This document shows, piece after piece, positions 1 through 41,408 of a DNA stretch of 41,408 nt. The notes beneath the pieces are model-generated. The model saw only the letters and a list, made by a program, of their open reading frames with translations. It searched no databases and was not told the DNA's origin. Every line of letters begins with the position of its first letter. Position 1 is the stretch's first letter. A program made the position numbers and the translations under genes. Origin of the DNA: Anaerosomatales bacterium. GTDB taxonomy: Bacteria; Actinomycetota; Coriobacteriia; Anaerosomatales; Anaerosomataceae. The stretch lies in contig JASEEU010000011.1 in the NCBI GenBank assembly GCA_030019445.1, positions 1 to 41,408 of the forward strand, written 5' to 3'.

Positions 1-69
1 CCGAGGCTACCCGACTCGCGTCAGGCATCCCACAGGGACAGAGTGACGTTAAGGATGCGCTGGTTAGAC
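1..69 (-). other. attC site of the second cassette, cut by the window edge
   Basis: Reading the minus strand, the inverse core GTCTAAC (69-63) lies just behind the stop codon of the protease gene. It is the exact complement of the core GTTAGAC that opens this cassette (951-945). An inner stem follows, GCATCC (minus) with GGATGC about 25 bases on. I see no clean GTTRRRY at the far end inside the window. Either the site continues past base 1, or it ends in the degenerate core GTCGGGT (15-9). Confidence 0.7.
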
Positions 70-83
70 CGCACCCACGTGTC

Positions 84-923
84 CTAGCCCTCAGAAGCCA
101 GACCCTTGAGTACTACCTGATGCGCGACATCAACTGTCTCAGCGATTCTGTCGACCGGCACAATGACGGCCAAACCCGAGTTCTCTTCGAAGATGACCCT
201 TGGCCGTTTGGTCTGAGCACTGATGGCCACATCCTGATATGGCACGTAGGCCGACACTATGCCAAGCAGGCTCGATTTCCCGTACGACTGCGTACCTTGT
301 ATTGAGACAACCTCCGGTCGTGTAAGAACCGGTCCACCGCTGTTGCCTGGGAAGATTGACGCGTCCACAAGGAACACTGCGCTTGCGCCCGCAATTGCGT
401 CGCGAATTCGCGCCACAACGCCCTGCCGTACAACGACGTAGTTGCGCTCATTACCAGGATCGCCAAGTGGAAAACCAAGGACAAACACACCGTTGCCCTC
501 GCACACGCCATTGGCTTCAGCTGCAGCCAAGTCCATGACGTGGCTGTTGGACTGGAAGTAAGAGAACTGAATCCCTTGATCCTTCAGGAGGTTCACATTG
601 ATCGGAACGGCCGCGACGTCAACGCCCGGGACAGGATGCAGCGAGTACAGGGCGTTCCCTTCTGCATCTACGAGTGCAAGGTCATACATTCGCGCCGGCT
701 CACCCACCTGGGGATTGAATCTCAGAACCGCAGCGGTGGAGCCCTCGAAGACGTGACGGTTGGTGACAAGGTAGACGCGGAAGTGCGACTGCCCGGGCTC
801 ATCACCTTCACCCATGTAGACGCCGTAAAGGAAGCCAGTCGCCCCGAAGCTTACGTTGCCCTGCTCGTCACGGAATCCAATCGCGGTAACGCAATCAAGA
901 AAGAACCCCGGAATCAACGCCAC
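84..923 (-). CDS. Trypsin-like serine protease (integron cassette gene)
   Basis: A 279-residue S1-family (chymotrypsin-fold) peptidase domain with no other domain. The triad is visible: His57 in TNRHV, Asp102 in GVDVAAVPIN and Ser195 in PGNSGGPV. There is no convincing signal peptide, so it probably acts in the cytoplasm. It starts with GTG behind a GGGGGG ribosome site 7 bases upstream. It occupies a cassette by itself, between the core GTTAGAC (951-945) and the inverse core GTCTAAC (69-63). Stand-alone trypsin-like proteases of this kind occur in bacterial accessory and defence loci, but nothing here shows a partner or substrate. The fold is secure; the role is unknown. Confidence 0.85.
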   Translation of the reverse strand: MALIPGFFLDCVTAIGFRDEQGNVSFGATGFLYGVYMGEGDEPGQSHFRVYLVTNRHVFEGSTAAVLRFNPQVGEPARMYDLALVDAEGNALYSLHPVPGVDVAAVPINVNLLKDQGIQFSYFQSNSHVMDLAAAEANGVCEGNGVFVLGFPLGDPGNERNYVVVRQGVVARIRDAIAGASAVFLVDASIFPGNSGGPVLTRPEVVSIQGTQSYGKSSLLGIVSAYVPYQDVAISAQTKRPRVIFEENSGLAVIVPVDRIAETVDVAHQVVLKGLASEG

Positions 924-944
924 ACTAGTTCCCCCCTACTGTCG

Positions 945-1032
945 GTCTAACGTCTCGGCGCTTCAGCTGCGCGCCGAAGCGCTCTCTTCGTAGCCTACAC
1001 CGTGGCGCGTCAGCTGGAAGCGCTTGTTAGGC
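945..1032 (-). other. attC recombination site of the first cassette
   Basis: On the minus strand the 88-base site starts with the inverse core GCCTAAC (1032-1026) and ends with the core GTTAGAC (951-945). The inner arms are GCGCTTCCAGCTGACGCG and CGCGCAGCTGAAGCGC. They pair fully except for one extra C and one extra A in the first arm, which matches the extrahelical bases that IntI recognises in folded attC sites. The stop codon (TAA) of the upstream cassette gene lies inside GCCTAAC, as is common in cassettes. The terminal loop is about 32 bases. Confidence 0.92.
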
Positions 1033-1611
1033 CGACTCGCGCAACCCCGGATCCTCATCCAGTGCTTGCTGCAGCAAGGATTCCCGCCGGCGCTCCGACA
1101 GCCACGTGCTGAGCTCGACGCGCAGGTGGACTCGATACCATGGCCGCCGCCATCCCACCAGCAGGCTCAGTGCGATCCACAGCGCCAGAATGCCGATCAA
1201 GATTGCATCCGAGAACAAGGCCCAGGGCCACAGCCAAACCGTCATGACCGCGAGCACAAGTGCCATCAGCGGCAGCAGCCCGAACCACCCCGTAGCGTCG
1301 AGAATCTGCATCTTTGTGCGCAGATACTCCCGCGGGTCCGCGCTGCCACGCTCAGCGCTCAAAGTAAGATACAGGCAGTCCGCGAGGTAGCTTCGCCAGC
1401 TATCCCAACCGATGTAGAGCACAGCCAGGAACACTGCAAGGACTGTGAAGAGAGTTGCACTGAAGCGGCCGGCCCACGAGCGCGCGAGCAGCAGACCGAC
1501 GGACCCCGCGATGACGAGCGCGATCACAACTGCGGCAGTCGGAGGTGAGACTTGACGGAGGAGAGAACGGTAATGCTCGGGGGACTGGAGGACTGTCGTT
1601 TCTCTCTCCAC
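1027..1611 (-). CDS. Small integral membrane protein of unknown function (integron cassette gene)
   Basis: A 194-residue protein with about four hydrophobic segments in two pairs: roughly 24-44, 50-68, then 106-127 and 132-152. The first pair and second pair are separated by a charged linker (about 70-105), and a charged, Arg/Glu-rich C-terminal tail of about 40 residues follows. I recognise no family and see no catalytic motif. The start is GTG with GGGAG five bases upstream. It is the first cassette after attI, and its stop codon lies in the attC inverse core. A membrane protein of this layout could be structural, a transport accessory or a toxin/immunity-type component; the sequence does not decide. 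Confidence 0.75.
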   Translation of the reverse strand: MERETTVLQSPEHYRSLLRQVSPPTAAVVIALVIAGSVGLLLARSWAGRFSATLFTVLAVFLAVLYIGWDSWRSYLADCLYLTLSAERGSADPREYLRTKMQILDATGWFGLLPLMALVLAVMTVWLWPWALFSDAILIGILALWIALSLLVGWRRPWYRVHLRVELSTWLSERRRESLLQQALDEDPGLRESA

Positions 1612-1630
1612 CTAATCTCCCAAGTGTTCG

Positions 1631-1680
1631 GCCTAACAACGATTCTGTTGTCAGAATACGCCTGCACGCTGACAGCGTGT
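1631..1680 (-). other. Candidate attI site at the intI-array junction
   Basis: The core GTTAGGC (minus, 1637-1631) opens the first cassette, so attI must abut it. Immediately on the intI side lie nested inverted repeats: ACAAC (1636-1640) with GTTGT (1647-1651), ATTCTG (1642-1647) with CAGAAT (1652-1657), and CACGCTG (1665-1671) with CAGCGTG (1673-1679), the last separated by a single base. The first overlaps the core and could be the paired L and R integrase boxes; the others could be accessory binding sites. The core position is firm; the extent of attI is inferred. Confidence 0.65.
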
Positions 1681-1820
1681 AGTCCGCTGCCGCCCGGCTT
1701 GGAGCCTTGGGTCGGCCGCATCTGGCGATCTCCAGTCTCGATAACCGAGGCGCTGGCGACGCCGGTCACGACGCCGCGCGCTGCGAGTCCCAGCCCTCCG
1801 TGGACCCTTCGTCTCTGCGG
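1638..1820. other. Intergenic stretch between intI and the array
   Basis: About 180 bases with no gene. Apart from the inverted repeats next to the cassette junction, it holds a six-base stem, CTGCGG with CCGCAG (1815-1829), whose three-base loop is the intI stop codon. I looked for a cassette promoter reading leftwards. The best -10 is TATTCT (1658-1653), with no convincing -35. Confidence 0.5.
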
Positions 1821-2786
1821 CTACCGCAGCCCGTCGAGGGGACTCCGCACACCGCAGCCGCCGCGGTTGAGCACGTGCGTGTAGACCATCGTCGTGGAAA
1901 CGCCCTTGTGCCCGAGCAGCTCTTGGATCGTCCGGATGTCGTAGCCGTTCTCCAGCAGGTGCGTCGCGAACGAGTGCCGGAACGTGTGGCAACCGACCTG
2001 TTTGGCGATGCCGGCGCGTCGCACCGCCTCCTTGACCGCGCGCTGCACGATCGTCGGATGCACGTGATGCCGTCCCTGCCGTCCGGTCCTCGCGTCGCGC
2101 CACCGCCGCTGCTGCGGGAAGACCCACTGCCACCGCCAGTCCGTCGGCGCGGCCGGGTACTTCCGGTCGAGGGCGTCAGGCAACAGCACCGCGCCCCACC
2201 CGTCGGCCAGGTCGCGCTCGTGCAGAGCACGCACTCCTCGCAGATGCCCCTGCAGCTCCGGTTTGAGCGCCTCGGGCAGCATCGTCACCCGGTCGCGGTC
2301 GCCCTTGCCCCGCCGCACGCAGATCTCGTTACGGCGGAAATCGATGTCCTGCACGCGCAGTCGCAAGCACTCCATCAGCCGCATGCCGGTGCCGTACATG
2401 AGCGAGGCGACCAGCCGGCTCTCGCCGTCCAGTTCGGCGAGCACCGCGCGGACCTCGGCCGGCGTCATGACCACGGGCACGCGATGCGACCGCGGCGCGC
2501 GAACCAGCCCTTCGAGGTCGCCGAGCTCCCTGCCGAGGACGTGTCGATACAGGAACAGCAGCGCCGAGAGGGCCTGCGTCTGCGTGGATGCGCTGACGTG
2601 ATCAGCCACCGCGAGATGCGTCAGGAACGCGTTCACCTCGGCCTCGCCCATGTCGGCAGGATGCCTGACCCCGTGGAACCGGATGAAGCGCAGCACCCAG
2701 CGGCAGTACGCCTGCTCCGTGCGCGGACTGTAGTGGCGCACGCGCAGGGCGTGACGCATCTGGTCCATCAGGCGTGACCGAGGCAT
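1821..2786 (-). CDS. intI: Integron integrase (tyrosine recombinase IntI)
   Basis: A 321-residue tyrosine recombinase that would recombine attC with attI. An N-terminal SAM-like DNA-binding domain (about 5-90, [11 protein letters not shown]) precedes the catalytic domain. Catalytic residues are present: Arg136 ([12 protein letters not shown]), Lys161, His267 and Arg270 ([12 protein letters not shown]), His293 ([11 protein letters not shown]) and Tyr302 (YTHVLNRGG). The insertion that separates IntI from other tyrosine recombinases is clear at about 207-225 ([19 protein letters not shown]). The ATG at 2786 has AGGAAGGA five bases upstream; an ATG at 2813 is in frame but lacks a ribosome site. 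It lies 68 bases behind leuD on the same strand. It is intact, so probably active. Confidence 0.95.
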
Positions 2787-2854
2787 GGTGTCCTTCCTGA
2801 CAGGGAAGGACATCGTCTCGCTTCGGACTTAACAGACGCGAACCGGATCCTGAC

Positions 2855-3355
2855 CTACAGCGCGAAGCCCCCGTGCTTCTTGAAGTGCTCCACGAGCCCG
2901 CCATCGGCGAGCAGCTGCGCCATGACCGCCGGCAGCGGCTTGATGGCGATGTCGATGCCCTTGGTCACATCGCGGAGCACGCCGCCCGTGAGGTCGAGCT
3001 CGAGCTCGTCGCCGTCGTCGATGAGGTCGGTGTCGCACTCCACCACCGGGAGGCCGGTGTTGATGGCGTTGCGGTAGAAGATCCGCGCGAAGCTCTTGGC
3101 GAGCACCGCCTTGGTGTTGGAGTGGATGAGCACGAGCGGCGCCTGTTCGCGCGACGAGCCCATGCCGAAGTTCTTCCCCGCCACGAGGAAGCCGCCCTCG
3201 GGCTTGACCTTGTCGTAGTACCCGGGGTCCAGCTCCTCCATGGCGTGCACCGCCATGGCCTCCATATCGGCGGACTTGAACTTGTACTTGCCGGAGATGA
3301 TGTAGTCCGTGTTGATGTCATCCCCGTACTTGAACGCTCTGGCCGAGAGCTTCAT
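2855..3355 (-). CDS. leuD: 3-isopropylmalate/homoaconitate dehydratase small subunit (LeuD-like)
   Basis: A 166-residue swivelling-domain subunit of an aconitase-family dehydratase. It forms the active site together with the large subunit encoded just upstream. Family signatures are NTDYIISGKY near residue 15, NFGMGSSREQAP near 62 and AKSFARIFYRNAINTGLP near 85. The length is that of the short archaeal-type LeuD/HacB group. Its ATG follows the LeuC stop codon directly, so translation is coupled. Whether the complex isomerises isopropylmalate (leucine) or homocitrate cannot be settled by eye, because the upstream condensing enzyme looks NifV-type. The name leuD is used for the family. Confidence 0.85.
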   Translation of the reverse strand: MKLSARAFKYGDDINTDYIISGKYKFKSADMEAMAVHAMEELDPGYYDKVKPEGGFLVAGKNFGMGSSREQAPLVLIHSNTKAVLAKSFARIFYRNAINTGLPVVECDTDLIDDGDELELDLTGGVLRDVTKGIDIAIKPLPAVMAQLLADGGLVEHFKKHGGFAL

Positions 3356-4636
3356 CTACCGCTCCCCTCCCTCGAAGTACTTCCGGGGGTCGGTGATCTT
3401 CCCCTCGATCACAGACGCGGCCACCGTCGCCGGGCTTCCCAGGTAGATGAACGCGTTGGAGTTGCCCATGCGGCCCTTGAAGTTGCGGTTGGCCGTGGAG
3501 ATGACGTTCTCGCCGTCGCTCGGCACGCCGTTGTGCGTGCCGACGCACGGACCGCAGCCCGGCGTCACAAGCGCGGCGCCGGCCGCCACGAGCGTCTGGA
3601 TGTAGCCCGCCTCGATGGCGTCGAGCAGGATCCTGCGCGACGCGGGGGCCACGATGAAGCGCACATCAGAGTGCACCTGCCTGCCCTCGAGAATCTTCGC
3701 GGCGATCGCCAGGTCTTCCAGGCGGCCGTTGGTGCACGTGCCGAGCACACCCTCGGCGATGGGCGTACCCTCCACGTCCTCGATCGGCGAGACGTTGTCG
3801 ACCGCATGCGGCTTGGCGACCTGCGGGCCGATGACGCTCGCGTCGATCGCGAGCTCGCGCACGTACGTGGCATCGGCATCGGGAGCGACCGGATCGGGCG
3901 TCTTGTCGCCCCGGCCCTCGTACCAGGCGAGCGTCTTCTCATCGGCCTCCATCAGGCCCGCCTTCGCGCCCACCTCGATCGCCATGTTCGACATCGTCAT
4001 GCGCGCCTCCACCGAGAGCGCCTCGATCACCGGCCCGTGGAACTCGATCGCCTCGTAGGTGGCGCCGTCCACGCCGATCTGTCCGGCGAGGTAGAGCACG
4101 AGGTCCTTGCTGAAGACGCCCGGCTTCAACTCGCCTTCGTAGGTGACCTTCATGGTCTCCGGCACCTTGAACCACAGCTTGCCGGCGGCCATCGCCGCGG
4201 CGCCGTCGGTGGAGCCCACGCCGGTGGAGAAGACGTTGAGCGCGCCGTAGGTGCACGTGTGGCTGTCGCAGCCGACCATCAGGTCGCCCGGCACCACGTG
4301 GCCCTTCTCGGGAATGAGCTGGTGGCAGACGCCCTCGCCCACATCGTAGACGGCGCACCCGGTCTTCTTGCCGAACTCGCGCATCATGGTGTGCAGTGCG
4401 CTCACGCCCTCGAGCGGGCTCGGCGAGCTGTGGTCCATGACCACCGCCACCTTGCCCGGGTCGAACACCTTCTCGACGCCCATGTTCTCAAGCGCCCGGA
4501 TGGCGAGCGGCGAGGTGCCGTCCTGCCCCATCACGAAGTCGACGTCGGCGACCACGATGTCGCCAGCGCGCGCGTCGGTCCCTGCGTGTGCCGAGAAGAT
4601 CTTCTCGGCGATCGTCTTGCCTGCTATCGGACTCAC
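3356..4636 (-). CDS. leuC: 3-isopropylmalate/homoaconitate dehydratase large subunit (LeuC-like)
   Basis: A 426-residue aconitase-family large subunit of the short archaeal (LeuC2/HacA) type. It carries the 4Fe-4S cluster; candidate cysteines lie in VLGTCTNGRLED and in TPGCGPCVGTHNG. Substrate motifs MDHSSPSP and GCDSHTCTYGALN are present. The GTG start (4636) overlaps the stop of the upstream gene as GTGA, with AAAGGGG just before it. The frame stays open further upstream, but that stretch only mirrors the overlapping condensing-enzyme gene and is not coding. It forms an operon with the upstream acyltransferase and downstream leuD. Confidence 0.88.
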   Translation of the reverse strand: MSPIAGKTIAEKIFSAHAGTDARAGDIVVADVDFVMGQDGTSPLAIRALENMGVEKVFDPGKVAVVMDHSSPSPLEGVSALHTMMREFGKKTGCAVYDVGEGVCHQLIPEKGHVVPGDLMVGCDSHTCTYGALNVFSTGVGSTDGAAAMAAGKLWFKVPETMKVTYEGELKPGVFSKDLVLYLAGQIGVDGATYEAIEFHGPVIEALSVEARMTMSNMAIEVGAKAGLMEADEKTLAWYEGRGDKTPDPVAPDADATYVRELAIDASVIGPQVAKPHAVDNVSPIEDVEGTPIAEGVLGTCTNGRLEDLAIAAKILEGRQVHSDVRFIVAPASRRILLDAIEAGYIQTLVAAGAALVTPGCGPCVGTHNGVPSDGENVISTANRNFKGRMGNSNAFIYLGSPATVAASVIEGKITDPRKYFEGGER

Positions 4637-5823
4637 CGCCCCTTTGCCGCTTTGGTCTCGGCCTTCCAATCGTTGTAGATGTAGACGAGCTCTTTGTCGA
4701 ACAGCGCCCGCTTGAGCTCGACCGCCATCGTCCTGACCCGCGGGAGCAGGTCGGCCGCCTCCTCCTTGCTGAGCTCGATGCCGTACTCGTGGAACTTGAG
4801 CTCGAGCGCCTTGGAGCCCGAGTGCTTGCCGATGACGATCTGGCGCTCCAGCCCCACCTCGTCCGGGCTGAAGACCTCGTAGGTCTTGGGGTTCTTGATG
4901 ACGCCGTCGGCGTGGATGCCGCTCTCGTGCGCGAACATGTTGGAGCCGATGACCGACTTCCAGATGGGGATCTTGCGCCCGGCCGCCTTCATGACGTACT
5001 CCGCGATCTCGCGGAACCGCGTGGTGTCCACGCCGATCCCCACGTCCTCGATGTACTTGAGCGCCATCACGACCTCCTCGAGCGCCGCGTTGCCCGCGCG
5101 CTCGCCGAGGCCGGCGACGGTCGTGTTCACCCACGTCGCGCCGGCGTGGATGCCCGCGATCGCGTTGGCGACCGCCATGCCGAAGTCGTTGTGCGTGTGC
5201 ATCTCGATCTCGATGCCGGTGAGGTCGCGCAGCGCCTTCACGACGTTGTAGGTGCGGAACGGCTCCATGACGCCGATGGTGTCGCAGAAGCGCAGCCGGT
5301 CGGCACCCTCGGCGCGCGCGGCTTGCGCGTACTCGATCAGGAACGACAGCTCGGTGCGCGAGGCGTCCTCGGCGTTGACCGAGACGTACATCCCCTCGGA
5401 TTTGGCGTAGGCGACCGCCTCCCTGATGGAGGAGATGACCCACGCGCGGTCCTTCTTGAGCTTGGTCTCGATATGGATGTCCGAGGTGGCGAGCGAGATC
5501 GCCACGGCGTCCACGCCGCACTCGATGGACGTCTTGATGTCGGGGATGTTGGCCCGGTTCCACGCGAGCACCGATGCGTTCAGGCCGAGGTGCGCGATCT
5601 CCTCGATGACGTCGCGCTCGTCGCCCCCCATCGCGGGGATGCCGACCTCGAGCTGATGCACGCCGATCTCATCAAGGAGCCGCGCGATGCGGATCTTTTC
5701 CTTGTTGGCGAACACGACACCCGCGGTCTGCTCGCCGTCGCGCAGGGTCGTGTCGTCGATCCTGACGTCGACCACGCCGAGACGGCTCTCGACCGGGAAG
5801 TTCTTGGGCATGCGCCTGTCCAA
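4633..5823 (-). CDS. Homocitrate synthase-like (NifV-type) acyltransferase
   Basis: A 396-residue member of the DRE-TIM family, which condenses acetyl-CoA with a 2-oxo acid. The motif is DTTLRDGEQTAGVVF near residue 24, typical of NifV-type homocitrate synthases rather than GEQSPG of LeuA. The metal-site motif MHTHNDFGMAVANA (about 208-221) and GLGERAGN are intact. There is no LeuA-type regulatory domain, so leucine feedback is unlikely. The start is TTG, with AGGAGG six bases upstream; the ATG four codons on lies 18 bases from that site. It is first in an operon with leuC and leuD. Possible products are homocitrate (2-oxoadipate or lysine-type chemistry, or a cofactor) or isopropylmalate/citramalate. 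Confidence 0.82.
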   Translation of the reverse strand: MDRRMPKNFPVESRLGVVDVRIDDTTLRDGEQTAGVVFANKEKIRIARLLDEIGVHQLEVGIPAMGGDERDVIEEIAHLGLNASVLAWNRANIPDIKTSIECGVDAVAISLATSDIHIETKLKKDRAWVISSIREAVAYAKSEGMYVSVNAEDASRTELSFLIEYAQAARAEGADRLRFCDTIGVMEPFRTYNVVKALRDLTGIEIEMHTHNDFGMAVANAIAGIHAGATWVNTTVAGLGERAGNAALEEVVMALKYIEDVGIGVDTTRFREIAEYVMKAAGRKIPIWKSVIGSNMFAHESGIHADGVIKNPKTYEVFSPDEVGLERQIVIGKHSGSKALELKFHEYGIELSKEEAADLLPRVRTMAVELKRALFDKELVYIYNDWKAETKAAKGR

Positions 5824-5938
5824 CGACTACCTCCTCTGGATACGGCTACGCCACGGCTGCCGCACCGCTGCATCACTACGAGGGTCATATGCGAAGACCG
5901 GACGACGTTGTCCGGTGCCCCACCGGAGAGTATGCGGT

Positions 5939-5968
5939 ATTGTAGCGGTTCGGGCGGTCGAGCGTCCA
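5939..5968 (-). promoter_or_regulatory. Candidate promoter of the nifV-type/leuCD operon
   Basis: On the minus strand TGGACG (5968-5963) and TACAAT (5944-5939) are separated by 18 bases and resemble a housekeeping sigma -35/-10 pair. The leader to the TTG start is about 110 bases. It contains the hairpin CCGGAC/GTCCGG (5898-5915), which lacks a T-run. I found no leucine-rich leader peptide. Confidence 0.4.
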
Positions 5969-6012
5969 CGCGCCGCCACGCAGGCGACATGCGATCGTTC
6001 CCTGGAGGGCCC

Positions 6013-6525
6013 ATGCATATCACGGTCCGCGCTGCCGAGCCCCGTGACGCGGCGCCCATCGCCGCGATCTACAACCAGGCGGTAGTGGGCTCCACGGCCA
6101 CCTTCGACACCGAGCGTCAGACCGTCGAGGCCCGCTCGGCCTGGCTCGAAGGTCGTCCGGCACATCATCCGGTGCTCGTCGCCGAGCTGGACGACGCGGT
6201 CGTGGGTTGGGCGTCCTTCTCGGCATGGTCGCCCCGGCCGGCCTACGACACCACGGTCGAGATCTCCATCTACGTCGACGGCGCGCACCGCGGGCTCGGC
6301 ATCGGCCCGCGCCTCGGCCGGGAGCTCATCGAGCGCGCGCCCGCGCTCGGCATCCGCACGATCCTCTCGCGCGTGTGCACGGAGAACGAGGCGAGCATCC
6401 GTATGGGCGAACGTCTCGGCTTCACGCCGGTGGGCGTCATGCACCAGGTCGGGCGCAAGTTCGGCCGATGGCTCGACGTGCTCGTCGCCGAGCTCGTGCT
6501 TGCCGAGACCGACGCCGGGCCCTGA
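6013..6525 (+). CDS. GNAT-family N-acetyltransferase (phosphinothricin/methionine-sulfoximine type)
   Basis: A 170-residue single-domain GNAT enzyme that transfers acetyl from acetyl-CoA to an amine. The cofactor loop is HRGLGIGPRLGRELIERA (about 95-112). The N-terminal IYNQAVVGSTATFDTE and C-terminal GFTPVGVMHQVGRKFGRWLDV match the Pat/MddA subgroup, which acts on phosphinothricin, methionine sulfoximine or sulfone. The ATG at 6013 has GGAGG four bases upstream. The frame is open for more than a kilobase before it, but that part is antisense to the leuC/nifV-type genes. It is monocistronic and divergent from that operon. The exact substrate is unknown. Confidence 0.88.
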   Translation: MHITVRAAEPRDAAPIAAIYNQAVVGSTATFDTERQTVEARSAWLEGRPAHHPVLVAELDDAVVGWASFSAWSPRPAYDTTVEISIYVDGAHRGLGIGPRLGRELIERAPALGIRTILSRVCTENEASIRMGERLGFTPVGVMHQVGRKFGRWLDVLVAELVLAETDAGP

Positions 6526-6622
6526 GACGCGCGGCAGGCGGCCTGCGCCGGGGTGTCACGAACCGAACGCGGACGGGCACACTTCACGTAGGACGACCGC
6601 AGGCGGGCGGAAGGAGGCGCGC

Positions 6623-6817
6623 ATGAAACCGGTCGTGGACAGGGACCTCTGCATCGGCTGCGGGCTGTGCGAGGACACGTGCCCCGACGTGTTCGTGGTC
6701 GAAGACGACGGCATCGCGCGGGTGATCGACGAGGATCCGCCGCACGAGCTGTACGCGGACATCGAGGCGTGCGTCGAGCTCTGCCCGGTCGAGGCCATCA
6801 GCATCGAAGGCGCCTAG
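6623..6817 (+). CDS. Single-cluster [4Fe-4S] ferredoxin
   Basis: A 64-residue soluble electron carrier. The N-terminal motif CIGCGLCEDTCPDVF provides three ligands, and the C-terminal ACVELCPVEAI provides the fourth. In this family the two remaining cysteines form a disulfide, so one cubane cluster is expected, as in Thermotoga or Desulfovibrio ferredoxins. The protein is acidic and of typical length. The ATG has AAGGAGG five bases upstream. Its stop overlaps the end of the convergent glycosyltransferase gene by four bases. Its redox partner is not in the window. Confidence 0.92.
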   Translation: MKPVVDRDLCIGCGLCEDTCPDVFVVEDDGIARVIDEDPPHELYADIEACVELCPVEAISIEGA

Positions 6818-8130
6818 CGCGAAGCGTGGCGCGCCATCGCCTGCCGGTAGACGTCCTCGAGCGCATCGACGACGACGGGCAGGTCGTGTGCGCGCACATC
6901 GGCGATGCACTGCCGGCCGAACCGCTCCCGACGCTCGACATCCGCGGCAAGCTCGACGAGCTTCTCGGCCATCGCCTGCACGTCGTAGGCGGGCACGATG
7001 ACGCCGTCACGCCCGTTGCGCACGATCTCGGGGATGGCGAGAGCGCGCACGCCGAGCACCGGGAGGCCCGCCGCCATCGCCTCCAGCAGCACGATCCCCT
7101 GCGTCTCGATCGTGCTCGCCGTGAGGAAGAGGTCGTAGTCGCGATACGAGCGTGCCAGCGCCTCGCGGTCCATGAAGCCGAGGAAGCGGACGCGCCCGCC
7201 CAGGCCGAGGCGGTCCGCAAGCCGCTCGAGCGTCTCGCGCGCGGGACCGTCGCCGGCGACGTGCAGCTCGAGGCCGGGGAGCTTCTCGGCTGAGCGCGCG
7301 AACGCCTGGATCACGACATCCACGTTCTTCTCGTAGCCGAGACGCCCGGCGTGGAGCACGCGGCCGAGCGTCCCCCACTCCTCCTTGGGCCGCACGAGCG
7401 AGAGGTCGAGCCCGTTGGAGAGGTAGTCCACCGGGACGGTGACGCCGTGGTGCATGAGCTCGCGCTTGAGCGTGGTGGACGGCGTGAGCACGAGGTCGGC
7501 GCGGTTGTAGAGCATCCGCGTGAACCGCCACGCGACGCGGGTGGAGAGCTCGGTGTGCTCCTCGGTGGCCACCTCCGAGGAGATGCCGAGGATCTCCTCG
7601 AAGAGCTCGTCGGTGGCGCCCTCGAGGAACGCGCGGCCGCGAACGATGCGCTGCCAGAGCCCGGAATCGATCATGCGGACGAACACGTACGAATCTGTGA
7701 TGCGCTGCTGCAAGTCGGCCATGCCGAGTATCCGCGAGGGCTCGAGGTACTGCATGAAGTCCGGGATGTAGGTGTGGTACGTCTGCACGTTGGGCAGGCC
7801 GAGCATGCGCGTGACCGCCAACCCGAGCACGCCGAGCGAGAGCGGCGTATGGATGTGCACCACATCGGGCGCGAACCGCCGGAGCTTGTTCGCGAGCGAT
7901 ACGATCGACGGCATCGCCACCCGTGTGGCCTTGTTGGTGATGAAGCTGACCGCCGGGTAGCGCGCGATGGTGATCCCCGGCGCGGGCTCGTCGGTGAACG
8001 CCGGATACGCGGGGCTCACGATGAGCACCTCGTGGCCGCGAGCGGCGAGCTCGCGCGTGTGCGAGTCGATCGCGGTGACCGCGCCGTTGATCTCCGGCAG
8101 GTATGTGTCCGTCACGTACGCGATGCGCAT
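6814..8130 (-). CDS. Family 4 glycosyltransferase
   Basis: A 438-residue GT-B enzyme expected to work at the inner face of the membrane on a lipid or glycan acceptor. The N-terminal domain opens with YVTDTYLPEINGAVTAI and carries HIHTPLSLG (about 96-104). The C-terminal domain carries HAGRLGYEKNVDVVI and the E-x7-E motif (ETQGIVLLE), which binds the nucleotide-sugar. It resembles PimA/MgtA/diacylglycerol glucosyltransferases, but the acceptor cannot be told from sequence. An insertion at about 140-190 lengthens it relative to typical family members. It probably shares a transcript with the PLP enzyme ten bases upstream. Confidence 0.85.
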   Translation of the reverse strand: MRIAYVTDTYLPEINGAVTAIDSHTRELAARGHEVLIVSPAYPAFTDEPAPGITIARYPAVSFITNKATRVAMPSIVSLANKLRRFAPDVVHIHTPLSLGVLGLAVTRMLGLPNVQTYHTYIPDFMQYLEPSRILGMADLQQRITDSYVFVRMIDSGLWQRIVRGRAFLEGATDELFEEILGISSEVATEEHTELSTRVAWRFTRMLYNRADLVLTPSTTLKRELMHHGVTVPVDYLSNGLDLSLVRPKEEWGTLGRVLHAGRLGYEKNVDVVIQAFARSAEKLPGLELHVAGDGPARETLERLADRLGLGGRVRFLGFMDREALARSYRDYDLFLTASTIETQGIVLLEAMAAGLPVLGVRALAIPEIVRNGRDGVIVPAYDVQAMAEKLVELAADVERRERFGRQCIADVRAHDLPVVVDALEDVYRQAMARHASR

Positions 8131-8139
8131 GCCGTCACC

Positions 8140-9222
8140 CTACGGGACGATGTCGAGCGGCTGCACCTCTCCGGTGAAGTACGCCTGCAGCTCGACGGGA
8201 AGCTCGCGGTAGTCCGCGCCGTCGCGCAGCGCCGCCGTGTCGTGCGAGTTGTACGTGTCCCAGAACACGACGTCCTGCTCGGCCAGTTCGCCGGCAGCGC
8301 CGTCCGCGATGAGCGCCGCGAACGTCTTCCCCGTGTAGGTACCCTCCAGCGCGATGCCCGCGGTCTCCCGCGCGAGGGCGATCGCCGCCATGCCTTCCGC
8401 CGAGAAGTGCGCGTACCCTTCGCCGAGAAGACCCTCGACCACCCGCAGCCGCACGCGGTCGGCAAGGCCCGGCGGCGTGTCCGGATACGCGGCCGCAAGG
8501 ATCGCCGCGCTCTCGCACAGAAGCGTGCCGAGACGGTCATCGGGCGTGGCGGCGGCCGGGACCACGCGCACCGCGCGTACCTCGGCGGGCAGGCCCGCCA
8601 TCGCCAAGCCGAGCGCGACCCCGACGGCGGTGCCCATGCTGCCGAGGGCCACGTACACGGCGTCGGGCTCAGGGAGCATGCCCGCGGCGACCTGCGCGGC
8701 AAGCTCGAGCCCCGCCGTCGCGACGCCCGCGGTGCTCGACGGCGTCGTGCCGCCGAAAGGGATGACGTAGGTGCGCTCACCGCGCTCGGCGGCGGCGCGC
8801 ACGAGGTCGTCGCCGAGCGCGATGGCGGCCTCATGGTCGGGTGCCGAGTGGATCTCCGCGCCCACGGCGCGCTGCGCCAGCAGGTTCTTGCGCACGTACG
8901 CCGCGTTGACCTGCGGGGTCAGCACCGAGACCGGCTGCAGCCCCAGGCGTGTCGCGTAGACCGCGGTGGCGAGCGCGTGGTTGGAGCCGGCCGCGCCGAA
9001 GGTGAGCACGCGGGTGGCGCCGGCAGCGCGGGCCTCGGCAAGCAGCACCTCGAGCTTGCGGACCTTGTTGCCGCCGTAGGGGCGCGCCGAGCGATCGTCT
9101 CGCTTGAACGCGAGCGACCGCGCACCGACGGTGGCGGCGGCCTCTGGTGCGAGGGTCACGGGCGTGGGGAACTCCCCGAGCGGCGCGCGCGCGAGCGGCG
9201 CGCCCGGGGTCGTCTCGGCCAC
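8140..9222 (-). CDS. PLP-dependent D-cysteine desulfhydrase / ACC deaminase family protein
   Basis: A 360-residue fold-type II PLP enzyme. The cofactor lysine is in RPYGGNKVRKLE (about 48-59), the phosphate-binding region begins at FGAAGSNHALATAVYA, and an internal PFGGTTP loop is present. Family members release ammonia and pyruvate or 2-oxobutyrate from D-cysteine or 1-aminocyclopropane-1-carboxylate; in most bacteria the D-cysteine activity is the real one. The substrate-defining residues cannot be judged here. It lies between the NYN-domain gene (one base apart) and the glycosyltransferase, all on one strand and probably co-transcribed. Confidence 0.82.
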   Translation of the reverse strand: MAETTPGAPLARAPLGEFPTPVTLAPEAAATVGARSLAFKRDDRSARPYGGNKVRKLEVLLAEARAAGATRVLTFGAAGSNHALATAVYATRLGLQPVSVLTPQVNAAYVRKNLLAQRAVGAEIHSAPDHEAAIALGDDLVRAAAERGERTYVIPFGGTTPSSTAGVATAGLELAAQVAAGMLPEPDAVYVALGSMGTAVGVALGLAMAGLPAEVRAVRVVPAAATPDDRLGTLLCESAAILAAAYPDTPPGLADRVRLRVVEGLLGEGYAHFSAEGMAAIALARETAGIALEGTYTGKTFAALIADGAAGELAEQDVVFWDTYNSHDTAALRDGADYRELPVELQAYFTGEVQPLDIVP

Positions 9223-9223
9223 G

Positions 9224-10009
9224 CTACTTCTCCGTGAAGCCGACGACGACGAACGTGCCCGACCGCTGGTCGGTGCGCAGCGTGATGAGGCCGGCGCGCT
9301 CGGCGTCTTGCAGGAAGTCCGAGAACGAACGGTAGCCGTAGCTGGACTCGGAGAACTGCGGCTGCTTGCGCTTCATGGTGTCTTTGACCATCGACGAGTG
9401 CATGACGTCTTTGTTCTCGCGCTGCAGCGCCTGGATGGACTCGACGAGCAGCTTCATGGCCGGGCGCTTCTTGGCCGGGATCTCGGAGAGCGAGACCTTG
9501 GGCGCCGCGGGTCCCTTGATGACGTCCTCGTAGTAGATGAACTCGTCGCAGTTGGCCGCGAACAGGTCGGACGTGGCGTCTTTGGTGCCGAGCCCGATGA
9601 CGGTCTTGCCGTTCTCCTTGAGCTTGGCCACGAGCGGCGTGAAGTCGGAGTCTCCCGAGACGATCACGAACGTGTCGATATGCTCTTTGGAGTAGCACAT
9701 CTCCATGGCGTCCACGCAGAGCTGGATGTCCGCGTGGTTCTTTCCGGTCTTGCCGCGCTCGGGTATCTCCATCATCTGGATCCCCGCGTCGTGCAGCGTA
9801 GGCCGATAGGTGCTGAAGCGCCCCCAGTCGGCGTACGCGCGCTTCACGATGACCTTGCCCTTCTCCACGAGCCGCTCGAGCACGGTCTGGATCTCGACGG
9901 TGGGCTTGGTCTTGGGCTGCTTGCCCCGGCGTCCGTTGGGACGCTCCACGCCCAGCGCGAGGTTCTCGAAGTCTATGAATACGGCGAGCGAGTGCGCTTC
10001 CTCGGCCAT
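9224..10009 (-). CDS. NYN-domain putative RNase with C-terminal OST-HTH (LOTUS) domain
   Basis: A 261-residue protein. The N-terminal PIN-like NYN domain (about 1-150) shows AVFIDFENLALG, then KNHADIQLCVDAMEM and VSGDSDFTPLVAKLKENGKTVIG; the conserved acidic residues fit a metal-dependent RNase. The C-terminal part (about 185-261, SSYGYRSFSDFLQDAERAGL) matches an OST-HTH/LOTUS RNA-binding domain. The ATG at 10009 has GGAGG four bases upstream; an earlier in-frame ATG has a poorer context. This architecture is widespread in bacteria, with little functional evidence. It is the first gene of a three-gene unit. Confidence 0.85.
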   Translation of the reverse strand: MAEEAHSLAVFIDFENLALGVERPNGRRGKQPKTKPTVEIQTVLERLVEKGKVIVKRAYADWGRFSTYRPTLHDAGIQMMEIPERGKTGKNHADIQLCVDAMEMCYSKEHIDTFVIVSGDSDFTPLVAKLKENGKTVIGLGTKDATSDLFAANCDEFIYYEDVIKGPAAPKVSLSEIPAKKRPAMKLLVESIQALQRENKDVMHSSMVKDTMKRKQPQFSESSYGYRSFSDFLQDAERAGLITLRTDQRSGTFVVVGFTEK

Positions 10010-10137
10010 CAGACCTCCATTCGGTGTGCGTCGCATGTCGATCGCGTCAGGTCGGCCGGCGACGCGTCCGGCCCGGCGTTCGGGCGACGCGTCTGATCCT
10101 CCCGCCTCGCATCGTATCACCCCGTGGGGAGAAGCGA

Positions 10138-10163
10138 ACGGGCGGCCCCGGAGGACCGCCCGT
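10138..10163 (-). terminator. Stem-loop terminator behind the secreted protein gene
   Basis: ACGGGCGG (10138-10145) and CCGCCCGT (10156-10163) form a perfect eight-base stem with a ten-base loop, 22 bases after the stop codon of the minus-strand gene. The T-run is weak on both strands (TTCGCTTCT on the minus strand), so it may need Rho. Confidence 0.6.
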
Positions 10164-10185
10164 CGTCACGCTATCCGAACCGGCG

Positions 10186-10713
10186 CTACTGCGCGGGGAG
10201 GTACATCCCGCCGCACGCGCCCTGGCCACCGAAGCCCTGGCCGCCGCGCATGCCGCCGCGACCCTGGCCGGCCCAGCTCGGAGGCCCGACCTCGTCGGTC
10301 TCGATGCGCTCACCGAGACGCTCGGTCATGGTCTCGAGCATGAGGTCCGCCTGCTCCTGCGTCAGCGTGCCGTCAGCGACACGCTCGTCGAGCAGCTGCT
10401 TGCGGGCGTCGAGCGCCTCGCTCACGACCTCGTCGCTGTCGACGCCGTTGGCCTCCGCGATGTCCGCGAGGGAGTTGCCTTCGGCCCGCTCGGCCGCGAT
10501 CTCATCGGTCGACAGACCTGTCAGGTCCGCTACGATATCGATGAGGCGCGCGCCCGCGCCGTTGACGGCTCGGCCGAGGCCGAGGCCGGCGCAGACCACC
10601 GGGTTCTCGGGATCGTAGTCCGCCGGAGCCGCGGCCGCCAGCGAGACGCTGCCCAGCACGAGCCCCGCGACGAGACCGGCTGCCACCAGCACGATCGCCT
10701 TGCTCTTCTTCAT
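10186..10713 (-). CDS. Secreted helical protein with Gly/Met-rich tail, unknown function
   Basis: A 175-residue exported protein. A signal peptide (KKSKAIVLVAAGLVAGLVLGSVSLAAAAP) is followed by the helical segments TGLSTDEIAAERAEGNSLADIAEANGV and DARKQLLDERVADGTLTQEQADLMLETMTERL. These resemble small secreted proteins common in Firmicutes and Actinomycetota (DUF2680-like), with no known activity. The last 25 residues are rich in Gly, Met and Gln with one Cys (GQGACGGMYLPAQ). The ATG has GGAGGT seven bases upstream, and a terminator hairpin follows. It stands alone, divergent from the methyltransferase gene. Confidence 0.75.
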   Translation of the reverse strand: MKKSKAIVLVAAGLVAGLVLGSVSLAAAAPADYDPENPVVCAGLGLGRAVNGAGARLIDIVADLTGLSTDEIAAERAEGNSLADIAEANGVDSDEVVSEALDARKQLLDERVADGTLTQEQADLMLETMTERLGERIETDEVGPPSWAGQGRGGMRGGQGFGGQGACGGMYLPAQ

Positions 10714-10871
10714 GTCGTACACCTCCTGTCGGTGTGGGATGCTCGAACCTATGACTGCAGTATGTCCGGCGCGTTTGAAGGAGTTGTGAACGCGGCGTGC
10801 CCGTCGGGTGAAACCGTCACCCGCACGGGAGGCCGCAGTGGTATACAGTTTTGAGTGGAAAGGATGCAATC

Positions 10872-11450
10872 GTGGCGTATCGCTTCAATCCCGCGAAGCT
10901 GGAGAAGCTCAACGACGTCCGCCGCCTCGACGACCTGCGACCGGACGAGATGTGGGCCGCGTTCGGCGTGCCCGACGCGCGCGTCGCGGTCGAGGTGGGC
11001 GCGGGCACGGGGATCTTCTCGGCGGAGTTCGCGCGACGCATGGCCGGGGGCGGCGTCCTGTACGCCGTCGACAGCGAGCCGGCGATGCTCGACTGGATGG
11101 CGGAGCACCTCCCCGACGACGTGCGGGGCACCATCGCCGTCACCGACGCCGACGCGCTCTCGCTGCCGCTCGAGGACGGCGCCGCGGACCTGGTCTTCTC
11201 GGTCAACCTGCACCACGAGCTGCCCGATCGCGCGGGCATGATCGCCGAGGCCGTGCGCGTGCTGCGCGCCGGCGGGACGCTCGGCATCGTGGACTGGGCG
11301 GCCGCCGAGACGCCCAAGGGGCCGCCGATCGAGCACCGCATCCCTGCCGAGACGATCGCCGCCGAGCTTGAGGCCGCCGGGCTTGCCGACGTCACCGTGC
11401 ACCCCGTGCTGCCGTACCATTCCGTCGTGACCGGGCGAAAGCCCGTGTGA
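10872..11450 (+). CDS. Class I SAM-dependent methyltransferase
   Basis: A 192-residue methyltransferase of the UbiE/Methyltransf_11 type. Motif I is VEVGAGTGIFSAEFA (about 38-52), the acidic residue that binds SAM ribose is in YAVDSEP, and LVFSVNLHHELPDRAGM is the post-II region. I chose the GTG at 10872 because GGAAAGGA ends seven bases before it; a TTG seven codons upstream lacks a ribosome site. It is probably co-transcribed with the lipoprotein gene 19 bases downstream. The substrate is unknown. Confidence 0.83.
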   Translation: MAYRFNPAKLEKLNDVRRLDDLRPDEMWAAFGVPDARVAVEVGAGTGIFSAEFARRMAGGGVLYAVDSEPAMLDWMAEHLPDDVRGTIAVTDADALSLPLEDGAADLVFSVNLHHELPDRAGMIAEAVRVLRAGGTLGIVDWAAAETPKGPPIEHRIPAETIAAELEAAGLADVTVHPVLPYHSVVTGRKPV

Positions 11451-11469
11451 CCCGATGAAGGGGGGCGTC

Positions 11470-12237
11470 ATGCGCAGATCGGCCGTCGTGCTGCTCGCGC
11501 TGCTCGCGCTCCTCTCGGCCGGCTGCAGAGACGCCGCGCCGGAGACCACCGACGCGACACCGCCCGCCGCCGGGGAGACCACCGCGAGCGCCGGGGAGGG
11601 CGCGGCCGCCGAGAGCGGCCCGGACGCGCCGAGCGTCGCGCTGCACTCGCCCGCCGAGGGCAGCGCCGAGCGCATGACGCTGCTCGGGGCCGCTCGCGAC
11701 TACCTGCGCATCCCTGAAGACCTCGTCTGCCGCCAGGTGCAGGTCGAGGGTGACGCGGCGGTGCTCGACGTGGAGGCCGCTCCCGCCGGGACCGGCTGGC
11801 GCACGTTCCTCGGCCTGTCGCGCAGCGGGGAGGACTGGGTCGTCACCTTCAGCACGCCGGCGTTCGACGGCGAGCCCGACTCCTCCGCGGAGTGGATGTC
11901 CCAGGTGCCCGCGTCGCTCGTCGACGCGGTCGACTGGGCGCTCCCCCGCCGCGAGCTCGCGAGCGCGGCGCGCGAGCACGCCATCGCGTGCGGCGCGGGG
12001 ATGGGCGGCTTCGCGCCGAGCGAGCTCGCCGCCACCGACCCCCGGATGGCGCGCACCGCCGTCCACGAGTGGTGGGCGTCGAGCGTGGTCTCCTACACGG
12101 GCGGCGGGCTCGACCCGCTCGTGGTGTACATGCGCTGGCGACCAGACGGCGACGGGTGGGAGACCGTCGACTGCGGCACGGGCATCGAACCCACGCACGA
12201 CCCGCGCTTCCCCACGGAGGTCGCGGACGAGCTCTGA
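11470..12237 (+). CDS. Lipoprotein of unknown function
   Basis: A 255-residue predicted lipoprotein. The signal sequence ends in the lipobox LSAGC, with lipidated Cys at about residue 19. A Thr/Ala/Pro-rich low-complexity linker (to about 60) and a folded domain follow. I recognise no family. The domain contains YLRIPEDLVCRQVQVEGDAAVLDVEA and TGWRTFLGLSRSGEDWVVTF, which suggests an alpha/beta module, plus three further Cys that could form disulfides outside the membrane. The ATG at 11470 has AAGGGGGG four bases upstream. Confidence 0.75.
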   Translation: MRRSAVVLLALLALLSAGCRDAAPETTDATPPAAGETTASAGEGAAAESGPDAPSVALHSPAEGSAERMTLLGAARDYLRIPEDLVCRQVQVEGDAAVLDVEAAPAGTGWRTFLGLSRSGEDWVVTFSTPAFDGEPDSSAEWMSQVPASLVDAVDWALPRRELASAAREHAIACGAGMGGFAPSELAATDPRMARTAVHEWWASSVVSYTGGGLDPLVVYMRWRPDGDGWETVDCGTGIEPTHDPRFPTEVADEL

Positions 12238-12273
12238 CGGACAGACGTCGTGACGAGAGGATCGGAGGGCTTC

Positions 12274-13602
12274 ATGGAGCGGGTGCGCACGGTCATCATG
12301 GGCGCCGCGGGGCGCGACTTCCACGACTTCCACACGCTGTATCGCGACGACCCGGCCACCGAGGTGGTCGCGTTCACGGCCACGCAGATCCCGGGCATCG
12401 AGGGACGCACGTACCCGCCCGAGCTCGCGGGGCCGCTCTACCCCGACGGCATCCCGATCGTTCCGGAGTCCGAGCTTGCCGCTCTCATCGCCGAGAAAGA
12501 CGTCGAGCGCGTCGTCTTCGCCTACAGCGACGTCTCCCACGAGACCGTCATGCACAAGGCGTCGATCGCCATCGCGGCGGGCGCGCACTTCGTGCTGCCC
12601 GGCTCCACGCCGACGATGCTGCGCTCCTCCAAGCCGGTGATCTCGATCTGCGCGGTCCGCACCGGCGTCGGCAAGTCGGGCATCAGCAAGCGGGTCATCT
12701 CGGCCCTGAAGGCGCGCGGCCTGCGCGCCGTCGACATCCGGCACCCCATGCCCTACCGCGACCTGCTGCGCATGCGCGTCGAGCGCTACGCCAGCTATGA
12801 GGACCTCGACAGCCTCGGCGTCACCATCGAGGAGCGCGAGGAGTACGAGCACATGATCGACGAGGGCATCGTCGTCTTCGCCGGCGTCGACTACGCGGCG
12901 ATCCTCGCCGAGGCCGAGAAGGAAGCCGACGTCATCGTGTGGGACGGCGGCAACAACGACCTGCCGTTCTACGCCCCCGACCTGGAGATCGTGGCGCTCG
13001 ATCCGCACCGCGCGGGACACGAGATGCTCTACCACCCCGGTGAGGCCAACCTGCGCCGCGCCGGCGTGCTCATCATCAACAAGGTCAACACCGCGGACCC
13101 GGTCGACGTGGCGTCGGTGCGTGAGACGGCGGCGGCCGTGAACCCCGACGCGCTCCTGATCGAGACCGATTCGGCCATCGTGCTCGACGACCCCGAGGCG
13201 GTGCGCGGCAAGCGCGTGCTCGTGATCGAGGACGGCCCCACGGTCACGCACGGCGGCATGGGCTACGGCGCGGGTGCGATCGCCGCCCGCGAGCACGGGG
13301 CGGCCGAGCTCGTCGACCCGCGGCCGGGCGCCGTGGGCACGATCGCCGAGGTGCTCGAGACCTACACGCACCTCACCGAGGTGCTGCCGGCGGCCGGCTA
13401 CTCGGCCCGACAGCTCGCAGACCTCGAGGAGACGGTGAAGCGCACGGACTGCGACATCGTGGTCGTGGCGACGCCGATCGACCTCTCGCGGCTCATCACG
13501 ATCGAGCAGCCCTCGGTACGGGCGCGCTACCGCGTGGAGGACCGCTCCGAGCCGACGCTCGACGACGTGGTGGGCGACTTCCTCGACGCGCGCGGGCTGT
13601 AA
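12274..13602 (+). CDS. Cyclic 2,3-diphosphoglycerate synthetase-like P-loop protein
   Basis: A 442-residue protein of the family annotated as cyclic 2,3-diphosphoglycerate synthetase or related GTPase. An N-terminal Rossmann-like domain (RTVIMGAAGRDFHDFHTLYRDD) is followed by a P-loop at about 121-130 (RTGVGKSGIS). Then come GGNNDLPFYAPDLEIVALDPHRAGHE, IINKVNTAD (a possible nucleotide-specificity loop) and GPTVTHGGMGYGAGAIAA. In methanogens the enzyme makes an osmolyte/thermoprotectant. In bacteria homologues are common but untested, so the reaction is uncertain. The ATG at 12274 has GGAGGG four bases upstream. Confidence 0.78.
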   Translation: MERVRTVIMGAAGRDFHDFHTLYRDDPATEVVAFTATQIPGIEGRTYPPELAGPLYPDGIPIVPESELAALIAEKDVERVVFAYSDVSHETVMHKASIAIAAGAHFVLPGSTPTMLRSSKPVISICAVRTGVGKSGISKRVISALKARGLRAVDIRHPMPYRDLLRMRVERYASYEDLDSLGVTIEEREEYEHMIDEGIVVFAGVDYAAILAEAEKEADVIVWDGGNNDLPFYAPDLEIVALDPHRAGHEMLYHPGEANLRRAGVLIINKVNTADPVDVASVRETAAAVNPDALLIETDSAIVLDDPEAVRGKRVLVIEDGPTVTHGGMGYGAGAIAAREHGAAELVDPRPGAVGTIAEVLETYTHLTEVLPAAGYSARQLADLEETVKRTDCDIVVVATPIDLSRLITIEQPSVRARYRVEDRSEPTLDDVVGDFLDARGL

Positions 13603-13624
13603 GCCTCCCCCCACGGGCCATCAC

Positions 13625-13657
13625 AGCGGGTCGGTCGCCTCGCGCGGCCGGCCCGCT
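13625..13657. terminator. Bidirectional stem-loop between convergent genes
   Basis: AGCGGGTCGGTCG and CGGCCGGCCCGCT pair along 13 positions, with two G-T wobbles, around a short loop. The element sits between the end of the GTPase-like gene (13602) and the end of the convergent degV gene (13656), overlapping the latter's stop codon. There is no T-run. Confidence 0.5.
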
Positions 13658-14525
13658 AGTGCGCTTCGCCCCAGAAGACGAGCGCGAGCATGCCCGGTCC
13701 CGTGTGGGCGCCGATGACGGGCCCGACATCCATGGTGAGGTCGACCGCGACGCCGGTCTTCTCGGCCAGCATCGCCGCGAGCCGTCCGGCGTCCTCGGCG
13801 CAATCGCCGTGCGCGATCGCCACCGTGCCGCCCTGGCCGTCGCGGTGCTGCTCGAGCAGGTCGACGAGCGCGCGCATCGCCTTCACGCGACCGCGGAAGT
13901 TGCGCTTGAGCTCCAGGCGGCCGTCGGTGGTGATGGTGAGCAGCGGCTTGACGTCGAGCAGCGCGCCGGCGGCCGCCGCCGTGCCCGAGAGGCGTCCCCC
14001 GCGCCGCAGCGTCTCGAGGTCGTCGATGATGAAGTAGCCGTGGAGCCGCGGACGCCGCTCGGCGATCCACGCCTCGAGCTCGTCGGCCGTCGCCCCCTCG
14101 CGCCAGCGACGCGCGGCCTCGTAGACGAGCACGCCCTCGGCCACCGACGCGGCGAGCGTGTCGATCACGCGGATGTCGGCGTCGGGATAGCGGCCGAGCA
14201 CGTCGGCGCGCGCGAGGTGCGCGACGTCGAAGGTGCCGGAGAGCTGCGAGGAGAAGCCGAGGTAGACGAGCGGACGACCCTCGGCGGCGGCGCGCTCGAA
14301 GACGTCGACGAACGCGTGCATCGGGATCTGCGCGGTCGTCGCATGCTCGCCTGCGCGCATGGCGTCGTAGAAGTCGCCGTGCGCGAGGCTGACGCCGAAG
14401 TCATCGACGTGTTCTTCGTCCTTGAGGGTGTACGGGAAGTGGAGCACCTCGACGCCGAGGTCGCGGATGGTATCGCGGGGCAGATCGCAGCAGGAGTCGA
14501 CCACGAGCGAGAAGCGTGGTTCCAC
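13656..14525 (-). CDS. DegV family fatty-acid-binding protein (second of a tandem pair)
   Basis: A 289-residue DegV (FakB-like) protein, which binds a fatty acid for phosphorylation by FakA. The opening SLVVDSCCDLPRDTIRDLGVEVLHFPY, the YLGFSSQLSGTFD serine loop and LETLRRGGRLSGTAAAAG are family signatures, and the C-terminus has HTGPGMLAL. The GTG at 14525 has AAAGGTGA upstream and starts five bases after the stop of the first degV. The two paralogues differ enough to bind different lipids. No fakA kinase gene is in the window. Confidence 0.88.
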   Translation of the reverse strand: MEPRFSLVVDSCCDLPRDTIRDLGVEVLHFPYTLKDEEHVDDFGVSLAHGDFYDAMRAGEHATTAQIPMHAFVDVFERAAAEGRPLVYLGFSSQLSGTFDVAHLARADVLGRYPDADIRVIDTLAASVAEGVLVYEAARRWREGATADELEAWIAERRPRLHGYFIIDDLETLRRGGRLSGTAAAAGALLDVKPLLTITTDGRLELKRNFRGRVKAMRALVDLLEQHRDGQGGTVAIAHGDCAEDAGRLAAMLAEKTGVAVDLTMDVGPVIGAHTGPGMLALVFWGEAH

Positions 14526-14530
14526 GAACG

Positions 14531-15406
14531 TCACCTTTCAGTCTTACGCATGGGCTCTGCCGTATGATAGACCACTCCGACAGTCCCCGGGCCGACATGC
14601 GCCCCGATGGCCGGTCCCACGGACACGAGCGGCACCTCGGCGTCCACGTGGTGCGCCAGCTCGTCGGCGAGCGCACGGCCCTGCTCCTCGGCGTCGATGT
14701 GGTGGACGAGCAGCCCGCGCAGACCGCCCTTGGCCGCGGCATCGCGCTCCACCGCCGAGACGATCTCGGCCACCGCGCGCTTGACCGTGCGGACCTTGCC
14801 GAAGACGTCGGTCACGCCGTCGACGACGGTGAGGATGGGCCTGATCTGCAGCAGTGAGCCGAGTAGCGCGGACGCGCTCCCGATGCGCCCGCCGCGCCGC
14901 AGGTACTCGAGCGTCTCGGGCACGAAGAGGAAGCGCGTGCGCTCGATGCGCTCACCCGCGGCCGCCACGACGGCATCCGCCGCGCCGCCACCGGTCGCGA
15001 CCTCGGCCGCGGCGAGCGCCGCGAAGCCGAGCTCCATGCAGTTGGAGCGCGAGTCAACGAGCTCGATCCGCGCGTCGGGGTGGCGTTCGAGCACCATCCC
15101 GCGCGCGAGCTCGGCGGTGGAGAACGTCCCGCTCATCTCGGACGAGATGAAGACGCCCACGACATCGTGGCCCTCGGCCACACGGGCCTCGAATATCTCC
15201 ACGAGGTCGCTCACCGCCGGCTGCGACGTCGTCGGGAACGCCTTCGTCGCGGCGAGCGCGGCGTAGAACGACGCGTGGTCGGGCGAGGCGTCGGAGAACT
15301 CGGCGCCCTCGAGGTGCACGTGCAGGGGCACGATGGTGACGTCGTGACGCTCTCGCTCTGCCGAGGGCAGGTACGACGTGCTGTCGGTGACGACCTTGAC
15401 GCTCAC
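14531..15406 (-). CDS. DegV family fatty-acid-binding protein (first of a tandem pair)
   Basis: A 291-residue DegV/FakB-like protein. It has the N-terminal VKVVTDSTSYLP, PTTSQPAVSDLVEIF, the lipid-head-group loop VFISSEMSGTFSTAELA, LEYLRRGGRIGSASALLGSLLQIRPIL, and the C-terminal GAHVGPGTVGVVYH. It is a complete family member of usual length. It reads into the second degV gene five bases later, so the pair is translated together. In Firmicutes different FakB proteins select saturated or unsaturated fatty acids; a similar division here is inference. Confidence 0.9.
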   Translation of the reverse strand: MSVKVVTDSTSYLPSAERERHDVTIVPLHVHLEGAEFSDASPDHASFYAALAATKAFPTTSQPAVSDLVEIFEARVAEGHDVVGVFISSEMSGTFSTAELARGMVLERHPDARIELVDSRSNCMELGFAALAAAEVATGGGAADAVVAAAGERIERTRFLFVPETLEYLRRGGRIGSASALLGSLLQIRPILTVVDGVTDVFGKVRTVKRAVAEIVSAVERDAAAKGGLRGLLVHHIDAEEQGRALADELAHHVDAEVPLVSVGPAIGAHVGPGTVGVVYHTAEPMRKTER

Positions 15407-15433
15407 GCGACTCCTCTCGCGGCGCTCGCGCGC

Positions 15434-17341
15434 CTACTCGCCGATCCCGTCCAAGCGTAGCAGGAAGGTGAGGGTGCCGCGCGCACCCTCGGGCGTGCCG
15501 AGGAATGTATCGTACCCGTCTGCGGCTCGCTCCATCGCCGCGGTGAGCGCCTCGCCCGCCCGGATATCGCCAAGACCGCCCTCGAGGCCCGATGCCGTCT
15601 CGGCCAGGCTCTTCACGGTGAGGTCGATGCCGGGCAGGTAGGTGCCCTCCAGGCTCCCGCCGGAGGCGAGCGCGGCGAGCGTCGCGTCGAGCTCGGCGAC
15701 GAGCGCCGGCACGTCCTCGAGCTGCGCGAGGTCCGCCGAGGCGTCGCCGAGGCCGGCGTTGACCTGCGCGAGCCCGTCGGCGATGCCCTGCGCGCCCGAG
15801 ACCGTCTGGCCGAGGCCGGGCAGGTACTCGCCGCCGACCATCCCGCCATCGCGCAGCAGCACGAGCGCGTCGCGCAGGTCGCCCATCGCTCCCGGTATCG
15901 CGCCGAGCGCCGCCGCCTGCGTCTCGAGCGCCTGCAGCCCGCCGTGCAGCGCGCCCAGCCCCGCGGCCACGTCGGCGAGCTGGTCGCGCGTGTCGCGCAG
16001 GCCGGGGACGTAGCCGGCGCCCAGGTCGCCGCCGTCGAGCAGCGCCGAGAGGATCGCACCCTGCTGTCCGAGCGTCGCGACCAACGCCTGCGCCTCAGGG
16101 TCGGCCGGATAGCGACCCGCCACGATCATGGCGTCGGCGAGCGCGGCGACGCCGAGCGACTGCGCCTGCTCGGCGAGCGCGATCTGCCCGTCGAGCAACG
16201 TCACGAGTCCTGCGGTGCCCGACGCGAGGTCGCTGGCGGCAGTGGTCATCGACGTGATGGCCGAGGGAAGCGCCGCGAGGTCGGCATAGGCCGCCGGGTC
16301 CAGCCCGGCGATAACGCCGTCGAGGTAGAGGTACTGGCCCGAGGCGAGCGCCGCGATCTGCTCCGCGCCCGTCTGCAGCTGGGTCAGTCCCGCACCGAGC
16401 TCGGAGAGCCCGTCGGCGGCGCCGGAGACCTGCGAGAGGTCGTAGGCCGCCAACCCCTCGCGCATGCCCTGCACCACCGCGAGATGTCCGGCGGACAGCT
16501 GACGGAGGCCGGACAGCCCGTCGCGCAGGTCGGCAAGATCATCGGCCACCGAGAAGTCGGGCGACGCCGGAAGCGTGGGGAACGCCGAGATGACCACGGG
16601 ATCGAGCGAGAAGCGCTCGGTCTCGAACTCGATGGTGGCCGAGGCCTCGGGCGACGGCACCATCGGGATCGCATACGTGTACGTCGAGCCGGTCACCGCC
16701 AGCTGCGCCCCCTCGGGGGCGACCACGTCGCGCACGGTGCGGCCGTCGATCTCGATCTGCGGGATGCAGAGCAGCGGCACGGTGTAGGTGACCTCCTCGG
16801 AGGCGCTGGTGCCGTCGCCCGCCGTGTACGTGACAACCTCGGTGCGCTCCAGGCGGTTGCGCAGCGTGTACGTGATCGCCACATGCCCGGCCCGTCCGGC
16901 GATCTCGTCGGGCGTCATCTCGACGCCGTCGAGCGCGTAGACGACCTCCACATCGAGCGGCAGGGGCTGCTCGGTGGATGCGCGGTAGAAGTAGTCGCCT
17001 TCGCCCTCGGCCACCTCCACCGAGGCGCGGACCGCATCGCCGGATATGGCGGGGTCGAACCCCTCGGTGAGCGACTCCACCGACGTCACCGCGCCGGGAT
17101 CGGCGATCTCGGCGACGCCGGCGCCCGAGAGCTGCAGCCAGTCGACGACGATCGTCTCGCGATGCGTACCGTCGGGCTCGAAGACCGCGTAGACGGTCTC
17201 CGTGTCGCGTACGACCTGCGGCGCGCTTGCCGAGGGAGCCGAGGACGCCAGCGTGGCGCTTGACGCGACGAGGGCCACGGCGATGGCCAGCAGCCCGATC
17301 CGACGCGCGACGGCCGGCATGCGGCGTGTGGTGCGACGCAT
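15434..17341 (-). CDS. Secreted/anchored coiled-coil protein paired with an MMPL exporter (YhgE/Pip-like repeats)
   Basis: A 635-residue exported protein. An N-terminal signal peptide or anchor (about 12-40) and a beta-rich domain (about 45-265) are followed by a long alanine/leucine/glycine-rich helical region of heptad-like repeats (LSELGAGLTQLQTGAEQIAALASGQYLYLDG and similar). These resemble the X-Gly-X3-Leu repeats of YhgE/Pip proteins. The phrase LDG/LPG-x2-L recurs about five times. There is no C-terminal membrane segment, unlike full YhgE. The ATG at 17341 is one base after the exporter's stop codon, with AGAAGGG eight bases upstream. A periplasmic-side partner of the exporter is the likely role. 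Confidence 0.75.
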   Translation of the reverse strand: MRRTTRRMPAVARRIGLLAIAVALVASSATLASSAPSASAPQVVRDTETVYAVFEPDGTHRETIVVDWLQLSGAGVAEIADPGAVTSVESLTEGFDPAISGDAVRASVEVAEGEGDYFYRASTEQPLPLDVEVVYALDGVEMTPDEIAGRAGHVAITYTLRNRLERTEVVTYTAGDGTSASEEVTYTVPLLCIPQIEIDGRTVRDVVAPEGAQLAVTGSTYTYAIPMVPSPEASATIEFETERFSLDPVVISAFPTLPASPDFSVADDLADLRDGLSGLRQLSAGHLAVVQGMREGLAAYDLSQVSGAADGLSELGAGLTQLQTGAEQIAALASGQYLYLDGVIAGLDPAAYADLAALPSAITSMTTAASDLASGTAGLVTLLDGQIALAEQAQSLGVAALADAMIVAGRYPADPEAQALVATLGQQGAILSALLDGGDLGAGYVPGLRDTRDQLADVAAGLGALHGGLQALETQAAALGAIPGAMGDLRDALVLLRDGGMVGGEYLPGLGQTVSGAQGIADGLAQVNAGLGDASADLAQLEDVPALVAELDATLAALASGGSLEGTYLPGIDLTVKSLAETASGLEGGLGDIRAGEALTAAMERAADGYDTFLGTPEGARGTLTFLLRLDGIGE

Positions 17342-17342
17342 A

Positions 17343-19424
17343 TCACTCACCCTTCTTCGTATGCCTCGGCCAGCCGAGGCTCGTTCGTTCGAGGACCGGC
17401 TGCGCCACGACGAGCACCGCCGGGAGGAGGAAGATGACCACCACGAAGCTGATGATGGCTCCGCGGGAGATGAGCATCGTGAGCTCGCTGATGATCCCCA
17501 CGCGCGAAAGCACGGCCATGCCGATGGTCGCCGCGAACATGGTGGCGGCGCTCACGAGGATCGACTGACTGGACTCGGACACCGCCACGCGGATGGCCTG
17601 CACCCGGTCGCCGAGCCGGCCGAGCTCCTCCTCGTAGCGCGTCGTGACCACGATGGCGTAGTCGACCGTGGCGCCCAGCTGGATCGCGCCGATCGCCAGC
17701 GGCGCCACGAAGATCATCTCCTGCGAGGCCACGCTCGAGATCGCCTGGTTGAGCAGGATGGCGAGCTCGATGATGCCGAGCAGGACGGCGGGCACCGTGA
17801 CCGAGCGGAACGCGATGGCGACGATGAGGAAGATCGCCACCACCGAGATGAGATTGATGCGCTCGGCGTCGCCCTGCGAGATGACCTCCATGTCGTTGAC
17901 GAGGACCTCCTGGCCGGTCAGGTACGTCTTGCCGGGCCACACCGCGTCGCTCGTCTCCTGCACCTCGCCGAGCACGGGCGCGAACTCGTCGTCCTCCATG
18001 CTGTACGCGAGGTCGAGCGAGAGGTAGGTGTAACCGGCGGCGTAGAAGCTCGCGCGGGCCTCGGCGGGGACGAACTCGTCGGGGATGCGCGGGTCGACGA
18101 GCGAGGAGTAGCCGAACACCCGATCGACGCCCTCGATGGCTTCGAGCTCGCGCGACAGGCGCTGCATGTCCACGGCGCTCCCCGCGTCTTCGAGGATGAG
18201 GTACGCCGTGCTGGCACGCCCGAACGCCTCGGCGATGTGCTCGTCGGCACGCACGGAAGGAAGGTCGTCCGGAAGGCTCTTGTCCAGGTTGTAGCTGAGC
18301 GTTATACGCGAGTATCCCCACACGGCCGGGATGAACAGCAACGCGGCGATCAGCGTGAACACGCCCGCGTGCCTGGCGATGAACCCGGCGAGCCGGGAGA
18401 AGTCGAAGCGGGGCACGCGGTGGCGCACCTTCTCGATGAGCGGCGCCGAGACGAGCAGCAGCGCCGGCAGCAGCGTCAGCACGGCGATGAGCGTGATGAA
18501 CACGCCGCGCGCGAGCGTGAGCCCCATGTCGGCGCCGAAACCGAGATGCATCGCCATGAGCGCGAGGAAGCCGGAGATGGTGGTGGCCGACGCCGCCGCG
18601 ATCGACTTGAACGTAGTGGCGATGGCGACCTCCATCGCTTCCTCGCGAGGCAGGGCACGGCACTCCTCCTCGTACCGGTGGTAGAGGAAGAGCGCGTAGT
18701 CCATCGTGACCGCGAACTGCAGCGCGAAGACGATGACTCCCGTGATGTAGGAAAGCTCCTGCCCGATGTAGTAGGACAGGCCGAGGTTCGCCAGCACGGC
18801 TACGCCGATGGTGACCACGAAGAGCACGGGCACCACGATCGATGGGATCGTCAGCAGGAGCACGACCGTCACGAGCACGAGCGCGACCAGCGCGAATCGC
18901 ACCTGGTCCGAGGACATCACTTCCTGGAGCTCCAGCTGCTGCGTGCCGGTGATGTAGGCGGTCTCATCGGCCAGCACGTCTCTGATCTCGTTCACCGCGT
19001 TCGCGAACGCCGGGTCGTTCGCGGACGCTGTCATGCTGACGCGCACGAGAGTGCCGCCCTCGGCGAAGTAGTTCTCGGTGAGCGTCTCGTCCCAGAACTC
19101 GCGCGGCTCCTCGAGCTGCGCGAGGTCGGTCACCCACTGCACCTCGGCCACGCCCTCGATCGTCCGGATACGCTCGATGATCGCCTGCGTCTGGACGTCG
19201 CCGGTGCCCTCGAGCATGATCTGGACCTCGTTGCCAAGGTCGAACTCGTCGGTGAGGATCTCGAAGCCCTGCACGGACGGCATGTCCTCCGGCAGGTACG
19301 AGAGCAGGTCGTAGTTGATCTTCCCGTTGGCGACGCCCCACGCGCCGATGACGGCGATGAGCGCCGCCACCGCGATGATCTGACGACGTCCGGCGACGAT
19401 GGCGTTCGCGATCCGTCTCAGCAT
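17343..19424 (-). CDS. MMPL/HAE3-type RND transporter
   Basis: A 693-residue polytopic membrane protein with the RND layout: one N-terminal helix, a large extracytoplasmic domain (about 35-190), five to six helices (about 195-340), a second helix plus large loop (about 360-545), and five to six more helices. This is the single-chain MMPL/HAE3 class that moves lipids, hydrophobic compounds or hopanoids, powered by the proton gradient. Its start overlaps the end of the TetR gene by seven bases, and its end abuts the secreted coiled-coil gene. The three form one operon, probably repressed by the TetR protein. Confidence 0.88.
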   Translation of the reverse strand: MLRRIANAIVAGRRQIIAVAALIAVIGAWGVANGKINYDLLSYLPEDMPSVQGFEILTDEFDLGNEVQIMLEGTGDVQTQAIIERIRTIEGVAEVQWVTDLAQLEEPREFWDETLTENYFAEGGTLVRVSMTASANDPAFANAVNEIRDVLADETAYITGTQQLELQEVMSSDQVRFALVALVLVTVVLLLTIPSIVVPVLFVVTIGVAVLANLGLSYYIGQELSYITGVIVFALQFAVTMDYALFLYHRYEEECRALPREEAMEVAIATTFKSIAAASATTISGFLALMAMHLGFGADMGLTLARGVFITLIAVLTLLPALLLVSAPLIEKVRHRVPRFDFSRLAGFIARHAGVFTLIAALLFIPAVWGYSRITLSYNLDKSLPDDLPSVRADEHIAEAFGRASTAYLILEDAGSAVDMQRLSRELEAIEGVDRVFGYSSLVDPRIPDEFVPAEARASFYAAGYTYLSLDLAYSMEDDEFAPVLGEVQETSDAVWPGKTYLTGQEVLVNDMEVISQGDAERINLISVVAIFLIVAIAFRSVTVPAVLLGIIELAILLNQAISSVASQEMIFVAPLAIGAIQLGATVDYAIVVTTRYEEELGRLGDRVQAIRVAVSESSQSILVSAATMFAATIGMAVLSRVGIISELTMLISRGAIISFVVVIFLLPAVLVVAQPVLERTSLGWPRHTKKGE

Positions 19425-20026
19425 GCGGCGACGCCCCTGAGGAAGACCTCGGCCATGAACGCGCCCGTCGCCTCGGCGGTGCTGCCCACCTCATCCACGA
19501 GCGGCGCTCCGATCGCGCGCGCGGTGATGGGCGTATTGATGAGCGCGAACAGCGCGCCGGCCGCCTGCAGCGAAGGGACGTCGCGGAACTCGCCGGCGTC
19601 CACCCCCTGTGCGACCGTCTCGGCCAGACGGCGGACGATCGCGCTCGTGCGCTCGAGCACCTGCTGCGGCAGGTGCCCCTGCAGGTCGCTCATCGAGCGG
19701 ATGAGCAGGCGCATCACGTGCGGATGGCTGCCGAGAAGCCCGCTGTACGCCTCGACGAACCCGAGGATGCGCTCCGTGGGAGTGCCCGTGCCCTCGAGCG
19801 CCTCGAGCGCCGAACGCTCGAGCAGCGTGGCGGCGTCGATGACCGCCATCTCGAAGAGCTCGTGCTTGTCTTTGAAGTGGTAGTACACGAGGCTCGGCGC
19901 CGTTCCCGTCTCGGCGGCGATGTCGGTGATGGACACCGACTCGTAGCCGCGCTCGGCGAAGAGCTCTCGTGCCGCGAGCAGGATGCGGTCCCGCGCCGTG
20001 CCGCGCTCAGGCTGCCCGGTCGTCAT
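19418..20026 (-). CDS. TetR-family transcriptional repressor
   Basis: A 202-residue TetR regulator. The helix-turn-helix is at about 15-60: RILLAARELFAERGYESVSITDIAAETGTAPSLVYYHFKDKHEL. A variable ligand-binding domain follows. The ATG at 20026 is preceded by GAGAGG; an in-frame ATG 13 codons earlier lies within the operator palindrome and is unlikely. It is first in an operon with the MMPL exporter and secreted partner, with a perfect palindrome in its promoter region. Self-repression relieved by a lipid-like ligand is the usual pattern for such loci. Confidence 0.88.
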   Translation of the reverse strand: MTTGQPERGTARDRILLAARELFAERGYESVSITDIAAETGTAPSLVYYHFKDKHELFEMAVIDAATLLERSALEALEGTGTPTERILGFVEAYSGLLGSHPHVMRLLIRSMSDLQGHLPQQVLERTSAIVRRLAETVAQGVDAGEFRDVPSLQAAGALFALINTPITARAIGAPLVDEVGSTAEATGAFMAEVFLRGVAAC

Positions 20027-20042
20027 CGCATGCGCCTCTCTC

Positions 20043-20062
20043 CTGACTGAACGTTCAGTCAG
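20043..20062. promoter_or_regulatory. TetR operator: perfect 20-bp palindrome
   Basis: CTGACTGAACGTTCAGTCAG is a perfect inverted repeat centred at 20052/20053, 17 bases upstream of the tetR-mmpl operon start. The core TGAACGTTCA is a common TetR-family operator. It lies where the promoter or early leader must be, so binding should block the operon. Confidence 0.8.
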
Positions 20063-20105
20063 CAAGTCTGACAGACGACGGCGGCATTGTCACGCCCGCA
20101 TGGTG

Positions 20106-21401
20106 TCACGTGGATTCGGGCTCGTAGACGACCACGCCGGCACCGCTGCGCTTGGCGGCGTACATCGCCGTGTCGGCGCCCGTCAGGACGGGCTCATAGC
20201 CCACCGACGCGTCCACGCCCATCACGCCCACGCTGAGGTCGAGGTCGATCCCGCGCTGCCCGGCCATGCGCGCCACGCCCTCCCGCATCCGCGCGGCGAC
20301 CGCCTCGGCCTCGGCGACCGTGGCGCCCTCGAGCAGCGCCGCGAACTCGTCGCCGCCGATGCGCGCGACGATATCGGGCTCGCGCACCTGGAGCTCCATG
20401 ACGCGCGCGATCTCGGTGAGCACGGCGTCACCAAAAGCGTGGCCGTGCTGGTCGTTGCAGAGCTTGAAGTCGTCGACATCGATGAAGAGCACCGCCGAGA
20501 CGGTCCCCCGCTGGGCGCGCGCGCACGCACGCCCGAGCGCGCTCTCGAACGAGCGTCGGTTGGGCAGCCCGGTGAGCGGGTCGTGCGTGGCCATGTGTTC
20601 CAGCATCCGCTGGCGTTCGCGGCTGTCCGTGACATCGACGCCGAAGCAGATGACGTCGGTCTCGCGGTCCGGATCGGGAACCTCGCTCTCCATCCACTCG
20701 ACGATGCGCTCCTCGCCGGAACGCGTGAGGATCGGCGTCTCCCAGCAACGGCGGGTGCTTCTCGGCCATCGTTCGTCGTCGTCGTCGCGGACGTGCAGGC
20801 GCTCGAACGCGCCCCAGACCTGCGGGAAGCGCTCGCGCGGCACGACGAGCTCGAACCAGTCCTCGCCAAGCACGTCGCTCGCGGCGTAGCCGGTGACCTC
20901 CTCGGCCACCTGGTTGAAGACGCGCACCCGGCCCGAGAGGTCGAGCCCCACCACCATGACGTTGGCGCACTCGACGAGGCTCGTCGCGTACTCCTTCTGA
21001 CGCCGCACCGCATCCTCGGCGCGCTTGAGGTCGGTGAGGTCGCGGCGTATGCCGCACACGCCGATCACCTCGCCGCCGTCGACCAGCGGCGAGAGGGTGC
21101 TCTGGTAGTAGACGGGACCCCAGGGCATCTCGAACCAGCGCTCGAACACGACCGTCTCGCCGGCGAAGACGCGCCCGTGGACTTCGTCGAAGAAGGCGGC
21201 GTCTTCCTCGCCCCATACCTCGGCGCATGTCTTCCCGATGTAGTCGTGCGCGGTCAAGCCATGGCGCTCGAGCCAACTGCCCCAGATGCCGTAGTAGCGG
21301 CACTCGCGGTCGAGCACGAAGACGACGTCGCTCATCGAGCCGACGACGGCGTCGAGCAGCGCGCCGCTCGACCTCAGACGCTCCAGTGCCGCAGATGTCA
21401 C
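20106..21401 (-). CDS. PAS-PAS-GGDEF diguanylate cyclase
   Basis: A 431-residue soluble signalling enzyme predicted to make cyclic di-GMP. Two PAS domains (about 10-130 and 140-260) end in the PAC-like phrases GVCGIRRDLTDLKRAEDAV and DVICFGVDVTDSRERQRML. The GGDEF domain (about 265-431) has DPLTGLPNRRSFE and an intact RIGGDEFAALLEG. I see no RxxD inhibitory site immediately before GGDEF. The GTG at 21401 is preceded by GGGGG. The open frame extends far upstream, but that part is antisense to the phosphatase gene. There are no transmembrane segments; the PAS ligand is unknown. Confidence 0.87.
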   Translation of the reverse strand: MTSAALERLRSSGALLDAVVGSMSDVVFVLDRECRYYGIWGSWLERHGLTAHDYIGKTCAEVWGEEDAAFFDEVHGRVFAGETVVFERWFEMPWGPVYYQSTLSPLVDGGEVIGVCGIRRDLTDLKRAEDAVRRQKEYATSLVECANVMVVGLDLSGRVRVFNQVAEEVTGYAASDVLGEDWFELVVPRERFPQVWGAFERLHVRDDDDERWPRSTRRCWETPILTRSGEERIVEWMESEVPDPDRETDVICFGVDVTDSRERQRMLEHMATHDPLTGLPNRRSFESALGRACARAQRGTVSAVLFIDVDDFKLCNDQHGHAFGDAVLTEIARVMELQVREPDIVARIGGDEFAALLEGATVAEAEAVAARMREGVARMAGQRGIDLDLSVGVMGVDASVGYEPVLTGADTAMYAAKRSGAGVVVYEPEST

Positions 21402-21518
21402 AGCAGACCCCCGATCCCCGACCCCCCTGCCTACTTCGGCGCCCCGGCGTCGACACCTGCCGCCGGTTGCCTCCGCGCACGCGACGCGGCACACTCGACC
21501 CCAACGAAAGGAGCCGCG

Positions 21519-23222
21519 ATGAACACGCCCGCACCCCGGAAGGCCGGCCGCACGCTCCTGGTGGCGGTGGCCGCCGCGCTCGTCGTCTCCCTGGCGCTGT
21601 CGTACGGCGCGTACCAGCTCGCTTCGTACTCCTGGGACCAGGTCGTCTCCTACCAGAGCCCGTACGACGACGCGCCGGCCGCATCGCTTCGCGTCCCGGC
21701 GGACGGCGCCGCGCACCAGCGCGTGGTCCTCGTGCTCATCGACGGGCTCACCGCCGAGGCGGCGTCGGGCATGGACGCGATGACCGAGCTCGCTGGACGC
21801 GGCACCACCATCGACATCACCGTCCCGCAGCCCAGCCTCTCCTACCCGACGTGGACGACGATCATGTCGGGGGCGCCGCAGCAGATCAGCGGCGTCACGA
21901 CCAACTGGTACGAAGGACGCGTGGGCGTCGACACGCTGCTCGACGTCGCGATCGACGCCGGCCGGCGCACGCTCGTGTCCGGCCCGAGCGACGTGGACGC
22001 GCTCTTCGACGGCTCGCGCGCGGACGCGTCGGCGTTCACCGAGTGGCCCGAGCTCGTGCACGACGCCAGCACGTACGAGACCGACGGCATCGTGGACGAC
22101 GCGATCGCGCTCGACGAGGACCGTGCGGCCGAGTTCGCGTTCGTGGTCTTCCCCGACGTCGACAACGCCGGCCACGCGCACGGCGCCGCATCCGACGAGT
22201 ACGCCGCGGTCGTCGACCGCGTGGACGCCGACCTCGGCAGGCTCGTCGAGGCGCTCGACGACGGCGAGACCGTCTTCTGCGTGCTGCCGGACCACGGGCA
22301 CATCGCCTCCGGAGGGCACGGCGGGTGGGAGTCCCCCGTCATCCACACGCTCGGCGTCCTGGCCGGCCCCGGCGTCGCCGAGGGGCGCGTCTCGGCCGAC
22401 CTCGAGGACATCGCGCCGACGGTCGCCGTCCTTGCGGGGCTGCCGACACCCGCGCACGCGCGCGGGACTGCGATCCTCGACGCGCTCGCGGCGCCCGGCT
22501 CCGCGGCGGTGGCCGCGGACGAGCGACACGCGACGGCGTTCGCCGCGCACTACGTGGACGTCGTATCCGGCGAGGGCGTCGCACCGGGGACGCTCGACGA
22601 GGCCCGGGCGGCGATGGCCGAGGCGGACGACGCGCGTCTGGCCGAGGAGCGCGCCGGACGCCTCTGGATGCTGCTCGGCGCGGTCGCGCTGCTCATCGCC
22701 GTGGCAGGGGCGACCTACCTGCTCTCCTGGCGCGCGCTCGCGGCCGTCGCCTCGGGGGTGCTCACGTACGCGCTCGTGTACAACGCCCTCTTCTTCCTGG
22801 TGCACGGCTACCGCTGGTCGCTCTCGGCGTTCAACGACGAGTCGATGATCCAGGCGTTCTTCAACGGCCGCATGGCCGAGGCGGTCCTCGCCGGTACGCT
22901 CGGCTGCCTGGTGGCGGCGTTCGTCTACCCGGCTCTCAGGAGCCACCCCCGCGGCGTGCGTGAGGGCTACGGGCGCGAGTGGGTCGCGCTCGGCGTCGCG
23001 ACGGCGCTCGGGATCCAGGCGACGCTCGCCGTGCAGATCGGCTGGTTCCTCTATCGCTGGGGCGCCGACGTGGTCTGGCACCTGCCCGACTTCCGTGCGG
23101 GCTTCAAGTACGACCTCGACCTCATCCAGCTCACGGCGCTCGGCGCGGTGGCGATCATCGGCCCGCTCGTGTCCTACCTCGTCGGCCGCTTCCACCCCGC
23201 CCTCGGGAAGCCGGCGGCGTGA
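21519..23222 (+). CDS. Membrane-anchored alkaline phosphatase/phosphodiesterase-superfamily enzyme
   Basis: A 567-residue protein with an N-terminal anchor (about 12-33). An extracytoplasmic catalytic domain of the nucleotide pyrophosphatase/phosphodiesterase type follows: VVLVLIDGLTAEAA has the first metal Asp, PQPSLSYPTWTTIMSG the probable nucleophile Thr/Ser, FPDVDNAGHAHG and LPDHGHIASGGHGG further metal ligands. The C-terminal third has about four to five membrane helices (from about 380). The fusion of a phosphodiesterase domain to a multi-helix tail is reminiscent of GPI-ethanolamine-phosphate transferases. The ATG has AAAGGAG five bases upstream. The substrate, perhaps a lipid head group, is unknown. 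Confidence 0.8.
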   Translation: MNTPAPRKAGRTLLVAVAAALVVSLALSYGAYQLASYSWDQVVSYQSPYDDAPAASLRVPADGAAHQRVVLVLIDGLTAEAASGMDAMTELAGRGTTIDITVPQPSLSYPTWTTIMSGAPQQISGVTTNWYEGRVGVDTLLDVAIDAGRRTLVSGPSDVDALFDGSRADASAFTEWPELVHDASTYETDGIVDDAIALDEDRAAEFAFVVFPDVDNAGHAHGAASDEYAAVVDRVDADLGRLVEALDDGETVFCVLPDHGHIASGGHGGWESPVIHTLGVLAGPGVAEGRVSADLEDIAPTVAVLAGLPTPAHARGTAILDALAAPGSAAVAADERHATAFAAHYVDVVSGEGVAPGTLDEARAAMAEADDARLAEERAGRLWMLLGAVALLIAVAGATYLLSWRALAAVASGVLTYALVYNALFFLVHGYRWSLSAFNDESMIQAFFNGRMAEAVLAGTLGCLVAAFVYPALRSHPRGVREGYGREWVALGVATALGIQATLAVQIGWFLYRWGADVVWHLPDFRAGFKYDLDLIQLTALGAVAIIGPLVSYLVGRFHPALGKPAA

Positions 23223-23896
23223 TAGCCGGGACCGCGCTCACGCTCCTGGCGCTCGGCGGCCTGCTCCGCGCCGAGGCCGCCCGGTCGCAGCGGTGGCGCG
23301 CGGTGCTGAAGCCGCTCGCGTCAGCCGGCCTGGTGTGGGCGGCGGTGGGAGGGCTCCACCCCCGGCTGCCGGAGGGCGCTTACGGGTGGCTGCTGCTCGC
23401 GGGCATCGCGCTCTCGGTCGCGGGCGACGTCCTGCTCATCCCACGCGCCAGAGCGGCATTCCTTCTCGGCATGGGGGCGTTCGCCGTCGCGCACGTCACG
23501 TACGTGGCGGCGTTCCTCACTCGTGTCGCTCCTGCGTGGTGGCATGCGGCCGCGCTCGTGGTCTTCCTTGTGGCGGGTCACCTGGTCTGGCGCCGGCTCG
23601 AACCTGACGTCACGGGCGGGCTGCGCCTCCCGGTGCGCGGCTACGTCCTCGTCGTCTCGGTGATGGCGGCGACGTCAGCGGGGAGCCTGGGCTCGGTGAT
23701 GGCGGGCGCCGAGGAGGGGGCCGCGGTCGCGGCCTTCATCGGCGGGCTGCTCTTCTACGCATCCGACCTGTTCGTCGCGCGTCAGCGGTTCGTCGCCGAG
23801 CGCTTCATGAACAAGGCGGTCGGGCTGCCCCTCTACTACGTCGGGCAGCTGCTCATCGCCTCGCAGGTGCTCGGCGTCGGGGGGATCGGCTTGTAG
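23219..23896 (+). CDS. YhhN family membrane protein (lysoplasmalogenase-like)
   Basis: A 225-residue polytopic protein with about seven to eight helices. Family hallmarks are GIALSVAGDVLLIP (acidic residue in a membrane segment) and GGLLFYASDLFVARQRFV near the C-terminus. Characterised members hydrolyse the vinyl-ether bond of lysoplasmalogens. The GTG start overlaps the preceding stop (GTGA), so it is translated with the membrane phosphatase. Together they suggest ether-lipid or head-group turnover. Plasmalogens occur mainly in anaerobes, which fits the proposed lifestyle. Confidence 0.82.
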   Translation: MIAGTALTLLALGGLLRAEAARSQRWRAVLKPLASAGLVWAAVGGLHPRLPEGAYGWLLLAGIALSVAGDVLLIPRARAAFLLGMGAFAVAHVTYVAAFLTRVAPAWWHAAALVVFLVAGHLVWRRLEPDVTGGLRLPVRGYVLVVSVMAATSAGSLGSVMAGAEEGAAVAAFIGGLLFYASDLFVARQRFVAERFMNKAVGLPLYYVGQLLIASQVLGVGGIGL

Positions 23897-23903
23897 CACG
23901 CGA

Positions 23904-23931
23904 CGAGGCCGGGGCGCGCGCCCCGGCCTCG
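23904..23931. terminator. Strong bidirectional hairpin between convergent genes
   Basis: CGAGGCCGGGGCG and CGCCCCGGCCTCG form a perfect 13-base stem around a two-base centre. It begins seven bases after the YhhN stop codon and ends about 22 bases before the stop of the convergent gene. There is no long T-run, but the stem is very stable. Confidence 0.75.
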
Positions 23932-23953
23932 ATGTCGTTCGTATCGACGACCG

Positions 23954-24532
23954 CTACTCGGTCGGTTCGACCGTGGTCGTGGGTTCCACGGTGCTCGTGG
24001 GCTCCACCGTGCCCGTCTCCTCCACGGAGCCCTCGCCGTCGTCTTCCAGACCGTCATCCGGACCGGCCGGCGGCTCTTCACCGTCGGTGCCGATGCCCAG
24101 CCAGGACATGAACTTCTCGATCACCTTCACCAGTCCCGGCGGCAGCTGCTTGCGCAGCCCTGCGTCGAGGTCGGCCTGCATGCGAGCCAGGTTGGTCTCC
24201 AGGTGGGAGAGCGCGTTCTCGATGCCGCTCCGGTCCTGATCGCGGTCACGGTCACGCTCGGGCTCGACGGTCGCGGAGCCGTCCTCGCTGCCTTCGAGCT
24301 CCTTGGCCTTCTGCTTCGCCTTGCCAGGCGGCTCGTCTTTGGGACCCTTCTCGGGTTTGGCGGCCTTGTCGGGCTTGCCGGGCCTGACCGCATCGCCCTC
24401 TTCATCGGGCGCGGGAGCCGTCTTGCCGCTCTTCTCGTTGGGCACGCCGCCCTTGTCGGCCAGCGCGATCGACGGCAGCACGAACGTGAACGCGACGGCG
24501 AACGCCACGATCAACGCCAGTGTGCGCTTCAT
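23954..24532 (-). CDS. Secreted low-complexity protein of unknown function
   Basis: A 192-residue exported protein. A signal peptide (KRTLALIVAFAVAFTFVLPSIALA) leads to a Lys/Pro/Glu/Asp-rich region (about 25-95) and a helical segment (GIENALSHLETNLARMQADLDAGLRKQLPPGLVKVIEKFMSWLG). An acidic tail ends in the repeats TVEPTSTVEPTTTVEPTE. I recognise no family. The tail resembles a wall-spanning Thr/Pro stalk, but no sortase motif or anchor follows. The ATG at 24532 has GGGGAG seven bases upstream, inside a hairpin. The upstream leader is long and structured. Confidence 0.7.
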   Translation of the reverse strand: MKRTLALIVAFAVAFTFVLPSIALADKGGVPNEKSGKTAPAPDEEGDAVRPGKPDKAAKPEKGPKDEPPGKAKQKAKELEGSEDGSATVEPERDRDRDQDRSGIENALSHLETNLARMQADLDAGLRKQLPPGLVKVIEKFMSWLGIGTDGEEPPAGPDDGLEDDGEGSVEETGTVEPTSTVEPTTTVEPTE

Positions 24533-24752
24533 GGTGCATCACTCCCCGGTATGACCGGACAGGCGGCACGCCGCCTCTCTATCATTGCCCATCGGCTCGA
24601 AGGGGCCCCGACTCAAGCCCTTCGTGACGGGTGGAACGCTTCCATGCTGAGAAACGCCGACCGCCTGTCGGAAGATACGCCCTGCCGTGACATCGCGCAC
24701 GGCCGCCGTGACGGCCGTCACCGATACAATCCGGTGTCAGCAAGGAGGCACC
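24533..24752. promoter_or_regulatory. Divergent intergenic region with hairpin-rich leader
   Basis: This 220-base gap separates two divergent genes. On the minus strand, ahead of the secreted protein, lie the stems TGGAA/TTCCA (24632-24644), CGAAGGG/CCCTTCG (24598-24624), AGGCGGC/GCCGCCT (24561-24576) and CCGGT/ACCGG (24546-24558). The last overlaps the ribosome binding site. I could not match it to a riboswitch class I know. On the plus strand TACAAT (24724-24729) is a possible -10 for the rightward gene. Confidence 0.4.
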
Positions 24753-25316
24753 GTGAGAGTCACCACCACCATCGAACAGCTGAAGAGCCACTACGCCGAG
24801 TCCACCGACCTGTTCAAGACCGTGCTCAACGCGCGCTCGCCGTTCGAGGCGAGCCTTGCGCTCGACATCCTCCGTGAGACCGTGCCCGAGCGGGTCCTGG
24901 TCGCGACGGTCAACCTGCGCGAGGCGTTGGGCGCGCTTCCCGAGTACCCCACGAGCATGGTGGTCGACGAGGTCACGCTCGCGCGCGTGGCCGGACTGCG
25001 CAAGGACCGGATGACGTGGCGCAAGGACCTCGACAACGCGTCGCTCGTCATCACCACCGGCGGGAACTTCTGCTTCGACCTCATCATCGACACCGGCGAG
25101 GAGAACCTGTTCTGGTCCGCTATCCCGCGGGGTGCCGACATGATCAACCCCGCCGTGCTCGACGAGCTCATGGAGCGACCGGGACTGCTCGCCGCGGTCG
25201 TGGAGCTCGTCGGGGACATGGGCCTGTCCTTCAACCCGAGGATGCACCTGTCGCTCGAGGACTGGAACCTCGACCACGCACAGGACCTGGTCGAGGACCT
25301 CAAGTCGCTCTTCTGA
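24753..25316 (+). CDS. Conserved-looking cytosolic protein of unknown function
   Basis: A 187-residue soluble protein that I do not recognise. It is rich in Leu, Asp and Glu and looks alpha/beta: an N-terminal helical part (TTIEQLKSHYAESTDLFKTVLNARSPFEASLALDILRE), then short strands with LVITTGGNFCFDLIIDTGEENLFWSAIPRGADMI, then helices. It has a single Cys, no signal peptide and no membrane segment. The GTG at 24753 has AAGGAGG four bases upstream. It has its own short transcript, ending eight bases from a convergent reductase gene. Confidence 0.7.
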   Translation: MRVTTTIEQLKSHYAESTDLFKTVLNARSPFEASLALDILRETVPERVLVATVNLREALGALPEYPTSMVVDEVTLARVAGLRKDRMTWRKDLDNASLVITTGGNFCFDLIIDTGEENLFWSAIPRGADMINPAVLDELMERPGLLAAVVELVGDMGLSFNPRMHLSLEDWNLDHAQDLVEDLKSLF

Positions 25317-25323
25317 GCGCGCG

Positions 25324-25899
25324 TCAGGCGTGCAGCTTGCCGAGCAGCCACGCCATGTTGCCGCCAAGAGAGGCCATCGTGCGCATCGCCTCATCGTCGT
25401 CCGCGACGGCACCCTTCTCCCCCGCGACGCCCATGTTCCAGTACGACGCGCCGGGGACGATCATCTCGCTGATGAAGAAGAGGTGGTTGATCGTGTCGAA
25501 CGCATGCACCGCGCCCGCCCGCCGGTGCACGATGACCGCCGCGCCCACCTTGCGTCGCAGCATGCCGTCGTTGGCGCGCCCCACGTAGCCGGTGCGGTCG
25601 ATGAGCGCCTTGGCTTCGGCCGTCACGTCGGCGAAGTAGACGGGCGAGCCGATGATGACGCCATCGGCCGCGTCGATCCTGGCGATGCACTCGTTGCCGA
25701 AGTCCGAACGCCCGTGACACTGCCGGTCCATCGTCTCCCGGCACTTGAGGCATGCCGTGCAGCCCTGCACCCGCTTGCCCGCCAGCTGCACGAGCTCGGT
25801 CTCGATACCCGCCGCGCGGATCTCCCGGAGCGCTCGCTCCAGCATGAGGGCTGTGTTGCCGTCCTTGCGTGCGCTGCAGTTGAATGCGACGACCTTCAT
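25324..25899 (-). CDS. Flavodoxin-fold NADPH-dependent FMN reductase family protein
   Basis: A 191-residue flavoprotein. The FMN phosphate loop is FNCSARKDGNTALML (about 7-21); the second flavin region GVIIGSPVYFADVTAEAKALIDRTGYV (about 79-105) is typical of iron-sulfur flavoprotein/NADPH-dependent FMN reductases. The Cys segment CTACLKCRETMDRQC (about 47-61) resembles the compact cluster motif of iron-sulfur flavoproteins, so it may hold a 4Fe-4S cluster. The role is probably low-potential redox or oxidative-stress reduction. It is first of its strand unit; nicotinamidase lies upstream, 24 bases away on the same strand. Confidence 0.8.
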   Translation of the reverse strand: MKVVAFNCSARKDGNTALMLERALREIRAAGIETELVQLAGKRVQGCTACLKCRETMDRQCHGRSDFGNECIARIDAADGVIIGSPVYFADVTAEAKALIDRTGYVGRANDGMLRRKVGAAVIVHRRAGAVHAFDTINHLFFISEMIVPGASYWNMGVAGEKGAVADDDEAMRTMASLGGNMAWLLGKLHA

Positions 25900-25923
25900 C
25901 CGATCTCCTCCTCGATGATCCTG

Positions 25924-26538
25924 TCAGCCCACATCCGCGCTCTCGACGATCCGCGCGCCCGCGGCGTGCATCTCCTCGAGCGCTCGTTCGCCGTCCCCCG
26001 CCTCCAGGTCGACGGCGCGGCAGCCGTCTTCGACCACGGTCACGCCATAGCCGAGGCCGATCGCGTCGAGCACCGTGGCGCGCACGCAGTAGTCCGTGGC
26101 CAGGCCGAGCACGACGACCTCGTCCACGCCCCGCTCGCGCAGGTACGCGTCGAGTCCGGTCTCGGAACGACGGTCGTTGTCGAAGAAGCCCGAGTACGAA
26201 TCCACCGCGGGGTCGGTCCCCTTGCGGATGACGTGGTCGATCCCACCGACATCGAGCGCCGAGTGGAAAGACGCTCCGGGAAGGCCCTGGACGCAGTGGT
26301 CGGGCCAGAGCACCTGCTCGATGCCCCCGAGGTCGATCACCTCGCCCGGCGCTGCGCCCTCGTGGTTCGACGCGAAGCTGCCGTGATCTGCCGGGTGCCA
26401 GTCCTGCGTGGCGACGACCAGCCCGAAGCGGGGCATGAGCGCGTTCGCCACCGGGACCACGGCGTCGCCGTCAGCGACCGGCAGCGCCCCGAACGGCATG
26501 AAATCGTTCTGTACGTCGACGAGCACGAGCGCACGCAT
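25924..26538 (-). CDS. pncA: Nicotinamidase
   Basis: A 204-residue isochorismatase-fold amidase converting nicotinamide to nicotinate for NAD salvage. The catalytic triad is visible: Asp8 (LVDVQNDF), Lys105 (IRKGTD) and Cys150 (LATDYCV). Metal ligands Asp46, His48 and His52 lie in TQDWHPADHGSF. Length and spacing are as in PncA. It lies 34 bases downstream of the nicotinate phosphoribosyltransferase gene on the same strand, so the two salvage steps are probably co-transcribed. Confidence 0.93.
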   Translation of the reverse strand: MRALVLVDVQNDFMPFGALPVADGDAVVPVANALMPRFGLVVATQDWHPADHGSFASNHEGAAPGEVIDLGGIEQVLWPDHCVQGLPGASFHSALDVGGIDHVIRKGTDPAVDSYSGFFDNDRRSETGLDAYLRERGVDEVVVLGLATDYCVRATVLDAIGLGYGVTVVEDGCRAVDLEAGDGERALEEMHAAGARIVESADVG

Positions 26539-26572
26539 CGCGCAGCTCCCTCCCTCGGCGGTCTCCTCCTAC

Positions 26573-28060
26573 TTACCCTTCGGTCCCGGCGTCGGTCTCG
26601 GCGATCCCGCGCGCCTCGAGGATGAGGCGCGTCCGCAGCTCATAGAGGCGTCGCTCGACGCCGACGGGGTACCGGTGCGGGTTCAAGAACCGCTGGTGCG
26701 ACTCGTCCAGCGCGGCGAGCTGGGCTGCGACGCGAGCCCGCACCTCGGGAAGCGCCGGGGGCCGGTAGACGGGCTCGCCACCCTCGATGACGGGGACGAG
26801 CAGCTCCACCGCGTCATCTTCACCGCAGAACGACTTGCGCTTGGTGGCATCGGCAGGGTCGATCATCACGCAGTCGGCGCCGGGGGGATCCATCTCGTTG
26901 TACACCATGTCTCCCACCATCACGCCGTCGCGCGTGAAGCGCCTGACCCGGAGCAGGCCGGGCATCGTGACCTTGGCGGTCTGTTCGGACACCTTGATGC
27001 GCGGTCGCCACTCCTCACCCGGCTCGCGGATGGCCGAGAGCTTGTAGATGCCGCCGAGCGCCGGCTGGCCGTCAGCCGTCACGAGCCGCGTGCCGACGCC
27101 CCAAAGGTCGACCGGCGCGCCCTGGTCCTTGAGCGAGCGGATGGTGTGCTCGTCCAGCTCGTTGCTCGCGACGATCTTCGCGTCGGGCAGCCCCTCCTCA
27201 TCGAGGATCTCCCGGGTGCGCTTGGCGAGCCACGCGAGGTCGCCCGAGTCGATGCGGACGCCGATCATCGTGTGTCCGCGCGCCGCGAGCTCGCGACCCA
27301 CCCGCGCCGCGTTCCGCACGCCCTCGAGCGTGTCGTACGTGTCCACGAGCAGCGTCACGTTGTTCGGCATCGCGTCCGCGTATGCCTCGAACGCCGCCAT
27401 CTCGCTGTCGAACGCCATCACCCACGAGTGGGCGTGCGTGCCGACCGCTGGGATGCCGAAGTCCCTGGCGGCGAGCGTGTTGGACGTCCCGGCGCACCCG
27501 CCCACGAACGCTGCGCGGCTCGCCGACATGCCGCCGTCCGGGCCCTGCGCGCGACGCAGCCCGAACTCGACGACCGGATCGCCCTCGGCGGCGATACAGA
27601 CGCGTGCCGCCTTGGTGGCGACGAGCGTCTGGAAGTTGATGATGTTGAGCAGCGGCGTCTCGACGAGCTGGCACTGCGCGATGGGACCGATGACCCGCAT
27701 GAGCGGCTCGTGGGCGAAGACGACGGTCCCCTCAGGGACCGCGTCCACGTCCAGGTCGAACCGCATCTCCTTCAACCAGTCACAGAAGCCGTCCTCGAAC
27801 AGCGGCTTGCCGTCGTTGCCGGTCTGCTCGGCCAGGTACGCGCACTCCTCGTCGGAGAAGCGCAGGTCCCGGAGATACTCCATGGCCTGCTCCAGCCCGC
27901 ATGCGACCGCGAAGCCGCCTTCGAACGGGTTCGAGCGGAAGGACAGGTGGAAGCAGGCGCGGGTCTCGGCCAGTCCCGCCTTCCAGTAGCCGTAGGCCAT
28001 CGTGATCTGGTAGAGGTCGGTCAGCAGGGGCGAGGTGATGAACCCCGAGTGTCTGGGCAT
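26573..28060 (-). CDS. pncB: Nicotinate phosphoribosyltransferase
   Basis: A 495-residue enzyme making nicotinate mononucleotide from nicotinate and PRPP. Family features are [18 protein letters not shown] at the N-terminus, [23 protein letters not shown] near 170, [11 protein letters not shown] with the conserved histidine, [24 protein letters not shown], and [24 protein letters not shown]. The length fits the longer bacterial group. The ATG at 28060 has GGAGGG six bases upstream. It is followed by pncA, giving both steps from nicotinamide to NaMN. Confidence 0.93.
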
Positions 28061-28179
28061 GGCATTCCCTCCGTCGATCCTATGACGGTACCGCATCGAC
28101 CCTCCTTGCGTCTGTATACACGCCCGTGCGCATTGCCTATCCTGGTGCAGTTCCCATCCCGTTCCGCCGAGGATCCGCC

Positions 28180-29436
28180 ATGGCACCCCGTCGAGACATA
28201 GCGCGCCTCGTCGCCGCCCGATTCATCTCCCGTGCCGGGAGCGAGGCGGCGTTCTTCGTCGGCGTCTGGGGCAAGGCGGCCTACGAGCTGCACGCCACCG
28301 CGGGCGAGCTCGCGATCCTGATGTTCGTGCTGAGCGTGAGCATGATGCTCGGCAGCACCATCTCGGGCGTGTTGATCGACCGCCACGGCCCGCGACGCGT
28401 GCTCGTGTTCGCCGAGATCGTGTTCGTCATCGCCGCCATCGCCGTCATGCTCGCCGACAGCCTGCCGGTGCTCGCCGTGCTCGTCTCGGTGTGGGCACTC
28501 GTCGGCTCGCCGGTCGTCACCGCGGGGGCGAGCTTCGCGCCGTACCTCGCGCGCGACGAGCAGCAGCTTGCGAAGGTGAACTCGCTCGTGGAGGGCGGCG
28601 GCTCGCTCGCGTTCGCCGTCGGTCCCGCCGTGGGCGCCCTCATCGTCACGTACGCGCACGTGAACTGGGTGTTCGTCATCGACGCCGTCACGTCGCTCGT
28701 CGCCGCCATCCTCGTGAGCCGCATCTCCCTGCAGCCGCCGGTCCGACAGGCGACCGAGGCGAGCCCGTTCGCAGAGTTCAGGGACGGCGTTCGCACCGCG
28801 TACCGGCTGCGTCCCGTGCGCTACTACCTGCTCCTCGGTACCGTCGCGTGGCTGTCGTTCGGCGCGTTCGGCTCGCTCGAGCCGCTGTTCTTCCGCGACG
28901 TCGTCGGGACCGGCATCGAGACGCTCGGCTGGATGAACTCGCTCTTCGGTCTCGGCTTCATCGTGGGTGCCGCCACCCTGCCGCGGCTGCCCGGTCGCAT
29001 CGTGAGCGCCCGGGGGCTCGCCGCGATGATCACGCTCGTGGGTCTCGGCACCGTGCTCTACGTCGGCTCGACCGACCTGCGCATCATCGGTGCCGGGGCT
29101 TTCGTGTGGGCGTTCGTCATCGGCATCACCGAGCCGCTGTTGCGCACGCTCATGCATCGCGACTCGCCGCGTGCCGCGATCGGCCGCGTGATGGGCACCG
29201 CCGAGGTGCACCGCCGCGCCGGAGAGCTCATCCCGCTCGCGTTCGCGCCGACGCTCGCGACCCTCATCGGCGTGCAGCCGGCGCTCATCGGGTTCGGTGT
29301 GGTCGCCTCGCTGCTCGCGGTCGGCTCAGCGTTCGAGGCCCGTGCGATCGACCGCCGCATGGGCGAGCGCGACATCACGCCGGCGGACATCGAGGCGGTG
29401 CCGCTCGTCGACGAGCCCATCTCGCCGACACCCTGA
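28180..29436 (+). CDS. MFS transporter
   Basis: A 418-residue major facilitator with about 12 hydrophobic segments. The signature between helices 2 and 3 is [18 protein letters not shown]. The fold resembles the MFS_3/EntS-like efflux group. The ATG at 28180 has GAGGAT six bases upstream. It is divergent from pncB and precedes the rrf2-isc cluster without an obvious link. The substrate is unknown. Confidence 0.83.
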
Positions 29437-29446
29437 GCGCAGCCGC

Positions 29447-29475
29447 TTGACAGCGTCGCCATCGCGGAGTAGCGT
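29447..29475 (+). promoter_or_regulatory. Promoter of the rrf2-iscS-iscU operon
   Basis: A perfect -35 TTGACA (29447-29452) and a -10-like TAGCGT (29470-29475) are separated by 17 bases. Transcription should start around 29482, inside the inverted repeat that follows. Confidence 0.65.
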
Positions 29476-29481
29476 CACGAT

Positions 29482-29505
29482 AATCCTGACTTTGCTAGTA
29501 GGATT
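29482..29505. promoter_or_regulatory. Candidate Rrf2/IscR-type operator
   Basis: AATCCT (29482-29487) and AGGATT (29500-29505) form an inverted repeat, with further partial symmetry inside (GACT and TAGT). It lies just after the -10, at the expected start of transcription of the rrf2-isc operon. This is where a self-repressing IscR-like protein would bind; the spacing resembles IscR type 1 sites. Confidence 0.6.
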
Positions 29506-29520
29506 TAGGAGCGACACGCG

Positions 29521-29952
29521 ATGCGCATGACCGCACGCAGCGAATACGGGGTGCTCGCACTCATCGAGCTGGCCGCCCGCCAGGACGGCGAGCCGGTGAG
29601 CGCCCGCGAGCTCGCCGAGGCGCGCGGGATCCCGCTCCCCTTCCTCGAGCAGCTGCTTGTCGCGCTGCGGAGAGCGGGCATCGTGAACTCGACGCGCGGC
29701 GCGCGCGGTGGTTTCACGCTCGCACGGCCTGCCGAGCAGATCACGGTCCTCGATGCCGTCGAGGCGCTCGAGGGACCCGTGGAGGCCTCGGTCTGCGACA
29801 CCTCGGCCGACTGCCCGCACGAGAACCGGTGCGCCGCCGCGGGCGTCTGGCGTGAGCTCACCTCCGCGCTGAGCGGCGTGCTCTCCGGGTATGACCTGCA
29901 GCGGCTCGCCGAGCGCCAGCGCGCCCTCGACGCAACCGAGACGAAAGGATAG
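29521..29952 (+). CDS. Rrf2-family Fe-S-sensing regulator (IscR-like)
   Basis: A 143-residue Rrf2 regulator. The winged helix is at about 1-65 (MRMTARSEYGVLALIELAAR, LPFLEQLLVALRRAGIVNSTRGARGGFTLAR). Three cysteines, CDTSADCPHENRC (about 92-104), match the cluster ligands of IscR/RsrR-type proteins, so it probably senses Fe-S status. It is followed by iscS and iscU, and an inverted repeat lies in its own promoter. Feedback repression of cluster assembly is the likely circuit. Confidence 0.88.
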   Translation: MRMTARSEYGVLALIELAARQDGEPVSARELAEARGIPLPFLEQLLVALRRAGIVNSTRGARGGFTLARPAEQITVLDAVEALEGPVEASVCDTSADCPHENRCAAAGVWRELTSALSGVLSGYDLQRLAERQRALDATETKG

Positions 29953-29965
29953 GCGAACACCCGAG

Positions 29966-31156
29966 ATGACCCGCGAGACCGTCTACCTCGACTATGCCGC
30001 CACCACGCCGACCGACCAGCGCGTGGTCGACGCGATGCTCCCGTTCTTCACGCAGCGCTACGGCAACCCCAACAGCCTCTACGAGCTCGGTCGTGACGCG
30101 CACGGCGCGCTCGAGCAGGCGCGCGCGGCGGTGGCCGCTTCCATCAACGCGAGCCAGCCCGGCGAGGTGATCTTCACAGCCGGCGGCACGGAGTCCGACA
30201 ACGCCGCGCTGATCGGCCTCGCTACCGCCCGCGGCCGCGATCGCGGGCACGTTATCGTCTCGGCGTTCGAGCACCACGCCGTGCTCGAGCCCGCACACTG
30301 GCTCGGCAAGCACGGCTTCGAGGTGACCGAGCTGCAGCCGCGCACCGACGGGGTGATCCATCCGGAGGACCTCGAGGCGGCGATGCGTGACGACACCGTG
30401 CTCGTCTCGGTCATGCACGGCAACAACGAGATCGGCTCGATCCAGCCGATCGCCGCGCTCGCTGAGATCGCGCACGCGCGCGGCGCGCTCATGCATACCG
30501 ACGCCGCGCAGACGCTCGGCAAGGTCGACCTCGACGTGCGGGCGCTCGGCGTGGACGCCGCGTCCTTCTCGGGCCACAAGATCTACGGCCCCAAAGGGGT
30601 CGGCGCGCTCTACCTCAAGCAGCGCACGCCGTTCGCGCCCTACCTGATGGGCGGCGGGCAGGAGTCCAAGCGGCGCAGCGGCACGCAGAACGTGCCGGGC
30701 GCGGTGGGATTCGCCGAGGCGCTGCGCATCATGGATGAGGAGCGTCCGACCGAGGCGCCGCGCCTGGCGGCGCTCCGCGACCGGCTCATCGAGGGGATGC
30801 TCGGCCGCCTCGAGCACACCTCGCTCAACGCCGCCGAGGCGTCAGAGCGGCTCCCCAACATCGCCAACTTCATCATCAAGGGCGTCGAGGGCGAGGCGAT
30901 GCTGCTCCACCTCGACGCGCAGGGCTTCGCGGTCTCCACCGGCTCGGCCTGCTCGTCGGGGTCGCTCAAGGCGAGCCACGTGCTGCTGTCGATCGGCTGC
31001 CCGCAGGAGTTCGCACACGGCTCGCTCCGCGTGAGCGTCGGCCGTCACACCACCACCGAAGACATCGACCGTTTCATCGACGCGCTCGTCCCCATCGTCG
31101 GGCGGCTGCGGTCCATGAACCCGCTCTACGAGCGCATGGTCGGAACCGAAGGCTAG
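29966..31156 (+). CDS. iscS: Cysteine desulfurase (IscS/NifS type)
   Basis: A 396-residue PLP enzyme that moves sulfur from cysteine to the scaffold protein. It opens with VYLDYAATTPTDQRVVDAML, binds PLP through the Lys in SFSGHKIYGPKGVGALYLK (about 204), and has the catalytic Cys loop STGSACSSGSLKASHVL (about 325-341), which is long and group I-like. The frame is open upstream, but the homology starts at this ATG, 14 bases after the rrf2 stop. The ribosome site is poor (GGATAGG at some distance), so translation may be coupled to rrf2. It lies ten bases ahead of iscU. Confidence 0.92.
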   Translation: MTRETVYLDYAATTPTDQRVVDAMLPFFTQRYGNPNSLYELGRDAHGALEQARAAVAASINASQPGEVIFTAGGTESDNAALIGLATARGRDRGHVIVSAFEHHAVLEPAHWLGKHGFEVTELQPRTDGVIHPEDLEAAMRDDTVLVSVMHGNNEIGSIQPIAALAEIAHARGALMHTDAAQTLGKVDLDVRALGVDAASFSGHKIYGPKGVGALYLKQRTPFAPYLMGGGQESKRRSGTQNVPGAVGFAEALRIMDEERPTEAPRLAALRDRLIEGMLGRLEHTSLNAAEASERLPNIANFIIKGVEGEAMLLHLDAQGFAVSTGSACSSGSLKASHVLLSIGCPQEFAHGSLRVSVGRHTTTEDIDRFIDALVPIVGRLRSMNPLYERMVGTEG

Positions 31157-31166
31157 GAGACCAGCG

Positions 31167-31607
31167 ATGATCTATTCCGAGAAGGTCATGGACCACTTCG
31201 CCAACCCGCGCAACGTCGGCGTCATCGAGGACGCGGACGGCGTGGGAGAGGTCGGCAACCCCGTGTGCGGCGACGTCATGAAGATCACCATCACCGTCGA
31301 TGACGACCGCATCGACGACATCAAGTTCCAGACGCTCGGCTGCGGCGCGGCTATCGCGACGTCCTCGATCGTGACCGAGATGGCAAAGGGCATGACGCTC
31401 GAGCAGGCCGTCGACATCACCAAGAAGGACGTCGCCGACGCCCTTGGCGGACTGCCGCCCGCCAAGATGCACTGCTCGATCCTCGCCACCGACGGGCTCA
31501 AGAAAGCCGTCGACGACTACCTCGTGCGCAATGGGCGCGAGCCGATCGCCGGTCCGATCGCGCACGATGACCCGGACTTCGATCCGCACGAGGAGGCCGA
31601 GGAGTAA
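31167..31607 (+). CDS. iscU: Fe-S cluster scaffold protein IscU/NifU N-terminal type
   Basis: A 146-residue scaffold on which 2Fe-2S and 4Fe-4S clusters are built. The three ligands Cys34 (NPVCGD), Cys59 (LGCGAAIA) and Cys103 (KMHCSILA) are present, with Asp36 and His102. The C-terminal tail is acidic (DPDFDPHEEAEE) and there is no NifU thioredoxin-like domain. It follows iscS closely. No hscA, hscB or fdx lies nearby, as is usual for the simple two-gene systems of anaerobes. Confidence 0.92.
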   Translation: MIYSEKVMDHFANPRNVGVIEDADGVGEVGNPVCGDVMKITITVDDDRIDDIKFQTLGCGAAIATSSIVTEMAKGMTLEQAVDITKKDVADALGGLPPAKMHCSILATDGLKKAVDDYLVRNGREPIAGPIAHDDPDFDPHEEAEE

Positions 31608-31613
31608 CGCTCC

Positions 31614-31919
31614 TCACTTCTCGGCGGTCTGGATCATCTCCTCCACTTCTTCGCGACCCTCGTCATAGAAGCGCTGCTCGTCGGGGGCGAGCTCGTGCAG
31701 CAGGCGCAGGAACTCGCCCGCGTGCACCCGCTCCTCGTCGGCGATGTCCACGAGCACTTCCCGGGCGAGCTCGTGATCGGTGGACTCGGCCAGCTGCATG
31801 TAGAGCTGGATCGCCTCGTACTCGGCGGCCACCATGAAGCGGATGGCGCGCACCAGCTCCTCGTGAGTGAGCATGCGCGACGCGGCCAGCCCGGAGAACG
31901 CGGCACCGAATTCGGGCAT
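31614..31919 (-). CDS. Small ferritin-like diiron protein
   Basis: A 101-residue protein of the ferritin-like/rubrerythrin group. Two helices carry the diiron motifs: MVAAEYEAIQLYMQLAE (Glu, about 33) and IADEERVHAGEFLRLLHEL (ExxH, about 62-65). It is half the length of a four-helix ferritin, so it must dimerise. This fits the short ferritin-like proteins related to the N-terminal domain of archaeal encapsulins. No encapsulin gene is adjacent. It may store iron or reduce peroxide. It converges on iscU with seven bases between. Confidence 0.8.
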   Translation of the reverse strand: MPEFGAAFSGLAASRMLTHEELVRAIRFMVAAEYEAIQLYMQLAESTDHELAREVLVDIADEERVHAGEFLRLLHELAPDEQRFYDEGREEVEEMIQTAEK

Positions 31920-31950
31920 CTTCCTCTCCCTTCTTCAGTCGGCACTGTCG

Positions 31951-31968
31951 GGTGAGTACGTACCCACC
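31951..31968. promoter_or_regulatory. Near-palindrome between the ferritin-like gene and cysK
   Basis: GGTG-a-GTACGTAC-c-CACC is an 18-base inverted repeat with one mismatched pair. It lies 31 bases upstream of the ferritin-like start, in the divergent gap with cysK. It could be an operator for either gene. No regulator is assigned. Confidence 0.4.
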
Positions 31969-32024
31969 TCGTGGCTGCAACGGCTGTGCGCATTAATCTC
32001 ATGCTTTTACTGCGCTTACCCCCC

Positions 32025-32053
32025 TTGCCCGTGCGGCGGGTCGGGCGTAGGCT
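32025..32053 (+). promoter_or_regulatory. Candidate promoter of cysK
   Basis: TTGCCC (32025-32030) and TAGGCT (32048-32053) are 17 bases apart and about 38 bases ahead of the cysK ATG. The match is moderate, but the geometry is right. Confidence 0.45.
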
Positions 32054-32090
32054 CGATACCGTACCGCGCAGCGACGAGAAGGAGCCCCTC

Positions 32091-33050
32091 ATGGCACCGT
32101 TCGATACGACCGTCACCGACACCATCGGCGCGACGCCTGCCGTCCGTCTGCGGCGGGTCGTGCCCGACGGCGCCTCAGACGTCGTCATCAAGCTCGAGTC
32201 CCGCAACCCCGGCGGCTCGGTCAAGGACCGGATCGGCCGGGGCATGATCGACGACGCCGAGGCTCGCGGCCTCATCGAGCCCGGGCGCAGCACTATCGTA
32301 GAGCCGACGTCGGGCAACACCGGCATCGCGCTGGCGATGATCGGCGCCGCGCGCGGCTATCGCGTCGTCCTGACGATGCCGGAGAGCATGTCGCTCGAGC
32401 GCCGCAAGCTGCTCGCGGCGTACGGCGCCGAGCTCGTCCTCACGCCGCGGGCCGACGGCATGCGTGGTGCGGTCGAGGAGGCCGAACGCATCGCCGGAGA
32501 CTCCCGGGACGCGTTCATCCCCGGGCAGTTCGAGAACCCCGCCAACCCGCGCTCGCACTACGAGACGACGGGACCCGAGATCGTCTCCCTGCTCCAGGGC
32601 AGGCCGGTCGGCGCGTTCGTCGCCGGCGTGGGGACCGGCGGCACCGTCACCGGTGTCGGCCGCTACCTGCGCGACCACGGCTCGGGCGCCCGTATCGTCG
32701 CGGTCGAGCCCGCCGAGTCCCCGATAATCTCCCAGCGTCTCGCCGGGGAGACCCTCACCCCCGCCGGCCACGCGATCCAGGGTATCGGCGCCAACTTCAT
32801 CCCGGCCGTGCTCGACCTGTCCATCCTGGACGAGGTCCAGCACGTCACCGGCGAGGAGGCGATCGCCATGTCCCGCCGACTGGCCGCCGAGGAGGGCCTG
32901 CTCGTCGGCATCTCGTCCGGCGCCAACGTCGTCGCGGCGCTCCGCCTTGCCGCACTGCCGGAGTTGGCGGGCACCACCGTCGTCACGGTGGCGCCGTCCA
33001 CGGGCGAGCGCTATCTCACCACGCCGCTCTGGGAAGGCTACGGCGAGTAG
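32091..33050 (+). CDS. cysK: Cysteine synthase (O-acetylserine sulfhydrylase)
   Basis: A 319-residue fold-type II PLP enzyme making cysteine from O-acetylserine and sulfide. PLP Lys is in NPGGSVKDRIG (about 44-48). TSGNTGIALAMIGAARGY, GTGGTVTGVGRYLRD and GISSGANVVAALRLA are the substrate and phosphate loops. The ATG at 32091 has AAGGAG six bases upstream. Its stop codon is followed at once by the ATG of a second Rrf2 regulator. Cysteine made here feeds the isc genes nearby. Confidence 0.92.
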   Translation: MAPFDTTVTDTIGATPAVRLRRVVPDGASDVVIKLESRNPGGSVKDRIGRGMIDDAEARGLIEPGRSTIVEPTSGNTGIALAMIGAARGYRVVLTMPESMSLERRKLLAAYGAELVLTPRADGMRGAVEEAERIAGDSRDAFIPGQFENPANPRSHYETTGPEIVSLLQGRPVGAFVAGVGTGGTVTGVGRYLRDHGSGARIVAVEPAESPIISQRLAGETLTPAGHAIQGIGANFIPAVLDLSILDEVQHVTGEEAIAMSRRLAAEEGLLVGISSGANVVAALRLAALPELAGTTVVTVAPSTGERYLTTPLWEGYGE

Positions 33051-33464
33051 ATGCGCATCTCCCAGCGACTCGACCACGCGCTTCGGGCGCTCGCAGAGCT
33101 CGCCCTCGCTCCCGAGGGCGAGACCGTGCCGGCTCGCGCGATAGCGGATGCCCTCGGCCTCCCCCGTCGCTTCCTCGAGCAGCAGATGACCGAGCTCGCC
33201 CGGGCGGGCCTCGTGACGTGCCGCCGCGGCACCGGAGGCGGCTGCGCGCTCGCGCGCCCTGCGGGCGACATCACGCTCGCCGAGGTGGTCCTGGCGGTCG
33301 AAGGCACCATCATCGACGTGCCCGCGACGAGCGGATCCGCAGCCGCGGAGGCGTGGAAGGCGCTCGCCGGGGTGATGGGTGAACATCTGGCGGGAACGAC
33401 GCTGGCCGATGTCGCTGCGCGTCAGCGGGAGCTGCGGCAGCGCGCGCCCATGTACTACATCTGA
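33051..33464 (+). CDS. Rrf2-family regulator, cysteine-metabolism type (CymR-like)
   Basis: A 137-residue Rrf2 protein. The winged helix is MRISQRLDHALRALAELALA through LPRRFLEQQMTELARAGLVTCRRGTGGGCALAR. Unlike the first Rrf2 gene it lacks the three-Cys cluster motif, so it should not bind an Fe-S cluster. It starts on the base after the cysK stop, so the two proteins are made together. In Bacillus and Staphylococcus the clusterless Rrf2 protein CymR represses sulfur genes in complex with CysK; the arrangement here suggests the same. Direct proof is lacking. Confidence 0.82.
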   Translation: MRISQRLDHALRALAELALAPEGETVPARAIADALGLPRRFLEQQMTELARAGLVTCRRGTGGGCALARPAGDITLAEVVLAVEGTIIDVPATSGSAAAEAWKALAGVMGEHLAGTTLADVAARQRELRQRAPMYYI

Positions 33465-33496
33465 CGAACCCCCGCCCGGATGTGCGGTTGTCGGAC

Positions 33497-33525
33497 TGGC
33501 CTGGCACCGCGCTCGCTGGTACCAT
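33497..33525 (+). promoter_or_regulatory. Candidate promoter of the met leader and operon
   Basis: TACCAT (33520-33525) is a good -10; the -35 at 17 bases (TGGCCT) is weak. Starting near 33532 would give a leader of about 200 bases before metY. A sigma-54-like TGGCAC-N5-TCGCT (33502-33517), one base off consensus, overlaps it. Confidence 0.35.
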
Positions 33526-33572
33526 GCCCCACACGCTCCGTACGATGCGCCGAGGAGGTGAACCGACGCACC

Positions 33573-33680
33573 ATGGGATCGTTCGTGCTCGTGCCCATGA
33601 TGGACATGATGATGACCCGGCCCGGGTCTGTGCGCGCATGCGCTGGATCTGGGCGGCCTTCGGCCACCCGCATGCTCTGA
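33573..33680 (+). CDS. Methionine-rich leader peptide of the met operon
   Basis: A 35-codon frame beginning MGSFVLVPMMDMMMTRP, with five Met in six codons at positions 9-14 (33597-33614), and ending in Met-Leu. It lies directly upstream of metY-metX-metW. An AGGAGG is present at 33553-33558, 14 bases before the ATG, which is longer than ideal; an in-frame GTG (33558) overlaps that site. Downstream RNA can form two competing hairpins. The run of the pathway's end-product amino acid is what a ribosome-mediated attenuator needs. The peptide itself would have no function. Confidence 0.6.
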   Translation: MGSFVLVPMMDMMMTRPGSVRACAGSGRPSATRML

Positions 33681-33704
33681 GGCTGCGGGGGTGTCTCTTG
33701 TCTC
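33651..33704 (+). terminator. Competing hairpins of a candidate met attenuator
   Basis: GGGCGGCC (33651-33658) pairs with GGCCACCC (33662-33669), with one mismatch. The bases CACCCGCA (33665-33672) instead pair with TGCGGGGGTG (33684-33693), with a two-base bulge, extended inwards by GC/GC. The second stem is followed by TCTCTTGTCTCTC, a passable terminator tract. The two stems share CACCC, so only one can form. The leader stop codon (33678-33680) lies in the terminator loop, so the details of ribosome release matter. Confidence 0.5.
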
Positions 33705-33734
33705 TCATCCACGACACGAAACGAGGCTCTTCCC

Positions 33735-35033
33735 ATGAGCGATACGGTTCATCGCTTCGACACGGTCGCCGTGCACGGCGGCGCCGCTCCTGATCCAACG
33801 ACCGGCTCGCGGGCCGTGCCGATCTACCAGACCGCCGCCTACAGCTTCCGCGACGCCGATCACGCCGCCGACCTGTTCGCGCTGCGCGACTTCGGCAACA
33901 TCTACTCGCGCATCGGCAACCCGACGAACGACGTGCTCGAGAAGCGCGTCGCGGCGCTCGAGGGCGGCACGGCCGCCGTCGCCGTCGCTTCGGGGCATGC
34001 CGCCGAGGTGCTCGCCCTGCTGAACCTCGCCGGTTCGGGCGATTCGATCGTCAGCTCCACGAGCCTGTACGGCGGCACATGGAACATCTTCCTGCACACG
34101 TTCAGGCGCCTCGGCATCACGGTCCGCTTCGTCGACCCCACCGACATCGACGGGTTCGTCTCGGCGACCGATGACACCACCAGGGCGTGGTTCGTGGAGA
34201 CCATCGGGAATCCGCGGCTCGATGTACCCGACATCGCGGGACTTGCCGAGGCGGGACGTGCGCTCGGCGTTCCGCTGGTGGTGGACAACACGTTCGCCAC
34301 GCCTGCCCTCTGCCGTCCCGTCGAGCACGGCGCCGCGGTCGTGATCCACTCCCTCACCAAGTGGCTGGGCGGTCACGGCACGTCCATCGGCGGGATCATC
34401 GTCGACGGCGGCACGTTCGACTGGAGCAGCGGCCGCTTCCCGCACTTCACCGAGCCCGACCCGTCCTACGGCGGGCTCCGGCTCTGGGACACGTTCGGCG
34501 ACCTGGACGGCGCCGGGAACGTCGCCTTCGCCATCCGTGCCCGCGTGCAGCTGCTGCGCGACCTCGGTCCGGCGCTCTCGCCGTTCAACGCGCACGAGTT
34601 CCTTCTCGGCATCGAGACGTTGCCACTGCGCATGGAGCGGCATTCCGAGAACGCGCTCAGGGTCGCCCACTACCTCGCCGATCACCCCAAGGTCGCGTGG
34701 GTGGCGTATCCCGGGCTGGCGACGCATCCGACGCACGAGAACGCCACGCGCCTGCTCGACGGCGGCGCGGGCGGCGTCGTCGTCTTCGGGCTCACCGGCG
34801 GACGGGACGCGGGCCGCCGACTCATCGACGGCGTTGCGCTCTTCAGTCACCTGGCCAACGTCGGCGATGCCAAGTCGCTCATCATCCACCCCGCGTCGAC
34901 GACGCACTCGCAGCTCTCGGCCGCCGAGCTCGAGCGCGCCGGCATCGGCGAGGACTTCGTTCGCCTCTCGGTAGGCATCGAGCACATCGAGGACCTGCTC
35001 GATGACCTCGCCCAGGCCCTGGAGCGGGTGTGA
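33735..35033 (+). CDS. metY: O-acetylhomoserine aminocarboxypropyltransferase (sulfhydrylase)
   Basis: A 432-residue Cys/Met-metabolism PLP enzyme that makes homocysteine from O-acetylhomoserine and sulfide. PLP Lys is in HSLTKWLGGHGTSIGG (about 207-222). TAAYSFRDADHAADLFALRDFGNIYSRIGNPT is the MetY-type N-terminal segment, and GTAAVAVASGHAAEVLALLNL follows. The length and an active-site insert point to MetY rather than MetB. It is first in a metY-metX-metW operon, with a GTGA overlap into metX. The long leader carries a Met-rich peptide. Confidence 0.92.
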   Translation: MSDTVHRFDTVAVHGGAAPDPTTGSRAVPIYQTAAYSFRDADHAADLFALRDFGNIYSRIGNPTNDVLEKRVAALEGGTAAVAVASGHAAEVLALLNLAGSGDSIVSSTSLYGGTWNIFLHTFRRLGITVRFVDPTDIDGFVSATDDTTRAWFVETIGNPRLDVPDIAGLAEAGRALGVPLVVDNTFATPALCRPVEHGAAVVIHSLTKWLGGHGTSIGGIIVDGGTFDWSSGRFPHFTEPDPSYGGLRLWDTFGDLDGAGNVAFAIRARVQLLRDLGPALSPFNAHEFLLGIETLPLRMERHSENALRVAHYLADHPKVAWVAYPGLATHPTHENATRLLDGGAGGVVVFGLTGGRDAGRRLIDGVALFSHLANVGDAKSLIIHPASTTHSQLSAAELERAGIGEDFVRLSVGIEHIEDLLDDLAQALERV

Positions 35034-36163
35034 CCGCCGTGACCATCGCATCAGGACCTCGCTCCGTGGCGCTCGAGGGGGCGCTCACGCTCGCGTCGGG
35101 CGCGACGCTGCATGACGTCACGGTCGCGTACGAGACGTTCGGCACGCTCGCGCCCGCGCGCGACAACGCCGTTCTCGTCTGCCACGCGCTCTCGGGCGAC
35201 GCGCACGTCGCCGCGTCCGCCGATGGTGACGGCCGCACCCGTCCGGGCTGGTGGGACGCCATGGTAGGGCCCGGCCTCGCGATCGACACCGACCGCTTCT
35301 TCGTGATCTGCGCCAACGTGCTCGGCGGCTGCTCCGGCACGACCGGCCCCAGCAGCATCGACGCCGCGAGCGGCACGCCCTGGGGACTGCGCTTCCCCCT
35401 CGTGACGATCGAGGACATGGTGGACACGCAGGCCCGCCTGCTCGATCGTCTCGGCATCGACCGCCTCGCCGCGGTCGTGGGCGGCTCGATGGGCGGCATG
35501 CAGGCGCTCGCCTGGGGGACGCGCTACCCTCACCGCGTCGAACGGGTCGTGGCGGTGGCCACCACCGCCCGGCTGAGCGCTCAGGCGATCGCGTTCAACG
35601 AGGTGGGCCGACAGGCGATCCTCGCGGATCCGGACTTCCGCGACGGCGACTACTACGCCTCGGGCAATCCCCATCGCGGCCTCGGCATCGCCCGGATGGT
35701 CGGGCACATCACGTACCTCTCGGACGAGTCGATGCGCGCGAAGTTCGGCCGCCGGCTGCGCGACCGCACGAGCCGGGCGTTCGACTTCGTCACCGAGTTC
35801 GAGGTGGAGAGCTACCTCGCGCACCAGGGTGCGCGCTTCGTCGAGCGGTTCGACGCCAACACCTATCTCTACATGACCAAGGCGATGGACTACTTCGACT
35901 GGACGACGTCGCTGCCGACGACGGGCCCGTGCCTGCCGACGTTCCTCGTCCTCTCGTTCAGCTCGGACTGGCTGTTCACCACCGCCGAATCGCTCGAGAT
36001 CGTGCGGCTGCTGCGCGAACGCGGCTGCGCGGTGTCGTTCGCCGAGATCGGGAGCCCCTACGGTCACGACGCCTTCCTGCTCGAGCCGGAGGGACAGCGG
36101 ATGTTCATCGAGCCGTTCCTCGCCGATGCCGGTGCTCGCCGAGACGAACGGAGGGCGTCATGA
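35030..36163 (+). CDS. metX: Homoserine O-acetyltransferase
   Basis: A 377-residue alpha/beta-hydrolase-fold enzyme that acetylates homoserine for MetY. The nucleophile is Ser in VVGGSMGGMQALAWGTRYP (about 147), the Asp in FSSDWLF, and the His in SPYGHDAFLLE. The family marker NVLGGCSGTTGPSSIDAASG is present. Acyl choice (acetyl or succinyl) cannot be read with certainty, but the pairing with metY favours acetyl. The GTG start overlaps the metY stop and ATGA couples it to metW. Confidence 0.92.
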   Translation: MTAVTIASGPRSVALEGALTLASGATLHDVTVAYETFGTLAPARDNAVLVCHALSGDAHVAASADGDGRTRPGWWDAMVGPGLAIDTDRFFVICANVLGGCSGTTGPSSIDAASGTPWGLRFPLVTIEDMVDTQARLLDRLGIDRLAAVVGGSMGGMQALAWGTRYPHRVERVVAVATTARLSAQAIAFNEVGRQAILADPDFRDGDYYASGNPHRGLGIARMVGHITYLSDESMRAKFGRRLRDRTSRAFDFVTEFEVESYLAHQGARFVERFDANTYLYMTKAMDYFDWTTSLPTTGPCLPTFLVLSFSSDWLFTTAESLEIVRLLRERGCAVSFAEIGSPYGHDAFLLEPEGQRMFIEPFLADAGARRDERRAS

Positions 36164-36786
36164 GCCGCTTGCGCGCCGATCTGGCGGTCGCCGCCGACCT
36201 CGTCCCACCCGGCAGCAGCGTCCTCGACCTCGGGTGCGGCGATGGCGCGCTCCTCGCCCATCTCCGGGATGCGCGCGGGTGCGACGTCCAGGGCGTGGAG
36301 CTCACCGCCGAGGGCGTGTCGGCGACCGTGGCGCGCGGCATCCCCGTCGTCCAGGCCGACCTCGACGAGGGCCTGCGCGATCTTGCGGACGGGTCGTTCG
36401 ACGTCGTGGTGCTCTCGCAGACGCTGCAGGTCGTACGCGACCCGCGGCTCGTCTTCCGCGAGCTCACACGCGTCGGTCGTCTCGGCATCGTGTCGTTCCC
36501 CAACTTCGGGCACTGGCGCTCGCGGGTCCGGCTCGCGGTGCGGGGCCGCATGCCCGTCTCGCCAGCGCTACCCTATGCCTGGTACGACACGCCGAACATC
36601 CACCTCACGACGGTGGCCGACTTCACGGCGCTCTGTCGGGCCGAGGGTGCCTCGCTCTCCGCGCTCGTCGTGCCGGGTGCCGACGGGCGACGCGACCGCG
36701 GACCGCGCTCGCTGTGGCCGAACCTGCTCGCCGACCAGGTGGTAGCCGCCGTCACGAGCGGTGCCGTCCCGCGCGCGGTGAGCTGA
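36160..36786 (+). CDS. metW: Methionine biosynthesis protein MetW
   Basis: A 208-residue class I methyltransferase-like protein. SAM motif I is VLDLGCGDGALLAHL (about 21-35); FDVVVLSQTLQVVRDP and FPNFGHWRSRVRLAVRGRMPVS are MetW hallmarks, as is LPYAWYDTPNIHLTTVADF. MetW accompanies MetX in many bacteria and is needed for, or stimulates, homoserine acetylation. It starts in the ATGA overlap with metX and ends the operon, converging on the PrsW gene. Confidence 0.9.
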   Translation: MSRLRADLAVAADLVPPGSSVLDLGCGDGALLAHLRDARGCDVQGVELTAEGVSATVARGIPVVQADLDEGLRDLADGSFDVVVLSQTLQVVRDPRLVFRELTRVGRLGIVSFPNFGHWRSRVRLAVRGRMPVSPALPYAWYDTPNIHLTTVADFTALCRAEGASLSALVVPGADGRRDRGPRSLWPNLLADQVVAAVTSGAVPRAVS

Positions 36787-36806
36787 GCGTCGCTCGCAAA
36801 CCCGCC

Positions 36807-37568
36807 TCAGCGTCCCCGTTCGTCGTCATCGCGCATGAAGTACACGACGTCTGCCGAGGCGTCGGGCGTCGCTTCGGCGCGTCGCATCCGCTCGAACAGC
36901 AGGGCCAGACCCACGACCGTCGCTCCGAAGCCGACCGTCACGACGGCCATCGGCACGATGGAGGCCTGGTAGAGCAGCGCGGTGCTGTTCACGAGCGCGT
37001 GCAGCGTCATCGCGGTCAGCACGCCGAGCACCGGCCGCCCTCTCCCCGCCAGCACGAGCAGCGTCGCCGTCATGATGCCGTGCACCAGACAGACGATGAC
37101 ACGTTCGCCGAGGAAGCCCGTGAACGCATACCACGGCAGTTCGGCGTAGACCGGCGCCCGCGCGACGCCCCATGCCACGTAGGCTGCTTCTCCCAGCCCG
37201 AAACCCAGGCCGAGCGCGATACCCGTCCACAGGCGCCCTCCCGGCAGCGCGAGGAGACGCCGGACGCGGGGCAGCGCGAGCGGCAGAAGCTTCACCGGCT
37301 CTTCGACCACCGGCGCAAGCGCGAGCGCGAACGCCAGGAACCACACAGGCGAGGAGGGACCGAGCGTCGGTTCCACTCCCGTCGCGCCGATCACGAGCCG
37401 CCCGAGCGGCGCCTTGAGAGCGATGTTCGCGAACGCCGAGAGCGGGAGCCCCGCGGCGACCGCCCACCAGTAGCCTCGCTCACCCGCGGTCCAGGCGTGC
37501 AGGAACGCGCCGAACAACCCGCCCGCGAGGGCGAGCGTGACCGCGAGCATGACCCAGATGCCGTGCAC
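36807..37568 (-). CDS. PrsW-family intramembrane glutamic protease
   Basis: A 253-residue membrane protein with about eight helices. The family motifs are PVVEEPVKLLPL (EExxK-like, about 88-94), GLGFGLGEAAYVAWG (conserved Glu), LVHGIMTATLL and TLHALVNST (conserved His). Known PrsW cleaves anti-sigma factors in Bacillus; CAAX-like relatives process other membrane proteins. No anti-sigma factor is adjacent. It is co-transcribed with the PH-domain gene directly upstream, whose stop it touches. Confidence 0.85.
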   Translation of the reverse strand: MHGIWVMLAVTLALAGGLFGAFLHAWTAGERGYWWAVAAGLPLSAFANIALKAPLGRLVIGATGVEPTLGPSSPVWFLAFALALAPVVEEPVKLLPLALPRVRRLLALPGGRLWTGIALGLGFGLGEAAYVAWGVARAPVYAELPWYAFTGFLGERVIVCLVHGIMTATLLVLAGRGRPVLGVLTAMTLHALVNSTALLYQASIVPMAVVTVGFGATVVGLALLFERMRRAEATPDASADVVYFMRDDDERGR

Positions 37569-38102
37569 CTACGCCCGTGCCCGCTGCGCATCGCCGATGC
37601 GCGCCGTGAGCGTGTCGACGAAGCGCTCCTCCTCGGCGGGAGACATCCCGAAGCGCGTCCCATCGGCGGTCGTGACGAGCAGGACGCCGCGCTGCATACG
37701 TGTCGAGCACATGCGCACGGTCCCGATGCCCCCGTAGGGCACCTTCCAGAGCGCCAGACCGGGAACGCGCATGCTCGACCACAACGACGGCACGAGGTCG
37801 GTCCGCCGCACCTCGGCGATAGACGCGTACGGCAGGTGGTACGCCAGCAGCGGCCCGTAGCGCAGCACGAGCTCCTGGTCGCCGATCTCGTAGCGCATGG
37901 CCGGGAAGAACGCGCCGACGACCAGGAACCACACGCCGAGCGCGGCGATGCCGAGCATCATGACCCACACGATCGGGGGCGTCTCGGCGCGCACCTCCGC
38001 GCTCGTGAGCGGCGCGACCCCCGAGACCACGACCGCGAGCGCCAGCGCGACGCACCACACCCATCCCCATGACGGCTTGGGCTTGAACACGATCGGTTCC
38101 AC
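37569..38102 (-). CDS. Membrane-anchored bacterial PH-domain protein
   Basis: A 177-residue protein with two N-terminal hydrophobic segments (about 14-35 and 45-68). A bacterial PH-like domain follows: AMRYEIGDQELVLRYGPLLAYHLPYASIAEVRRTDLVPSLWSSMRVPGLA through GVLLVTTADGTRFGMSPAEEERFVDTLTAR. Such domains appear in membrane scaffolding proteins with no defined activity. The GTG at 38102 has GAGAGGAG five bases upstream. It is probably translated with the PrsW gene, which starts one base after its stop. Confidence 0.78.
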   Translation of the reverse strand: MEPIVFKPKPSWGWVWCVALALAVVVSGVAPLTSAEVRAETPPIVWVMMLGIAALGVWFLVVGAFFPAMRYEIGDQELVLRYGPLLAYHLPYASIAEVRRTDLVPSLWSSMRVPGLALWKVPYGGIGTVRMCSTRMQRGVLLVTTADGTRFGMSPAEEERFVDTLTARIGDAQRARA

Positions 38103-38194
38103 CGGCGCTCCTCTCGACGGGCGACACCCCCAGTGTAGCGCTCCCGACCACCGCCCTCACCTGCGCGAACCGCTCAGCCGACAACACGGCACCT

Positions 38195-38211
38195 TTGGCA
38201 CGTGCGTTGCT
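38195..38211 (+). promoter_or_regulatory. Sigma-54-type (-24/-12) promoter of the copper operon
   Basis: TTGGCACGTGCGTTGCT matches the RpoN consensus TGGCACG-N4-TTGCW at every fixed base. The diagnostic GG (38197-38198) and GC (38209-38210) are ten bases apart. It lies 36 bases upstream of the GTG that opens the copper operon, a normal distance. No bacterial enhancer-binding protein is encoded in the window. Confidence 0.6.
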
Positions 38212-38246
38212 CCGCAAGCGTCGTCCGATATGTGCCGAGGAGGACC

Positions 38247-38618
38247 GTGGACCGCACGCCCCACATGCTGCGCGTCGCGCTGCCGCTGCTGCTGGTCGCA
38301 GCGGTGGCTGTGCCGCTCCTCGTGCCCGTGTGCTCGATGGCGATGTGCGCGCCCGAGGGGCTCGTGTGCGGCCCCCAAGGAGGGGACGCTCACGACACCG
38401 CTCCGTGCCACGGCGGTGGGTGCGACACCACCACGCTGATGCGCCACGACGACGGCGACGCGCTGGCCGCTGCGACCGTGGAAGTGCCGCGCGTCTGCCC
38501 GGCCGGTCTCATCCCGTCCATCGATGCCGATCTCGATACCATCGCCATCGCTTCGGCCGTCGACAGCCCGACGGTCCCCCCGCCCGAGAACCCGCTCGGC
38601 GTCGTCATTCGGGTCTAG
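38247..38618 (+). CDS. Small exported Cys/Met-rich protein, first gene of the copper operon
   Basis: A 123-residue protein with an N-terminal hydrophobic segment (HMLRVALPLLLVAAVAVPLLVPVCSMAMC, about 6-34) that may be a signal or anchor. A Cys, Met and His cluster follows (CSMAMCAPEGLVCGP, then HDTAPCHGGGC), suggesting metal binding outside the membrane. The C-terminal half lacks Cys apart from one (VCPAGLIPSIDADLDTIAIAS). The GTG has GAGGAGGA upstream. I recognise no family. Its place ahead of copper genes supports a copper role, but this is inference. Confidence 0.65.
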   Translation: MDRTPHMLRVALPLLLVAAVAVPLLVPVCSMAMCAPEGLVCGPQGGDAHDTAPCHGGGCDTTTLMRHDDGDALAAATVEVPRVCPAGLIPSIDADLDTIAIASAVDSPTVPPPENPLGVVIRV

Positions 38619-38636
38619 AAGCGCTCCTCGTGTGAA

Positions 38637-38686
38637 GCGCGACCTCGCGAAGCGACCGGTCGCGCCCGGAAGGCGCCTGCCTTCCG
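38637..38686 (+). other. Two hairpins between the small protein and the SafE gene
   Basis: GCGCGACC (38637-38644) pairs with GGTCGCGC (38658-38665), and the inner palindrome GCGACCGGTCGC (38652-38663) competes with it. CGGAAGG (38667-38673) pairs with CCTTCCG (38680-38686). There is no T-run. They could set mRNA stability or be partial terminators that lower expression of the downstream genes. Confidence 0.45.
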
Positions 38687-38720
38687 ACCGTACCGTCAGA
38701 TTCTCACGAGGAGAATGACC

Positions 38721-39887
38721 GTGGACCTGTTCCTCCCCATGCTCGGGGTCGGTCTCGTGACGAGCGTGCACTGCGTCGCCATGTGCGGGAGCCTCGTCCT
38801 CACCTACGCGGTGAAGGACGACTCACACGGCCCGTGGTTCAAACGCATGCTGCCGCACGTGGCCTACCAGAGCGCCAAGATCGTGAGCTACGTCGCCGTC
38901 GGCCTCGCCCTCGGCCTCATCGGCTCGCTGTTCGACCTCGGCGGCCTGCGCGGCGCGATCACGATCTTCGCCGGCGTCTTCATGGTGCTGCTCGGCCTCC
39001 AGATGACCGGGAGAGCGCCGTGGCTTCGCGCGCTGACCCTCCGTCCGCCACGCGCGCTCGTCGACGCTCTCGGCAAGACGCGCCGCAAGGCGATGGCCGA
39101 GGCGCGCGAGGGCCGGACGAGCCTCACGACTCCGGTGACGTTCGGACTGCTCACCGGCCTCATGCCCTGCGGACCGCTCCAGTCCGCGCAACTCGCTGCA
39201 GCCGGCGCGGGAACCGCGCTCGGCGGCGCCGTGTCGATGCTGGGATTCGGCCTGGGCACGATGCCGCTCATGCTCGCGTTCGGCGCTGTCTCCGGCCTGC
39301 TCACCGCCCGGTTCAAAGACCGCATGATGACGGTCGCCGCGCTCGTCATCATGGTGCTCGGCCTCATCATGCTCAACCGCGGCCTCATGCTCGTCGGCTC
39401 GCCCGTCACGGCCGACAGCATCAAGAACGCCGTGCTCGGGACGCCGGCGGCGGAGCAGCCCGCCGCAGGCTATGCCGTCGGTGAGGATGGCGTCACCGAG
39501 GTGCCGCTCGTCATCGAGAACACGCGGTTCGTACCCGCGTCGCTCTCGATCCCGGCTGACCGTGCGGTCCGGCTCGTCGTGGACCGCCGCGAGGCGAACG
39601 CATGCTCCGACCAGCTCTGGCTGCCTCAGCTGGACGTGATGGTCGACCTCGTCCCCAACGGCACGACCGTGATAGACCTTCCGCCCACGCCGAGCGGCAC
39701 GTACACGCTCACCTGCGGTATGGGCATGATGTCCGGCCAGCTCGTGGTCGGCGCTGGAGCCCCGGGTTCGAGCGGGATCGACCTGCCGCTCCTGCTCGCG
39801 CTCATCGTCGGCGGACTCGCTGCCGTCGGCCTGTACGTGACCCGTCCCAACCGACCCGGCGCGACCGCGCCGGCGGCCACCCGATGA
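38721..39887 (+). CDS. SafE/DsbD-like membrane protein fused to a cupredoxin domain
   Basis: A 388-residue fusion. The N-terminal six-helix domain (about 1-225) is of the sulfite exporter TauE/SafE or CcdA/DsbD type. The metal or redox motif HCVAMCGSLVLTYA lies in the first helix and LMPCGPLQSAQLAAAGAG in the fourth. The C-terminal part (about 250-345) is a cupredoxin-like beta domain with Cys-Ser-Asp and TCGMGMMSGQLVV ligands, then a final anchor helix (about 355-377). I chose the GTG at 38721 because GAGGAG lies seven bases before it; the ATG at 38715 is only one base away. A copper trafficking role fits the neighbouring CopA. Confidence 0.8.
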   Translation: MDLFLPMLGVGLVTSVHCVAMCGSLVLTYAVKDDSHGPWFKRMLPHVAYQSAKIVSYVAVGLALGLIGSLFDLGGLRGAITIFAGVFMVLLGLQMTGRAPWLRALTLRPPRALVDALGKTRRKAMAEAREGRTSLTTPVTFGLLTGLMPCGPLQSAQLAAAGAGTALGGAVSMLGFGLGTMPLMLAFGAVSGLLTARFKDRMMTVAALVIMVLGLIMLNRGLMLVGSPVTADSIKNAVLGTPAAEQPAAGYAVGEDGVTEVPLVIENTRFVPASLSIPADRAVRLVVDRREANACSDQLWLPQLDVMVDLVPNGTTVIDLPPTPSGTYTLTCGMGMMSGQLVVGAGAPGSSGIDLPLLLALIVGGLAAVGLYVTRPNRPGATAPAATR

Positions 39888-39901
39888 AGGAGCGAACACC
39901 C

Positions 39902-40411
39902 ATGTCCGCGACCAAGACCGTACAGACACCCACCGCCGTGAGGGCCGCTCTCGTCGCCATCCTCATCGTCGCGGCGTTCTTCGCCGCGTATCGCATCACG
40001 AGCGGCACACCAAGCGCCGCGTTCGCCGAGGGAAGCGACGCGGTCGCGACCCAGGCCGCGTTCGGCGGCGACGCCGCCGACGCCGGCGCCGCCTGCGCCT
40101 GCTGCGGCAACGCCGGGACCGGCGAGCCCATCGAAGGCGCCGCCGTGCTCGAAGGCGACGTCCAGCGCATCACCGTCGACACCGCGAACGGCTATGACCC
40201 CAACGTGATCAGGCTGGCCGCCGGCGTGCCCACGGAGATCACGTTCAAGCAGGGTTCCGGCTGCATGGCCGAGGTCATGTCGCAGGATCTCGGCTTCTTC
40301 GAAGACCTGACCAACGGCGATGTGACGATCACCCTGCCGCCGCTCGAGCCCGGTGAGTACGGCTTCTCGTGCGGCATGGCGATGGTGTTCGGCACCATCG
40401 TCGTGGAGTAG
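39902..40411 (+). CDS. Membrane-anchored cupredoxin-like copper protein
   Basis: A 169-residue protein. An N-terminal anchor or signal (about 13-28) is followed by a Cys-rich linker (GAACACCGNAG, about 60-70) and a cupredoxin-like domain (about 80-169). The domain has GSGCMAEVMSQDLG and FSCGMAMVFGTIVVE, a Cys-x-Met-x-Met ligand set like that in the SafE fusion. The ATG at 39902 has AAGGAG nine bases upstream; another ATG at 39884 overlaps the preceding stop and is possible. It probably passes or buffers copper at the outer face of the membrane. Confidence 0.75.
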   Translation: MSATKTVQTPTAVRAALVAILIVAAFFAAYRITSGTPSAAFAEGSDAVATQAAFGGDAADAGAACACCGNAGTGEPIEGAAVLEGDVQRITVDTANGYDPNVIRLAAGVPTEITFKQGSGCMAEVMSQDLGFFEDLTNGDVTITLPPLEPGEYGFSCGMAMVFGTIVVE

Positions 40412-40420
40412 GAGCGAGCT

Positions 40421-41408
40421 ATGAGCCCTGATACTTCCACGCTCACTGCGTGCCCTGTGCTTCCCGACGAGACCGGCGATCCGGTGCCGCCTGAGGTCGG
40501 CCAGAGCGACGCGCAGGCGCGATTCGCCATCACGGGCATGACGTGCGCGTCGTGCTCGGCCATCATCGAGAAGATCGTCGGCAGGCTGCCGGGCATCGCT
40601 TCGGCGACCGTGAACCTCGCCGCCGAGAAGCTCGCGGTGACCTATGACTCCGCACGCATCTCCCCCGGCGACATCGTGGCCGCCGTCGAAGGCGCTGGCT
40701 ACGGCGCGACGCTGCTCGACGAAGCGGCTCCCGCGCCCGGCGGGACCGTCCGTCTCGGCATCCTCGGCATGACGTGCTCGTCGTGCCAGGCGGTCGTCGA
40801 GAAGACGCTGTCGCGCGTGGACGGCGTGCGCTCGGCGGCCGTCAACCTCGCGAACGAGACCGCCACCGTGGTGATCGACCCGACCGCGGTCGGCGTCGAC
40901 GAGCTCATCGGCGCGATCCGTGCCGCCGGCTACGACGCCCTCGTCAAGGCGGATGCGGCACCCGGCGCCGAGCCGCGCGATGCGCAGCGTGCCGCCCAGG
41001 AGAAGGCCGAGAAGCGTGCGCTCGTCCGCTTCTGGAGCTCGGTGGCGCTCTCGGTCCCGCTCTTCTTCATCGCGATGGTCCCGCCGTTCATGATGACGGT
41101 GCCCGAGGCGACCGCCTCGTGGCTCTCGGCCACCCTGGGCGGCACCTTCGACGCCATGCTCGTGCACAAGTGGATGATGTTCGCGCTGACCACGCCGGTG
41201 CAGTTCGTGATCGGCTGGCAGTTCTACCGCGGCGCCTGGGGCGCCATCAAGCAGCGCGCCGGCAACATGGACACGCTGATCGCGATCGGCACCTCGGCGG
41301 CGTACTTCTACAGCCTCGCGGCGACCGTCGTCCCCACCCTGGCGGAGGAGCCTGTCTTCTACGAGACGAGCGCGCTGCTGATCACGTTCGTCCTGCTCGG
41401 CAAGCTGC
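40421..41408 (+). CDS. copA: Copper-transporting P-type ATPase CopA, 3' end cut by the window edge
   Basis: The first 329 codons of a P1B-type ATPase; no stop appears before the window ends. Two heavy-metal-associated domains are complete: GMTCASC at about 44-50 and GMTCSSC at about 117-123, each in a beta-alpha-beta-beta-alpha-beta context. The first membrane helices follow (about 200 onwards, FWSSVALSVPLFFIAMVPPF) with GNMDTLIAIGTSAAYFYS, typical of CopA helix 4. The ATG has GGAG six bases upstream. CPC, DKTG and later domains lie beyond the edge. It exports Cu(I) and closes this visible copper operon. Confidence 0.92.
   Translation, partial: MSPDTSTLTACPVLPDETGDPVPPEVGQSDAQARFAITGMTCASCSAIIEKIVGRLPGIASATVNLAAEKLAVTYDSARISPGDIVAAVEGAGYGATLLDEAAPAPGGTVRLGILGMTCSSCQAVVEKTLSRVDGVRSAAVNLANETATVVIDPTAVGVDELIGAIRAAGYDALVKADAAPGAEPRDAQRAAQEKAEKRALVRFWSSVALSVPLFFIAMVPPFMMTVPEATASWLSATLGGTFDAMLVHKWMMFALTTPVQFVIGWQFYRGAWGAIKQRAGNMDTLIAIGTSAAYFYSLAATVVPTLAEEPVFYETSALLITFVLLGKL

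Follow-up and report, generated by a model that had tools for sequence, protein, structure and literature searches.

Copper operons controlled by CsoR or RicR are known from other Actinomycetota, and a zinc-responsive sigma-54 two-component system, ZraSR, is known from enterobacteria. In the part of its description available to us, CorSR-sigma54 of Myxococcus xanthus is a sigma-54 two-component system for copper (PMC3707914). A survey from 2011, of which a part was likewise available, reports a dedicated sigma-54 with one activator in Chlamydia and Borrelia, and says in the same part that Actinobacteria are without a sigma-54 system (PMC3162934).

Here we have analysed a copper operon of an Anaerosomatales bacterium, located on contig C2 within a stretch of 41,408 nucleotides that is referred to as the window. 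A sigma-54 promoter ahead of this operon had been proposed from the sequence (the original prediction). No published description of such a circuit was found in the literature searched, and the words sigma, rpoN and copper are absent from the text of a paper describing the order, of which there are isolates (PMC9686372).

The copper operon and its -24/-12 element

The element, TGGCACGTGCGTTGCT, occupies positions 38196-38211 of the forward strand and is preceded by a T at 38195. Its GG (38197-38198) and GC (38209-38210) are ten bases apart, and it agrees with the pattern TGGCACG-N4-TTGCW that served as the criterion for a sigma-54 dependent promoter, so that the sequence is as originally described. 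The GTG of the first gene, at 38247, lies 35 bases past the site. The features of the region are as follows.

38196..38211, forward strand: very probable sigma-54 (RpoN) -24/-12 promoter element, TGGCACG-N4-TTGCT (sequence, matrix, shuffles, conservation in related operons)
38222, forward strand: predicted transcription start, 12 nt past the -12 C (distance derived from the small RNA, 50 of 50 copies)
38237..38244, forward strand: Shine-Dalgarno sequence GAGGAGGA (sequence)
38247..38618, forward strand: small secreted or membrane-anchored protein containing Cys, Met and His, 123 aa, without Pfam family (Pfam search)
38715..39887, forward strand: fusion of a DsbD_2 membrane domain with a cupredoxin domain (PF13386, 9.7e-45; PF13473, 1.3e-13)
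39902..40411, forward strand: cupredoxin protein (PF13473, 1.7e-14)
40421..41408, forward strand: N-terminal part, including two HMA domains, of a CopA-type copper P-ATPase (PF00403, 1.8e-36; NCBIfam)

The CopA-type gene is cut off by the contig end (C2, 41408); a full-length ATPase of a related operon (L128) passes TIGR01511 with 612 bits against a cut-off of 397. Relatives of the first-gene product with a C-x-M-P-x-C-like motif precede the DsbD_2 gene in many related operons, where a simple start finder gave an open reading frame in 20 of 34 loci, the one in L142 apparently in the wrong frame.

The original prediction also held that an exact match would be improbable by chance in 41 kb. The window contains one match, and 100 dinucleotide shuffles of it contained none. 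In the genome (2,093,894 bases, 23 contigs) positions 38196-38211 are the sole exact match to TGGCACGNNNNTTGCW, against one match to the reversed control pattern, and with one mismatch allowed 20 sites compare with 16 for the control. Summed among the sites listed for 69 genomes of the order, 82 exact sites stand against 56 controls. The genome is not enriched by count alone, and the argument for the promoter comes from its position and its conservation rather than from the counts.

Conservation of the element ahead of copper operons

A matrix was trained on 48 rpoN-linked promoter sites of other genomes. The window site scores 18.1 on this matrix, the next best position in the window scores 9.2, and none of 2,483,460 Markov positions reached the score of the window site. 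In the test with this matrix, L039-L043 also belonged to the training set, and L044-L046, L084, L091 and L097 had been chosen with a nearby exact site already known. A stricter matrix was made from 38 sites, without the rpoN loci next to copper operons; L027 and L039-L043 were taken out of its training.

With the stricter matrix, 42 of 51 loci titled as Actinomycetota had a site at a distance of 380-640 bases ahead of the DsbD_2 gene, and none of 25 outgroup loci, nearly all of them from Clostridia, had one. Two controls, one using the reverse strand and one the interior of the gene, were clean in the 51 loci (0/51 each) and gave one hit each in the outgroup (1/25 each). The set comprised 79 loci, from which L164, L175 and L191 were left out for having too little upstream DNA; L179, from an uncultured bacterium, was placed in the outgroup. 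Several of the loci L128-L181 are the same contigs as L028-L047, and the counts from the two matrix tests are hence not additive. Most of the nine copper loci below the score threshold (9/51) keep a weakened site at the same distance, and no site, even weakened, was seen before the DsbD_2 gene of L171 and L176. We conclude that 38196-38211 is very probably a genuine RpoN promoter ahead of the copper genes, and we hold with high confidence that the operon is under RpoN control.

The second DsbD_2/cupredoxin homologue of this genome (contig C7, L208), 50% identical and with an in-frame TAA in the match, has no -24/-12 site. Strong -24/-12 matches (12-15 bits) occur on the opposite strand before the DsbD_2 gene in L154, L155 and L162, together with a weaker forward site; these are possibly divergent RpoN promoters. 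A dyad search and an alignment of the upstream DNA gave no convincing enhancer (UAS) motif common to the promoters, and the words enriched in the upstream DNA reflect close relatives.

Sites of the same kind were also seen elsewhere. In this genome, a one-mismatch -24/-12 site (L013:1501-1516; C16:153268) lies 41 bases before an open reading frame at 1556-2203 (forward strand) encoding another secreted protein, whose weak match to a cupredoxin domain does not reach the Pfam cut-off; the gene may also belong to the regulon. Four genomes of one genus (G007-G010) carry an exact site 39-40 bases before a conserved gene (L048:722, L075:680, L078 and L081) whose product starts with MxEVWSKADLHIHSDHSDG and looks PHP-like by eye, and in L103 (G036:C11) an exact site lies 65 bases before a protein that is NifH-like by eye.

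RpoN and its kinase-regulator pair

Both proteins on which the original prediction depended are encoded in the genome. The single copy of rpoN (TIGR02395, 408 bits) encodes the activator-interacting, core-binding and DNA-binding domains (PF00309, PF04963 and PF04552), and its translation contains ARRTVAKYRE, which we take to be the RpoN box. An enhancer-binding protein is represented by one strong Sigma54_activat match of 244 bits, and four further matches of 26-31 bits were taken for other AAA+ proteins. The strong match is an NtrC-type response regulator with receiver, AAA+ and Fis domains (PF00072, PF00158, PF02954 type, as in CorR), and GAFTGA, the loop motif of enhancer-binding AAA+ activators, can be read in its translation.

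In this genome rpoN, a PAS histidine kinase and the regulator are consecutive, on another contig than the copper operon, and the inspected loci show the same arrangement. All 26 loci have a TGGTAYR-N4-TTGCW site ahead of rpoN, and behind the regulator gene a TGGCAYR-N4-TTGCA site was present in 24 of the 25 loci that could be tested (the exception is L061; L066 ends before the regulator). Roughly half of the loci used for the post-regulator site were picked from genomes in which an exact site was already known; the sites upstream of rpoN were not so chosen. In five genomes (L039-L043) the rpoN-kinase-regulator set is followed immediately by a DsbD_2 operon with the post-regulator promoter at its head, and in four of them the stretch includes CopA as well. 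In this genome the site TGGCACATGCCTTGCA is followed there by genes for a zinc-ribbon membrane protein, an HMA protein and a CcdA-type protein (PF02683). An AT-rich CATAAT/AATATA stretch was seen just ahead of the -24 element upstream of rpoN, for example in L043, L062 and L065, and may serve the basal expression of rpoN as an overlapping -10 box for sigma-70.

The membrane region of the kinase is rich in His and Met at positions that are not invariant, and an invariant set of metal ligands was not found in the sensor of the aligned kinases. Pfam gave no HAMP domain in the kinase, in which several hydrophobic helices are apparent by eye. The promoter element and its conserved position, RpoN, the single strong regulator and the content of the operon can all be read from the DNA.

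The system is widespread in the order. Among 69 genomes assigned to Anaerosomatales/OPB41 by record titles, RpoN was found in 66 and at least one strong activator in 65 (54 with one, 11 with two). Across the phylum RpoN was matched in only 21 of 396 sampled genomes (18 above the cut-off, and four of the matches from this order), in agreement with the earlier statement that RpoN is absent from most Actinomycetota. The rpoN-kinase-regulator order is also present in two loci from outside the class (L218 and L219), and no copper genes adjoin the set in either. Because of this, it seems that the link to copper is a feature of this order, or that the signal is broader.

A C-rich small RNA and the predicted transcription start

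An RNA of about 90-100 nt, apparently undescribed, came to light through the exact sites of the order. Its first domain is closed and carries a CCTCCCCCC loop, and it ends in a terminator hairpin whose loop is C-rich; each RNA has two CCTCCCCCC-type loops. This genome has two copies (C18 96521-96626 and C22 31798-31908, both on the reverse strand; loci L020/L213/L238 and L259), 12-13 nt behind a -24/-12 site. The fold is supported by 33 copies, which share 19 pairs, 13 of them with compensatory changes; 98.2% of the cells of the alignment pair, against at most 52% when it is slid, and a copy of this genome folds with -43.8 kcal/mol (z -4.79). A covariance model found the RNA in 67 of the 69 genomes of the order; in a sample of the class it was present in 67 of 197 genomes and in none of the 128 outside the order. 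No Rfam family matched the RNA at the gathering score. In five loci of other genomes a weak similarity to ar14 appeared in two (31.6 and 26.6 bits against 58.8), and the two copies of this genome gave no Rfam match up to E 0.1. A site about 180 bp before a WYL gene, considered as the promoter of that gene, was rejected as such and is the promoter of the non-coding RNA.

All 50 copies inspected had a -24/-12 site with its -12 C 11-14 nt before the start of the RNA model, 49 of the sites scoring at least 11 and one 7.4, and 20 of the 50 copies had been fetched because they were without the exact motif. Since the covariance model contains no promoter, this spacing supports that the motif is in use and that transcription starts about 12 nt past the C, which would place the start of the copper operon at 38222. 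The predicted start near 38222 is in this way backed by the small RNA, which offers an independent ruler for transcription starts and represents a regulator family without Rfam match at thresholds. The small RNA is the most novel part of the circuit.

Discussion

Taken together, it is highly likely that a real RpoN promoter, switched by the kinase-regulator pair encoded with rpoN, drives the copper operon. RpoN holoenzyme would bind 38196-38211 as a closed complex, the membrane histidine kinase would phosphorylate its partner, the NtrC-type regulator encoded with rpoN, and the phosphorylated regulator would open the complex by ATP hydrolysis. Transcription from near 38222 would then yield the small Cys protein, the DsbD_2-cupredoxin fusion, the cupredoxin and CopA, and the same switch would drive rpoN, the genes behind the regulator and the two C-rich small RNA copies.

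A more conventional explanation would be that the match arose by chance and that the operon has an ordinary sigma-70 promoter under CsoR, CueR or CopY. Equal numbers of exact matches and reversed controls in the genome (one and one) are in line with this, as are the eight exact CsoR-type operators elsewhere in it, those at csoR and ccdA included. A chance match would not be rejected by the counts, but it is by the conserved position of the site in 42 of 51 operons, for which the controls were clean. Neither a sigma-70 consensus in 37700-38760 nor, by exact pattern search, a CsoR-type operator (TACCC-N4/5-GGGTA) on contig C2 was found. CsoR binds copper through Cys-His-Cys ligands, the His of GtCsoR among them, and the only CsoR-family protein of the genome has a Ser aligned to this His, four residues before the second Cys; Ser or Ala is found there in nine of nine aligned members of the order. 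CsoR control of 38196-38211 was rejected on account of the contig being free of exact operators of this kind and the protein lacking the His, and a chance match under sigma-70 control is very improbable. In L027, the CsoR-family gene (10947-11315, forward strand) is accompanied by CsoR-type operators at the gene itself, at ccdA and at a thioredoxin gene, and its product is perhaps a sulfur (CstR-like) sensor. Dual control, in which the RpoN promoter is joined by a second repressor or promoter not recognised here, is an unlikely arrangement, albeit one with a parallel in Myxococcus copA, which has CorR-sigma54 and ECF CorE promoters according to the available part of PMC3707914. The AT-rich -10-like stretches before the rpoN promoter in several genomes would suit it, but the lack of a sigma-70 consensus in 37700-38760 argues against it.

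Two points are inferred: in the cell, transcription is driven by RpoN, and the signal of the kinase is copper excess or a correlate of it. Copper excess itself is a reasonably likely inducer, a view that draws on gene content because the His and Met residues of the kinase are not invariant. Alternatively, RpoN could control the operon with a kinase that senses envelope thiol or redox stress, copper shortage or respiration, and with genes that deliver copper to enzymes or protect the envelope, a reading that we consider plausible, if somewhat doubtful. It would accommodate a sensor without invariant metal ligands, the CcdA-type thiol transporter (PF02683) in the post-regulator operon, a small RNA without known target in the regulon, and the rpoN-kinase-regulator sets of two other actinobacterial lineages without adjoining copper genes. 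On the other hand, the conserved promoters head CopA, HMA and cupredoxin genes, and five genomes have the copper operon immediately after the regulator.

Since this genome has one strong activator only, the activity of any RpoN promoter in it should reflect that single kinase, and the copper question can be tested directly. A tentative and rather unlikely extension is that the whole order has turned RpoN into a small dedicated copper switch, in which one kinase, one NtrC-type activator and an rpoN with a promoter of its own kind govern the genes for copper export and delivery, with the CCUCCCCCC loops of the pair of small RNAs capping ribosome-binding sites in a bacterial copper-sparing response. 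If so, copper stress would silence selected proteins while switching on export.

Comparison with known systems

The operon shares its CopA and HMA gene content with the CsoR/RicR operons of other Actinomycetota and differs from them in a contig without exact CsoR-type operator and in a CsoR-family protein without the His that is a ligand in GtCsoR. With ZraSR it has the NtrC-type regulator in common (NCBIfam ZraR 397 bits, ZraS 222 bits), but both scores fall far short of their curated cut-offs (760 and 479). AtoC, the model with the best match, does not reach its own cut-off either, and the annotated loci showed no ZraP-like gene.

As far as the available part of its description goes (PMC3707914), CorSR is also a histidine kinase with a regulator containing PF00072, PF00158 and PF02954, acting on -24/-12 promoters with targets that include a cupredoxin_1 protein and the copper ATPase CopA. 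From the same part, CorS combines a single transmembrane segment with a periplasmic sensor and HAMP, whereas the kinase described here has a multi-helix membrane region and PAS; CorSR is encoded in a copper operon, whereas the present pair accompanies an rpoN bearing its own -24/-12 site and lies beside the copper operon in five relatives. The small RNA is an extra member here, and no multicopper oxidase was seen in this circuit. As known here from sequence, the circuit works like CorSR and is not of the same family, since sensor architecture and gene location differ.

The combination of one RpoN with one strong enhancer-binding protein resembles Chlamydia and Borrelia, as these are presented in the available part of PMC3162934, but it occurs in another phylum, with copper genes in the regulon and with rpoN co-operonic with a two-component pair. 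A compact sigma-54 circuit that extends across the order, with promoters of its main members readable by eye, contrasts with the 2011 statement on Actinobacteria.
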